DNA from: Methanosarcina barkeri MS
GTDB lineage: Archaea; Halobacteriota; Methanosarcinia; Methanosarcinales; Methanosarcinaceae
Length of the DNA stretch: 64,000 nt
Assembly: GCF_000970025.1 (NCBI RefSeq)
Contig: NZ_CP009528.1
Coordinates: 3,397,168-3,461,167 of the forward strand
Direction: 5' to 3'
Below the pieces are notes generated by a model. The model did no database searches. It was not told the DNA's origin and saw only the letters and a list, made by a program, of their open reading frames with translations. Positions 1 through 64,000 of this stretch are shown here, one piece after another (within the stretch, counting starts at the first letter, position 1; each line of letters begins with the position of its first letter). The translations under genes and the position numbers were made by a program.

Positions 1-2740
1 ATGTGATTTCAGAAAGGGAAACATCTGGCGTTAGTTCATCCTGCAGACCGTAGGCTTCGATGAAAATGCGGTTATTCTCTTCCTCAAGCCGCTGCGTTTC
101 AAGAGTCATTTCTTTCCAGTGGTAGCGGAGTTTAGTGTAAGTTTCAGCAAGTTTGGGGTGATGGAATTCTGGTTTCAATAATGGAAGAGTAATAAAATCC
201 CAAGAAGTTTCATATAAATCCCAGTCGGATTTCACCAATGAAATTGTTTTTTTTGAGATACTCTCAACATTTTTTTTATCGATACTATTGGTTATAAAAG
301 GGATTTTGCTAACTGTACCCGGCTGAAAATTTAATGTTGGGTTGATAATCTTAAGAAAATCAAAAGATAACTTTGAACATAATAATCCTATCACATAATA
401 CAAATCTTCATACTTATCTGGAAATAGTGAGCATCCGGCATAATCAAATAGACAGCCTTTTTCAGTGTATCTTACACCAAAATAAGAACTACTTATAAAA
501 GACCACGTCACGCCTTCTTTAAGCATGTATTCTAAATTCTGAATATACCGTGACCAGTGCTTCCCCTTATTTCTTTTAACGGCATATGTTTTTATTTCTT
601 CTCCATCATTTTGCCAATTAATAACACACTCTTTATTTCCATACCATTTCCTAAAATTTCCTCCCTTATTGTAAGGATACCATTTATGTGAACTGTTAAA
701 TGTATCACTCAATTTTTCATATCCGTAGCCAATTTTCTGTTGCGAAACCTCAAACCATTGGCGAATGAATCTTTCATTATCTCCTGTATTTTGACCCGAT
801 TTAGCTTTTGCATGCATATCCAAAGAGTCAGATTTTTCAAATATTTCCCTCACTCTCTCACTTACCCAATACGCAATCGGACTCCCAGGAATTTTCTTGA
901 AGTCGGCGGCGGAGGCGCGAGCAAGTCTATCATTCTGCATCGGGAATTGTTTCGGTTCATTCTCTTCTGTCAAATCCTCATAGTAAACATAAGAAAAGTG
1001 GCCTTTGAAGTCAGCTTTCTTTGTTTTGTTCCAGACAGTTGCTGCCGTTCCAAAAGCAATGCCCATTACCATATTTGCCATGTGAACCATACAATCAATC
1101 GTTACTTCATCCAGCAGGCGTTCTCTTAGTTTTTCGTAAGATGAAAGGAACATCCAGCTTTGCATTGTAACCATTGCATTGTATCCGTGTTCAACAATTA
1201 AATCAAATCCACGCTCGATAAACATGGCAAAAAGATCAGATTTACTATCAGGATATTTTTCCTGAGCAAAAATTCTTAGCTCATTGTTCATGCCTTTACT
1301 ACCCATATACGGTGGGTTAGTGACTATTACGTGATACTTAGAGCTAAGATATTTGGCATTTTGTAGGGCTTGCATAACCTTCTGATGAGTAGAGTAAAGA
1401 ACTATATTTTCGGGGAGACTTTTGGATTCAAGCAGATGCAGTATTTTCAATATATTTGATGAAGCCGGATTAATTAGAGAACCAAAATTGTCGGCTTCGA
1501 CAAACTGGAGCAGAGTATCTTTCTGGGCATCGGTGAAAAGGTCACTTCCGACTGCATCTATGTAAGCATTGAGCTCTCCTTCTTCAAAAGTAACGCTTTC
1601 CAACACGCAGATATTGGGCTGGACCTTCTTTTTGAAAAAATGGCGGTCCTTGCTTCTTGCCTTCATGGTCAACGCAAAGCCTGCAAGTTCTCCTGCACGC
1701 TTATCGATCTCAATCCCGAAGAGATTATGGGTCAGGATCAGTTCTGGAATTTCTGAGGTACTGTAACCTTCTTCTTCATAAATCGCATACAACAGATCAA
1801 AAGCATAAACCAACATGTGCCCCGAACCACAGGCTGGATCACATATTTTAAGTTCTTCAGGAGAACTGATTTTCAGAAAATCGATTTCCTGTTGTTCAGG
1901 TTTTATATAATACTCCATCCGGTCAACAATGCTTGATTTCGGACGGTTAAGCATCCACAGGCGACCCATGGAGTTTTCCACAAGGTAACGGACAATCCAG
2001 TGAGGTGTGAAATGCTGCGTTGCAACTGGAATATTTTCTTTACTAATTTTAATTCCCTTTTTGAGATCAGCAAAGACTTTGTTCTTCTTCGGTTCTACAT
2101 AATCCTGGTAGATCCAACCTATAATTTCAACTTCGTGCCAGTCCTCGTCCGGTATTATTGAATTAAGGTCATGCAGGACTGAGCCGGTGTGTAGGAGTTT
2201 GTCAGGGAAAAGGAGTTCAGTATAATCCTCGATTTCTTCAAAAAGGAAAGGCATTATTTTGTGCAGATAATTGCAGAGCTTGAGGAGGAGGTATTTGTAG
2301 AGCTCTTCATCTTTGTTTTCGGCCTTGAGGTCGAGGACTGAGTCCTTATCAACGTTCAAAAAGTCAAGTTTCAGGGCATTTGTTAGAAGGTCGGGTTCCG
2401 TTTTGTCAGGATCAGAGGAAGTAAAGACTCTGATCTGGTCAGGGAGGCACCCGTTCCTCTCCATAAATTTAAGAGCCATAAGCCGGTTGAACCAGGTATA
2501 GGTCACTTCCTCCATGACCTGTTCGTAACCCTTATTCTTGACCTGTTTTACGAGCTGAGAACGCTGGTTTTTGATCTTAGAATTAAAGACTTTACCGTTG
2601 ATCACAACCGAATCTTCATGTTCTTCTACAGCGCGGATTTCTTTAGAAGAAATTTCATAATAGGCTGCCTGACTTCTTACTTCGGCGTTTAACTTTTCCC
2701 GAACCGTGTTTGAGAATTTAATTATTGCTGATTTGTCCAT
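1..2740 (-). CDS. pglX: BREX type 1 adenine-specific DNA methyltransferase PglX (3'-truncated by window edge)
   Basis: This frame is open from an ATG at 2740 to the left edge, giving about 913 residues of a family that is usually near 1200. It carries the N6-adenine methyltransferase motifs: DPACGSGH (SAM binding, about 1810-1840) and NPPYMGSK (catalytic, about 1298-1318), in the same frame as the start. In BREX, PglX methylates a non-palindromic host site, which marks self DNA while the other Brx proteins block phage replication. The start lies 18 bp after the brxC stop, so the two are co-transcribed. No in-frame stop was seen in the parts translated by hand. pglZ and brxL would be expected beyond the window. 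Confidence 0.9.
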
Positions 2741-2758
2741 TCTCATCCGACCTTTTTC

Positions 2759-5700
2759 TTAGACCCTTATATTCTCCTTCATGAGAATTGTCAGCATTTT
2801 CTCTTTCAGCTGTGTCAGGTACTCCTCGATATCAGCCTCGCTTTCCAGCATTTTTCTGGACTTGAAAAATGAGATCTTATTTATTACTCTTGTAGTTCTT
2901 TGCGGCAACGGAGGTAATGCCGGTTTTTCTTCCTGCTCTGCGTCTGGCTTTTCTGGATCGTCATTACCTTCCCCATAGGGTACTTTCGGCGGCTTTTCCC
3001 GAATGGTCTGCCGCTTGAGATCGATTTGCTTGTAGGCTTCTACGCGGAGATCGTTTATCAGAGAGAGCTGGCTTTGCACAAGAGCGCAGTCTTCAGCGTC
3101 TTTCAGAGTTCTTTCGATTACATTGAAGAGCCCGAGCACGGTTTCCTTGAAATCGTCCGAAAATTTTTCGTCTGAAAGTTCCTTCTCAAGCTCTTTTAAA
3201 ACCGTATCAAGGCTTTCTCTTACCTCTCTCTTCTGGGCAGAAAGAGCCTCCTGGATTGAAACTTCTATCTTCTTTTCCAGGATTGGTAGCTGGCGAATCT
3301 GAGAGTAAGGCTTTTCCATATTTAGGATTGAGTCAATCTCATTAATGGCTGCTTTTGTCTCTCCGTCAAGGAACTGGATGTTTCTGCAGTAATCTTTATG
3401 CTTTCTGGTAAGCCTCTTGAAGATTTCAGCCTGAGCGCCAAAAAAGCTTTTCACAGGCTCTGCTTCGGCGTGAAGTGCTTCAAACTCGGTTCTTCGGGAA
3501 GCGACTGCTCTGAAAAAAGTTGAGGAATCCGGGTTCTCGGTCAGTTCTTTCAGGAATTTCCTGTAGGCTTCTATCTGGGGTCTGCCCGGATAGCCTGTTT
3601 CTTCTTGATATCTGCCTTCGAGACCTTGCAGGTTTGAAAGCTCTTCCTGGAAGATTTTCTTTACCTCTTTGTAAAGCTCTCCTTCTTTTTCTGGCAGATT
3701 TATTTTCTCAAAAAGGTCGCTGAGGATCTGCTTTACTGCTTTTAGATCCTCTTCTCCGGCTTTTTCCCTGATTTCTATGACCAGCTTGTCAGCATCATCT
3801 TTCCTTGTCAGGTGCTTTGCGGTAGCATCGGTATTGAACATGTATTCAGACTGGTAGCGGAGTTTGAGTTCTTCCTTCAGGTAAAGCGTTGCCACAAGCC
3901 CTGAAACCGTCATATCTTTCCAGCCGTAGGGTTTTTTCGTGAAACGTTCCTTTAAATCGCTTAAAAGAACCCTTCCACTTCTCCCGTGCTTTAGCCGAAT
4001 GTACTCAAGCATCTCTTTTAAAGCCAGCCTGTTTGTCTCACTGCCTGTAACCCCAAATTTCTCAAGGTCATCCGAACGCAGGAGCTTGAGCACTTCATTC
4101 TCGTTTTCGTAATCCTTTGTGACATATCCAGCTTTGCTGTAAACGTTTTCTATAAGGAGAGAAAGCCCTTCTTTTATGCGCTCTTTCGGGCTGGTTTTTC
4201 CAAGCATTACTTCCTTGTTATCAACAAAGACCTTCGAATCTGAGACTCCTTGAACAATCAGCTCTGCTGCTTTTGCTCTTGCGCTTTCGGCATCTTTCTC
4301 TTTTGTGAACAGAATATTCTGAATTTCCGCGTTATTCCGGTTTGAAGAGTTCTGCTTGAGGTATTTCTCGATTCTCAGGTAAGACCTGATCTGATCAATT
4401 AATTCGTCGTCGGGGAGCACGAAAAGAAGAGTATCGGTTGAATCAATATTGCTTAAATTATCGCCGTATAGGGACTGCTGGTTACCTTTCCTGCTATAGT
4501 ACTGGTCTGAAAGAGGAGTAAGGAACTTAATTGTAAGGTCTGCACCTGAGACAGCCTTTACCCTGTCATCAACCGCTTTGCTAAATTTGTAATTCTCATA
4601 GGAAGACGGGCAAATTCCTGATTTTTGCTCATAGAGCATCCTATGGACCTCTTCAAGGATCTGGTGATCTTCAATATCTATCCCTTTGATCTCTCTATTG
4701 ATATCTTGCTCCTCATTTGTCAGGAAATAGTACCTATCTTCGGACTTGTTTATCAGGGTCTGTCTTTCGAGTTTTTGGAGAGATTCAATAATTCTCTGTT
4801 TCAGTTTGACCTTGTCTTCATCAACCGAGGAAATGGAGAGAACTATCAGGTTATCCAGGTTTGGCTCGATCTCCTTTATGTTCCTGATCATAAACAGGAC
4901 TTCCAGAAGTTCACAGTCGTATTCATCAAGTAACTGATTATTCCGGGCCTGGGAGATCGTTCTTGCTATAATCGGATCAAGGAAGCCTTCAATTGTCTCA
5001 TAGAAAGCATGGAAAGGAATTAGCAGCCCTACGTTTTTCTCACAGTAGTTCTCGGTTGACTCCTTGAAAGCCCCAAGGAGTGATCTTTCTCCCTTTGCCA
5101 GGTGTTTTCCTGTAAAACCTGTTTCTCTAATCTTGTCAAAGACCTTCTGCACAAGGCTGAACTGGTACGGGACAAAAGGATATACATCTACAAAATCAGC
5201 TTCGTTCCTGTAGACTTTTGTTTCAGCCTGATTTGAAAATGCAAGCAGATTCCTGAGTATTATCTGTTTTTCAGCATAATAAGATGCGAGAAACTCCCTT
5301 TATTCCCCTTTCTTCTGCAAGATTCTTTTCTTGATAACTTCGTCCACGTTGGCGCTGGTAAGACTCAGGCGAGTGTTAAAACGTCCCTGAATCTTGGAGA
5401 AGTCGTTGCCTTTTACGTGTTGCTTTGTAATCGTATCAATATCAGCCTGCGAGGTTACAACAACCCAGGCCCTTCCCCTTAACCTGGTCCCAAGATCTTC
5501 TACAATGGTCTGGAGATTGAGCATCAGCTCGCTGTTTTCTCCTATATACTGTCCCACTTCGTCCACCAGGAAAATTACCTGATGGTTTTCTCCCTTTGAT
5601 TTACAGTATTGATCGAGCTTATTTGCAAATTTCTCAACGCTAAAAGTATAGCTTGCTCCATCGCTTTCAAAGAGCCTTGTAGCAGCTTCCCTGCTCATGA

Positions 5701-6370
5701 AACCGCAGTTTACAAGGGCTTCTATAATATCGTCCTGCTCAAAACTGTAGGCAACTCTTCTTTCTTCCCAGGATTCTCCGTTTATACGTTTAAATTCGGC
5801 TTTAAAAAGCTCGTAAAGTTCCTTATCCTCAAGCTGTTCTTCAAGTTCTGCGATCCAGAAGACATCTCCCAGATATCCACGCCTATCATTAAAAGCCCTC
5901 ATGAAGATATTTACAATCTGCTCGTCGCCTTTGTTTACAGTATTTGCTTTGGAATCAATATTAAAGAGAATGACATCTTTACTGCCTGTATTAACGGCTT
6001 TTTCGATATTGGCAAGAATTGCAGGATCTGTAATTTTTTCCCTGAAAAATTCAAGTGCAGTTTTGCCCTGAACTGTTCTATTTTCCAGTAAATACGACAG
6101 AATTTTGAGGAAATGTGACTTTCCAGAGCCAAAGAACCCTGAGATCCAGACTCCTATCCTATCTGTGGGCTCTTCCATGGCTGCAGTATAATTTCTAAAA
6201 AAATTATCAAAATGCTTTAGAGACTCACCTGTTACCACATACTCATCAAGTTCAGTATAAACACTACTTTCATCTTCCTTATCGACCTTTATTACTCCAT
6301 CGATATCTCTTCGGATATCTTTCTCAAATAAGTCTTCTATTTTTATTTCTGCAGCTGTCATGTTTAGCAC
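2759..6370 (-). pseudogene. brxC: BREX P-loop ATPase BrxC interrupted by one in-frame TAA
   Basis: One reading frame of about 1203 codons, the normal BrxC length, is cut once by a TAA at 5300-5302. The upstream part (5300-6370, 356 aa) has the Walker A motif GSGKSH and a LVDEVGQY Walker B-like segment. The downstream frame continues without any shift through ASYYAEKQ, YPFVPYQFS and the rest of BrxC to 2759. The first ATG inside the downstream part is at 5152, but the frame is already open from 5299, so the two ORFs are one gene with a nonsense codon. BrxC is the large ATPase of BREX. An ATG at 6361 is an equally good start. Loss of full-length BrxC should disable the system unless the halves are made separately. 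Sequencing error cannot be excluded. Confidence 0.9.
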
Positions 6371-6462
6371 TCTGATCAGATCTCAATATGATTCGGTAGA
6401 AATTTTAAGGTGTATCTCAAATACCTCAAACTTCCCCTCTAAAAGCTTTAAAAATCTCATGA

Positions 6463-7035
6463 TTACATTGCCTCTGGCATCAAGCGGAAAGCTCTGTAAT
6501 AATTTTTGGTTTTAAATTCACCAAATAAGCTAAGGTCAAGCCCACTGAACTTTCCTGGATAAAACAGTACAAGAGGCTTCTTGCCTGTAACAGAATATAG
6601 GTTATTAAGAATGGAATGAGCTCTGACCATTGGCCATGCGTTTCCTATTCCTGTCAAAAAAATAAGGTCGTAATCGACGTTGAGAATCTCGGAAATCTCT
6701 TTTTTTGTAGTCTCTTGATTAAGAATTAATCTTACTTTCTCAAGCAAGGCATCTGAACCCTTTTTCTTCTCGAACTTAATCAGTTTCTCATCAGTAAGCT
6801 TCTGGTTCAGGATTTTGAGACATAGGTTATACAGATTAATCTCAATTATCTTAATCGAGTGTTTGCTCTCAAAACCTGAGATAAGTTTACTTATTGTGTC
6901 CCTAACAAGAAGCTCGTTTTCAGGCTCGTAATCAAAAATCCAATATGGAATCTCATTTCCTAACCCTTTGCATTTCAAAAAATCATCAGTTTTTATTTTT
7001 TCTTTAAAGAGTTCGAGACGCTCTTCAAGTTTCAT
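6463..7035 (-). CDS. brxB: BREX protein BrxB (DUF1788 family)
   Basis: The 190-aa protein has the size and context of BrxB: it sits directly upstream of brxC in the same direction. Recognisable features are the N-terminal segment ending DDFLKCKGLGNEIP, the middle stretch FLTGIGNAWPMVRAHSILNNL, and the C-terminal KPLVLFYPGKFSG. BrxB is a conserved core BREX component of unclear biochemical role, proposed to scaffold other Brx proteins. brxA (DUF1819), which normally precedes brxB, is not found between 7036 and 7328. An AT-rich promoter with a TATA-like box lies about 80 bp upstream. Confidence 0.85.
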   Translation of the reverse strand: MKLEERLELFKEKIKTDDFLKCKGLGNEIPYWIFDYEPENELLVRDTISKLISGFESKHSIKIIEINLYNLCLKILNQKLTDEKLIKFEKKKGSDALLEKVRLILNQETTKKEISEILNVDYDLIFLTGIGNAWPMVRAHSILNNLYSVTGKKPLVLFYPGKFSGLDLSLFGEFKTKNYYRAFRLMPEAM

Positions 7036-7114
7036 AATTTTATTGTACTGATCTAAGTATAAATGTGTTGCTATTTCTATTAATAGAAATATTATCCGAT
7101 ATTTTAAAATAATT

Positions 7115-7128
7115 AATTTATATAAATT
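7115..7128 (-). promoter_or_regulatory. TATA-like box upstream of brxB
   Basis: AATTTATATAAATT is a good archaeal box A, palindromic, and about 80 bp before the brxB start. It would drive brxB-brxC-pglX leftward. This is inferred from sequence only. Confidence 0.45.
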
Positions 7129-7249
7129 ATAAATATAGAAATTTGAGGATAAGGCATATGACAGGAAAAATCTCTACTGATAAAAACAAGCACCCTTTCA
7201 ATGTCTTTTTGTTTATCCTTCTTGTTATAAGCCATTAATTCAGTTTTTA

Positions 7250-7281
7250 CAGGCATATGAAGGGACTGTCGACTATGCCTG
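7250..7281. promoter_or_regulatory. 8-bp inverted repeat upstream of DUF429 gene
   Basis: CAGGCATA and TATGCCTG form a perfect 8-bp inverted repeat with a 16-nt spacer, 48 bp before the DUF429 start. It could be an operator or a hairpin. There is no further support. Confidence 0.3.
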
Positions 7282-7328
7282 AATGATAACAAATAACTCC
7301 ATTCAAAGCTTCCTCTGAAAGGGTCTAT

Positions 7329-8110
7329 ATGCCTAAACCGCGAACCCTGCTTATGAATAAAAAAGTGTTTGTTGGTGTAGACGGATGCAGAGCAGGTTGG
7401 TTTGCAGTTGCACTAACAGAAACTGATAGTTTTGGTGTATTTCAGTTTCCTAAAATCTCGGATCTCTATAGCTATTTTTGTGATGGCAATACTCATGTGC
7501 GTATACTTGTGGACATCCCTATTGGTTTAGTAGATAGCAAATCTAATTTCAAGAGAAGGTTTTGTGATATAGAACTCGAAGATTATTGAGACCCTACAGG
7601 CAGTCCAGCGTTTTCCCCACTCTCTGTAGAGAAGCCATCTATGCAAAAAACTATGAAATCGCTTGCGACATCAATGAAGAAGTTACAGGCAAACGACTTA
7701 CAAAACAAACATGGGGAATCGTTCCAAAAATCAGAGAAATGAATGATTTTCTTATAGCCACAGATTCTGCTAAGGAAAAAATAATAGAAATCCATCCCGA
7801 GATTTGTTTCTGGGCTCTTGCCGGAAAGCCAATGGAATATTCAAAAAAAGAGAGTGAAGGTTTTAGCGAAAGAAAAAAGCTGCTGCAGGAAATTTGTACT
7901 TCCACAGATGAAATTGTACAGAATGCTCTTTCCAAATACAGACGTAAAGATGTAGCAAGAGACGATATTCTTGATGCTCTGGTCGCCTCTGTAACAGCAA
8001 AGTTATCTTTTCAGAGGGGACTAAAATCTATTCCAAAAATTCCTGAAAAAGACTCTCAAGGACTTCCTATGCAGATTGTTTATCCTACCTTCCGCAGATG
8101 TCTTGAGTAA
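7329..8110 (+). pseudogene. DUF429 family protein (predicted RNase H-like nuclease) with a 1-nt frameshift
   Basis: The first part (7329-7589) has the family's N-terminal GVDGCRAGW and the acidic strand VDIPIGL. The second part (from about 7586, another frame) continues with RQSSVFPT, EVTGKRLTKQTW, EIHPEICFWAL and the C-terminal DDILDALVASVTA. Inserting one base at 7583-7586 (TATTGA to TATTTGA) would join them as ELEDY-LRPYRQSSVFPT, which fits the family pattern, so one nucleotide has been lost. DUF429 proteins are predicted nucleases of the RNase H fold with no firm role. The start at 7329 has AAAGGG 6 nt upstream. The gene points away from BREX and lies on the same apparently decaying island. 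Confidence 0.75.
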
Positions 8111-8288
8111 AAGAACATTTTTCCTGCTATCGTTTTTGTGCATTTGCTCAATAATTTGCAATTATTATCCCAACTGAAACTTCCGGAAATAGAGGTTAGA
8201 AGCTTTCAATGAAGTTTGAATAAGCAAGGTAATTTTCAGAAAAACGATAGCAAGAAAAATTGTGAAAATTGAATGGACATCTGCGGAA
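8090..8288. repeat. About 50-bp imperfect inverted repeats bounding a 200-bp segment
   Basis: TTCCGCAGATGTC at 8090-8102 recurs inverted at 8276-8288. Inside it, TTTTTCCTGCTATCGTTTTT (about 8118-8137) recurs inverted with one mismatch at about 8239-8258. The outer left arm overlaps the 3' end of the DUF429 gene. The spacer 8111-8452 has no supported gene. The structure may be a MITE-like element or an inverted duplication. Confidence 0.6.
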
Positions 8289-8452
8289 AGTCAGGTTTAT
8301 GCAACGGTTTGCTAATAGGATTCAGAGTGCCGGAAACTGAAACTACAAAGACCAAGCACAGAAACATGCAAAGATCAAGTACAAAAACTACAAAGACCAA
8401 AATAGACTTTCAAATAAGAAGAAAGCAGAGAAAAACAAAGAAAAAAACTAAA

Positions 8453-8537
8453 TGCGAGGGATGGGATTCGAACCCACGAATTCCTACGAAACTAGGCCCT
8501 CAACCTAGCGCCTTTGACCTGGCTGGGCAACCCTCGC
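8453..8537 (-). tRNA. tRNA-Leu(GAG), downstream copy
   Basis: The minus strand gives acceptor arms GCGAGGG/CCCTCGC, anticodon stem CTAGG/CCTAG with loop TTGAGGG (anticodon GAG), a class II variable arm, T arm GTGGG-TTCGAAT-CCCAT and discriminator A. No 3' CCA is encoded. It is identical over the tRNA body to the copy at 8656-8740. Confidence 0.93.
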
Positions 8538-8655
8538 ATAATGATATTTTACAAATAAAGAATTTGAAATTCTTTACAAAAATACTTTCAGAAACGTATG
8601 AAAATTTGAAATTTTTGAAGTTAAATGTTTTAAATCGACAGATTAAGAAATTTAG

Positions 8656-8740
8656 TGCGAGGGATGGGATTCGAACCCACGAATTCCTACGAAACTAGGC
8701 CCTCAACCTAGCGCCTTTGACCTGGCTGGGCAACCCTCGC
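8656..8740 (-). tRNA. tRNA-Leu(GAG), upstream copy
   Basis: Same structure and sequence as the copy 118 bp further on. Similarity stops within about 2 bp of the tRNA ends, so the repeat unit is the tRNA gene itself. This copy is nearest the promoter and to rpoD. Confidence 0.93.
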
Positions 8741-8837
8741 ATTTCGTATTAATCTGTGTCTAATCTATGTTTAATACTGTTTCATTATGATAATCCGGCG
8801 CGCTTTACGCCTTGCACTCCCTCACAATATCGTGGAT

Positions 8838-8848
8838 AATATATAAAC
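8838..8848 (-). promoter_or_regulatory. TATA box for the tRNA-Leu pair
   Basis: The minus strand reads CGTTTATATATTATC, a strong archaeal box A about 100 bp before the first tRNA-Leu. The rest of 8741-9047 contains no gene that I can support. Confidence 0.5.
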
Positions 8849-9047
8849 GTTTCGAGCCGTGAAGGTCACCGGGAATAAGTTTTGGAAGAACGCAAATAAG
8901 ACAGAATGTCTTCTGTCGTATTCAGGTACAGAACAATAATATGTAAGGCGTAGAGAGTCCAGAGAAATATCTAACTCATTAAAATATTCAGGGATCTATC
9001 AGCCTTAATCTCAAAAAATTGGATATGGGCCTGTACCCGAGCTGAGC

Positions 9048-9848
9048 TCAGAACTGGTCCAGAATGCTCAAAAGTTCTTCAGCTTTGCCTTTGACCACAT
9101 CTGCTGCATTAAGGGCAAGGTCTTTGGCGGTATAAGAACCATCGGACTCCATTGTAAACACAAAAGCGTTCTCATCGAAGCTAATGTTTATTGCGTGGAT
9201 GTCACAGACCTGCTCGCAGAGCTTGCAGAGTGAGCACTTCAGGATATCTTCGTCAGAAACTCTGGCACCTGACTCTTCAAACCGTATAATGCCTTTCGGA
9301 CATTCGGCTGCACAGTGCCCGCATGCATCGCAGTTTTCAATGGTTATAACAGGCACGTTCTTGTAGCCGCAAGCGATTCCTGCCTGCCATTTAACACTAT
9401 CCCTGCCATAGCCCATATGAGCGAGGGCCTCAAGCACAAGCTTCTGCCCTTTTTTCAGTTCAACAATAGGGATATTGAGATCAGCCGGCTGTATCTTCGG
9501 GTCAGAGGAAATAAGATCCCGAGAATAAACCGTGCATGGACCTTCTGCACTTAGGGTTAAGGAAACCTCGCAGGCAGGACAGCCCTCTCCTCCGCAGACA
9601 TCGCATTCTGCCTGTGGCACATACGTCTCTACATCCGTAACAAGCGGGATTAAGGACAGACGTAGAGCCAACTGCTCATCATAGAGTACCGAGGTATTGT
9701 CGTAAAGGTTCACATATTCAATCGCAAGCGTTGGTACATCTGCGATCATGGCGCGTCGAATGCCGTTGGCAAAAGATGTGCTAACATTTGAAAGCACGAA
9801 TTTTGCAGATCTATCCGATAACTCCAGAATGTCTACTTCCATCGTCAT
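9048..9848 (-). CDS. rpoD: DNA-directed RNA polymerase subunit D (Rpo3) with [4Fe-4S] domain
   Basis: The 266-aa archaeal Rpo3 combines the alpha-like dimerisation domain (ANGIRRAMIADVPTLAIE near residue 28) with an inserted ferredoxin-like domain at about residues 170-215. Two cysteine sets are visible, CDACGHCAAECP and CSLCKLCEQVC, each able to hold a [4Fe-4S] cluster. A further CDVCGGEGCPAC group lies near residue 82. Rpo3 pairs with Rpo11 to nucleate polymerase assembly, and in Methanosarcina the clusters have been linked to assembly or oxygen sensitivity. It is the last gene of the rps13-rps4-rps11-rpoD unit. The usual next genes (rpl18e-rpl13-rps9) are absent here. Confidence 0.96.
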   Translation of the reverse strand: MTMEVDILELSDRSAKFVLSNVSTSFANGIRRAMIADVPTLAIEYVNLYDNTSVLYDEQLALRLSLIPLVTDVETYVPQAECDVCGGEGCPACEVSLTLSAEGPCTVYSRDLISSDPKIQPADLNIPIVELKKGQKLVLEALAHMGYGRDSVKWQAGIACGYKNVPVITIENCDACGHCAAECPKGIIRFEESGARVSDEDILKCSLCKLCEQVCDIHAINISFDENAFVFTMESDGSYTAKDLALNAADVVKGKAEELLSILDQF

Positions 9849-9932
9849 ATTCCTTAATTTCCCTTATATTTTAATGCTTTCAAAAAGAGAATTTTAGAAG
9901 AATTTCCTGAAGAAATTCCCTGAAGAATTCTC

Positions 9933-10966
<1,034 letters not shown>

Positions 10967-10988
10967 TTAAAATCACCTGACCGGAAAA

Positions 10989-11447
10989 TCACTTTCTCCT
11001 GCTGACACCGACAGTTGACCCGCGGCGGCCTGTAGATTTCGTTCTCTGTCCTCTGACCTTAAGGCCCCTTTCGTGCCTTAATCCTCTGTAGGCGCGAACC
11101 TTCTTCAGGTTGTTAATATCTTCCCTGAAAGTCAGTAAGATGTCTGTTCCCAGCAGATGCTTGTCCTGTCCTGTTGCCAGGTCTTTTTGCCTGTTCAACA
11201 TCCAGGATGGAACAATCTCCTCAAAATTCCCGATTGCGCGGTCTAGCTTTGACACTTCTTCATCTGGCAGGTATCCAAGTGTAGCAGTAGGATCTACCCC
11301 TGCGCCCTTTGCGATAAGGATAGCGGTGCGCCTCCCTATTCCTGGGAGACCTGTTAGGGCGTATTCCACGGGTTTTGCCCCCTGCAGGTCGGTATTCATA
11401 ATCCGAACAAGATGCCTTAATTCTTCATTATTCTTTTCTTCTACCAT
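10989..11447 (-). CDS. rps13: 30S ribosomal protein uS13
   Basis: The frame opens at 11477, but the ATG at 11447 ([10 protein letters not shown]) has GGAGG 7 nt upstream and gives a normal archaeal length of 152 aa. The helix-two-turn-helix region is [14 protein letters not shown]. The C-terminus [17 protein letters not shown] contacts the A and P tRNAs. It is the first gene of rps13-rps4-rps11-rpoD and appears to have its own promoter. Confidence 0.95.
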
Positions 11448-11588
11448 ATATTCCCTCCAGGGGAATGTATACAGCACCCTGTAGCCCCTGATCGAATACC
11501 CAAAAAGAATACACGAAAAGTCAGGAGCAGCTCTCTAAAGGAGCTTCTTTACAGCACATACTGATGAATTCATTTACATGCTGTTACC

Positions 11589-11600
11589 AGTATATAAGTA
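11589..11600 (-). promoter_or_regulatory. TATA box for rps13-rps4-rps11-rpoD
   Basis: The minus strand reads ACTTATATACTGG about 145 bp before the rps13 start. A small hairpin (AGCTC-TCTAAAG-GAGCT, near 11527-11543) lies in the predicted leader. The separate promoter makes sense because the ABC-transporter insertion cuts this unit off from truB. Confidence 0.45.
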
Positions 11601-11793
11601 TATCTGCGCTTAGTTCCAACTGAAAGATGATGTTAGGAAGGAATGAAAGCTGATGAATGAAAGCTGATAGCAGTTTGAATGAAAGCTGATAGCAGTTATG
11701 TTGGCCGTGGCTTGATATCAGGCATGCTGTAAAAAAGTCGAAAAGTATCTCAACCAGCAGCAATACCAGCAGCAACATAATTTTCAAAGAGAT
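11601..11793. other. Spacer with short direct repeats
   Basis: The spacer between rps13 and the ABC permease holds three copies of GAATGAAAGCTGAT, two of them followed by AGCAGTT (about 11640-11697). No coding region is supported; the 76-codon frame here is repeat-derived. Confidence 0.4.
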
Positions 11794-11828
11794 AAAAAGA
11801 GGGCGGTTCAACATCTGCCCTCTTTTTT
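11794..11828 (-). terminator. Rho-independent-like terminator after the ABC permease
   Basis: AAAAAGAGGGC and GCCCTCTTTTTT form an 11-bp stem around a 12-nt loop and end in a T run on either strand. It starts 20 bp beyond the permease stop. The form is more like a bacterial terminator than a typical archaeal one, matching the foreign look of the transporter. Confidence 0.65.
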
Positions 11829-11847
11829 AGTTTACATAAGGCCGCTA

Positions 11848-13422
11848 TTACCGCAGCTTAAATGTCTTTGGTGCAAGCCTGTATGCAAGAATCAAGGCGA
11901 CGGCAATATACACAATGCAAAATACTGAAATAGATGTGCCGAAAATCATAGTCGGGACTTTCTTACCGATGGCAAAATAACAAACGAGATAAGTAAAGAA
12001 ATTGACAACGGCAAAAGTGCCACTTTTTATTTCGAGATTGATATTGTAAGGCTGCAAAAGATAATATAGCACCATGTTGTGTACCGAAAAAAATACCGAC
12101 ATGGCGATGATGGAAACAAACAGCAGCACATAATTGAACGCGTTGTCCGTTCCACCTGTAAGCCATAACAAAAGCGGCAGCCCGAGTGCAATTACCGAAG
12201 CGGGCATCAAGTTTATCAATAGAATGGATTTCAACCTTTCCGTAAAGAGAAGCAAAATTGCACGCGGTTGCCTGTAAAACCGATAGGCAAGCATACTGTG
12301 GTCACAGTTCATGAACATGGCCTGGGTAATAACCTTTCCGCGATTAATAAAATACATTATGAACAGAAAATAAGGCAAAAAGGTCAGCATCATCCCGTTT
12401 ATTTTCGGTTTTGCCTCCGGGATAAGAAAACATGCCAGAATGGAAAACGCAAGCACTGCAAGGGAAATCAAGGTGATATTTTTGGCCGATTTGGTCAGCA
12501 GACTGCTGTGCCGCTTGACAAAAAGGTCGTTGAAATACTGATAGCCGCTTTTGCTGCTTGTTGCCTTAAGGTCTATATTCTTTTGCAAAGATTTTTGAGT
12601 AGCACGTGTAGCTATATCTTTTCTGTTCATAGCAAAACTATCCGCTGTGAGAAGTTCCTTGCAAATCCCTCGGTATTCAGGGAATTTGAGCACATACAAG
12701 AAGGAAAACACAGCCATAACAGCAGAAATGACAAACAGCACGAGAAAAACAGCATCATTCATGGCATAGCCGAGAAACGGCGGGAAATATGCCGCAGCCA
12801 ATGATACAACAATGCCAACCAGAACAACCGGATCAAGATTATTTTCATTTTTTGCATGGCCGGTTCGGACATAATCATGAAGCGCGAGGGCAGTAAAAAT
12901 CAGTTTTACAGAAACCACAAAAAGCGGCATCAAAAGGCAGACAACGGTAGGCACCCCGGAAAGCTGTCCAAGAAGCATCGTGAAAGGCAAAAATCCGACA
13001 ACGATTCTCAAAAGGAAATAGAAGTAATTTGAAAGCGTATACTCCCGCGCGTTCATTCGCATGAGAAAAATGGCATAATACTTGTCTCTGGTGGGATGAA
13101 ATATATGCGTGCTGAGGAAACCGCCCGTAATGGTAAGAAAGAAAAACATATGCATGAAGCTGTTTGCGGGACTGCTTTTCATATGATCTTTTAGAAGAAA
13201 GATAATAATAAACAGATAGAGCAGTTTGCCCAAAAACATCGAGATGATTTCCCACAGGATGCTGACGAAATTAGCAAATATTTTCAGCCCCTGACTTCTA
13301 TAAAGCGAGACCGGCAACAGCCTGTTGATGACAGGGATGGATTTGAGCGAATAGATGATGCCATTGGCTTTATATGTGTTTTTCAGCCTGAAGGACGTAA
13401 TGAAAGTTTCAATCATTCTCAT
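11848..13422 (-). CDS. ABC transporter permease (hydrophobic, about 525 aa)
   Basis: The protein is strongly hydrophobic with about ten or more membrane segments, for example MFLGKLLYLFIIIFLL and AVLAFSILACFLIP. The start is best at 13422 (MRMIETF) or 13416, just after AGAAGG; this overlaps the 3' end of the ATPase gene by about 14 bp, so the two are translationally coupled. The longer frame from 13503 runs inside the ATPase gene. It is the membrane half of an exporter whose substrate cannot be told. Codon and style resemble low-GC Firmicutes transporters, and it sits inside an otherwise conserved archaeal gene order, so recent transfer is likely. Confidence 0.75.
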   Translation of the reverse strand: MRMIETFITSFRLKNTYKANGIIYSLKSIPVINRLLPVSLYRSQGLKIFANFVSILWEIISMFLGKLLYLFIIIFLLKDHMKSSPANSFMHMFFFLTITGGFLSTHIFHPTRDKYYAIFLMRMNAREYTLSNYFYFLLRIVVGFLPFTMLLGQLSGVPTVVCLLMPLFVVSVKLIFTALALHDYVRTGHAKNENNLDPVVLVGIVVSLAAAYFPPFLGYAMNDAVFLVLFVISAVMAVFSFLYVLKFPEYRGICKELLTADSFAMNRKDIATRATQKSLQKNIDLKATSSKSGYQYFNDLFVKRHSSLLTKSAKNITLISLAVLAFSILACFLIPEAKPKINGMMLTFLPYFLFIMYFINRGKVITQAMFMNCDHSMLAYRFYRQPRAILLLFTERLKSILLINLMPASVIALGLPLLLWLTGGTDNAFNYVLLFVSIIAMSVFFSVHNMVLYYLLQPYNINLEIKSGTFAVVNFFTYLVCYFAIGKKVPTMIFGTSISVFCIVYIAVALILAYRLAPKTFKLR

Positions 13423-14116
13423 CCCTTCTGAGGGCCTGAATAATTTTATTCTTAAAGGCCTCGTTGCTGAGGTCATCCTTTTCCATTTTTTCCAGAACCC
13501 CACCGCTCAGGATCACAATCTCGTCACATAAATCCAGAGCAAGCTCCATAATATGAGTAGAAAAAATAATAATGTGGTCTTTTTTGATCTGGCGCAGCAG
13601 AGTCTTCATTTCGTCGGCGACCACAACGTCAAATGAGGTCAGAGGCTCATCTAAAAGCAGAATAGCTGGATTTGCGATGAAGCTTACAAGCATCTGCATC
13701 TTGTTTTTCATGCCATGGGAATAATCTTTCAAAAGCCTGTCGCGATCCTCTCTTCCAATCTTTACAAAATCGAAATATTCGTCAATAGGCTTAATGTCCG
13801 GAATTTTTGTCACGTTGATGTCAAGAAAGAACTTTAAAAACTCTCTGCCTGTTAAGAACTCCGGAACGACTGGCGTCGACAGGACATATCCGATATCGTC
13901 CGGACAAACTTCTCTCTTCACTCCATTTTCTTCAAGGAGAATTGAGCCGCTGTCAATCCTCAAATCCTCATTGATGCAGTTAAACAACGTGGTTTTGCCT
14001 GCACCGTTTCTCCCGAGGAGTCCGTAAATTTCCCCCTTTCCAAAGGCAAAACTCGCACCCCGCAAAACCTCTATTTTGTCAAAACTTTTTACGATATCGT
14101 TCAGGATCAGTTTCAT
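13409..14116 (-). CDS. ABC transporter ATP-binding protein
   Basis: Walker A is GRNGAGKTT. The Walker B segment is ILLLDEPLT and the H-loop is FSTHIMELA. The signature loop reads DYSHGMKNK, a relaxed form of LSGGQ typical of ABC-2 exporters for antimicrobial peptides or similar substrates. The frame opens at 14146, but MKLILNDI at 14116 has AGAAGGA about 9 nt upstream and fits the family start. It pairs with the permease immediately downstream. Confidence 0.88.
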   Translation of the reverse strand: MKLILNDIVKSFDKIEVLRGASFAFGKGEIYGLLGRNGAGKTTLFNCINEDLRIDSGSILLEENGVKREVCPDDIGYVLSTPVVPEFLTGREFLKFFLDINVTKIPDIKPIDEYFDFVKIGREDRDRLLKDYSHGMKNKMQMLVSFIANPAILLLDEPLTSFDVVVADEMKTLLRQIKKDHIIIFSTHIMELALDLCDEIVILSGGVLEKMEKDDLSNEAFKNKIIQALRRDEND

Positions 14117-14648
14117 TTTTAACATTCCTTCTCTGTTTGTTTCCATTTATTTTTTCGTTCCCGCCTGAATCAATCGATCATTTTTCAACGGGGTTCTTAC
14201 CTTGACATTGTCAGACTAACTTATTTTTTCTATCATAATTTCTGTATTATCCCATCTCTCCCATGCTTTTAAAAGATTTTTATCCATATTTTCATTCTGC
14301 AAATCCTATCTCTTTCAATTTAGAACTCTTTTTCTTTCACAAACTTACAACCAGTTCCAGCAAACATATAGACTTATCAGTCCCAGGAGCAAGAATTAAT
14401 TCAACTTCAATCAAAACCTCAAGTATTTATGATCTTTTTAACCTGCTTTTAATAGGAGAAGTATTCAACACTTCAGGTACAGTGGAAATCTTTCTCTTGA
14501 TCTTTTTTGGATGAATTCCAATTATTGATTTTTCAAGATAAAACTGAGTATCAGAAACTACAATCACAACAAAACAGATATGTCTGCAGATTTAAACGTA
14601 ATTTAGAAAAGGCTTATAAACGTAATTTAGAAAAGACTTAAGAAGATA
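14117..14648. other. Spacer between ABC operon and tRNA-Ser
   Basis: This AT-rich spacer has no convincing gene; the 83-codon plus-strand frame at 14263-14514 lacks recognisable features. CGTAATTTAGAAAAG is repeated in direct orientation near 14598 and 14621. Confidence 0.35.
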
Positions 14649-14731
14649 CGCCGAGGGGGAGATTTGAACTCCCGAGGGGCTAGGCCCCACAAGCTTTCCA
14701 GGCTTGCGCCCTACCACTAGACTACCTCGGC
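14649..14731 (-). tRNA. tRNA-Ser(GGA)
   Basis: The minus strand gives acceptor GCCGAGG/CCTCGGC, anticodon stem CAAGC/GCTTG with loop CTGGAAA (anticodon GGA), a long class II variable arm (GGGGC-CTA-GCCCC), T loop TTCAAAT and discriminator G. No CCA is encoded. It lies between truB and rps13 in the ribosomal region. Confidence 0.94.
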
Positions 14732-14859
14732 ACATACATTACAAAACTTATACCTAACCTATGATCAAGCTTTCTTTTAGAAAGGTTGTGGTCAAGCTTC
14801 CCTTTGGAAAAGTTGACATAATGCTTATGGCACGACTTATACCATAACGGGAATAGTGC

Positions 14860-14868
14860 TATATAAAC
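14860..14868 (-). promoter_or_regulatory. TATA box upstream of tRNA-Ser
   Basis: The minus strand reads AGTTTATATAGCAC, an archaeal box A about 130 bp before the tRNA and just after the truB stop. Confidence 0.45.
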
Positions 14869-14932
14869 TTTATTCTAAAAGAAGGAAGTGCTAAAAGAGT
14901 TTTAGAGGTTAGGATTTAGCACCACACTCTTT

Positions 14933-15934
14933 TTACTCTTTTTTATTCCAACCTTTCGGATAGGTTCCCGCCTCCATCATAATCCGGACCGAGGTAGCTG
15001 CAAGCCCGGTCGAAGCTTTGAGGAGCTCTTCTGTACTCATTTCAGCCTTTGCAAGGGCAATGAGCTCACCTTTAAGGGTAAAAAGCGCTGTAAGCTCTCC
15101 CTTCTTAAGATTTACATCCAGGCTTGTTATGCCCGGAACTGCCAGAGCAGCCCCTGAACAGACTGCATCTACTGCACTGTCCCGCAGGATAATTTTGGGA
15201 AGGTGAGATACAGCCGTTTCCATTGGCATGATTACACGCCGGATTTCAGACTCATCTCCCTCTTCCTTCCAGAGTACATATGCATCTTTGAGATCCTGAA
15301 GAGTGACAAGTGTTTCCTCGGTAAACGGGCCTGCTTTTGTCCTCCTGAGTTCCTGCATATGTCCGCCGCAACCAAGAGCAAGCCCAATATCATGACAGAG
15401 TTTCCTGATGTAAGTCCCGGCTTCGCATCCCACGCGAAAGAGCACAAAACTCCCTTCAATTTCAAGCACTTCAAGGTAATAGATCGTCCTTATCCTGATA
15501 ACGCGTTTGACAGCTGATTTGATAGGAGGCATCTGGTAGATAGGACCAGTAAATTCCTCACAAACTTTCCTGACCAGTTTTTGAGGCATTTCCTTATGAA
15601 GCTTCAAGAGGCAGACATATTCCTTTCCAGAAAGACGCAGAGCAGGGACTGCCTTTGTAGCCTTTCCAAGCAAAGCGGGCAAAAGTCCTGTAACCTTAGG
15701 ATCAAGTGAGCCTGCATGCCCTGCCGTACTCACGCCCAGAATAGCTTTTACCCAGGCTGCAACCTCGTGGCTTGTCGGCCCCTTTGGTTTATCAATATTT
15801 ACAACCCCTTTCTCAATATATTCAAGAATAGGACGCTTTTCCGGATAAGAACCGTAAGAGGGGTTTGTCCAGGCGCCGGATTTCCGGACCAGAGTTCTTT
15901 CAGCTTCGGACGGCAATTTGCCAGCAGGTGACAT
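14933..15934 (-). CDS. truB: tRNA/rRNA pseudouridine synthase Cbf5/TruB family
   Basis: The 333-aa protein has the catalytic core NIDKPKGPTSHEV (about 47-59) and GHAGSLDPKVTGLLP (about 76-90), whose Asp is the catalytic residue. Motif CEAGTYIRKLCHDIG follows, and a C-terminal PUA domain starts near residue 245. Archaeal Cbf5 works in H/ACA guide RNPs for rRNA pseudouridine and can act alone on tRNA U55. It is the last protein gene of the adk-DUF106-cmk-truB segment. Confidence 0.95.
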   Translation of the reverse strand: MSPAGKLPSEAERTLVRKSGAWTNPSYGSYPEKRPILEYIEKGVVNIDKPKGPTSHEVAAWVKAILGVSTAGHAGSLDPKVTGLLPALLGKATKAVPALRLSGKEYVCLLKLHKEMPQKLVRKVCEEFTGPIYQMPPIKSAVKRVIRIRTIYYLEVLEIEGSFVLFRVGCEAGTYIRKLCHDIGLALGCGGHMQELRRTKAGPFTEETLVTLQDLKDAYVLWKEEGDESEIRRVIMPMETAVSHLPKIILRDSAVDAVCSGAALAVPGITSLDVNLKKGELTALFTLKGELIALAKAEMSTEELLKASTGLAATSVRIMMEAGTYPKGWNKKE

Positions 15935-15967
15935 AGTTTTTCAAAAACTCCTGAATTGAATTTATAG

Positions 15968-16132
15968 ACGTAAACATGACGGATATACAGTAGCTTGACG
16001 TAAACATGATGGATATACAGTATGATGTAAACGTGATGGATATACAGTATGATGTAAACGTGATGGATATACAGTATGATGTAAACGTGATGGATATACA
16101 GTATGATGTAAATGTGATGGATATACAGTAGC
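15968..16132. repeat. 27-bp tandem repeat, six copies
   Basis: The unit reads about TAAACGTGATGGATATACAGTATGATG. Copies start near 15971, 16001, 16028, 16055, 16082 and 16109. The first is 30 bp from the second, the rest are 27 bp apart. The array lies just upstream of truB within the 485-bp cmk-truB spacer. A 61-codon frame through it only repeats nine residues and is not a gene. Confidence 0.85.
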
Positions 16133-16419
16133 TGGGAACATATGCATAATGAGAACGACCCTTAGTGAGAATAAACCTGAGATCTATAAATTTGAGAGTT
16201 ATAGACCTGAGATTTACAAAAAGATTTACGGAAATTCCCTTAATATGTAAGAAGAAATTCCAGCATTATTAGTTCAGTATCAATTAAGAGAGAGTTCGAT
16301 ATTAATTAAGAGAGATCATATGCCGAATACTTATGATTGCTGTAATATCAGTATATCAGGTTCGGCAAATAAAACTCTACGCTTTATATAAAAATCCAGC
16401 TTTAACAGATTGAGGGAAA

Positions 16420-16962
16420 TTACTCCGGCCCCATGAGAGAATCGATAGCTACCTTCAAAATGTCAAGAATCTGGTACTGGTTCCATTTTTCAGAATCAAT
16501 AACGATGTCGTAAATCGAGAGGTCATCAATATCGATATTGTAATAGTTCATATAGCGGAGGGCCTCAGATTTTTCCCTCTCAACTGTTTTTTCGAGCTCT
16601 TCATCAAAAGAGACTGATTTTTCCCGATTCAGGATTCGTTTTACCCGTACAGATAACGGAGCCTTTATCCAGAGTTTAAGTACATTCGGAACTTCTTTGG
16701 CCATATGGCCTGCAAGCCTGCTTTCGAGGATCAGCTTTTCATGACTATGAACAACTTCCCTCTGATTTTTATCAATAGCCAGGTCAATTGAAGGGTCTTT
16801 TTCGGCCATAGCTCCAAATTCTGCAAGGCTCATTCCCTTCTCCCTGGCTATCCTCCTGAAAATTTCACCCGAGGAGATCAGTTCAAGTTCATAGTATTCT
16901 GCAAGAAGCTTTGAAACCGTTGTTGTCCCACTTCCGGGAAGCCCGCTAACTGTTATCCGCAT
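16420..16962 (-). CDS. cmk: Cytidylate kinase (archaeal type)
   Basis: The 180-aa P-loop kinase has GLPGSGTTTVSK at residues 7-18 and LISSGEIFRRIA after it, the arrangement of archaeal Cmk. It phosphorylates CMP and dCMP. Its ATG overlaps the DUF106 stop codon by one base (TGATG), so translation is coupled. In archaea the gene is regularly part of the adk-DUF106-cmk-truB run. Confidence 0.93.
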   Translation of the reverse strand: MRITVSGLPGSGTTTVSKLLAEYYELELISSGEIFRRIAREKGMSLAEFGAMAEKDPSIDLAIDKNQREVVHSHEKLILESRLAGHMAKEVPNVLKLWIKAPLSVRVKRILNREKSVSFDEELEKTVEREKSEALRYMNYYNIDIDDLSIYDIVIDSEKWNQYQILDILKVAIDSLMGPE

Positions 16963-17606
16963 CAGACCCCACCGATATCCAGTGCCTTTCTGATAAACTG
17001 GCTAACTCCTAGAGAACAAATAAAGTACCAGTATAACCAGTTCTGGAAGTACCAAAAAGCATGGGTTGTCAACAACTGTTTACCCCAGAAAGGAAAAACC
17101 ATCGTGGCATTCCCGTGCCCGCTGATGTAATAATAAGCCCACATGAAGAGAGGAACGGAAATAATACTGATGTAAGCCATAGGCTTGAACTGCTGCTTGG
17201 ACATCTTCATCTGGTCTTCCATCATTGCCTGGCGTTGTTCTTCCAGTTTTTTAAGCATATAAGTGTTCTGAGAAAGCTGTGCCTCCCGGAATTCCTTCTG
17301 GAAAACCTTCATACGTTCCTGGGTATTCCTCATGAGGTCCCAGTCAATTGTGTATTTTTGGATAAGGGATGAGTAAATAGCAGTAATAGACGCCATTACC
17401 AAAAGAATTAGAAAGAAATTCTCCTGCCCGACCAGAGCAAGTATGGGATTCATTAAAATCCCTACTACTTCCCCGACAGCCTCCCTGAAACCCTGCCCAA
17501 GAACCATAATCCCAATCATAAGGGAAAAACCGAGAGCCAGCAGGAACCGGTCTATTTGATTTTTTAATGTCTCCGAAACCAAGTTGTCCTCACCATTCAG
17601 ATTCAA
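16962..17606 (-). CDS. DUF106 membrane protein (EMC3/Get1/YidC-like insertase superfamily)
   Basis: The 214-aa protein has a first membrane segment near 22-45 and a second near 62-80. A charged coiled-coil stretch rich in Glu, Gln, Lys and Met follows (about 95-145), and then two more membrane segments. This is the layout of archaeal DUF106 proteins, remote relatives of YidC/Oxa1 that insert membrane proteins. Its place near secY fits that role. The product name rests on topology and position. Confidence 0.85.
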   Translation of the reverse strand: MNLNGEDNLVSETLKNQIDRFLLALGFSLMIGIMVLGQGFREAVGEVVGILMNPILALVGQENFFLILLVMASITAIYSSLIQKYTIDWDLMRNTQERMKVFQKEFREAQLSQNTYMLKKLEEQRQAMMEDQMKMSKQQFKPMAYISIISVPLFMWAYYYISGHGNATMVFPFWGKQLLTTHAFWYFQNWLYWYFICSLGVSQFIRKALDIGGV

Positions 17607-17789
17607 TAGTTATTCTGAGATCTTCAAATGTAGAAGAATTCCGATAATAGAAGCTTGACAAGCTTAAAGTATTTAAAGTCGTGATAAATCAGCTCAATTA
17701 CGGAGCCAATTTTAAACGATTACGCAGGTTTTTCTGGTTAATAAGTGTCGATGTATATATAAGTTATACTATTCTATGAAATTAAAGCA

Positions 17790-19068
17790 GAGAATCTCAA
17801 ATTAGCTTTTAAAATCTCAAATCTAATTTGATACTCACTTTTTTAAAAGTATCTCCCAAACGAATTCTTATCCTCAACTTTATTTTGCATTTCTGTCAAC
17901 ACCAGTAGTTGATATGCTATGAAACTCAATAGAGAGTAGAGTTTTCTACTCTGATTTCTCACTCTTCTGATATCGAACTTTACTGTACCTTTAATATGTC
18001 CATGTATCTTTTCACATTCAGCTCTCTTTTTATACTGATCATCAAAAGTCTCATCTCTGATATTTTGGTTTCTTAGGTACATTCCTACCTGTTCTTTCCT
18101 TCCAATTTCATATAGAAATCTGAGTTTGTTTTCCATTGGTGCATGAATATCTCCACCGAGTTTCCACTTTTTATTCACCCAGTGATCGATTCGTTCCTCT
18201 TCACCTTCTTGATTGATTACTGCATTTGAAGCGTAGGAAATAATCGGTTTTGCGTTCAGATTATACCAAATATCAGAATGATTGAGGAATGAATCATAAC
18301 CTCCGTCAGCAGAATAAAATTCCAGATTAGCGTTCATGTTCTTTAGAGCCTCAATATGATCGATAAGTTCTGGAGAGTCACCAGAAAGTCCTTTTGTATG
18401 AGTCATGAAAATTGGGTAAGTTCCAACCATTGTAATATGTGCCTTATCCATTTTGCATTCATAATGAGGATTATAATCAGCATGTTTGTCGTATCTTGAA
18501 GCTTCAAGTGGAGTGGAATCAATTTTTGCTTCCTTTTCCTGAGAAAGTTTGAGAATTTTCTCACCTATAAGCATCATTATCTCATTGACTCCTTTTTCTC
18601 CAAGTCTATACTTCATAAAATGATGAAGGGTTCCACCTGAAGGAAGTTTAATCTGGCCATTTTCATCATAAAAAGAAAGCAGGATAGCTTCTTCGTCTGT
18701 TAAGGAAGAAATGGTTTTATCATATGAGAGTTGCCTGAAACACTTCACAACAAACAGTTTTATCATAGAAGAAACACTGTACTTAAAGTGCCAACTTTTG
18801 TTGGTGTAAAAAGTACGTTCGACGTGCTTTGCAATATCGTCAATGCAAAGAAAGTACAGGAATTGGCAAATTGAAGTACTTTCTCTGCCCAAATAATTAT
18901 CGAAGGAGTCCTCGAAGAGGACTCCTTTGTATAACATACTGTTTTTTGACATGAGAAAGGCATAGAAGGTATTGTTTTAAGTTGCCACTACCAAACAGAG
19001 ACAAGTGCTATCAGAGTTAGTGGAAAAAAGAATAAGTTTTTAAGTCAAAATTCTAATTTGAGAGCCTC
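17790..19068 (-). mobile_element. Insertion sequence, about 1.28 kb, with 5-bp target duplication
   Basis: The ends are GAGAATCTCAAATTAG (17790-17805) and the inverted GAGGCTCTCAAATTAG (19053-19068), 14 of 16 matching. The direct repeat AAGCA flanks both ends (17785-17789 and 19069-19073). One transposase gene fills the element. It lies between adk/wHTH and DUF106, inside a normally compact operon. Confidence 0.85.
17843..18952 (-). CDS. DDE transposase (IS5/IS1182-like)
   Basis: The 369-aa protein has an N-terminal DUF772-like region and three acidic positions: D in KIDSTPLEASRYD (about 142), D in YSADGGYDS (about 220) and E in KKRAECEKIHGHIKG (about 316). It appears intact and may be active. 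The family assignment within the IS4/IS5 superfamily is tentative. Confidence 0.85.
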   Translation of the reverse strand: MSKNSMLYKGVLFEDSFDNYLGRESTSICQFLYFLCIDDIAKHVERTFYTNKSWHFKYSVSSMIKLFVVKCFRQLSYDKTISSLTDEEAILLSFYDENGQIKLPSGGTLHHFMKYRLGEKGVNEIMMLIGEKILKLSQEKEAKIDSTPLEASRYDKHADYNPHYECKMDKAHITMVGTYPIFMTHTKGLSGDSPELIDHIEALKNMNANLEFYSADGGYDSFLNHSDIWYNLNAKPIISYASNAVINQEGEEERIDHWVNKKWKLGGDIHAPMENKLRFLYEIGRKEQVGMYLRNQNIRDETFDDQYKKRAECEKIHGHIKGTVKFDIRRVRNQSRKLYSLLSFIAYQLLVLTEMQNKVEDKNSFGRYF

Positions 19069-19073
19069 AAGCA

Positions 19074-19478
19074 AAGTCCTCCCGGAATAACAAAAAAATC
19101 ACAGTCGAGAAGAAGCAAGCAAAACCCTGTAGAGTTTAAAAAAATCCATTGTCAGAGAAAACTTTAAGCTGGTAAATAGGTATGAAGACATTGAATTTGA
19201 GGGTGAAATCCAGCGTTTAAACAAATTACAGGAAAGTGAAATCGAAGAAGCTCAAAGCCGAAGCCCCATGAGTAAAAATTCTTTGTTTCAGGTCAAAATA
19301 TCGGTATTTTCAGGTAAATATATTGGTATTTTCAGATTAATACTCCGATTGTTTCAAGTCAAAATATCGGTTTCAAGCCAATATATCCGGTATTTTTCAT
19401 GTCAATATATCAGTATCTTCAGCGAATGTTTCGATCAGCGTTAAAATAGATTAAATCTGACTCCAATAATCCCAATAA
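19074..19478. other. Spacer with degenerate repeats and a coding-like remnant
   Basis: Around 19150-19280 a plus-strand frame reads like a charged protein tail (RENFKLVNRYEDIEFEGEIQ and a Glu-rich helix), without a start. From about 19300 to 19440 the motif TCAAAATATCGGTATTTTCA and variants (TCAATATATCAGTATCTTCA) recur five or six times. No intact gene is supported. Confidence 0.4.
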
Positions 19479-19757
19479 TCAAAGGTATTTCCCATCCAGT
19501 TTTTCTAAAATTGTTTTTCCCTCTTCTGTCAGGATATACTTTCTCCATGTGGTTTTTTCAGGAGTTAAACACTGAATTAAGCCCTTACTCTCAAGTTCCT
19601 TTAAAGCATGGCTGATATTCTGTGTGGATCGGCTTGTCTCATGAGCAATATCCGAAGCCCTTACAAAAGGATGCCTTTTCATAGAGTCCATCAGAATCAA
19701 ACGGCGATCAACGCTGATAACCCAGTTAACCAGTTCATCGATCGAGTTTTCAGTCAT
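19479..19757 (-). CDS. Small winged-helix transcriptional regulator
   Basis: The 92-aa single-domain protein has the recognition helix STQNISHALKELESKGLI and a wing ending KYILTEEGKTILEKL, like MarR/ArsR-type archaeal regulators. It lies between adk and the IS, in the adk direction. Its target is unknown; the surrounding ribosomal and secretion genes give no clear hint. Confidence 0.8.
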   Translation of the reverse strand: MTENSIDELVNWVISVDRRLILMDSMKRHPFVRASDIAHETSRSTQNISHALKELESKGLIQCLTPEKTTWRKYILTEEGKTILEKLDGKYL

Positions 19758-19937
19758 ATTAACTCAGCTTCTCCGTAGTGTAGTGTTTGTTGATATAAAT
19801 AGCCACATATTATTTAAATACAAATTATTTGAATCAAATGAGTCCGAAAAAAGCAAAGCTTTTTTGATAAATAGCAAAACATGAAGAGAAAATAAAAAAG
19901 TTAGAGGATTTAATAAAATAAAAAAGAAATGAAGAAT

Positions 19938-20585
19938 TTAGGCAAACTTTGTAAGAACTGCCTTTATTCCTTCAAAGACCTCATCGATATCTTTCGTGCC
20001 GTCTAGAGTTACCAGAATTCCCTGCTTTGTGTAATAGTCAATAAGGGGTTGGGTCTGGTTTTTATAGACATTGAGACGGTTCTTGACGGCCTCTTCTTTG
20101 TCGTCAGCCCGCTGGAAGACCTTACCACCACAAATGTCACAGACGCCATCTTTTTTCGGCGGGTTAAAAGTCCTGTGATAGCTCGCACCGCAGTTGCACA
20201 TAAGGCGACCGCTTATTCTTTCTACCAGTTCTTCATCCGGCACTTCTAAGTTGAGAACAACATCTATGGGCTTATTAAGCTCATCAAGGATGGCTGAAAG
20301 AGCATCAGCCTGAGGTATTGTCCGTGGATACCCGTCAAGGATAAAACCTTTTTCACAGTCCTGTTCCTTCAGACGGTTCTTAATAATCCCTATAAGCACC
20401 GCATCAGGAACAAGCTCTCCTTTGTCCATATATTCCTTGGCTGCGAGCCCAAGTTCGGTTCCTTCCCTGACATTTGCCCGCAGGATATCACCTGTGGAGA
20501 TCTGCGGGATTCCATAGTCGTCAACCATTTTTTTGGCCTGGGTGCCTTTTCCGGCACCTGGAGGCCCGAAGAGTATTATATTCAT
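19938..20585 (-). CDS. adk: Adenylate kinase
   Basis: The 215-aa protein is of bacterial type. The P-loop GPPGAGKGTQAKK is at residues 7-19, followed by QISTGDILRA and FILDGYPRTIPQA. The LID domain carries a four-cysteine zinc site (CNCGASYH...CDICGG, about 130-155). It makes ADP from AMP and ATP. It follows secY, as in many archaea and bacteria. Confidence 0.96.
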   Translation of the reverse strand: MNIILFGPPGAGKGTQAKKMVDDYGIPQISTGDILRANVREGTELGLAAKEYMDKGELVPDAVLIGIIKNRLKEQDCEKGFILDGYPRTIPQADALSAILDELNKPIDVVLNLEVPDEELVERISGRLMCNCGASYHRTFNPPKKDGVCDICGGKVFQRADDKEEAVKNRLNVYKNQTQPLIDYYTKQGILVTLDGTKDIDEVFEGIKAVLTKFA

Positions 20586-20670
20586 TTGAAGATCCCTGTG
20601 TCTTATCCTTTAGTTTGTTTACATTACATCTCTATTATTCGATTTTCCTTTACAGCTCAAAAAGAACCCT

Positions 20671-22149
20671 TTACTGTTCTCCAAAGAAGGAGCGAATCAT
20701 CGGGTGCATTTCCATCATCTGCTCGGAAGCTATGTCCTCATAGAGACGATACACAATACTGACAGCCAGCAAAAGCCCTGTACCACTAGTGCTTCCAAGC
20801 GTACCGAGCAAGCTTGCAATCAACGTAAGAATTCCTATGAAAGCTCCACCTATTACGGTAACTTTTGGGATATAGCGCTGGGTAACTTTTTCAATACTGC
20901 TAATATTCCGCCTGAAACCCGGAATCTGCATGCCGGAATTGAAAATCTTCTGGGCTGTTGGTTTAGCTCCCATACCCGTTGTTTCTATCCAGAAAAGTGC
21001 AAAGATAATTCCACCTACGACAAGCATAGTAGCATCTGTAAAGACATGAAGTACAATCTGCCAGTTTGCAGGTGTAGCGGCCCCATAACCTGAAAAGGAC
21101 TGTTTTACAAGAGATGGAATCCAATCATAAGGACTGTGTATCGGAGCAAGGTAATACATAATCCCATTTAGCGGCGTAGACCCCTGGAACTCTCCAAGGA
21201 AAGTGATTCCACGGCTGGCAAGGATAATTCCAATCATCTGGACATTCGCCTGAAGAGCTCTGACAAGGATCATCGGCAAGACTGATGCGTATATTAACTT
21301 GACCGGAAAACGGCCCCTTGCTCCTCTAACCGCACTGTGGGCGAGAGGAATTTCGATTCTTGTACTTTCCACGTAAACCACAAGCAAGAAAATAACAATC
21401 GTGCTTAGCAGTGCAAGAATACCTCCACTGACCAGCATGTACAACATGCCCTCACCTGAGAGAAGGTAATCTGCTCCGACGTTCTGGACGATATAAATCC
21501 ATTTCGGAATCAACCCGACCGGGAGCCCGGAAGAATCAAGCTGCCAGTTAAAGATCCCTGTAACAATCTGCTGGGAGATTCCCGCAACAATGAAAAGCCC
21601 GACTCCTGACCCGATGCCCCACTTGGAAACTACTTCATCCATGAAAAGAATCAGTGCGCCTCCAATAAAGATCTGGACAAGAAGCAGGAAGGTGATTACT
21701 CCCAGGCCTACACCTAGAGAAGAAGCAAGCCCTGGATCCGGCTGGATATATCCACCAAGTAGCTGCGGCAGAGCTTCCAGTATGATCATGACAAGCACAA
21801 GGAACTTCTGAGATCCCTGAAAGAATGCCTGGTCTTTGGGGTCCGACAGGTCCAATTTGATGATATCTGCTCCAACAAGAAGTTGCAGGACAATCGAAGC
21901 CGTGACAATAGGCCCGATACCTAGGAGAATTAAAGATCCAGACGCGCCTGCAAAGAATGCGCGGTAAGATTCAAAAAGGTCAACCGAGTCCTGGGACATC
22001 CCAAAAAGCGGTACATTTGCCAGAGCAAAGTACAGCAAAAGGACTCCCAGAGTCCACCAGAGCTTATCCTTAAAATGGACATGTTTTTCCGGACTTGCTA
22101 CTGCAGGTAACTTGTTAAAAAACGGTTCTAACGTATCCCTGAGAGTCAT
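20671..22149 (-). CDS. secY: Preprotein translocase subunit SecY
   Basis: The 492-aa protein has ten hydrophobic segments and archaeal SecY features: the N-terminal FFNKLPAVASPEKHVHFKDK, the plug region after TM1, and cytoplasmic loops with STRIEIPLAHSAVRG and NISSIEKVTQRYIPKVTVIGG. It is the pore of the Sec translocon. A 142-bp gap with a strong hairpin separates it from rpl15, so it may be partly uncoupled from the r-protein genes. Confidence 0.97.
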   Translation of the reverse strand: MTLRDTLEPFFNKLPAVASPEKHVHFKDKLWWTLGVLLLYFALANVPLFGMSQDSVDLFESYRAFFAGASGSLILLGIGPIVTASIVLQLLVGADIIKLDLSDPKDQAFFQGSQKFLVLVMIILEALPQLLGGYIQPDPGLASSLGVGLGVITFLLLVQIFIGGALILFMDEVVSKWGIGSGVGLFIVAGISQQIVTGIFNWQLDSSGLPVGLIPKWIYIVQNVGADYLLSGEGMLYMLVSGGILALLSTIVIFLLVVYVESTRIEIPLAHSAVRGARGRFPVKLIYASVLPMILVRALQANVQMIGIILASRGITFLGEFQGSTPLNGIMYYLAPIHSPYDWIPSLVKQSFSGYGAATPANWQIVLHVFTDATMLVVGGIIFALFWIETTGMGAKPTAQKIFNSGMQIPGFRRNISSIEKVTQRYIPKVTVIGGAFIGILTLIASLLGTLGSTSGTGLLLAVSIVYRLYEDIASEQMMEMHPMIRSFFGEQ

Positions 22150-22266
22150 CGATTACACCATTCAAAATATAATTTATTATAATAATTAAAATGTTAGATC
22201 ACGTTTTACCGTAAGATATTGGTAAGTATAGTACATCTAATATGAAAAAGTTACCAAAAGAATTAA

Positions 22267-23186
<920 letters not shown>

Positions 23187-23187
23187 A

Positions 23188-23814
<627 letters not shown>

Positions 23815-23823
23815 TTAATCACC

Positions 23824-25257
<1,434 letters not shown>

Positions 25258-25267
25258 CATAACCACC

Positions 25268-25798
25268 TCAGGGCTTCTGCACAATGTAGATTCCGTCCTG
25301 GAAAATCCTCGGGTCGAATCTCTTGATCTTAGTCTTCTGTTCAATATTTGCGGCAGTCTGCCCGACATCTTCCTTGTTGATTCCGGAAACAGTAACCTCA
25401 TTTCCAGAAACCTTAACCTTTGTCTCGCCAAGGATTTTTGCAATTCTTGGCTTCTTTTCTCCAAGGAAATTTCCGATTACGAGGGTCTTACCATCAACTT
25501 TTACCTGCATTGGAAAGTGAGCGTACAGGATAGTCATCTTGCACTCAAAACCCTCATTTACGCCTTTCATAAGGTTTTTGATATGGGAAGTAAAAGTGCC
25601 TACCATGGCTTTCTGTTCTTTCCTGGACGATTCCGCGTCAACCTCTACTTCGTCGTCCCTGACGTAGATCTTGATTCCAGGATACCACAGTTTTCTTTCT
25701 ACAGTTCCCAGAGGACCTGTGGCTGTAAACACATCCTGAGAGAAAGAAACGGAAATTCCTTCAGGAATCTCTATTTTTCTTGCAATTTCCTTAACCAT
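25268..25798 (-). CDS. rpl6: 50S ribosomal protein uL6
   Basis: The 176-aa protein has two L6 repeats. The archaeal N-terminus is [20 protein letters not shown], and the C-terminal repeat ends [15 protein letters not shown]. It sits near the sarcin-ricin loop. It follows rps8. Confidence 0.96.
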
Positions 25799-25815
25799 TT
25801 CCTGTTCCCTCCAGC

Positions 25816-26371
<556 letters not shown>

Positions 26372-26881
26372 TTACATGACCTCCACGCCATAACTATCGT
26401 TAAGGAAAGCAATAGCATCCTCAACTGTGACCTTGTGGTTGGTCGGGATCTTCCTTGTTGCAATCCTTCTCTTGCAGATTCTTTCTCCAGGGCGCTTAAT
26501 AACAACTGTTACGTCCATTCCGAAAACCCCGATATTCGGGTCGTATTTCATGCCCGGAAAATCAGTGTGTTCTTCAATTCCGAAAGAGACGTTTCCAAGG
26601 GAGTCAAACTGAGACCTGCCAAGAGTCTTATCGACGATACCAAGAGCTGTCTCGAGAAACTGCTGGGCTCTCTGGCCTCTCAGGGTCACCTTGCAGCCTA
26701 TTGGTTCGTTCTTCTTGATCGAGAAAGCCGGAAGAGTCCTCTTGGCAAAGCACCTGACAACTTCCTGCCCTGTGATAGCTCTGAGGATTTCTTCGGCGTC
26801 TACGAGATGCTGGCCACTTTCTCCAACACCCATGTGGACAATTACCTTCTCAACAACGGGAGTGCGCATAACGTTACTCAA
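26372..26881 (-). CDS. rpl5: 50S ribosomal protein uL5
   Basis: The 169-aa archaeal L5 begins [20 protein letters not shown]. It has the motif [21 protein letters not shown] and binds 5S rRNA and the P-site tRNA. Its start overlaps the rps4e end by 8 bp. Confidence 0.96.
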
Positions 26882-27581
26882 TTACCTCACCACCGAGCCG
26901 GATCTCAGGCTTGTCCTCGCCTATAACAATAACGTAATCTTCAATTGTTTCGAAATCGGTTTCCCCAGAAATCGCGACTGTATTGTGCCTGGAACTCTTA
27001 ACTTCCCTGATTTCAGTGATCTTTCCGATTTCTCCAGAGTGCTGGCCACCTACTACCATTGCCAGATTGCCGACCTTGAACTGCAGGTGCTTTACTATAT
27101 GCTTGTCAGGCAATGAGAGAATCAGAGAGTCCTTTGTGCTGTATTCGTTAGAACCCGGAATGTTGGTCCCGTCATTCAGGTTAAGCTGCACCTTTCCTCC
27201 TTTGAGGGTAGTCTTGTTGTTGATCCTGCACAATTTGTTAACGTTTGTCGCGTCCAGCTTGTGAAGGGCAAGACGTCCCTTTTCATCCTGGAACATTCTG
27301 TATGTTTCATTTATGAGAGGGAGTGTAATTACGTCAAAAAGCCCAACCGGAAACCTGAGGTCTTTCCTGGGGATTCCATCTACAAGAACTTTGCCTTCCG
27401 AGAGAATCCTCTTACCTTCCCTGCTATTATCTACAAGCTTGAGAATATCACGAATTATGATTCCGAGCGGAAGACTGCGTGCCTGACTGTGAGGCCCCGG
27501 GTGAGTGGCGGAGACCCACTTATAACCTTTTTTCCCGGCCTTCCAGCTTCTTGGAATTGATAATCTTTTCTGGTGTGTCAC
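26874..27581 (-). CDS. rps4e: 30S ribosomal protein eS4
   Basis: The 235-aa protein is the archaeal/eukaryal S4e. The N-terminal part is [18 protein letters not shown], an S4-like region holds [16 protein letters not shown] (about 58-73), and a KOW segment holds [18 protein letters not shown] (about 171-188). It lies between rpl24 and rpl5 as in other Euryarchaeota. Confidence 0.96.
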
Positions 27582-27594
27582 AAAATCACCTGCC

Positions 27595-27945
27595 TCACTT
27601 CTTAATACTTGATGCTCTGCGCCCGTCCTTCATTTCCAGTTTTGTGATCATAACATTGGAGGGGTATATAGGTCTTGGGACTTCGGTGTCATCCACCTTG
27701 GTGGAAATAACTCCGTCCACAGAAATTGTGCCGTCCTGAAGCGAAACGGTCTGGACCTTTCCTTCAGTACCCTTATAATCTCCACGCATGACCTTCACGG
27801 TGTCTCCCGCTATAACTGCGGCGCTCCTTGTGCCATACTCTTTGGAGAGTTCTTCACTAAGCTTTGCGCCCATGAATTTCTGTCTGACGTGCAGAGGCGC
27901 ATTATATCTTGCCTTTCTCTGCTTTCTAGGCTGTTTGGATACCAT
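27595..27945 (-). CDS. rpl24: 50S ribosomal protein uL24
   Basis: The start ATG at 27945 ([19 protein letters not shown]) follows GAGGTGG by 5 nt; the frame to 27963 overlaps rpl14. The protein has 116 aa. The KOW motif is [20 protein letters not shown]. It initiates assembly of the large subunit at the 5' domain of 23S rRNA. Confidence 0.94.
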
Positions 27946-27955
27946 TTTCGCCACC

Positions 27956-30595
<2,640 letters not shown>

Positions 30596-30600
30596 TCACC

Positions 30601-31023
<423 letters not shown>

Positions 31024-31026
31024 TCA

Positions 31027-31743
31027 TCAGCGCTTCATTCCGGTCCTTCTAGCTGCAATCAGTCCGACCTTCCTTCCAGGCGGAGCGTTTCTGCTAACCG
31101 TTGTTGGCTTGCCCGGGTGCTTCCAGGCACCTCCACCGAATGGGTGGTCAACTGGGTTCATGGCAACTCCTGAAACCCTGGGATACTTTGCAGCTCTTGT
31201 TTTCATTTTATGGTACTTTTTTCCGGCTTTGAGCCATGGCCTGTCAACACGACCTCCGCCTGCAACGATACCAACAACTGCTCTGCACTTAGGATTAAGC
31301 CATTTAATGTTACCTGAAGGCATTGCCACTGCAGTCCTGTTAGGCTCATGGGTTACGATAGTTGCGTATACACCGGAAGAGCGCACGAATCTGCCACCAT
31401 CATTTGGCTTTGACTCGATATTGCAGATAAAGAAACCTTCAGGCACCTTTCCTATAGGAACTATATTTCCTGGCTTGACATCGGCATCGTCTCCGCACTC
31501 AATTGTGCTCCCTACTGCAATTCCTTCCGAGGCAAGCAGGAGAAGTTCTTCCCCAGTTTCAAAGGCAACTTTTGCTATCGGAGCTGAGCGAGCAGGGTCG
31601 TGCTCGAGATTAATGACTTTCCCCTGAATCGACGTGTTCTCGTCAACACGGGGGTGCCTCAGTTCTGCCTTGTACTTGTGAGAAGGAGCTCTGTAGGTAG
31701 GAGTACCTCTACCCCTATTTTGTGATATGATTCTTTTACCCAT
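31027..31743 (-). CDS. rpl2: 50S ribosomal protein uL2
   Basis: The 238-aa archaeal L2 has the SH3-like centre and the C-terminal [20 protein letters not shown], whose histidine-rich loop lies near the peptidyl transferase centre. Confidence 0.97.
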
Positions 31744-31753
31744 ACATCACACC

Positions 31754-34464
<2,711 letters not shown>

Positions 34465-34475
34465 ATATATAAAGC
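34465..34475 (-). promoter_or_regulatory. TATA box of the rpl3 operon
   Basis: The minus strand reads GGCTTTATATATTAG, a close match to box A, and is the best minus-strand promoter upstream of rpl3. Confidence 0.5.
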
Positions 34476-34556
34476 CTTTGCAGGGCGAGAAGAGAATTCA
34501 GAAAGAAGAATCCATTGCAAGAGAGAACAAGAATAAATAGAGAAAAGAGTTCGAGC

Positions 34557-34680
34557 TTATATTTCCTCAATCGAAGATTTAAAATATGGGATTACAGTCG
34601 ACAGAATACCAGCTGTACTTATGCCAGCAAAAACTGATAGACCAACTTGATGTACGTTATATAAACTGGCCTGTGAGTAA
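34557..34680 (-). pseudogene. Possible C-terminal remnant of a membrane protein
   Basis: The end of a minus-strand frame reads VHQVGLSVFAGISTAGILST followed by VIPYFKSSIEEI and a stop, which looks like a genuine membrane-helix C-terminus. Sequence further upstream is AT-rich and repetitive, so no full gene can be drawn. The family is not recognised. Confidence 0.25.
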
Positions 34681-35023
34681 TAGATAGTATCACTATTTAT
34701 CTTTAATAGAGTGATTATAACAGAGTGTAGACAGATATTAGTGTACAATATTATATTAGTGTACAATATTATATGCAAACTATTATGCTAGATATTATAT
34801 GCGAGCTTGTAAATTATAATAGGCTAGTTTAAAAATATTTTAAAAGTTAAGTGGAATCCGTTAATTGAAGTTTATATTTAATTTTCCAATTAAGTTTTAG
34901 ATTCCAGAATTCTTGTTGTAGATTTCTGATTAATGTCTTGAATTTTATATAGACTTTTTAGTCTGAATTCGAATACTTGCTCGTAGATTATAATTCAAGT
35001 CCTGATACTATAGTCCTCCTGTA

Positions 35024-35191
35024 TTACGTAGATATTAATGGAGAAACACTGTTAATCCGCTCATTTTCGGATACTGAGAGGCAGTGAAGAGTGCAGTAAA
35101 CAGCTTTTTTCTCTATGTTTTTCAAGACAATAAATTCATTTCCACAAACAGGGCAAATTTTTTTTATGTAAACATTTCTTATATAATTCAT
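35024..35191 (-). CDS. Small zinc-binding protein, 55 aa
   Basis: Translating the spacer gives an ORF that begins MNYIRNVYIKKICPVCGNEF and continues with IVLKNIEKKAVYCTLHCLS. The CxxC (CPVC) and CxxHC (CTLHC) pairs spaced 18 residues apart are a treble-clef or zinc-ribbon signature. GGTGATG lies 4 nt before the ATG. It stands alone in an AT-rich spacer and has no assigned function; small zinc proteins of this kind are common in methanogens. Confidence 0.7.
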   Translation of the reverse strand: MNYIRNVYIKKICPVCGNEFIVLKNIEKKAVYCTLHCLSVSENERINSVSPLIST

Positions 35192-35867
35192 TGGACATCA
35201 CCACTTTTTACACTTAGCTCTGGCACTGATTTTTTTGAAGAATTTAAAATCCTTTTTAGTATAAACTAAAAATAAAGAGTTACTCAAGCTGTAACCAGAT
35301 AACACCATAAGAAAAACTGGTGGATTAGATCAGCAGGTTTCTTTATTTTTACTCATTTATGACTATAGGATTTCATATATGATTATAAATAGCAAATTAA
35401 ATAGGTAAATAGTTTCAAGAATCACAATTTCTAATAAATAGTACATTTCAATTTAAATTAGTATGTGCCCTGTTTTTAGATGTTTTTACCCTGAAATTGA
35501 ATTGTTGGCAGCCTCGAAGATTGGAGTATTTATTACTCGCCACCTGTGCCAATATAATAAAACTGAAAGCTCTGTTATGATAACTAAAAGTTTGGTATCT
35601 ATTGCCTTGTCTGAGACAGTTGCCCCAGTGTCTATGAAATTATTACAGAAAATATGATTATTGGAGACATTCACCAGCAGGTCAACCAGTGATCTGTAGA
35701 AAACCTAAATCTGAAAGTAAAATTTCTTTTTAACCCAGATCAGAGCCAAAAGGAAAATTTACTATGGAAGTTTGAATCAAGAAAGAAGAGTTTAAGTAAT
35801 GAAAAGTCAAGATAGGTAAACTCAGGACTCCTAATAATATTATTATTAATACTATATAATTCAAAGA
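35192..35867. other. AT-rich spacer without supported gene
   Basis: Short frames on both strands near 35463-35674 overlap each other and have neither motif nor clear ribosome-binding site. Confidence 0.4.
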
Positions 35868-36251
35868 TGAAGAAATTTGAAAAATGAAAAGACGTTTACA
35901 GAAGATATTTATCTAAAAATATTAAAATCATTTTAAAATTCCCTTAAAATCTTTGTAATAAAAAAAATTATCGTAATAAATTTGCAGAATAACAAATCAT
36001 GCTAAAATAAACTTAAAATCACACATAAAAACGCGTAAAGAAACATTGTTACCACTGTGCTGTTAAAGAATAAAAAAATTTGAAAAATGAAAAGACGTTT
36101 ACAGAAGATATTTATCAAAAAATATTAAAATTGTTTTAAAAATTTTTTAAAATCTTTGTAATAAAGGAGATTTATCTTAATAAATTTACAGAATAATAAA
36201 TCATGCCAAAATAAAACTTAAAATCACATATAAAATGCATAAAGAAACGTA
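35868..36251. repeat. About 180-bp direct duplication upstream of surface protein A
   Basis: Both units begin AAATTTGAAAAATGAAAAGACGTTTACAGAAGATATTTATC (about 35874 and 36070, written here in part) and continue in parallel through AAAATCTTTGTAATAAA and AATAAATCATGC to ACTTAAAATCACA and TAAAGAAAC. They have diverged by point changes and small indels. The second copy forms the leader of gene A. Confidence 0.8.
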
Positions 36252-36298
36252 AAAACTCAAATTTAAGCAGAAAAGAGGATAATTAAGGGGTGCACTGA

Positions 36299-39200
36299 TT
36301 GAAGAAAAAAACAGGAATTTATAATGAAATATTTAGCAGAAAGTGGAGATTAATCTTCATTACTCTGGTTCTAATTTTTTCAGTAATTTCAATATCAGCT
36401 ACAGGAGCGGGAAGCCAAACCAACAGCCAGGCAAGAGACAAAGTAGTACATGAGTCAAACATTGGAGTAAGTAACGAGACAGAAGATAATTATTTGTATT
36501 ATATAGTAGACGAAAATTATACCGAAGTTAATTGCTTTGACTGCATGGAAAATGATGAAGATAACAATACAAAAGATGATTATTCTTCCTGCACAAAAAG
36601 TGACAAAAATTATACCGATAAATGCTCTTACTGCATAGAAGATGAAGAAAATCTTGAACAAAAAGTAGGAGAAAACAAAAGTAAGGAAAATCAAGAAACA
36701 GGAGAAAATAATACTAAATTAGAAACAGGAACAGGAAAAAGTACAGAAACAAAAGAAAAAGTGGAAAATAGTACTAAATCAGAAACAGAAAAAAATACAA
36801 CAACTCAAAAAACAGTAGAAAATAATACTAAATCAGAAACAGGAACAGAAGCAGGAAAAAATACAACAACTCAAAAAACAGTAGAAAATAATACAAAATT
36901 AGAAACAGAAACAGGAAAAAATACAACAACTCAAGAAACAGGAGAAAATAATACTAAATCAAAAACAGAAACAGAAGCAGGAAAAAATACAACAACTCAA
37001 GAAACAATAGAAAATAATACTAAATCAAAAACAGAAACAGAAGCAGGAAAAAATACAACAACTCAAGAAACAATAGAAAATAATACTAAATCAAAAACAG
37101 AAACAGAAGCAGGAAAAAATACAACAACTCAAAAAACAGTAGAAAATAATACAAAATTAGAAACAGAAACAGAAGCAGGAAAAAATACAACAACTCAAGA
37201 AACAATAGAAAATAATACTAAATCAAAAACAGAAACAGAAGCAGGAAAAAATACAACAACTCAAGAAACAGGAGAAGACATTGAGCAAGAGACTGACCTA
37301 GCTGACTCTATTTTACATTACAAAGTGTATAAAATAGAAGAAAACAAAAGTAAGGAAAATCAGGAAACAGGAGAAAATAATACTAAATCAAAAACAGAAA
37401 CAGGAAAAAATACAGATAGCAAAGAAAATATCAAAGGAAATGAATCAAAAAATTCAGAAGCTAATGTATCTAATTTGAAATATAAAACAATAACAGTAAA
37501 TGAAACAGTTGAAAGGGAAAACAAATCAGAAAGTAACGATACAGATAGCAAAGAAAATATAAAAAAACGATCAAAAAATTCAGAAGCTAATATATCTAAC
37601 TGGTATAAAACAATAACAGTAAATAAAACAGTTGAAAGGGAAAACAAATCAGAAAGTAACGATACAGATAGCAAAGAAAATATCGAAAAAAACGAATCAA
37701 AAAATTCAGAAGCTAATGTATCTAACTGGTATAAAACAACAACAGTAAATAAAACAGTTGATCAGGAAAACGAATCAGAAAGTAACAATACAGATAGCCA
37801 AGAAAACATCGGAGAAGATAACCAAAAAAGTTCAAAAAGTGGTGGGTCTAACTGTAAATGCAAAATAATAGCATCAAATAAAACAGTTGCTCAAGAAAAT
37901 GAATCAAAAAGTTCAGAAAACAATGTATCTAATTTGAAATATAAAATAATAACAGTAAATAGAACCATCACCCAAAACAATACCAAAACGAAAAATGAAA
38001 CAAAAAATGAAACAATCAATGAGTCGAAAAGTCTGAAAAGTACAGAAGTGGAAACTAAAAATAGAACCAAAACCTCAAATGGGATCTCAAACGAAACTTC
38101 AAATGGAACCTCAAACGGGACCTCAAATGGAATCTCAAACGAAACTTCAAATGGAACCTCAAATGGAACTTCAAACAGCACAAAAAGTGTGGAAAGCGAA
38201 GTATTGAGCCCTGAAGTAAACTGGACGGTGGCAAGTCAGGAAGTAAATAAAATAAAAGTATATAATTGGACAGGCAGTCAGGGAAACGAGTCTGTAACAC
38301 CTAAGGTAAAAACCGAGAGAAATAGCTGGAACAATATTAAATTTATACTGTCGTATTCATATCCACTTCGTTCGTTTTATACCACAAAAGACAATGTGAA
38401 TATAAGTTATAATGGACCTGGAACTTTAGGGCAGCAGAAAGTAGACATTTACCTCATCAAGGAATACAGCCCGAGTTCTCCGGAAAATGAGATTTTATAT
38501 GGTACAAATAAAAGCACGATTAGTCTTGAAGATGTCTTAAACAATGATACAGAAGCTTATGTAAAGATACCTGCGACCCTGAACAAAGAAGGAGACCTTA
38601 CTCCCCTGACACTGGACCCTCTTCAGGCAGGCCACTACTGGATCATTATGACCCCTGCAGGAAACGAAACGGAAAAAACAGGATCGGAAAAAGAGGTTCT
38701 TTTAGCAAAATATTTTGAAGTTCTCAAATACCAAATGGAAGACAGATCTCCATATGCCCTTCAAGAAGGCAAAAACTTAGACGTTAACCTGGATCTGAAG
38801 AATGCGACCGCTGAGAAGAATTATACTTACTGGGCTATAATGATAAAAGATGGTGCCTATACAGCATTTGAAGGCACAAACCCAAGATGGAGAATGAACA
38901 CCGGAATCAGACCTATCGTGAACGGAGTTGACCTTATCAAGGTTTTGGAAACCAATTTGAGTAAATATGAATCCAAAAACGGAAAAGATGAACTTCAGAA
39001 TGAGATCCAGACCCTTATAGGGAAAGATAACGGTACGATAAGCATAGGTGAGAAAACCCAGAGTAACCTTTCCCTGAAAAGTTTGGAACTTCCCCCAGGA
39101 GACTATCTCCTCCTTACAGGAACCTATGGAAATAATGAAGGCTTGACAGGTATAACCCAGAAAAAACTGAGAATATCCCCCAAAAGCTTATCTGGATTAG

Positions 39201-39448
39201 GCTTGAACCCCAGCTCAGAAAATACCTTCGGTGATGAATCTTCAAAGAAATTCAAAGCATCTCCACTTATGGAAATTAAGTCTCTTCTCGAAAATCCAAA
39301 ATCATTCATACTCGAAGATGTCAAGCCATATATTCAAGCAAACTCATTAGCAGAAGTCTTACGAAATCCTCCAAAACTTCCCTCCTTCTTGTTGGGCTTT
39401 GCAGTAACCCTACTGGTAGGATTCGCAGTGCTGAGGAAAAAGAAATGA
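36299..39448 (+). CDS. Surface protein A: glycosylation-rich stalk, ligand-like domain, C-terminal anchor
   Basis: The start is TTG at 36299 behind AAGGGGTG, matching the start context of gene E. Residues 18-40 form a signal peptide or membrane helix. Residues about 160-330 hold nine or so copies of a 22-residue Thr/Glu/Asn unit (TEAGKNTTTQET core). Residues about 350-560 hold four copies of a roughly 43-residue unit (SEANVSN, TVNKTV, ENKSES core). SNGT/SNET repeats follow. Nearly every unit has NxT/NxS sequons. From about residue 670 the globular domain shared with B and E begins (SYPLRSFY to PPGDYLLLTG). The last 22 residues are a membrane helix ending RKKK. Its role is unknown; it is probably an envelope protein on a glycosylated stalk. 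Confidence 0.85.
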   Translation: MKKKTGIYNEIFSRKWRLIFITLVLIFSVISISATGAGSQTNSQARDKVVHESNIGVSNETEDNYLYYIVDENYTEVNCFDCMENDEDNNTKDDYSSCTKSDKNYTDKCSYCIEDEENLEQKVGENKSKENQETGENNTKLETGTGKSTETKEKVENSTKSETEKNTTTQKTVENNTKSETGTEAGKNTTTQKTVENNTKLETETGKNTTTQETGENNTKSKTETEAGKNTTTQETIENNTKSKTETEAGKNTTTQETIENNTKSKTETEAGKNTTTQKTVENNTKLETETEAGKNTTTQETIENNTKSKTETEAGKNTTTQETGEDIEQETDLADSILHYKVYKIEENKSKENQETGENNTKSKTETGKNTDSKENIKGNESKNSEANVSNLKYKTITVNETVERENKSESNDTDSKENIKKRSKNSEANISNWYKTITVNKTVERENKSESNDTDSKENIEKNESKNSEANVSNWYKTTTVNKTVDQENESESNNTDSQENIGEDNQKSSKSGGSNCKCKIIASNKTVAQENESKSSENNVSNLKYKIITVNRTITQNNTKTKNETKNETINESKSLKSTEVETKNRTKTSNGISNETSNGTSNGTSNGISNETSNGTSNGTSNSTKSVESEVLSPEVNWTVASQEVNKIKVYNWTGSQGNESVTPKVKTERNSWNNIKFILSYSYPLRSFYTTKDNVNISYNGPGTLGQQKVDIYLIKEYSPSSPENEILYGTNKSTISLEDVLNNDTEAYVKIPATLNKEGDLTPLTLDPLQAGHYWIIMTPAGNETEKTGSEKEVLLAKYFEVLKYQMEDRSPYALQEGKNLDVNLDLKNATAEKNYTYWAIMIKDGAYTAFEGTNPRWRMNTGIRPIVNGVDLIKVLETNLSKYESKNGKDELQNEIQTLIGKDNGTISIGEKTQSNLSLKSLELPPGDYLLLTGTYGNNEGLTGITQKKLRISPKSLSGLGLNPSSENTFGDESSKKFKASPLMEIKSLLENPKSFILEDVKPYIQANSLAEVLRNPPKLPSFLLGFAVTLLVGFAVLRKKK

Positions 39449-39524
39449 AACCTATACTAGATCCAGAAAAAAGCTGGAAAATCCCCATCCAGTTATAACA
39501 AAAATCAAAAGTCTTGAAAAAATT

Positions 39525-39562
39525 GAGAGAAGGAATGTAGAAAACTACAGTCCTTTCTCTTT
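39525..39562 (+). terminator. Terminator hairpin after surface protein A
   Basis: GAGAGAAGGAATGTAG-AAAA-CTACAGTCCTTTCTCT forms a long stem followed by TTTA. The same hairpin follows genes B and C. Confidence 0.65.
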
Positions 39563-39629
39563 ACAGCTGGGTACAAAAACCTGTATACTGAACAGGTTTT
39601 ACTGCAGAATGCAAGATACAAAAAAGAAA

Positions 39630-39642
39630 AAATATATAAACC
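39630..39642 (+). promoter_or_regulatory. Promoter of surface gene B (repeated unit 1)
   Basis: AAATATATAAACCAGTTTTATTA contains a TATA box. The box and the next 100 bp (TAGAATTTTTAATTAGTCCA and following) are nearly the same before genes C and D. Confidence 0.6.
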
Positions 39643-41602
39643 AGTTTTATTATTTGCTCACATATCTGTCTAGAATTTTTAATTAGTCCAGGTATAAGAA
39701 ATAGACCATAATATACTATTCAATGACAATACCTTTCTGGTTAAAAAAACATAAAAAGGAGAGGTTGGAGAAATTGCTTTCTGAAGAAATTAAGCTAATG
39801 AAGCCCATTTTCACATTTATCGAAAATCAAGAGAATAAAGAAAGTTTGAGACTCCTGTTTTTGCTTCCTGTTTTCCTGTTCCTGATTATTTCTCCAGGAG
39901 CAGCTGCATCAAGCAACTGGGAACTTAACCCCCAAAATCCCGTTGTTGGGGATATGATGACAATAAAAGGAACCGGTTTTGAGGGAGATACTGCAAAAGT
40001 GCTGGTATCCTTCGAAAAAGATGTGGAGGTTCAGGATGGAGAATACGAGTACTTGCTTGAAGATGTAGTAATTCCCTCCAGCTCCTACAATAGTTTTACC
40101 GTGCAGGCAGAAGGAGTAGAGGATCTGAATGTGAGAGCAAAAATGCTCTTATGGTTAACTAAAAGCGCAGAGACAAAAGACGGCACTGTTACCGTTTCCC
40201 AGGCAAATGTTCCACCAGGAACATATAAGATAAGAATTGACGGAAAGGCAAGTGGTTCTAGTGTCAAACTCAAGATAACAGCCATGCAAGAGATAGAAGT
40301 AGATTCTGATGGAAATTTCAGCTATCAATATAATACTAAATCCATACCTGCAGGCGATTTTGCAGTAAATGTTGAGGGCATTACAAAGCAAATAGAATTA
40401 CAGACATCAGAAAGCCTTTCTTCGGAAACAAACTCTTCGGAACATAACTCGAGTGAAGAACAAAATAAAGAAAGTCTGCCTTCAAAAATGAACTCATCGG
40501 GACAGAATTCAAGTGAAGAAAAAGATAACGAAAGTTCTGGAGATACATCTGAAATAAAAATATATGACTGGACAGACAGTCAGAGAAACGAGTCGGCAAT
40601 AACTGGGATAAAAACAGAGAAAAATAGCTGGAACAATCTGAAATTTATATTGTCATATCCTTATTCTCTTCGTCCGTTTTATACCGTAAACGAGAGCTTA
40701 AAGTTAAGCTACTATGGACCTGAAACTTTAGGACAGCAGAATGTGGACATTTACCTCATTAAGGAACACAGTCCGTGTTCTCCGGGAAAAGAGATTTCAT
40801 ATAGTATGAATGAAAGCACGATTAGTCTTGAAGATGTCTTAAACAACGATACAGAAACTTATGCCAAGATACCTGCAACCCTGAACAAAGAAGGAGACCT
40901 TACTCCCCTGACAATGGGCCCTCTTCAGGCAGGCCACTACTGGATCCTTATAACCCTTGCAGGAAACGAAACGGAAAAAACAGGATCGGAAAAAGGAATC
41001 CTTTTAGCAAAATATTTTGAAGTTCTCAAATATCAAATGGAAGCCAGAACTTCATATAACCTTCAAGAAGGCGAAAACTTAGAAATAAACCTGGATCTGA
41101 AAAATGCACCCGCTGAGAAGAATTATACTTACTGGGCTGTGCTGATAAATGATGGTGCCTATACAACATCTGAAAACACAAACTCAATCTGGACGACCAC
41201 CAAAATAAGGCCTATTGTGAACGGAATTGACCTTATCAGGAATTTGGAAACCAATTTGAGTGGAAATGAATCTGAAAATGAAAAAGACGACATTCAGAAC
41301 GAGATCCAGACCCTTATAGGGAAAGATAACGGTACGATAAGCATAGGTGAGAAAAACCAGAGTAACCTTTCCCTGAAAAGCCTGGAACTTCCCCCAGGAG
41401 ACTATCTCCTCCTTATGGGAGCCTATGAAAATAATGAAAGTCTGGCAGGCATAGACCAGAAAAAGCTGAAAATATCCTCCGAAAATTCGTATGGATTGGA
41501 CTTGAAATCTATATCCGGAAAATACCTCAAGTATATCTTCAATGGAGTTAAGAGCCTCTCCGCTTATGTGAATTAAGTCCATTCTCAGAAACTTAAAATC
41601 AC

Positions 41603-43051
41603 CCCATTTGTCATCGGTTAAGGATTCATTTCCTTCTCCTGTTATTCATTTTTGAACCCAATTCTTTCATTTTTTATTCAAACCATTCATCTCTAAACCT
41701 TTCTCTGTTTACATGTGGATCTAATGCTTGACTTTCATATACGCTCATTATCGTTTCAAAAGTTCTTTGAATTCCACACATATATAGAATTACTGTCAAC
41801 AAATCTGATGCATTTTCTGCAAATATTGTACTCCAACGTAACTGTGTATATCTAGCCATTTTTTTAGGATAAGTTATTGAGTTTCTTACAAGAGAATAAA
41901 TTCTTCTGCTAACGATTAGTGTCAATATTGCTGTCCAGATTAGAGCTTCAATTACCTGCACATTCTTTGTTTCAAGAACGTCCAGCGCATATTTGCTTTT
42001 CAATTCCTTAAACAACAGTTCTATGTCCCATCTTGCTCCATATAGGTTTGCAATGTCTTTTGCATTCAAAATATCTTTCTGAATATTTGTGATATAAATA
42101 TGGTACTTTTCATCCTCGTCATTATAGACTGCAACAAGACGTACAATCATCTCATCCTGTTTTTGTTTACCTTTGTATGCTCTTCTTTTAAACTATATTT
42201 TCACAACAGCATCAAGATCTTTCCCAGAAAGTTGTTTAATGCATTCACTAACAGTTTTTCCAGCGAACTCCTTGCTTTTTGTTTTAGAAAGTCCCACTTC
42301 AACAGAAACAAGAATAGGATCCATATTTTTCCTTATTCTCGAAACAAAATATCCTCCATTTTCCTTAACCCTTGCAAACATCTGAGTTTTGTAAAAACCA
42401 AGATCAACAAGCAGAATACGATCTTTGATCCAGGGACCTATTTTTAATGTTTTGATCTCAGCTGTTTTTTCAGAATACAGGGCAACTGTTTTAGGTTCGT
42501 TAGCAACTGCGCTTACCATAACCCCCACTTTTATGCCTGCAGCTACTTTTCTTGTCCTTACCGCTGGAAACTTATCTGCTAAAGAAGAGTGAAGACGAAC
42601 AATTGTACTGTCCTGAATGAGAACATCCTGGAAGTTTTCGAGTTTTTTGCTAAGTTTTCTTCCAGGATCTTTTGCAAGCTCCTCTATGCCGTGAATAACA
42701 CACTGATGAAGAAACTCAACAAGTTCTGGAGTAAAACGATAGTATCAGCTGCTATCACTTATTGTTTTTTGTGACTCAGTTTCATATTCTCGTTTTAAAC
42801 TGGCAAGTGTACGCTGCAAGCGTACACCAAAACTCAGAGTTAAAACCCAATAATGACAGGGTCAATTTTACGTTCACGTACTATAAGACCAGTTTCTTTG
42901 GCAGCTTGCCTTAACCACTCTTCGGGAAACATTTTCCGAAGAGAGTCTTCAAGAGTAGGTGGGAAACGAGGAGACATAGATTCAAAGAGTATAATATTAG
43001 TATAAAAACATATACAGGAGATGGGATTTAATGCTTAACCAATGACCAATG
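41603..43051 (-). mobile_element. IS4-family insertion sequence, 1.45 kb, 8-bp target duplication
   Basis: The left end CCATTTGTCATCGGTTAAG and the inverted right end CATTGGTCATTGGTTAAG match at about 16 of 18 positions. AAAATCAC flanks both sides (41595-41602 and 43052-43059). The element lies in the 3' part of surface gene B. Its transposase is degenerate. A single copy of the same end occurs at 59498-59515. Confidence 0.88.
41674..42977 (-). pseudogene. IS4-family transposase with frameshift, TGA and TAG
   Basis: The ATG at 42977 begins MSPRFPPTLEDSLRKMFPEE. A one-nucleotide shift occurs near 42838-42845. The next frame runs LQRTLASLKREYE to SDSS, then TGA at 42745-42747 (where Trp would fit, before YYRFTPELV). 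It continues through FQDVLIQDSTIVRLH to LDAVVKI, then TAG at 42193-42195, then FKRRAYKGKQKQ. The final part has the IS4 YREK signature (YGARWDIELLFKELK). TAG can mean pyrrolysine in Methanosarcina, but the TGA and frameshift show a dead gene. Confidence 0.85.
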
Positions 43052-43235
43052 AAAATCACTCATATCCAAAGATTTCAAGCATACCTTCAGGCAAACTCAT
43101 TATTAGAAGTCTTAAGAAATCCTCCAGAACTTTACTCCTTCCTGTTAGGCTTTGCAGGAACCCTACTGACAGGGCTTGCGGCACTTAGGAAAAAGAAGCA
43201 AGCCCTGATAAAAACCGAAAAATCGGAAAAAAATT

Positions 43236-43272
43236 GAGAGAAAGAATGTAGAAAACTACACTCTTTTCTCCT
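43236..43272 (+). terminator. Terminator hairpin after surface gene B remnant
   Basis: GAGAGAAAGAATGTAG-AAAA-CTACACTCTTTTCTCC is homologous to the hairpins after A and C. Confidence 0.6.
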
Positions 43273-43341
43273 TATGATCTGACATAAATGTCTGTATACA
43301 GAGTACGTTATACTGAAAGCAGCCAGGAATACTAAAAAGTA

Positions 43342-43354
43342 AAATATATAAACC
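43342..43354 (+). promoter_or_regulatory. Promoter of surface gene C (repeated unit 2)
   Basis: AAATATATAAACCAGTTTTATCA is the same promoter as before gene B, with the same leader downstream. Confidence 0.6.
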
Positions 43355-43942
43355 AGTTTTATCACTTATTATTATATCTATCTAGAATTTTTATAATTAG
43401 TCCACATTATGAGACATAGGCCATAATACAACTATTTAATGGATAATAGCCTTTTCAGTCAAAAAAATACCAAGAAGAGAGGTTCAAGAGATTGCTTCCT
43501 GAAGAAATTAAGCTAATAAAGCCAGTTTTTACATTCATCAAAAACCCTAAGAACAAAGAAAGTTTGAAACTCCTGTTTTTGCTTTCTGTTTTCCTGTTTC
43601 TGATTCTTTCTCCAGGAGCAGCTGCATCAAGCAACTGGGAACTTAACCCCCAAAATCCCGCTGCTGGAGATATAATTGAGATAAAAGGAACCGGTTTTGA
43701 GGGAGATACTGCGAAGGCACAGGTATCCTTCGAAAAAGATGTGGAGGTTCAGGATGGAGAATATGAGTATCTGCTTGAAGATGTAGTAATTCCCTCCAGC
43801 TCCTACAATAGTTTTACCGTGCAGGCAGAAGGAGTAGAGGATCTGAATGTGAGAGCAAAAATGCTACTGTGGATAACTAAAAGTGGAGAGGCAAAAGATG
43901 GCACTGCTACCGTTACCCAGACAAACGTCCCTGCAGGAACAT

Positions 43943-45081
43943 TAGGAGTTACGCAGTTGGCTCCTAGCATATTGTTTTTTCCAAACTTTCAAATATTTGA
44001 ATTAATTTAACGTGTATTGGGGATTCCTTAAGTATTCTGTCACTGCCACTCTTCTAATTTTCATAGCACTTTCAAACCAGGATATTCCACTTTTGATTCT
44101 TTGTAATTCCAGTCTAAGAAAAGCTCTTAATGAGAACATTATATGTGCTCTTTGTGATTCTTCCTTTCTTGCCTGACATTTTTCGACACCACAGAACTGT
44201 TTTATTCCCCTATGATATTCCTCAATTTTCCATGACTTCTTTGCCAAATCTTCACGTTTTGCTTCATCCATCTCTTGCACATCTGTAACCCAGTGTTGCG
44301 TGTCTCCATTTTTTGAAACTATCCTAAACACCTTTACAAATCCATATGCTTTGAGGTGAACCACACGTCCTTTTGGAGGAATATCTACTGTTTCAAGTGG
44401 CACATTTCCCTTGTTGTCAGGATTTACCAAACGATTATTTTTCAATCTTGTAAGGAAATGCCACTCTTTCTGTCTAATGGCTTTAAGGTTTTTCACACTT
44501 GCATACCATGTATCAAATAAAACGAATTTGGGATTAAAACCACGTTCTTCGGCCTTGTCAAGCATATCACGGAAATGGTCATTCTTTGTTTTGTCGTCTA
44601 CATCGATGTTATAAATTCGAAAATCGATAGGTATAACGGTTGTACCGTCAGTCCAAACTAAGGTAACCAGGCCTATTCCCTTTACAGTACGATGATGTTT
44701 TCCACTCCACATACGACGAACAAAAGCAATTTCTTCTGCGTATGGTTTATCTAATGTTGAATCATCAACAATTAGGTATCCTCCCTTAAGCTTGACATAA
44801 CTTTTTACTTCCTCCCATAGTGCTTCCGTGTCTGGAGGTTGCCTTTGAAGGCAACGAGTAAAAGCATCATGAGAAGGAGCATTAGCTATGTCTGGATAAC
44901 ATCTAGCAGCTTCAGTACAGCTAAAAACGTTAGAAGCCGCAATGAGAAAATTAATGTAGTCAATGTCGGTACACTTAGGTGGATTTATGTCCATAACTCC
45001 GTACGTTTTTAGAGAAACACTAAGCCATAAGTATATTTATAAAGATATCAAGTTTTCGGCATTTTAACTGCGTAAGTCCTA
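43943..45081 (-). mobile_element. Insertion sequence, 1139 bp, 5-bp target duplication
   Basis: The terminal inverted repeats are TAGGAGTTACGCAGTT and TAGGACTTACGCAGTT (15 of 16). AACAT is duplicated at 43938-43942 and 45082-45086. It carries one apparently intact transposase gene. Confidence 0.9.
44002..44994 (-). CDS. DDE transposase (IS701/IS4-like superfamily)
   Basis: The 330-aa protein appears complete. Acidic motifs are LIVDDSTLDKPYAEE (about 75), FVLFDTWYAS (about 158) and KIEEYHRGIKQF (about 262). The family within the DDE superfamily is not certain. It is the only gene of this IS and reads against surface gene C. Confidence 0.87.
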   Translation of the reverse strand: MDINPPKCTDIDYINFLIAASNVFSCTEAARCYPDIANAPSHDAFTRCLQRQPPDTEALWEEVKSYVKLKGGYLIVDDSTLDKPYAEEIAFVRRMWSGKHHRTVKGIGLVTLVWTDGTTVIPIDFRIYNIDVDDKTKNDHFRDMLDKAEERGFNPKFVLFDTWYASVKNLKAIRQKEWHFLTRLKNNRLVNPDNKGNVPLETVDIPPKGRVVHLKAYGFVKVFRIVSKNGDTQHWVTDVQEMDEAKREDLAKKSWKIEEYHRGIKQFCGVEKCQARKEESQRAHIMFSLRAFLRLELQRIKSGISWFESAMKIRRVAVTEYLRNPQYTLN

Positions 45082-45780
45082 AACATATGAAATCAGGATC
45101 GACGGAAAGGCAAGTGGTTCTAATGTCAAACTCAAGATAACAGCCACGCAAGAGATAGAGGTAGATTCTGATGGAAGTATCAGCTACCTATATAGTACTA
45201 AGTCTATACCGGCAGGCGATTTTGAAGTAAATGTTGGAGACACTGCAAAACAGGTAGAATTACAGTCTGAAGAAAACCTCTCTTCGGAACAGAACTTGAC
45301 TGAAGAACAAAATAACGAAAACCTGACTTCGGAAACAAACTCTTCGGAACAGAACTTGACTGAAGAACAAAATAATGGAAGTTCTGAAGATACATCCCAG
45401 AAAGAGCTGAAAACATCTGGTGGAAATTCTCAAAGAGCGAGCTTGATATCCAGCTCGGAGAATTCTACTGGAGACAATATCACTAATATTTCTTCAGTGA
45501 CAAACAAAATATCTTCGCTTATGAGAATTAAGTCCATTCTCGAAACTCCAAAATCATTCATAGCCGAAGATATCAAGCCATACATCCAGGCAAACTCATT
45601 ATCAGAAGTCTTAAGAAATCCTCCAAAACTTCCCTCTTTCCTGTTAGGCTTTGCAGGAACCCTGCTGATAGGGCTTGTGATACTGATGAAAAAGAAAAAG
45701 TGATAAATTAAATAGAAGACTAGACTGGAAAATTTCCATTCAGCCTTAACAAAAACAGAAAATCTTGAAAAAAAGATTAT

Positions 45781-45814
45781 GAGAAAGGATGTAGAAGCCT
45801 ACAATCCTTTCTCT
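45781..45814 (+). terminator. Terminator hairpin after surface gene C
   Basis: GAGAAAGGATGTAG-AAGC-CTACAATCCTTTCTC forms a nearly perfect stem followed by TTTA. Confidence 0.65.
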
Positions 45815-45883
45815 TTACAGCTGAATGCAAAAACCTGTATACTGAATACGTTTTTCTGCAAACAGTCAGAATACTAAAAAGAA

Positions 45884-45896
45884 AAATATATAAACT
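45884..45896 (+). promoter_or_regulatory. Promoter of surface gene D (repeated unit 3)
   Basis: AAATATATAAACTAGTTTTATTA, with the shared leader TAGAATTTTTATAATTAGTC-type sequence after it, is the third copy of this promoter. Confidence 0.6.
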
Positions 45897-46027
45897 AGTT
45901 TTATTATTTGTCTTTATATCTGTCGAGAATTTTTATAATTAGTCTAGATGTAAAGAAAAATAGACCTATAATATAGCTATTCAATGAACAATAGCCTTTC
46001 TAATCAAGAAAAGATTAAGAGGAGAGG

Positions 46028-46903
46028 TTGGAGAAATTGCTTTCTGAAGAAATTAAGTTAATAAAGCCCGTTTTTACATTTATCAAAAATCCGAAGAATA
46101 AGGAAAGTTTGAGACTCCTGTTCTTGCTTCCTATTTTCCTATTCCTGATTATGTCTCCCGGAGCAGCTGCATCAAGCAACTGGGAACTTACCCCTCAAAA
46201 TCCAGTTGTTGGGGATACAATAGAGATAAAAGGAACCGGTTTTGAGGGAGATACTGTGGAAGTGCAGGTGGCTTTCGAAAAAAAAGTAGAGGTTCAGGAT
46301 GGGGAATACGCGTACCAACTTGAAGATGTAGTAATCCCCTCTGGTTCTGACAACAGTTTTGTCGTGAAGGCTATAGGGGCCGATGACTTGAATGTGAGAG
46401 CAAAGATGCTCCTATGGTTAACTAAAAGTGCAGAGGCAAAAGACGGTACTGCCACCGTTTTCCAGGCACATGTTCCTTCAGGAACATATAAGATAAGAAT
46501 TGACGGAAAGGCAAGTGGTTCTAGTGTCAAACTCAGGATAACAGCCGTGCAAAAAATAGAGGTTGATTCTGATGGAAGTATCAGCTATCAATATAATACC
46601 AAGTCTATACCGGCAGGCAATTTTGAAGTAAAAGTTGATGGCATTACAAAGAAGATAGAATTACAGCCATCAGAAAGCCTCTCTTCAGAAACAAACTCCT
46701 CGGAACAGAACTCAAGTGAGGAAGACGTAGGGGGAATAACCGAGAAAATAAAAGAAGAAATAGATAATGGAAAAAACATTTCCAGTGAAGAAAAGAAATT
46801 TGCCGATGATTTCAAAGACCTGAAATCGCAGAAGATATGGATAGCAGGAATCTTAGCCGTATTAATATTATTTGTGGTTTATTTAGGGAGGAAAAAGTCA
46901 TAA
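46028..46903 (+). CDS. Surface protein D: signal peptide, domain 1, C-terminal anchor
   Basis: The 291-aa protein has a TTG start after GGAGAGG. The signal helix is LLFLLPIFLFLIMSPGAAA. Domain 1 covers about residues 47-215 (WELTPQNPVVGD, IEIKGTGFEGDTVEVQV, GTYKIRIDGKASG). A Ser/Glu linker, a charged helix and a C-terminal membrane segment (IWIAGILAVLILFVVYLG) ending RKKS follow. The fold of domain 1 resembles an Ig-like or IPT-like beta domain by pattern only. It is the one intact short member and uses a different C-terminal anchor from A and C. Confidence 0.82.
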   Translation: MEKLLSEEIKLIKPVFTFIKNPKNKESLRLLFLLPIFLFLIMSPGAAASSNWELTPQNPVVGDTIEIKGTGFEGDTVEVQVAFEKKVEVQDGEYAYQLEDVVIPSGSDNSFVVKAIGADDLNVRAKMLLWLTKSAEAKDGTATVFQAHVPSGTYKIRIDGKASGSSVKLRITAVQKIEVDSDGSISYQYNTKSIPAGNFEVKVDGITKKIELQPSESLSSETNSSEQNSSEEDVGGITEKIKEEIDNGKNISSEEKKFADDFKDLKSQKIWIAGILAVLILFVVYLGRKKS

Positions 46904-47152
46904 TAATATACTGAGGGGTTTAAAATACATTTGTTTTTAGAATCCTTTGAAGACGATTTCGATAAACTATAAATACATATTAATAGTAGACATGTCTTGT
47001 AGATAAAATATATGAATATGAATTAATTTAATTAAAAAAGAAATTCGCGGATGAAAGCTTAATAATTAATGAAGTAGATAATATACAAAACTAAAGAATA
47101 TATAGCAAAAGTCCGGGATAAAACAATAAATACTAATTTAGGGGTGTAACGA

Positions 47153-48316
47153 TTGAAGAAAAAAATAGGAACAAATGGAATAGATATGAGGAAATGTAAA
47201 TTAACCTTCGCGGCTCTAATCTGCATTTTCGCACTTATTTCAGTATCAGCCGCAGTTTCCGAAAAAGGACTCTGGATTGCATCTATCGAGAAAAACGGAG
47301 ATAGCGTCGTCTTTGCAGACCATGATGATAGCCAGGACGAGGGAGGATGGATTCAACTCAGCGGAGGACAAGAAATCCAGCTTCCAGAACCACTTAGCTT
47401 TATCTACAATGGAACCAACTGTGTTGAAAAAGCAGGAACTGTGGTTAAACTAAACAAGGATAGTAACACGGAAGTGAACTATACATACCCATACTCCACA
47501 CATCCATTTTATACTGATGGCCAGAAAGTAACAATGACCTATAATGGTCCTTCAGCTTTTAAGAATCAGAAAGTGAATGTTTACCTTGTCAATGGGTCTA
47601 GTGTGAGTTCCGTCAAAAAAGCCATTGTTCTTGCGGGTAACGAAAGCATAAACCTGGGACAAATTTTCGGAGAAGGTACGGATAATTCTTACATCAAATT
47701 ATGCGCGACTCTGGACAAGAAAGGAGACCTGCTTAAACCAATTACCTTCTACTCCCTTAAGCCCGGGAGTTACGGCATCATTGTAACACTTGCGGATGAC
47801 GAAGACAAAGAGAACACCAGCATGGAAAAGAAAGTTCTTTCAGCAACTGGCTTTGAAGTAGTTAACTATGAACTGAAAACAAAGGCAGACAACAATATGA
47901 AGGAAGGCGACAACCTTGATGTTACAATGAGCCTGAAAAAAGCACCTGCTGATGGAAAGTTTACATACGGTGCCCTGCTGATAAATGAAGAGGCTTATAA
48001 AGCTGAAATAAACGTCAGCAGCAATGGGACAATAGACGGGACCAATGTTTCCGTTAACGATATAGACCTCAGGGATCTGGGCATAAGCTCCACAAACAAA
48101 AGTGAACTTACAAACGCAGTCCAGACTCTTATTGGAGAAGGCAACGGTACGATAAGTATAAGCGATGAAAACCAGAACACCCTTTCCCTTACAACCTTTG
48201 ACCTCCAGCCAGGGAACTACCTCCTCTTTACAGGTGCCTATGAACCTGGCAAAGGCCTTGTAGGCATAGACCAGGATAAACTGACAATAAGTACAAAAGG
48301 AACCTCACCGATATAA
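47153..48316 (+). CDS. Secreted protein E: domain 2 without anchor
   Basis: The TTG start at 47153 follows TAGGGGTG, and the first residues (MKKKIG) match those of gene A. A signal helix covers about residues 16-34. A short beta-rich region (GLWIASIEKNGDSVVFAD) precedes domain 2 (YPYSTHPFYTDGQKVTM to LQPGNYLLFTGAY). The protein stops right after domain 2, with no membrane helix, so it should be released or bound by partners. Codon use is less A-rich than gene A. Confidence 0.82.
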   Translation: MKKKIGTNGIDMRKCKLTFAALICIFALISVSAAVSEKGLWIASIEKNGDSVVFADHDDSQDEGGWIQLSGGQEIQLPEPLSFIYNGTNCVEKAGTVVKLNKDSNTEVNYTYPYSTHPFYTDGQKVTMTYNGPSAFKNQKVNVYLVNGSSVSSVKKAIVLAGNESINLGQIFGEGTDNSYIKLCATLDKKGDLLKPITFYSLKPGSYGIIVTLADDEDKENTSMEKKVLSATGFEVVNYELKTKADNNMKEGDNLDVTMSLKKAPADGKFTYGALLINEEAYKAEINVSSNGTIDGTNVSVNDIDLRDLGISSTNKSELTNAVQTLIGEGNGTISISDENQNTLSLTTFDLQPGNYLLFTGAYEPGKGLVGIDQDKLTISTKGTSPI

Positions 48317-48461
48317 TCGGGTCAGGACTCAGAAGCTGACAGATATCCCGGACTCTCCAAAAACAGATTTTGAGCCGGACTGATCAGTGTCGGAACAAAA
48401 GATTAAAACAAAAAGCTAAAACTCTAAAAAACGGTAAAAAGATAGAATAGAGTTAAGGCTT

Positions 48462-48498
48462 AAAAAGGTGGATTTCTTTATGAAACCACCTTTTTTTT
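48462..48498 (+). terminator. Terminator after gene E
   Basis: AAAAAGGTGG-A-TTTC-TTTAT-GAAA-CCACCTTTTTTTT is a strong hairpin with a T run, about 145 bp after the stop. Confidence 0.7.
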
Positions 48499-48500
48499 GA

Positions 48501-48794
48501 TTTTTCACTTTGATGTTTCATTTTGAGTTTTCACTTTGATGTTTCATTTTGAGTTTTCACTTTGATGTTTCATTTTGATTTTTCACTTTGATGTTTCATT
48601 TTGAGTTTTCACTTTGATGTTTCATTTTGAGTTTTCACTTTGATGTTTCATTTTGAGTTTTCACTTTGATGTTTCATTTTGAGTTTTCACTTTGATGTTT
48701 CATTTTGAGTTTTCACTTTGATGTTTCATTTTGAGTTTTCACTTTGATGTTTCATTTTGAGTTTTCACTTTGATGTTTCATTTTGAGTTTTCAC
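48501..48794. repeat. 26-bp tandem repeat, 11 copies
   Basis: The unit CACTTTGATGTTTCATTTTGAGTTTT recurs exactly every 26 bp from 48506 to 48766 with one or two base changes. The array directly follows the terminator of gene E. The sequence does not code. The rest of the spacer (48795-49187) is AT-rich and holds short repeats of ACTACTGGAAAACAGAAAA near 48953-49010. Confidence 0.92.
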
Positions 48795-49187
48795 CATTGT
48801 ATTTTGTCTTTTCTCCATTAATTAAAAATATTCAGTCAAGAATTCCAGACCGTTCAATATTTATTATCAGTCAATAGCCATCCTTATTCCTATTTACCAG
48901 AGAATCAATATTTATATAGCTTATCAACAATAGAAAAAACAGTATTAAGAAAGACTACTGGAAAACAGAAAAACTACTGAAAACAGAAAGATTACTGGAA
49001 AACAGAAAAACTGATATTGAAAATATCTATTGAGCTCATTCCAAAACTTAAAATAATTTCTTTAAATCCCATGCTCCAAATAATTAACTGAGTTTCTGAT
49101 CATGGGAAATAGTTATCAAACTTTACTGATTGAGAACAAAATTAGTTTTGGATAAACTCATTAAGTAAATCTTTTGGAACAATTCGT

Positions 49188-49469
49188 TTATTCCCGCAGG
49201 TGCTGCAGTAAACCTGAGATAGAGTGAAGCAAAATTCCGGTAAAAGTCATACCCATCCCTATAATGGTTAGAATTACCATCAAAACCGTTGGTCCGAAGG
49301 CAAGACTTCCGCCAAGATAGAAAGTCCTTAATAAATCGAGGCCTATGTATAACCCAATAGAAATGAGAACAAAACCTGGAAGGGTAAACCAGTATAGAGG
49401 ATTAAACTCCATTTTTAGAAAATTGTTAAATCGAACAGTCAGGCTATGCTTAAAAGGACTTCTAGCCAA
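49188..49469 (-). CDS. Orphan C-terminal membrane part of a family 2 glycosyltransferase
   Basis: The 93-aa protein has RFNNFLKMEFNPLYWFTLPG followed by two membrane helices and HSISGLLQHLRE. This matches the C-terminal membrane region of archaeal dolichol-phosphate-sugar glycosyltransferases. The catalytic GT-A domain is absent upstream (49470-49787 has no gene). It may be a remnant, or a small membrane protein in its own right. Confidence 0.55.
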   Translation of the reverse strand: MARSPFKHSLTVRFNNFLKMEFNPLYWFTLPGFVLISIGLYIGLDLLRTFYLGGSLAFGPTVLMVILTIIGMGMTFTGILLHSISGLLQHLRE

Positions 49470-49787
49470 ACCGTTTACATTATAGAACTGAATTATATTT
49501 TTAAACGTAAACTAACCTCCAGGTCAATAGATCCCACTACTATTTATATCTGGACTAATTTTCTTGGATAAGGTAGTTTTATAATATAAATACTTTTCTA
49601 AATGTTCAGGTATGAATAAATTATATGTTTGAGAAAAAAGTCACTTCAAGTATAGTCACAGAAAGGCAAAAAATCCACAAAAAACTCGGTGGGATTTTCA
49701 GGTCAAGTTGGAATTAATTTGCCTGATAGCCCCATGATAAAGTTAGATCCCAGGTCTTTCTATGCCTCCAAACCATTATGAGCGATT

Positions 49788-50675
49788 TCATTTGAAAAGC
49801 AGGCTTGGAAAATCCAGATTATTTTTCTGAAATCCAGCAGCATTCCTGTGTCCTCCACCACCGTATTGCTGAGCAATTTCGGCACAATCGGGTGAATTTG
49901 GATTACTGGAATCAGATCTCAAGCTGAATACCAGCATATCCTCTACAGCCTGCCACATGATAGCAAGATCATATTCAGGCTTCCTGTAGATGAACTCCCC
50001 AAGCTCGGAGATATTTCCAGTAGTGTTTACAAGTCTGGATTTCCAGTTATGAAAAGTGCAATCCACCCCACGATCGAAAGCTTTCTGAAGCTTGTAGCTT
50101 TGAGCTTTGAGAAGCAATTCCCCGATAGATATCATATTATTTACAGTATCCTCATATTCCGGACCAAGAAGCACATCCCATATAATATCATCAGGGGTTT
50201 TCACCATCAGATTAAAGCCTGCGGTGAAAGCCCTGGTCTCAGGATATTCAAACCTCCACATATCCTTATCCCCAATATAGGCTACAGCTACAGGGGACGA
50301 GACATCTTCAGGATGTGCGAACTCCCATGTAAGTACACAGGCTGCCTTTTCAAGGGACCGAATACCCGGAATACTGTTTGAATTCCACAGGTCCGGGAAC
50401 TTCTCCACTGCGGTCTTATGATGATCAATCCATATCAGCTTAGACCCGCAAACCTTTACAAATTCATCCATTTTATCGCTGGTAAAGTCAACAAGCCATA
50501 CTTTTTCGGCTGCTTTTATCTCGCCCTCACTCCACGACTCTTTGCCATAATTTATAGCAACAAATTTGATGTCAAATTCATTCCGGTCATAGGAATTACC
50601 AGCAATAGCAGCTGCACAGCATCCGTCATTATCATCATGGTGATAAATTAAAATCGCGCGTTTATCATCTGTCAT
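49788..50675 (-). CDS. DHH/DHHA1 family phosphoesterase
   Basis: The 295-aa protein has the metal motifs YHHDDNDG (residues 11-18), VDFTSD, WIDHHKT (DHH motif, about 80-86) and the C-terminal DHHA1 signature GGGGHRNAAGF. Family members hydrolyse short oligonucleotides, cyclic dinucleotides or pyrophosphate-type substrates; the exact substrate cannot be told. It stands alone. Confidence 0.85.
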   Translation of the reverse strand: MTDDKRAILIYHHDDNDGCCAAAIAGNSYDRNEFDIKFVAINYGKESWSEGEIKAAEKVWLVDFTSDKMDEFVKVCGSKLIWIDHHKTAVEKFPDLWNSNSIPGIRSLEKAACVLTWEFAHPEDVSSPVAVAYIGDKDMWRFEYPETRAFTAGFNLMVKTPDDIIWDVLLGPEYEDTVNNMISIGELLLKAQSYKLQKAFDRGVDCTFHNWKSRLVNTTGNISELGEFIYRKPEYDLAIMWQAVEDMLVFSLRSDSSNPNSPDCAEIAQQYGGGGHRNAAGFQKNNLDFPSLLFK

Positions 50676-50944
50676 TTTCGATTCCCTATTATTTTATAGG
50701 ATTTCTTTCTCATATTTTCTGCTGCGAATTTAATCTCAGAATATATTTAAAGAAAGCCCAATGTGGAAGATGCCCAATTAAGTTATGACATGTAAAATAA
50801 AAATATTTTTAAATATCAAAATCAATATAATTATAATACAAGCCAAAAAGGGAATAAAGTTCAGTGAAAAACGGGGAGATTAAAAACCCTGCAGGCTTAG
50901 TCTGTGATTTTGTGAAAAATCCTTTGGAGAATCGAGGTAACATA

Positions 50945-51310
50945 ATGAAGGGAGGCGACAAGACGAAAGAATATTGCAATATATGCGGTCGGGAATTGCT
51001 AGAAGACGTGCTGGTCGTTGATACCAGCCAGGATATGAAACCAATAAAATTCAAGGACGTTCACGGGGATAAGTCCGATCTGATATGTATTGAGTGTGCA
51101 ACTGAGTCGGTTGAGAATCCACCCTTCTTATGTTCGAGATGCGGCCAGCCAGTCGAATTCGGTGAGCACTTCTATGTATTAAAAATTGGAACCGTAAAAC
51201 CCAGTGGTCCCAAGGTGGACTTTAAAAAAATATCCTCAGACGATAAATGTATCTGCGTTATCTGTTACGAAGAACTCATGAGCCCTGAAGAGAAAGAAGA
51301 AAGAGACTAA
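50945..51310 (+). CDS. Zinc-ribbon protein, function unknown
   Basis: The ATG at 50945 (MKGGDKTKEYCNICGREL) follows GAGGT by about 7 nt; the frame is also open from 50864. Three cysteine pairs appear: CNIC, CIEC, CSRC, then CICVIC near the end, enough for two zinc sites. A short linker (VLKIGTVKPSGPKVDFKK) separates them. Its position next to cydAB could mean a redox link, but nothing in the sequence proves it. Confidence 0.7.
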   Translation: MKGGDKTKEYCNICGRELLEDVLVVDTSQDMKPIKFKDVHGDKSDLICIECATESVENPPFLCSRCGQPVEFGEHFYVLKIGTVKPSGPKVDFKKISSDDKCICVICYEELMSPEEKEERD

Positions 51311-51414
51311 ACGAATAAATTTATCTCTAAACTTTTTTCCTACTTTGTCCTTAATTTATAGTCCCTGAACAAAAATCAGGGTCAAACACTGAGATAATCA
51401 ACGTATATGGAAAA

Positions 51415-51442
51415 GAGCAGAACTGACTTTTCAGTTTTGCTC
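51415..51442. terminator. Bidirectional hairpin between zinc-ribbon gene and cydB
   Basis: GAGCAGAACTGA-CTTT-TCAGTTTTGCTC is a 12-bp stem with one G-T pair. T-rich sequence follows on the plus strand, so it suits the zinc-ribbon gene best. Confidence 0.6.
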
Positions 51443-51611
51443 ATATTGTTTTTATTATTCTTAACTTTTCTTTTAGTTTTTATACGTGTTTCTTCAAAGT
51501 ATCCATGTTTTGGGATATTTAGCAAAGGATAGTATTTTCATTTTTTCAAAGATAAAGTGAAAAAAGAAAGAAAAGAAGGAAAAGAAAAAATAAAAGACAA
51601 AAGAAAGCAGG

Positions 51612-52661
51612 TTAGTACTCTACATGATCTGTTTCTTTTATCTTTTCCCTGAACAGGGTATATGCCCATAGCTGATAGATGATGATTATGGGCACGAATA
51701 CCAATGCTGCTCCTAGCATGACGCTCAGAGTCATGTGGCTTGATGCAGCCTCAAAGATGTCTATTCCATATTCAGAAGAAACTGAGGACTTAAGCATGTA
51801 AGGATAGATACTTGCAAGCCCGCTTTCAACAACGAAAAGAAACGCCAGGAGATTGCTGCAAAAGGCAGGGAATATCTTGTCCTTTTTTGCAAAAAACACA
51901 GCAAGAACAGCTGTCACTACCGCAAGAACTGGCAATAAGTACAGAGCTGGCATGGCTGAATAGTTGGTTGTAAAACCTTCTATACCCATAAAGGAATATG
52001 CCAGATAGACCAGAGCAAGTACGAGTACGATAAGAGTACTTTTCTTTGCCAGATCACCTGCTTTTGCAGCTATGGCTCCTTCAGTTTTGACATTGATCCA
52101 GAGCGCACCTGAAGTAACACTCATAAGCACGAATAAGACACCGCCTATCAATGCATATGGGCTGAAGAGTCCAATAAGGGTACCTATATAAACACCTCCT
52201 GAAGCAATTTCGAGCCCCTTGAAGAAGTTCGCAAATGCAACTCCCAGGACCAGAGAAATCAGCAGGCTTCCAGCAAACCATCCCCACATAAGGATTTTTT
52301 GTATTTGGGGATTCTCATCCTTGTGAAGATATTCTATGGAAATTCCCCTTGCAATTAAGCCGATAAGCAGCAACATCATGGGAAGATACAGGAAAGTAAA
52401 CATCTTCGAGAATACCAGAGGGAATGCAGCAAATGTTCCACCTGCAGCCAGGATAAGCCATACCTCATTGCCACCCCAGAAAGGACCAACAGAACTCTGG
52501 ATTTGCATCCTCTGGGCCTTATCTGTGGCAATAAAAGGTACCAGAAGGCCTGCTCCGAGGGAAAAAGAGTCAACAATAAAGTAAACTCCCCATATTACAC
52601 ACCACAGGAAGAACCAGATAATAGCAAGCATATCATGAGTAAGAAAATCGAACATATTCAC
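51612..52661 (-). CDS. cydB: Cytochrome bd oxidase subunit II
   Basis: The 349-aa protein has about nine membrane segments. It shows CydB features: WCVIWGVYFIVDSFSLGAG near the start, then GPFWGGNEVWLILAAGGTFAAFP (conserved Trp/Glu region, quoted in part). It stabilises the oxidase with CydA. Its start overlaps the cydA stop by 4 bp. Confidence 0.93.
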   Translation of the reverse strand: MNMFDFLTHDMLAIIWFFLWCVIWGVYFIVDSFSLGAGLLVPFIATDKAQRMQIQSSVGPFWGGNEVWLILAAGGTFAAFPLVFSKMFTFLYLPMMLLLIGLIARGISIEYLHKDENPQIQKILMWGWFAGSLLISLVLGVAFANFFKGLEIASGGVYIGTLIGLFSPYALIGGVLFVLMSVTSGALWINVKTEGAIAAKAGDLAKKSTLIVLVLALVYLAYSFMGIEGFTTNYSAMPALYLLPVLAVVTAVLAVFFAKKDKIFPAFCSNLLAFLFVVESGLASIYPYMLKSSVSSEYGIDIFEAASSHMTLSVMLGAALVFVPIIIIYQLWAYTLFREKIKETDHVEY

Positions 52662-53974
52662 TCAACTCCTGTCGCATTGACCACGGTTTTCTTTATGAGG
52701 TATACCTCAAAGATAAGCAGGACCATATAAAATGTGCTTATAAGGCTAATACTTAACAAGACGTCTGATGTGGGAACCGATGATACACCATTAGCTGTCT
52801 TTAGCAAACCATAGACCATCCATGGCTGCCTTCCTACCTCAGCTACAATCCAGCCAGCAGTAATAGTAATATATGGAAGAGGAATAGACCATATTAGTAG
52901 CTTTAGATATTTTTTGGATGTGTATAGCTTGCCTGATTTTTGAAGATATAAGCCTAAAAGAGCCACTATGATGAACAGGGAACCCAGAATTGTCATCAAC
53001 CTGAAGCTCCAGAATATCATTTCTACAGGCGGTAATTCACCCTGAGGTAGCTGGTTAAGTCCTGTTATCGTTCCGCTAAAACTTCCTGTATACAGGAAAC
53101 TTGCAAGACCTGGAATTCCCAGCAGCTGAATACTATTGGAGCCTGTGCTTGAATCGGGTACCTGTATTAGATACATAGGCACTGAAGAGCCTGTTTCCCA
53201 TATCGCATCCATTGCCGCTCCTTTTGTAGGTTGAAGCGCAGCAACATATTGTGCATAACCGTGACCAAGAACTGGAAGCATGACTGCAGTAGCGAGTGCT
53301 ATGATAACTGCTATGCTAAAAGATTTTTTAAACACTTCATTGTTATTCCCTTTAAGGAAATGATACGCACAGATTCCCATTATCACGAATGAGGTCAACA
53401 GGTAAGCTGCAAGCAGAGTGTGTATCAGCATGTACCAAACATAGCCGTTCGTAATTAGAGCAATGAAATCTGTCATAACCACCTTGCTCCCGTCAGCAAC
53501 CATCTCATAGCCTACGGGATGCTGCATAAACCCGTTAGCAGTGATAATCCATAATGAAGATATGTTAGTACCTAGAGCGACCATCCACATGGAAAATGCC
53601 TTTAATTTCTGACGGTTATGGCCCAAGAATATCCATGCTCCAAGGAAAGTCCCTTCAAGGAAGAAAGCAAATAACGCTTCCATAGCTAAAGGTGGTCCAA
53701 AGACATCTCCCATGAATTCTGCATAGGCACCCCAGTTAGTACCTAACTGAAAAGTCAGTGTAATACCTGATACTAGACCTATTGCAAAGTTTATCTTGAA
53801 TATATTACCCCAGAAGTCAGCCATTTTTCGCCATGTTTCATCTTTGTTCCTGTAGTACATTGTTTCCATGACTGCCACTAATAATGCTAATCCCAAAGTT
53901 AGTGGAACAAATATGAAATGGAACGCAGCTGTTATGGCAAACTGAAGCCGACTTAATAAAAGCAATTCAATCAT
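52658..53974 (-). CDS. cydA: Cytochrome bd oxidase subunit I
   Basis: The 438-aa protein is the short-Q-loop form. Visible are the N-terminal LSRLQFAITAAFHFIFVPLT with the haem b595-ligand His, NFAIGLVSGITLTFQLGTNW, the proton-channel glutamates in MEALFAFFLEGTFLGAWIF, NGFMQHPVGYE, and EVGRQPWMVYGLL near the C-terminus. It reduces O2 to water at a quinol-type site; in a methanogen the likely role is oxygen removal, perhaps with methanophenazine. It lies downstream of a ferritin-like remnant and a Fur-type regulator. Confidence 0.94.
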   Translation of the reverse strand: MIELLLLSRLQFAITAAFHFIFVPLTLGLALLVAVMETMYYRNKDETWRKMADFWGNIFKINFAIGLVSGITLTFQLGTNWGAYAEFMGDVFGPPLAMEALFAFFLEGTFLGAWIFLGHNRQKLKAFSMWMVALGTNISSLWIITANGFMQHPVGYEMVADGSKVVMTDFIALITNGYVWYMLIHTLLAAYLLTSFVIMGICAYHFLKGNNNEVFKKSFSIAVIIALATAVMLPVLGHGYAQYVAALQPTKGAAMDAIWETGSSVPMYLIQVPDSSTGSNSIQLLGIPGLASFLYTGSFSGTITGLNQLPQGELPPVEMIFWSFRLMTILGSLFIIVALLGLYLQKSGKLYTSKKYLKLLIWSIPLPYITITAGWIVAEVGRQPWMVYGLLKTANGVSSVPTSDVLLSISLISTFYMVLLIFEVYLIKKTVVNATGVE

Positions 53975-54025
53975 TTATTACCCCTCGTTTTCCCTCGTTT
54001 TGTTACTTACTGCAAAGGATTATAT

Positions 54026-54133
54026 TTACGCTTGAAGCAAACCGATGTCTTCCATCCACGGCTTGCAGATATCATTTTCATGTTCAATCTCATCAGTGAG
54101 AACCTGAAGCAAAATGCTATATGTCACCGGATT
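54026..54133 (-). pseudogene. C-terminal remnant of a DPS-like/ferritin-like protein
   Basis: The minus strand between fur and cydA encodes NPVTYSILLQVLTDEIEHEN and then DICKPWMEDIGLLQA with a stop. ILTDE-EHE is the metal-binding C-terminal helix of archaeal DPS-like ferritins. No start is present and the frame breaks near 54150, so only a fragment remains. Confidence 0.6.
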
Positions 54134-54229
54134 TATATCTATGATCAGAATCTATATCTTTGACTATCTGAAGAATATACTATTGTACACCCGGATAACA
54201 TACTGTTTCCCCTTGATGTTCTGCTCAAG

Positions 54230-54757
54230 TTATGTTTCCTCAGACTCCTCAGACTCCTCAGACTCCTCAGACTCCTCAGACTCCTCAGACTCCTCAGATT
54301 CCTCAGACTCCTCAGATTCCTTAGACCCCTCAGATTCCTTAGGCTCCTCAGATTCCTTAGATTCCTTACATTTCTTACATACACCATAGAAGTTAGTGCT
54401 CGTTGAAACAATAGTAAATCCTTCAATTTCCTCAGCTATCTTCATCGAATAATCCAACAATTGTTCCGAATTGAAATCCTCCATCCTTCCACATTCCCGG
54501 CAGATAAGATGGTGATGTGGAATGAAATTTGCTTCAAATCTTGAGACTCCTTTTACATTCACCTCCTCCAGTAAACCTTTCTCCGTAAGGAATTTGAGAT
54601 TTTTATATACGGTAGCCTTGCTTATACGCGTCAGTTTTTTTCTAACCCCATCATAAACTTCGTCTACAGTGGGATGACCATCATGGTCGCGCAAGAAAGC
54701 AAGTATTTCGACTCTCTGGTTTGTGTATTTCATGTCAGCTTTCTCTGTGGGCTTCAT
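54230..54757 (-). CDS. Fur/PerR-family regulator with Ser-Glu repeat tail
   Basis: The 175-aa protein has a winged-helix domain (NQRVEILAFLRDH, SKATVYKNLKFLTEKGLLEE), the metal-binding HHHLICRECGR and a second cysteine pair CKKC near residue 125. The normal protein would end around residue 128. Beyond it lies a tail of about 48 residues, mostly Glu-Ser-Glu triplets, coded by a 9-bp tandem repeat. It is divergent from nothing and reads toward cydAB, so it probably controls the oxidase and the former ferritin in response to peroxide or iron. Confidence 0.85.
   Translation of the reverse strand: MKPTEKADMKYTNQRVEILAFLRDHDGHPTVDEVYDGVRKKLTRISKATVYKNLKFLTEKGLLEEVNVKGVSRFEANFIPHHHLICRECGRMEDFNSEQLLDYSMKIAEEIEGFTIVSTSTNFYGVCKKCKESKESEEPKESEGSKESEESEESEESEESEESEESEESEESEET
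54234..54366. repeat. 9-bp tandem repeat inside the fur 3' end
   Basis: CAGACTCCT recurs about seven times perfectly and then with single changes (CAGATTCCT, TAGACCCCT). It keeps the frame because the unit is 9 bp. Copy number should vary between strains. Confidence 0.9.
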
Positions 54758-54819
54758 TACCGTCCACCTAAATTACCTGTGAAAGCAGGTTTACTTAGAT
54801 ATACAGGATATCTATTACT

Positions 54820-54868
54820 AAATGATATTTATTATTATTTAACAATTACTATCATTTTATATAGTTTT
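54820..54868 (-). promoter_or_regulatory. Fur promoter with candidate operator
   Basis: The minus strand reads AAAAAACTATATAAAATGATAG: a TATA box joined to TATCATTT/AAATGATA, an 8-bp inverted repeat with a 22-nt AT-rich spacer. Its place at and after the TATA box would suit an autoregulatory Fur/PerR-type site. The rest of 54758-55072 shows no gene. Confidence 0.4.
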
Positions 54869-55072
54869 TTATTCAGAGAAGCCTCGTAACTGCTTTCTTT
54901 TCCTAGTACCGTAGTTTGCAGTTTTCCCCACTAAAAGTACAGCTAAAGAACAGTAATTTTGGATAGAACCTGCCAGAGCAAGATTGTACGCTATTTCAAT
55001 AAAATATACAGTTTCCTGCAACCTTATTTTGAATTTAATAGGATTCGTTAACTAATAAACTTCTGAACCAAC

Positions 55073-56320
55073 CTACACCCCTGTACTATATCTAAGGATT
55101 GCGGCAATTCCTCCAAAAGCTATCATAAGTTGAGAGCCTTCGTCGAAATCCGTTGATACAAAAGCAGTCCTTGCATTGCCTTTATCAGCGAGTTCTGAAA
55201 GTTCACCAACGATATCAGTAGCATCCGTGACTTCAAGTGCAGAACCACATTCAGGACAATTTCCAGCCGCAGGAACAGCTTCATTGGACTTCCATTTTCT
55301 TGTTCTTTTATTTTCATATCCGCAAACACTGCATTTGAGAGTTACTCTTTCAGATCGCAGGTCTTCAGAAAGTAAAAGCACATCAACTGCCTTTAGTTCA
55401 AGATTTGCCCGTACATGGTCTTCTCCATAGGAGACTTTACCAGACTCAGTAGCGAGTTCTTTAAAAAACATTTTCATATCGTTCTTTTGCTTAATTAGAT
55501 CAATACCCTGGAGAGTATCCTCTGCTGCATTTATTAACTCAGAAAAACCTGATTCATCCGTATATCCTGTATCGAACAATCCAAGAACCTTTTTCTGAAG
55601 CTCATAATGTAGGAACCCACTTTCACTGAACTCTTCTTTAGTTGGGGAATGCCCTCCTATAAGAATGCCTTTAAGTTCGGATGGCTCCACTTCAAGAAAT
55701 GTCTCACTTGCAGCATCCCCTATTCTCTTATAAAAATCATGAATAGCAATACGCCTGAGCTGTTCAAAACGATGTGCACTCTGCCCCCCTTTTCTTTGTT
55801 TTCCAGGGACAGTAGAGTGGAGATGCTTAATAACTTCAGTTTGCCTGCCTACAAGCATACCGATAGTTGCTTCTCTTAAATCTAGAAGTATAAGCCCATA
55901 AGTACTGCATTCTCGGAGCATTTCCTCAAGGAGCTCAAGATAAAAAACGGAGTCACAGCGATATATGTAATCTAGAACAGGTTCCGGAGGAATGAGAACT
56001 TCATTTAACATGCCTGTCCTGTTAGCTCCGGTGTTGATAATTCCTGCAAAATAAACTATCCCGTTTTCCGGTATTTTGTTAAGAGATCTTAACTTTGCCA
56101 ACAAAAAATCAAGTGCTCCCTGTACATTATTGCTGGAAAGTTTAGACTTAATACCCGAAGCTTGTTCATGTTCCTCTCTCAAATGAGTTATAACATCTGA
56201 AATCTGTTTATTAGGAGGAATATAAAGTGAAATTAATTCTGTGCTCTTCCCACTTTTATTTTTTAGAATCTCAAGCTTCTTTTTTAATACATATTTTTCA
56301 TATGTACAGTATTCAGCCGT
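55073..56320 (-). CDS. Second archaeal release factor 1 (aRF1 paralogue), start codon apparently ACG
   Basis: Homology with aRF1 begins at 56320: AEYCTYEKYVLKKKLEILKN, TELISLYIPPNKQ, then the known domains. The GGQ motif is intact (GKQRKGGQSAHRF), as is YxCxxxF (YRCDSVF) and a C-terminal zinc site (CSVCGYE, CPECG). NIKS is changed to GIKS. From the ACG at 56320 the length is 415 aa, the family norm, and GGGGGA lies 7 nt before it, so ACG most likely replaced ATG. Upstream in frame is ATG-AGA-TAG (56341-56333), and downstream no ATG/GTG/TTG occurs until TTG at 56182, which would lose about 46 residues. It may be barely expressed, use ACG, or be a fresh pseudogene. Confidence 0.8.
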   Translation of the reverse strand, partial: TAEYCTYEKYVLKKKLEILKNKSGKSTELISLYIPPNKQISDVITHLREEHEQASGIKSKLSSNNVQGALDFLLAKLRSLNKIPENGIVYFAGIINTGANRTGMLNEVLIPPEPVLDYIYRCDSVFYLELLEEMLRECSTYGLILLDLREATIGMLVGRQTEVIKHLHSTVPGKQRKGGQSAHRFEQLRRIAIHDFYKRIGDAASETFLEVEPSELKGILIGGHSPTKEEFSESGFLHYELQKKVLGLFDTGYTDESGFSELINAAEDTLQGIDLIKQKNDMKMFFKELATESGKVSYGEDHVRANLELKAVDVLLLSEDLRSERVTLKCSVCGYENKRTRKWKSNEAVPAAGNCPECGSALEVTDATDIVGELSELADKGNARTAFVSTDFDEGSQLMIAFGGIAAILRYSTGV

Positions 56321-56336
56321 TTCAACTTCCCCCTAT

Positions 56337-56430
56337 CTCATAAAAATGCAACTCAGTTGTTATGGTAAAATAAAGTCGACTTAATGGTTGAAGATCTCAA
56401 AAAGCAATTCAACCATTCGTTATACCTTGT
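56337..56430 (-). pseudogene. Decayed copy of the cydA 5' end
   Basis: The minus strand ATGGTTGAATTGCTTTTT...TTAAGTCGACTT.ATTTTACCATAACAACTG matches the first 60 bp of cydA (ATGATTGAATTGCTTTTATTAAGTCGGCTTCAGTTTGCCATAACAGCTG) in pieces, with a 14-bp insertion. AACAAGGTATAACG before it resembles the cydA ribosome-binding region. It ends where the aRF1 gene begins. Confidence 0.55.
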
Positions 56431-57133
56431 TTTTTATTTGTATCAGGCAATTATGGAAAGAACAGGGTTCATGGGCATTATATGTCCATGAACCGTTGCA
56501 CGCGATCAATATTTGCACCGAAGCGAGTTGAGATCTTCCATCACAGCCTCACTTTCTGGTGCCCGTTTTTGCTGATCCATCCGTTTTTTCTTGGTGGCAT
56601 AAATCCATTCGCTTTAATCCATTCGTTTTAATATTCTCTTATTCGTGGGGTTACAACCTACAATTATTCCTAAACTTATTTAAAATAAATTATATGAAAA
56701 ATTGGTTCTGAACAAATAATATTTCCAGGTCAAATGTTTTGTTAGCAAACAACATTTAAATATTAATTATGATTTCAAATTTTTTCAGATACTCGGTTGA
56801 AGATCTCATATTCCACAGTACTGATTTTCAAATCAAATATTGTCTGATAGCGTTTTTAAGCAGATTCAAGTAATTTGGACTTTTAATAGCACTTAGAACC
56901 TATCCAAAAAGTATTGTGACTTACTTTGTGACTTATTTTGTTACTTACTTTGCGACTTACTTTATATTTACAGCTAGCAGTTTCATACTCAGATTGGTAT
57001 TGGGTATTACAGACCGATAGTAACTTTACTATATGCATTGACTTTCGGATAGGCTCATAATCATCTTCATTTTCGACTCTGTCGATTTACTTATGTCCTT
57101 TTGGTCACTGTCTCTTTAGCCAACACAATAAAT
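56431..57133. other. Spacer with hairpin and coding-like fragment
   Basis: GGTTCATGG-GCATTATATGT-CCATGAACC (56466-56494) is a perfect 9-bp stem. On the minus strand around 56500-56575 a short frame reads MDQQKRAPESEAVMEDL and, after a one-base shift, GANIDRVQRFMDI, which suggests a decayed small protein. GACTTACTTTGTGACTTACT-type repeats lie at 56918-56970. No intact gene. Confidence 0.4.
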
Positions 57134-58066
57134 TTATTGAACAACAGCGTAGACGAACGACTTCAGGCTATCAACTATTCTATTTTTATTTATTCCTTGA
57201 AAATAGGCTTTTTTACAATCTTCAATGGTTACATTGCATACCTGTGTAAATCCACGCTGTGTAAGGAATGCATCAACTGTTCCTTCCTTGATACCGAACT
57301 TAAACGGTTCTCCCAGCTGTGACATTTGATTCCGAATATTTCTCCCCGCCTCAAGTTTAGAACTTCCATCAACTGCAGATTGGGGAAAATAATCAAAAAG
57401 AATGCTACTGTTCTTTCCTGAGTTCTTTACAATAAAGGATAGGATTTCATCTACCACCTTTGGCTGAAGATACATTAAGAGCCCTTCCATCAGGAAAAGA
57501 GTCTTAACGTGCCGGATATATCCCACGTTTATCAACCTTTGACCAAAGTCTTCAGTTTCTAAATTGCAAGGGACATAGACAACATGACCTGGCAAACTGC
57601 CAAAGATCGTTCTTATTTTTTCCATTTTTACATTTTGTGTAGCAGGATGGTCTACCTCAAAAGTTTTGATCTTCTCCAGTCCTTCGATCCGATAAGCACG
57701 TGAATCATATCCTGCACCTAATATAACCAGTTGCTCAATACCTTCATCGATTGATTTTTTCACAAAATCATCAAAAAATCTGACTCTAGCAACGATTGAG
57801 TTATTTCTTCCCGGAAAAAATCTGTCCAGTTGCTCCTGCATTATTTTTGCCTCATCTGGATGGTGAACTCCCCACTCCAAAACCTCCGGGTTGATGAAAT
57901 AGACTGCATATGGGTCATAACAAATTCGTTCGTCTTTGGGCTTCTGCGATTCAAAGTATCTGACAAGTAAAACGCCCATGGCTGTCTTGCTGCCTGGTCC
58001 TGTTATTTCCTTAAACATTTTGTTCATATTGTTGAACTCTTTCTCTGTATTCTCAGGTATTTCCAT
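57134..58066 (-). CDS. SAM-dependent methyltransferase, leucine carboxyl methyltransferase-like family
   Basis: The 310-aa protein has the SAM motif VILGAGYDSRAYRI (about residues 117-130), followed by TFEVDHPATQ, VYVPCNLET and FLMEGLLMYL. This set is typical of the LCM/PpmJ family of bacterial and archaeal O-methyltransferases. The substrate is unknown. It is a single gene with 550 bp of spacer upstream. Confidence 0.82.
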   Translation of the reverse strand: MEIPENTEKEFNNMNKMFKEITGPGSKTAMGVLLVRYFESQKPKDERICYDPYAVYFINPEVLEWGVHHPDEAKIMQEQLDRFFPGRNNSIVARVRFFDDFVKKSIDEGIEQLVILGAGYDSRAYRIEGLEKIKTFEVDHPATQNVKMEKIRTIFGSLPGHVVYVPCNLETEDFGQRLINVGYIRHVKTLFLMEGLLMYLQPKVVDEILSFIVKNSGKNSSILFDYFPQSAVDGSSKLEAGRNIRNQMSQLGEPFKFGIKEGTVDAFLTQRGFTQVCNVTIEDCKKAYFQGINKNRIVDSLKSFVYAVVQ

Positions 58067-58509
58067 ACATAAGATTCCCCTTTATTATCTGTTCATTTAA
58101 AGTCAACATTAATCGATTTTTCAAATTAAAAATTTATCTTTTGTTTAGGATTAAATGGTTGTTTGATAAACCAAACAAAATTTAGTAGGGTCAAATCCAA
58201 TTTTAGGAGACAAGGATAGATAATCTACCACTTTTGATAATATTCTCGAGAAAATTCAAAATTGCAAAGTTTTGAAGTAAAAGTTATGTATAATTTCAAC
58301 TAACCAATTTTACGATTTTTAAATTACATTCTGGAATTTATATCGCAGATAAAACTATTATATTAACGATACTAAACAATTCTGAAGATACGTCTAACAA
58401 ACTGGCTGCGCTTACATCAAACATGAAATTGCTTTTGGTTTTATGACAAATAGTTCCATATTCTTCAATGCCTTTTTTGATAATATCTCCGTTTGTAAAA
58501 ATGGATGTT

Positions 58510-58595
58510 AGAACTAAAGAAATTTAGAACTAAAGAAATTTAGAACTAAAGAAATTTAGAACTAAAGAAATTTAGAACTAAAGAAATTTAGAACT
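58510..58595. repeat. 16-bp tandem repeat, five copies
   Basis: AGAACTAAAGAAATTT recurs five times without interruption and ends 26 bp before the next methyltransferase start, so it lies in the promoter or leader. The spacer 58067-58509 shows nothing else. Confidence 0.88.
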
Positions 58596-58620
58596 ATTGA
58601 TATTCTAAAAGTGGTTAGAT

Positions 58621-59271
58621 ATGCGGGTACTTACAACGATTTTACTGAAAATTTTAGGTTTTTTTGTTTTATTGCAAATTGCATTAAGAATCATAAAAAG
58701 ATTTTATGTATTTTCACCTCCAGCATTTATGGGACCTTTTTTAGATAGCGATTTTAGAAGAAAATTGCAGTCTCCTGATAAAGTGATAAAACGAAGTGGG
58801 ATAACAGAAGGAATGCGTATTCTTGAGGTGGGATGCGGAAGCGGAGCGTTTACAACTTTTGCTGCAAAGGCTAGTGGAATTAAAGGAGAAATATACGCTC
58901 TTGATATTCAACCAAAAATGTTACTGCAGCTAAAGAAGAAACTATCCAGACCAGAAAACAGAGATATCAAAAATATCAAGCTTATAGAAGGAGATGTGCA
59001 TAAACTACCCTTTGATGACAATTCATTCGATGTAGTGTATACGGTAACAGTTCTTCAGGAACTTCCAGACAAAAATCGGGCTTTAAAGGAGATGAAAAGA
59101 GTCCTGAAGCCTAGTGGGATTCTTGCAGTAACAGAATTTTTACCCGATCCAGATTACCCTTTCAAATCTACCACTATTAAGTTAGGAGAAGAAGCTGGTT
59201 TTATCCTGGATAAAGTTGAAGGAAATCTCTGGAATTATACTGTAAGATTTAAGGCACAGAAATCTAGGTGA
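58621..59271 (+). CDS. Membrane-tethered class I SAM methyltransferase
   Basis: The 216-aa protein starts with a hydrophobic helix (ILLKILGFFVLLQIALRI). The methyltransferase fold follows: motif I ILEVGCGSGAFTTFAA (about 68-83), ALDIQPKML, motif with DNSFDVVYTVTVLQELPD, and RVLKPSGILAVTEFLPDPDYP. It resembles UbiE-type enzymes. The substrate is unknown; a lipid-soluble one is plausible given the anchor. Confidence 0.83.
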   Translation: MRVLTTILLKILGFFVLLQIALRIIKRFYVFSPPAFMGPFLDSDFRRKLQSPDKVIKRSGITEGMRILEVGCGSGAFTTFAAKASGIKGEIYALDIQPKMLLQLKKKLSRPENRDIKNIKLIEGDVHKLPFDDNSFDVVYTVTVLQELPDKNRALKEMKRVLKPSGILAVTEFLPDPDYPFKSTTIKLGEEAGFILDKVEGNLWNYTVRFKAQKSR

Positions 59272-59523
59272 AAAATTGCGTCGATTTATCCCACCTAACT
59301 GAGCCGGATATGAACTAAATTTTATTTATATGTCTTTGGTTAAGTGAGGAATCGCAATAAATTGCCTCCATTTCCACAACAGTCATTATAAATTTTAATA
59401 TGCTGAGGATTGGAATTAAGTATCGATTTCATGTAAAGATGCCAAAGTTTAATCAGGATTAAGGTGCAAAATCGATAACTTCCAGGCAAGAAAATTTCTT
59501 AACCAATGACCAATGGAATTCTT
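59272..59523. other. Spacer with an orphan IS end
   Basis: CTTAACCAATGACCAATG at 59498-59515 equals the right terminal repeat of the IS4-family element at 41603-43051. No transposase or matching left end was seen nearby, so it is a remnant or MITE end, 9 bp from the permease stop. Confidence 0.6.
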
Positions 59524-61785
59524 TTAAACCAAACCTGCTGATATATCTGAGTTTATCATAACTCTTTTTCCCCTGAGCCTTGCATATATTCTGCGGGCGT
59601 GCTTTTTAACCAGATAATTAAAGCTTTCTTTTGAGATCGGTTTTGATTTTTTGACGATCACTATAGGTTTCTTAGAATGCCTTGCAATCCTCTGCGATAG
59701 AGTACCAAGTAAAGAGATCTTAAATCTTTCACTTGAGTCGCCAATGATTGTAAGGTCATTGTTGTTTGAGGCCTCCAGTAGAGCATCTTCTATGGAATAT
59801 TTAGTCAGTACTCTAAAACTAACAGGTATAGAACTGATTTTTCCAACGAGGCTCTCTAGTTCGTCGGTAATTTTCTGCCTGTTTTCCTGAGATTCATCAG
59901 GACTAATTATACTGATAATTTCTATTCCAGCGCCTGTGTTTACAGCCAGTTTTTCTGCGAGAGAGAGACCATAGACCGAGTTTTCTTTACCATTATACCC
60001 TACAAGGATTTTGTGGATGCTGTCAGGCAGATGCCCCTTTAATAACGCGATTGGCCTTTTTGAGGACAGGAGAACCTGGTTTGTAACACCATGTGAGTAC
60101 TCAAATCTCTTTGGCTCGTGCCATCCCATAATAATCATGTCTGCATGCTCAATTTCAGCCTGCTCCAGAATTGAGTTTGATATGCTGTGGTCAAAGGCAG
60201 CAATATATTCTCTTTTATGTCCGAGAATTGTAGGATAACTTTCAAATTCTTCTTTGAAACGGCAGTCCATTTCTATTTTTTTCTCATGGTAAGCTTCCTG
60301 AGCTAACTTTAAGTTTGTTTGATCCGGAACCTCGATAACATGAAGGCAAATTATCTCGCTCCCCATAAAATCTGCCAGTTTCAAAAGGTCACTCTCATGT
60401 TTCTGGTTGGAGATCGGCACAAGCACTTTGACCAGGGAAACAGGTTGCATTTCCTTCTTTTCAACAGTATTCTCCAGCAGGTCAAATAAGTTATACTCTG
60501 GAATGGCTTTGCCCCTTCCATAGAGTGAGTACCAGCCAATTCCAGCAAAAATCATCATTACAGTGAAAAGAAGAGGTAGCCCACCAAGCAGGGGAAGCAG
60601 TACTATGCTCCCAACGATCCCGAAGATTTGTGTATAGGGAAAAAACGGGTCGCGGAAAGTGGGTTCATATCCTGGCAGGTTTCTTTTTCTGAGGATTATC
60701 ACTGCCATATTTAGCAGGATAAATATCAAAATATTAAAAGCTCCACCCAGTCTTGCAAGCTCCTCTATGTCAAACAGGAATAAAAGCAAGATCATTACTA
60801 TTCCTGTTACAAGTATAGCGTTATGAGGAGTTTCAAATTTTTGATGAATAAGGACAAACCATTCAGGCATAAGTGCATCCCTGCTCATGGCAAAAGGAAA
60901 CCTGGAAGACGATAATATAGCGCCATTAGCTGTGGAAAGAGTAGCAAGCAGCGCACCCAGGGCTATTGCTATTCTTCCGGACTCTCCTGCCATCAGACCT
61001 GCAATATCAGCCAGAGGAGTAACTGATTTTCCGGTTACTTGAGGGTTAAAGAACCCTACAATTACTATCATTGTGGCAACGTAGAATAAGGTTACTACAA
61101 CGGCTGAAGCGATAAACGCCAGAGGCAGGTTCTTGGATGGGTTTTTTACTTCCTCGGACACTGAAGCAGCTTCTGCAAGCCCGAGATAGGATATGAAAAC
61201 AACTCCTGCTGTCGTGATTATAGAGGTCATCCCGTAAGATGTGGCAGGTGAAAAGTTAGCCGGATTAACCATAACAGACACTCGGGCTATGAAGAGAGAT
61301 AGGATTACAAGCAAAAAGATCACAATAAAGTTCTGCAGTGAACCGCTGCTTTTTGCCCCACGGTAGTTAATCACTAACAGAATCACGCCGGTTGCAGCTG
61401 CTACGAAATATAGAGGCAAGGGATAGAAGACCTGAGCGTATTCTGCAAGACCGATGAGTGCAAATGTGCCCTTGAAGATTAAAGCCAGCCAGGAGCCAAG
61501 GCCGATTACTGCACCAGGCGCAGCTCCCATCGTCCTGCTGATGTAGTAATAGCTGCCTCCTGCCAGAGGCATGCCGGTTGCTAGCTCTGACATGCTGATG
61601 GCTGTAGCTATTGAAATAATCCCACCAAGCAAAAAAGAGATTATTGCTCCAGAACCCGCATCTGCTAAAGCAATTCCCGGAAGAATGAATATCCCAGCTC
61701 CAATCATAGTGCCGGTGCCGATTGCAAAAGTTGAGAAAAAGCCAAGGCTACATCCCAACCTTTCAGTCGTTTCAACTGATGCCAT
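59524..61785 (-). CDS. APC-family amino acid permease fused to two universal stress protein domains
   Basis: The 753-aa protein has about 12 membrane helices in residues 10-430, with the APC motif GTGTMIGAGIFILPG in helix 1 and EAASVSEEVKNPSKNLP. Two USP domains follow (about 450-590 and 595-715): VKVLVPISNQKHESDL, ADMIIMGWHEPKRF, KILVGYNGKENS and DLTIIGDSSERF. USP tails may sense nucleotides or stress and gate transport. The substrate is unknown. Confidence 0.88.
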   Translation of the reverse strand: MASVETTERLGCSLGFFSTFAIGTGTMIGAGIFILPGIALADAGSGAIISFLLGGIISIATAISMSELATGMPLAGGSYYYISRTMGAAPGAVIGLGSWLALIFKGTFALIGLAEYAQVFYPLPLYFVAAATGVILLVINYRGAKSSGSLQNFIVIFLLVILSLFIARVSVMVNPANFSPATSYGMTSIITTAGVVFISYLGLAEAASVSEEVKNPSKNLPLAFIASAVVVTLFYVATMIVIVGFFNPQVTGKSVTPLADIAGLMAGESGRIAIALGALLATLSTANGAILSSSRFPFAMSRDALMPEWFVLIHQKFETPHNAILVTGIVMILLLFLFDIEELARLGGAFNILIFILLNMAVIILRKRNLPGYEPTFRDPFFPYTQIFGIVGSIVLLPLLGGLPLLFTVMMIFAGIGWYSLYGRGKAIPEYNLFDLLENTVEKKEMQPVSLVKVLVPISNQKHESDLLKLADFMGSEIICLHVIEVPDQTNLKLAQEAYHEKKIEMDCRFKEEFESYPTILGHKREYIAAFDHSISNSILEQAEIEHADMIIMGWHEPKRFEYSHGVTNQVLLSSKRPIALLKGHLPDSIHKILVGYNGKENSVYGLSLAEKLAVNTGAGIEIISIISPDESQENRQKITDELESLVGKISSIPVSFRVLTKYSIEDALLEASNNNDLTIIGDSSERFKISLLGTLSQRIARHSKKPIVIVKKSKPISKESFNYLVKKHARRIYARLRGKRVMINSDISAGLV

Positions 61786-62448
61786 TTTTTTCTCCGCCTG
61801 TATTACAGGGCTTTCAAACCGGTAAATCCGTCTTCATTTAAATCTTCAGATTACTTTTACTTTGACGATACTGAACGTAGATTTCGCCATCATACGCCCA
61901 GGCAAACAGCAGGGTTTTCAAGTCCTGTTGCACTGGATCTGCCTTTTGAATAAGATAACTGCGAAACAAGTGTTTTTCTTCTGTAGTACGGCCTCAATGT
62001 CTTTTTAGTTGAACGGCTTCAATGTCTTTTTATTTAAGCTTCTTTTTTAACTATTTAAAGGAATAATGCAACCTGCTCTTGATTAAGGCATTTCAATTCA
62101 TATTTTAGTGGATTTTGTTTTCGAATAGTACATATATCTATCCGTTGGGAGGTATATTTCTTAGTATGCGGTTTGCATTTGTTAAAAGTGATATTAAAAA
62201 GAAAGTGAATAGAGAGAACAGCACAGGCAGAGAAACGGATAATGACAGTTTGTATTTTATCAGCGGCAAGTATGAGAAAGTAAATATCTAAAAAGTGAAA
62301 ACGTATTGATTTATACATAGCATTGATCTTATATATAGTATTGATCTACACGTAGCGTTGACTTACACATAGCGTCGATTCATACATACCATCTGCATAA
62401 GTAATATCATTTAGTTAAGGGTTAAAACATCGTTATTGGGCGGATATA
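61786..62448. other. Spacer with coding-like fragment and degenerate repeats
   Basis: On the minus strand, 61838 to about 61985 reads EKHLFRSYLIQKADPVQQDL, KTLLFAWAYDGEIYVQYRQS and a stop, with no start codon: probably the end of a lost gene. CGGCTTCAATGTCTTTTTA is repeated near 61991-62032. CATAGCRTTGAT(CT)-type units recur four times at 62318-62385. Confidence 0.4.
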
Positions 62449-62622
62449 ATGCAAAGTAATGATCTTATTAAAGAGCAGATACTACAGTTAAAAATTGAGA
62501 TCGCGCAATTAGAAGCTGAAGTTAATAAACTACAGATTACGATAAATGAAAAAAAATATGCTTTGAATAGGTTATCTGAACTATTAGAGATACGAGGAGT
62601 AACCTTAAATGATAATAAATAA
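62449..62622 (+). CDS. Small coiled-coil protein, 57 aa
   Basis: The ORF begins MQSNDLIKEQILQLKIEIAQ and continues LEAEVNKLQITINEKKYALN, a heptad pattern with Leu/Ile at a and d positions over about 45 residues. GGGCGGAT lies 4-5 nt before the ATG. It stands alone; function unknown. Confidence 0.6.
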   Translation: MQSNDLIKEQILQLKIEIAQLEAEVNKLQITINEKKYALNRLSELLEIRGVTLNDNK

Positions 62623-62845
62623 ATTATGATTGTTTATTGTCAAAAATAGGATTCTTATATTTTAACCCGACTCATCAAAAGCACCCCTGGTGATTTCAAG
62701 CCCCTGATCTATTTTCTATTTATAGTCTGAATAAGGTTGCCTATCTTTATTTCTCTCAAATAACTTATTGAATATTATGATTGTCTCTATTTGGCACGCC
62801 TGAGAGAATTAAATTGAATATAAAGAGGCTGAAAAGGGAATATAA

Positions 62846-63236
62846 ATGAAGAAAAGATAAAAAATAATAGAAAAGATAAAAAATAATAGAAAAGATAAAA
62901 AATAATAGGAAATATAAAAAGTAATAGAAATATAAGAAGTAATAGAAATATAAGAAGTAATAGAAATATAAGAAGTAATAGAAATATAAGAAGTAATAGA
63001 AATATAAGAAGTAATAGAAATATAAGAAGTAATAGAAATATAAGAAGTAATAGAAATATAAGAAGTAATAGAAATATAAGAAGTAATAGAAATATAAGAA
63101 GTAATAGAAATATAAGAAGTAATAGAAATATAAGAAGTAATAGAAATATAAGAAGTAATAGAAATATAAGAAGTAATAGAAATATAAGAAGTAATAGAAA
63201 TATAAGAAGTAATAGAAATATAAGAAGTAATAGAAA
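62846..63236. repeat. 18-bp tandem repeat array
   Basis: AGAAATATAAGAAGTAAT recurs about 17 times from about 62930 to 63236, preceded by three 19-bp units of AAAAGATAAAAAATAATAG (62861-62910). The long minus-strand frames through it (FLYFYYFLYF-like) are repeat artefacts. Confidence 0.93.
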
Positions 63237-64000
63237 ATATATAGGAGTGTACAAAACTTAAAACATAAAAGAAATAATAGAAAAAAAATCAAAACTGGAT
63301 AAAAACAGCAATAAAAAAAATGGAAAACTGTATTTATTTCTTTTTATACTTTATTATACTTCATTAGTTTCATAAATTTGTTAACTCTATTATAATTTGG
63401 GTACCTCCAGGCAAAAAGCTTACAGCTGAAGAACAAAATTGCTGCACAGACAGACATAAACAACAATGCACATACCGAGGTTTGTATTTCGATTGGTGAC
63501 GTCTTAGTTTCTCCTATTTGCCTTCATATGGTATTGAAAACACGTTTATGCAACATCCTTTTTAACATTTTCGGTACGTTTTGATATTTAAGAATTCCAG
63601 ACCTATTTTAGTACCTGCACAGGCTAAAGAGCAATTCGGAAAAAATGATTACAAGCCCAATTATAATGGTTTTCACTCATGAATATTCTAATTTTCCGGA
63701 TTATTTCTTTCTCTCTGGAAAGGTTGCAGTTTCTACAGGTAATTATCTACCGGAAGATTTCAACCTCGACTTTCTCCTTTTCTGTTAGCGGGCTATGATG
63801 AGTGTAATGCTTCCTATCTTCAGTAAACCGACGTGCTGGCTGATCGGGCGCGAGTTCAAAACTTCCTATTCTTTCTACTAGAATGTCTCCTTAAATTTAG
63901 TTTCTTCTCTTAACATGGAATGTCGCGCTCTCCAATTATTGAGTCATCTTGAGTCAGTATGCTATCATTTTTCTTGTTTTCTGCAGAGTCCTGCCTATCA
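63237..64000. other. Gene-poor end of window with a coding-like fragment
   Basis: The only coding-like piece is on the minus strand at 63747-63887: ILVERIGSFELAPDQPARRF, TEDRKHYTHHSPLTEKEKVE and a stop. No ATG precedes it and stops lie 4 codons upstream, so it is a remnant of an unrecognised gene. Nothing else is supported. Confidence 0.4.

Follow-up and report, generated by a model that had tools for sequence, protein, structure and literature searches.

A repeat-built, sequon-rich stalk in a predicted surface protein of Methanosarcina

Methanosarcina genomes have been reported to be rich in satellites, many of which encode repeats of surface proteins (PMC6749651, PMC2447325). Surface proteins of M. 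mazei are reported to bear glycans (PMC4350412), and the major S-layer protein of M. barkeri stains as a glycoprotein (PMC3361143). The S-layer tile protein MSTP (MA0829/MM1976/Mbar_A1758) is described, in the excerpts available, as an extracytoplasmic glycoprotein with a signal peptide, an acidic tether and a C-terminal membrane helix; its tether, of ~60 aa, adjoins the membrane helix (PMC3361143, PMC12369344).

Here we analyze protein A, which is encoded in a 64,000-nucleotide stretch of DNA (the window) of a Methanosarcina genome of 4.57 Mb in two contigs, labelled G000. The predicted plan of A is similar to that of MSTP. However, MSTP has tandem DUF1608 domains, whereas A lacks DUF1608 and matches no Pfam family at E<=1, and the long repeats of A would lie on the outer side of its folded domain rather than next to the membrane helix. 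Satellite-rich genomes and repeat-bearing surface proteins are thus already known from Methanosarcina, and the stalk of A is a variant on these.

Architecture and orientation of protein A

From N- to C-terminus, A consists of a predicted signal, a region with CxxC-like pairs, the repeat arrays, a TIGR04279 domain, a hydrophobic helix and a KKK tail (Table 1).

Table 1. Features of protein A and its paralogs; positions are counted from the first letter of the window.
Feature	Position	Strand	Description
Protein A	36299..39448	+	1049 aa; TTG start right after an in-frame stop
N-terminal secretion signal (predicted)	36299..36406	+	hydrophobic aa 14-39 (hydropathy)
Cysteine units CFDC, SSC, CSYC	36533..36634	+	putative distal stalk end
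22-aa array	36780..37276	+	Tandem Repeats Finder: 66 bp, 7.6 copies, 91% matches; two sequons per unit (NTT, NNT)
Short hydrophobic island LADSILHYKVYKIEENKS	37298..37354	+	between arrays; like islands by eye in G004, G029, G003
~42-aa array, core NVSNWYKTITVNKTV..ENES	37409..37889	+	Tandem Repeats Finder: 126 bp, 3.8 copies, 84%
CKC motif	37853..37861	+	putative stalk base
4-aa (NGTS/NETS) array	38071..38175	+	Tandem Repeats Finder: 12 bp, 8.8 copies, 75%; 24- and 48-bp super-units
TIGR04279 domain	38285..39175	+	aa 663-959; 205.6 bits vs cut-off 35; profile positions 28-316 of 316
C-terminal membrane helix + KKK, putative anchor	39374..39448	+	helix aa 1026-1047, then charged residues
Paralog B	39723..41576	+	N-terminal domain + TIGR04279; no in-frame anchor
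Paralog C	43492..45703	+	pieces 43492-44010 and 45083-45703; second ends in A's anchor type
Paralog D	47153..48316	+	secretion signal + full TIGR04279 (393.3 bits); no anchor

A preliminary description of this locus had proposed that three nested repeat families form a long, glycosylated stalk that keeps the C-terminal domain at a distance from the cell. Tandem Repeats Finder confirmed the three families, and all three arrays share one open frame. Over 37410-37810, the 126-bp array has 3.2 copies at 91%; its units 1-3 contain 4 or 5 sequons each and the degenerate last unit contains fewer. The term "nested" holds for the 4-aa array, where units lie clearly inside larger units; the arrays are otherwise consecutive. 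Two other tandem arrays were found in the window, one of 26 bp (48495-48794, 11.5 copies, 98% matches), a period that is no multiple of three, and one of 18 bp (62853-63241, 21.4 copies, 98% matches). Additionally, the AT-rich leader upstream of A contains a 128-nt direct duplication (35842-35969 and 36045-36172, 82% identical, 203 bases apart).

A has matches in 26 of the 30 genomes of the genus. We fetched 16 stretches from 15 other genomes and inspected 15 proteins that contain both stalk and domain, namely A and 14 relatives; the fifteenth genome, G027, yielded only a stub cut by a contig end. The stalk survey covered these 15 proteins among the long ORFs with TIGR04279. As in the window, rpL3 lies near the gene in 8 of the 16 stretches. 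It is absent from the 16-18 kb stretches of G022, G007 and G009, and some of the other stretches are short. One scan of genome contigs revealed a single locus, and viral contigs yielded no relative.

Hydropathy predicts only two membrane segments in A, the signal segment and the C-terminal helix, the latter with a KD19 of up to 2.29 at aa 1027. Judging by eye, we infer signal cleavage near ATGA/GS; the first 60 aa of A are matched in 10 of the 16 fetched stretches. Since the C-terminal helix and KKK are kept in 14 of the 15 stalked proteins, the exception being the G017 ORF, the domain would adjoin the membrane and the stalk would be the distal part. The stalk most likely faces outward as the free end of A, with the folded domain apparently at the membrane. 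This topology is the reverse of the one first proposed and does not agree with a C-terminal domain held off the cell by the stalk, as the C-terminus would be membrane-proximal.

PGF-CTERM substrates of archaeosortases carry a P-G-F motif at the C-terminus. The host genome encodes an archaeosortase, and the C-terminal motif of A is P/A-S-F rather than P-G-F. The last 101 aa match no NCBIfam family at E<=10, in a library that may or may not include the short PGF-CTERM model, and a profile of the anchor tail matched three sites in the genome, all inside A's cluster. We therefore rejected the possibility that the C-terminus of A is a general sorting tag.

Cysteines occur toward both ends of the stalk. 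CxxC units near the putative distal end number one in G003 and G013, two in G004 and five in G029, and cysteines are present 24-162 aa ahead of the domain in 12 of the 13 proteins listed, A included, being absent in G003. By eye, the stretches of A and G004 that seem equivalent to the CxxC units of G029 read NYLYY, EYSYF and GYSYI, a pattern that would fit joint loss of the two cysteines of a pair, and SSC in A lost one.

A lacks the first 27 positions of the TIGR04279 profile, while paralog D matches positions 1-316. Compared with the TIGR04279 proteins of NCBIfam, A shares the domain well over the cut-off, but its stalk stands where the start of the profile would be. TIGR04279 was detected in 61 of 185 genomes of the order, and the relatives inspected in G006, G008 and G010 have, in place of a stalk, a short N-terminal part ahead of the domain, along with a similar anchor. 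Therefore, the stalk is an added or substituted part. AlphaFold, in two runs of five sequences each, gave mean pLDDT values of 61 and 57, which are of low confidence. In a structural comparison of the first model, the best hits were macroglobulin/complement and Fn3/Ig-like chains, with Z up to 7.8. Foldseek gave TM-scores near 0.2, and a profile search of solved structures returned nothing below E 0.08. On these models the domain is beta-rich, perhaps with two Ig-like sandwiches. The literature searched nowhere names TIGR04279, and none of the titles or abstract openings found there on repeats, sequons or Methanosarcina surface proteins names such a stalk.

B, C and D are paralogous parts of A's cluster. 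B also has a Y_Y_Y match above its cut-off. Downstream of B lie transposase fragments (41674-42528) and a remnant of the cluster's own anchor (43091-43198), which was perhaps severed from B by stop codons and transposase fragments; stop codons within B's match to the C-terminal part of A are present in G003, G004 and G029, too. The two pieces of C lie on either side of a minus-strand transposase gene (44002-44994).

Sequon excess and its conservation between repeat units

A contains 66 N-x-S/T sequons, of which 57 lie in the 634-aa stalk and 47 in the interval first described as the repeat region (36780-38200, aa 161-634). The stalk count compares with 26.1 +/- 4.0 expected by residue shuffle (z 7.7) and 12.0 +/- 3.1 by a base shuffle that preserves codon position, and the two alternative forward frames contain 0 and 20 sequons. 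The excess is clear in the 22-aa array (15 vs 7.9 expected) and the ~43-aa array (19 vs 8.2), weaker in the 4-aa array (7 vs 3.9, p 0.02) and the linker ahead of it (4 vs 1.7, p 0.03), and not significant at p 0.05 in the first 120 aa, the spacer or the hinge. The domain is enriched as well (10 vs 4.0 expected). Among 25 chosen window ORFs that were scored, A has 6.3 sequons per 100 residues, paralog B 2.9 and paralog D 2.6, and the remaining 22 have 0-1.1 per 100 aa. The expectation of a long (~634 aa), hydrophilic stalk rich in N-glycosylation sequons was thus well founded. However, the shuffles take repeat copies as independent, which inflates z; therefore, the comparison between units and the relatives of A are better tests.

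We compared codons one period apart among the repeat units of four species (G000, G004, G029 and G003). The Asn of the sequon changed in 1 of 121 cases, the middle residue in 20 of 117 and other residues in 106 of 828. Asn outside sequons changed in 7 of 54 cases, significantly more often than sequon Asn (p 0.001). The S/T of the sequon changed in 7 of 122 cases, 4 of these breaking the sequon; changes out of the S/T class (4/122 vs 17/241 at non-sequon positions) did not differ significantly (p = 0.16). In a reversed-motif control, S/T-x-N was kept 31 times and lost 5 times, vs 116 kept and 5 lost for N-x-S/T (p = 0.05). The Asn and S/T codons of sequons show synonymous differences in 21 of 243 cases, so recent duplication alone does not explain the likeness of the unit copies. 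Within G029 by itself, the middle residue is likewise unchanged (0/22), and all of these unit-to-unit comparisons are mutually non-independent. The contrast between sequon Asn and middle residue suggests that the sites are under selection, for which the evidence is good in the case of Asn and modest in that of S/T. We take this selection for N-glycan sites to act in one clade.

Stalk turnover, sequon density and AglB number among species

The 15 stalks range in length from 339 to 979 aa; assembly gaps affect the two at the short end, G012 and G025. Each of the 13 gap-free stalks is a single open frame. The closest relatives of A, in G004 and G029, have domains 85 and 83% identical to that of A and repeat periods of 21/42 and 19/38 aa, respectively, vs 22 and 42 aa in A. 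The period is 13 in G022, G007 and G009. An old ~20-aa core, TQETVE..., is common to the units of several species, as judged visually and from an anchored count.

Near-relative species differ in stalk length. The stalk has 634, 750 and 740 aa in G000, G004 and G029, whose rpL3 DNA is 94-95% identical, and 439 and 390 aa in G005 and G028, whose rpL3 is 96.6% identical; all five are one- or two-contig assemblies. One 20-aa unit is present in 3, 4 and 5 copies in G025, G003 and G027 (rpL3 97.3-98.2% identical), where G003 is one contig and G025 and G027 are fragmented drafts, in which repeats can be mis-assembled. Repeat number therefore varies, as had been anticipated, in figures that compare species rather than strains, the genome set holding one genome per species. 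Across these species, stalk length and units appear to change fast.

Sequon density covers a wide range. Per 100 stalk aa, there are 10.3 sequons in G025, 10.2 in G003, 9.2 in G004, 9.0 in G000 and 6.4 in G029, followed by 4.9 in G013, 4.1 in G005, 3.8 in G028, 3.7 in G022 and 3.3 in G012, whose stalk is gapped and partly in the wrong frame (another frame before the gap reads NNTETQTET repeats). The lowest values are 0.8 in G023, 0.7 in G007, 0.6 in G009 and G024, and 0.4 in G017. In the domain tree, a branch with support 89/91, which is below the starred level, separates the five sequon-rich proteins from the others. Given this branch and the range of densities, sequon saturation is best seen as the trait of one clade. 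Moreover, because 5 of the 15 stalks are nearly sequon-free (0.4-0.8 per 100 aa), acting as a glycan brush cannot be the function common to all. Glycosylation would belong to a lineage and not be the general role of the stalk.

We considered and rejected a link to Type I/II Methanosarcina. PF08480 (disaggregatase-related) is present in 30 of 30 genomes and gives no separation. rnfA is present in 8 of 30; the stalks of three rnfA-bearing species have 0.6, 0.7 and 3.7 sequons per 100 aa and those of three species without rnfA also have fewer than 1, which is no clean split.

The host genome contains four loci for the oligosaccharyltransferase AglB above the profile cut-off; three are close together (G000:C2:3553481-3563217) and the fourth is at 688551-690962. 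A therefore combines the sequence features of archaeal N-glycoproteins, with sequons above chance and AglB in the genome. Among stalked species with well-assembled AglB, those with fewer than 4 sequons per 100 residues have 2 AglB genes and those with more have 3-5. Across 14 species, with the gapped G012 left out, AglB number and sequon density give a Spearman coefficient of 0.52 (p 0.055) with full-length genes only, 0.81 or 0.91 if the AglB pieces of the fragmented genomes G025 and G013 count as one or two extra genes each, and 0.90 for the 12 species excluding G025 and G013; the counts were made by hand, the clades are few and the test was conceived after seeing the data. Four full-length AglB genes are also present in G001, which has no match to A, and in G006, whose inspected ORF is stalkless.

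Proposed role, alternatives and known systems

From the architecture, the anchor-like tail, the sequon excess and its conservation between units, the turnover of units and the presence of AglB, all of them read from sequence, we infer the export, orientation, glycosylation, disorder, place relative to the S-layer and function of A. We consider it fairly probable that A is a disordered brush of N-glycans, tethered to the membrane and extending toward the S-layer or through it. A would be exported, its N-terminal signal removed, and the C-terminal helix would retain it in the membrane. The beta-rich TIGR04279 domain would sit beneath the S-layer or inside it, leaving the repeat region of ~630 residues as the outer, free part. 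In the host species and its near relatives, AglB would glycosylate many of the 57 sequons, and the N-glycans would make the unfolded chain a hydrophilic, protected brush that extends toward or across the S-layer and into the extracellular matrix. Slippage or recombination of tandem repeats would alter stalk length fast, while selection would hold the stalk hydrophilic and mostly acidic and, in the sequon-rich clade, would hold the sequons as well. A stretched polypeptide spans ~0.36 nm per residue. The fully stretched 634-residue chain would thus measure ~0.2 micrometre and could reach into the methanochondroitin coat of up to 170 nm that M. barkeri can bear (PMC12369344). The excerpts available of the Methanosarcina literature cited here contain no proteomic or expression evidence for A.

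Other explanations account for parts of these data. The stalk may be a length-tunable disordered spacer or entropic shield, for which bulk, charge and length around the anchored domain matter and the N-glycans of one clade are incidental. All 15 stalks are low in hydrophobic residues (13-27%) and 14 are net negative, whatever their sequons (the exception, G012, is gapped and partly misframed), and the 13-aa units of the G007 and G009 stalks (979 and 684 aa) are nearly sequon-free and under the shuffle mean (z -3.0 and -2.0). We nevertheless regard such a spacer as unlikely, if still a serious alternative, since in the sequon-rich clade the Asn of sequons is far more constant than other Asn (1/121 vs 7/54 changed) and sequons remain dense there though the units differ between species. 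A neutral origin, in which slippage of A-rich DNA produces disordered repeats rich in Asn, Lys, Thr and Glu together with sequons by composition, would fit a region that is A-rich (GC 0.27, AT skew 0.49) in a genus whose satellites are reported to lie in many cases within genes (PMC6749651). This origin is disfavored and seems very improbable to us: base composition alone yields 12 sequons rather than 57, the other frames hold 0 and 20, all 13 gap-free stalks are one open frame, and the pattern of change between units argues against it.

The orientation of the stalk also has an alternative. If the signal were an uncleaved anchor, A would be held in the membrane at both ends, and its stalk would form a glycosylated loop about the domain instead of a brush that projects. 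That A has just two hydrophobic segments and that cleavage was judged by eye leave room for such a loop, but the first segment resembles a Sec signal ending in the small residues ISATGA, and we give the loop little credence. Returning to the brush, we also entertain, as a rather doubtful extension, that it is evolvable, its sequon load tracking N-glycosylation capacity while units are replaced, and that cross-links between putative cysteine pairs at tip and base could join brushes into a mat lying under the S-layer or passing through it. Taken together, the preliminary description was right in its observation and half right in its proposed mechanism.

This locus presents one archaeal surface gene in which fold and anchor are constant and the stalk repeats and N-glycan sites differ between neighboring species. 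Because fold and anchor stay constant while stalk and sites change, comparison and gene deletion offer tests of the contribution that an N-glycan brush makes to the archaeal envelope. Halomucin of Haloquadratum is likewise a very long archaeal surface glycoprotein and, by description rather than sequence, differs from A in size and architecture. Mucin-like (Pro/Thr/Ser) stalks have a proline-rich PTS composition, unlike the stalk of A with 0.3% Pro and 15% Asn. The RIVW, LGxL, LVIVD and LGFP repeats are folded-domain repeats of 42-54 aa (PMC2447325), from which A is set apart by description only. The amino-acid tandem repeats of Borg elements, like the stalk of A as we picture it, are fast-changing, in-frame, disordered and enriched in extracellular proteins (PMC9879509, whose available text contains neither "glycosylation" nor "sequon"). 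Unlike the Borg repeats, A is a chromosomal locus next to ribosomal protein genes, and its repeats carry sequons.

Follow-up and report, generated by a model that had tools for sequence, protein, structure and literature searches.

Introduction

Methanosarcina possesses two aRF1s, one of which is active in vitro while the other has no assigned function, as stated in the relevant passages of two reviews (PMC2943090 for M. barkeri; PMC2933860 for M. acetivorans). In the same passages the second aRF1 is reported to have no release activity on any stop codon, and the reviews conflict on whether one or two aRF1s are present in M. barkeri; in the genome analyzed here, both are clearly present. The second homologue of M. 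acetivorans, M. mazei and M. barkeri (Alkalaeva 2009, via PMC2933860 and PMC2943090) belongs by all appearance to the same paralogue family as the gene treated in this study, which is referred to as aRF1-2. An ACG start, a lineage-specific loss of NIKS and Arg68, and domain-wise selection are not described in these review passages.

Lys63 of the NIKS motif reads the first U of the stop codon, and only the exchange Lys63Arg retains efficiency; Arg68 holds the loop, and both residues are required for reading of the first base (PMC5681627). NIK has been reported as universal outside the ciliates (PMC2613156). The eRF1-2 paralogues of ciliates likewise represent a second eRF1 with an altered NIKS motif and intact GGQ and YxCxxxF motifs (PMC2613156), but the ciliates have reassigned stop codons, whereas the aRF1-2 proteins do not share a new motif state. 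A possible analogy is provided by the ArfB/YaeJ-type and other auxiliary RF rescue hydrolases, which carry GGQ and act without stop-codon reading (PMC6514570). These are, however, unrelated or distant proteins, and aRF1-2 still has an N domain.

Neither review assigns a role to the second aRF1 of Methanosarcina, and domain-wise selection leads to a concrete hypothesis, namely hydrolysis of peptidyl-tRNA without stop reading.

Identification of aRF1-2

The stretch of DNA analyzed here (the window) comprises 64,000 nucleotides of the genome of M. barkeri MS. The coding sequence of aRF1-2 occupies positions 55073 to 56320 of the minus strand (415 codons from an ACG, stop codon TAG) and was assigned by family matches and purifying selection. 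Its product is a full-length aRF1 (NCBIfam TIGR03676, 568 bits at a cut-off of 234.7), and the three domains of eRF1 (Pfam eRF1_1, eRF1_2 and eRF1_3) all score above their cut-offs. By sequence, the protein clearly matches solved aRF1/eRF1 structures (4af1, E 4e-109). An AlphaFold model (mean pLDDT 80, pTM 0.58) shows an eRF1-like layout only.

The canonical aRF1 of the same genome (G000:C2:4493798-4495036) has an ATG start and NIKS. In the phylogenetic tree, the aRF1-2 copies form one clade (bootstrap 100) separate from canonical aRF1. Both share the three eRF1 domains, GGQ, YxCxxxF, the AFGGIAAILRY tail and the full length of the family (TIGR03676). In comparison to canonical aRF1, aRF1-2 has a degenerate NIKS/Arg68 region and a far less constrained N domain, fixed changes near GGQ (T168H, Q186E, L190R/H), ACG or GTG starts in some species, and a frequent UAG stop.

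Start region

A sequence-only reading of this locus had described a second aRF1 that had lost its standard start codon, which was borne out. The frame is open between the TAG at 56335-56333 and its own stop codon at 55075-55073 (minus strand), and the first in-frame ATG, GTG or TTG is a TTG at 56182, which corresponds to codon 47, so that the full length is reached only from the ACG at 56318-56320 (minus strand). This ACG is preceded by the Shine-Dalgarno (SD) sequence GGGGGA (56328-56333, minus strand; GGAGG in most orthologues), which stands 7 nt ahead of it. The TTG was rejected as the true start, since a protein begun there would lack codons 1-46, a segment under constraint in the ACG clade. 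ACG is the only candidate start at the right place.

The start regions of the aRF1-2 paralogues were compared, as the sequence-only reading had proposed. Most orthologues have ATG at this site and the DH2 copy has GTG; ACG occurs at the same site in M. barkeri (window), M. vacuolata Z-761, M. spelaei and the genome G003. Since these four species form one clade (UFBoot 95), the ACG cannot be explained as an error of sequencing or as a recent lesion; an assembly slip is likewise ruled out by its presence in the three other genomes. Most simply, a single change from ATG to ACG took place in the common ancestor of the group around M. barkeri, M. vacuolata and M. spelaei, and was then kept.

A purine-rich SD sequence is retained in all aRF1-2 copies. 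The computed pairing to the 16S rRNA tail, which was an assumed sequence whose core CTGGATCACCTCC occurs 3 times in the genome, is -9.0 kcal/mol for the window copy and ranges from -9.0 to -12.2 kcal/mol among the ACG copies, versus -6.4 kcal/mol for the canonical aRF1 of the same genome. The comparison of orthologues and the codon models described below show that ATG was replaced by ACG while a strong SD sequence was kept, and that the protein has been under selection since. As the whole frame is under constraint in the ACG lineage, it appears to be still translated, and translation from ACG is likely. The proposal of an inefficient ACG start thus stands as far as the codon is concerned, which is real and replaces an ancestral ATG, and its use as a weak start is likely. 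A literature search on ACG start codons in archaea yielded nothing relevant. A natural ACG start that has persisted over several speciation events, in methanogens amenable to genetics, would offer a native gene for testing archaeal non-AUG initiation.

Upstream of the leader ATGAG, the ACG clade possesses about 37 nt (window 56343-56380) between this block and the upstream region that are absent from the ATG orthologues; a promoter change at the time when the start codon changed is possible. A 9-bp inverted repeat (ATGGTTGAA/TTCAACCAT) upstream of aRF1-2 was dismissed as a candidate element; its 3' arm is absent in M. vacuolata, M. spelaei and G003. A search of positions 54000-58500 against Rfam gave no RNA element at E ≤ 1.

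Selection and occurrence

Values of omega were estimated with a purpose-written codon-model likelihood (branch and domain models). Under the branch model, omega is 0.20 in the ACG clade and 0.25 in the remaining paralogues, and a value of omega = 1 for the ACG clade was rejected (2dlnL 122.6). On the terminal branch of the window copy omega is 0.17, and omega = 1 was again rejected (2dlnL 29). Neither the window copy nor any of the 14 full copies contains frameshifts or internal stops, and neutral evolution is rejected by these values. Within the ACG crown, with branch lengths taken over unchanged from the full-length gene, omega is 0.41 for codons 2-46 (omega = 1 rejected at a modest level, 2dlnL 6.9, p about 0.01), 0.06 for the M domain and 0.23 for the C domain. 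Codons 1-135 are free of indels across the 14 aRF1-2 copies, whereas indels abound in the DNA upstream.

The domains differ strongly in comparison to canonical aRF1. Omega of the N domain is about 0.45-0.48 in the paralogues and about 0.042 in canonical aRF1 (about 11-fold), while the M domain (0.10 versus 0.055) and the C domain (0.24 versus 0.069) differ less. Along the stem of the paralogue clade, every domain is constrained much like canonical aRF1 (N domain 0.10), although this branch is saturated and the values are approximate; the relaxation of the N domain therefore came later. The ancestor of aRF1-2 was probably a working release factor.

Of 31 Methanosarcina species genomes, 13 carry aRF1-2 and 18 lack it; copies are also present in named genomes, among them those of M. 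spelaei, DH2 and Ant1, and in several MAGs. M. barkeri Wiesmoor, which is the sister of the window genome in the canonical aRF1 tree, has an intact aRF1-2 with an ATG start some 350 kb from its cydA. At the orthologous locus, the interval between a methyltransferase and Fur-cydAB (L142 8023-8438), it carries a remnant of aRF1-2 with large deletions and frameshifts. Furthermore, a truncated N-terminal piece was detected in genome G022, and the frame is broken in G027, a MAG of 60% completeness. Judged from these genomes, aRF1-2 is dispensable and has repeatedly been lost and moved, yet it is selected where present. Its absence from 18 of the 31 species and the decay at the Wiesmoor locus therefore indicate a small benefit.

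These observations bear on slow decay, in which a redundant gene is being lost and the ACG is one step of this loss. The patchy presence, the remnant in Wiesmoor, the truncated piece in G022, the broken frame in the low-completeness MAG and the relaxed N domain would all fit. The values of omega, which lie far below 1 both since the ACG arose and on the window's own branch, and the constraint on the M domain in the ACG crown speak against it. As Wiesmoor also carries an intact copy with ATG at another place, displacement seems to account for its remnant. We consider slow decay rather unlikely as an account of aRF1-2, and simple decay of the window copy, which the sequence-only reading had left possible, is rejected by the selection on its own branch. 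Frameshifts in a sister strain, which that reading had regarded as the mark of a plain pseudogene, do occur in the Wiesmoor remnant, but they are not applicable to the window copy.

Decoding loop and putative function

The window copy reads GIKS at the NIKS position (codons 56-59, 56144-56155, minus strand), GKQRKGGQS around the GGQ motif (GGQ at codons 178-180, 55781-55789, minus strand) and YRCDSVF for YxCxxxF, which agrees with the earlier description of an altered NIKS beside intact GGQ and YxCxxxF motifs. Residues are numbered here according to the human protein, with an offset of +5 derived from our own alignment with 1dt9. The supporting arginine is also lost in the window copy (R68S). 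Among the paralogues, GGQ is invariant (14/14) and YxCxxxF is kept in 12 of 14, but at least one of N61, K63, S64 and R68 is lost in 13 of the 14 copies, only Ant1 retaining all four. At the same positions, 22 canonical Methanosarcina aRF1s show no loss, save a conservative R68K in two. In M. vacuolata NIKS is preserved beside R68G, DIKS is combined with R68G in M. spelaei and G003, and KIKS, NIKP, NIES, NIIS and NIQP occur in other copies. In this alignment, the exact GIKS is particular to the window lineage, and the loop is eroded throughout the aRF1-2 family. As NIK has been called universal outside the ciliates, these archaeal paralogues are exceptions. Six exchanges are fixed in all 14 paralogues at positions that are invariant in 31 canonical proteins (R76K, T168H, Q186E, P224H, H239Y and L259F), and residue 190, a leucine in canonical aRF1, is arginine in 13 paralogues and histidine in one.

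Taken together, the codon models and the alignment show that the N domain, together with its loop for reading the first U of a stop codon, was relaxed lineage by lineage, while the M domain is strongly and the C domain moderately conserved. aRF1-2 is probably a real, translated, dispensable and weakly expressed paralogue that would act as a peptidyl-tRNA hydrolase without normal stop reading. Translation would initiate at the ACG at a low rate. The protein would still enter the ribosomal A site and hydrolyse peptidyl-tRNA there, although the stop codon is not read in the normal way. It may thereby provide a low-dose rescue or backup release activity, the amount of which would be limited by the weak start. 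We infer codon-independent release from the domain-wise constraint alone; the conserved M domain could alternatively be explained by demands of folding, by binding to a partner or by an inhibitory effect on normal termination. The more specific proposal, that aRF1-2 is a codon-independent archaeal ribosome-rescue hydrolase whose dose is kept low by the ACG start that several species have in common, is put forward tentatively, as a possibility that we do not regard as likely.

Two other functions were considered. aRF1-2 might have an altered specificity and read a subset of the stop codons, for example sparing UAG for the insertion of pyrrolysine. A changed NIKS motif is known from ciliates with a reassigned code (PMC2613156), and the window genome encodes a pyrrolysyl-tRNA synthetase. 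Against this, the motif differs from lineage to lineage (G, D or K at position 61; E, I or Q at 63; P at 64) and has no common new state, Lys63 is absent from 6 of the 14 paralogues, many congeners manage without aRF1-2, and the review passages cited above give no activity on any stop codon. Altered specificity is thus improbable. The altered loop, which makes the product a poor terminator, and the inactivity in vitro reported in those reviews lend no support to the earlier suggestion that an inefficient ACG start or UAG-dependent control would tie termination capacity to its own expression.

It is equally doubtful that aRF1-2 serves as a brake, a non-catalytic competitor of aRF1 that would bind to ribosomes during termination or stalling. 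Constraint on the M and C domains beside a weak decoding domain would be consistent with such a role, as would the location of the paralogue-fixed substitutions, which lie mostly in or beside the M domain (168, 186, 224, 239 and 259). GGQ, however, is kept in every copy, and a non-catalytic competitor would not need it. Hydrolysis of peptidyl-tRNA without normal stop reading is retained as the preferred explanation.

Upstream UAG codon and UAG stop

The triplet run ATG-AGA-TAG noted earlier lies upstream of the ACG and in frame with it (56333-56341, minus strand), but it is incidental, and its frame is not conserved. An ATG-x-TAG frame is present only in the window species and in M. vacuolata. 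In M. spelaei and G003, 22 nt separate the upstream ATG from the start, 1 nt more than in these two species; the ATG is consequently out of frame, and an in-frame TGA occurs. Among the orthologues, the spacer measures 20, 21 or 22 nt. As the ATGAG block is conserved whatever the frame and sits upstream of the SD sequence, it belongs to the leader and is not a start. A UAG-dependent control, with initiation at the ATG at 56341 and passage of the UAG at codon 3 by insertion of pyrrolysine, is therefore highly improbable despite the in-frame run in two species, because M. spelaei and G003 carry the ACG but lack this frame, the spacers vary, the SD sequence lies downstream of the ATG and the DNA before this ATG has none.

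A UAG also terminates the gene (55073-55075, minus strand), and aRF1-2 is the sole ORF of at least 200 amino acids in the window with this stop. In the Methanosarcina loci, UAG was found as stop in 7 of 14 aRF1-2 paralogues, which are not independent copies, in 0 of 22 canonical aRF1s and in 4 of 124 other long ORFs (~3%). The frequent UAG stop is perhaps a sign of low aRF1-2 expression in a UAG-decoding genus.

Genomic neighbourhood

aRF1-2 adjoins a gene of the Fur family and cydAB, encoding cytochrome bd, in 7 of the 13 genomes (window 51612-54757), although the arrangements differ. cydA was detected in 9 of the 13 genomes with aRF1-2 and in 5 of the 18 without it. The Fur-family protein possesses a long C-terminal tail of Ser-Glu-Glu repeats (ESEESEESEE..., window 54230-54320), and its relatives in most genomes align over the first 133-142 residues only.

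With regard to a vehicle for transfer, no relative of aRF1-2 was found among viral contigs. Plasmids were rejected as well, as they carry only distant haloarchaeal aRF1s (about 32% identity). Many haloarchaeal plasmids harbor a second, shorter aRF1-like gene of about 350 codons, the product of which shares about 32% identity with aRF1-2 (H14-H21).
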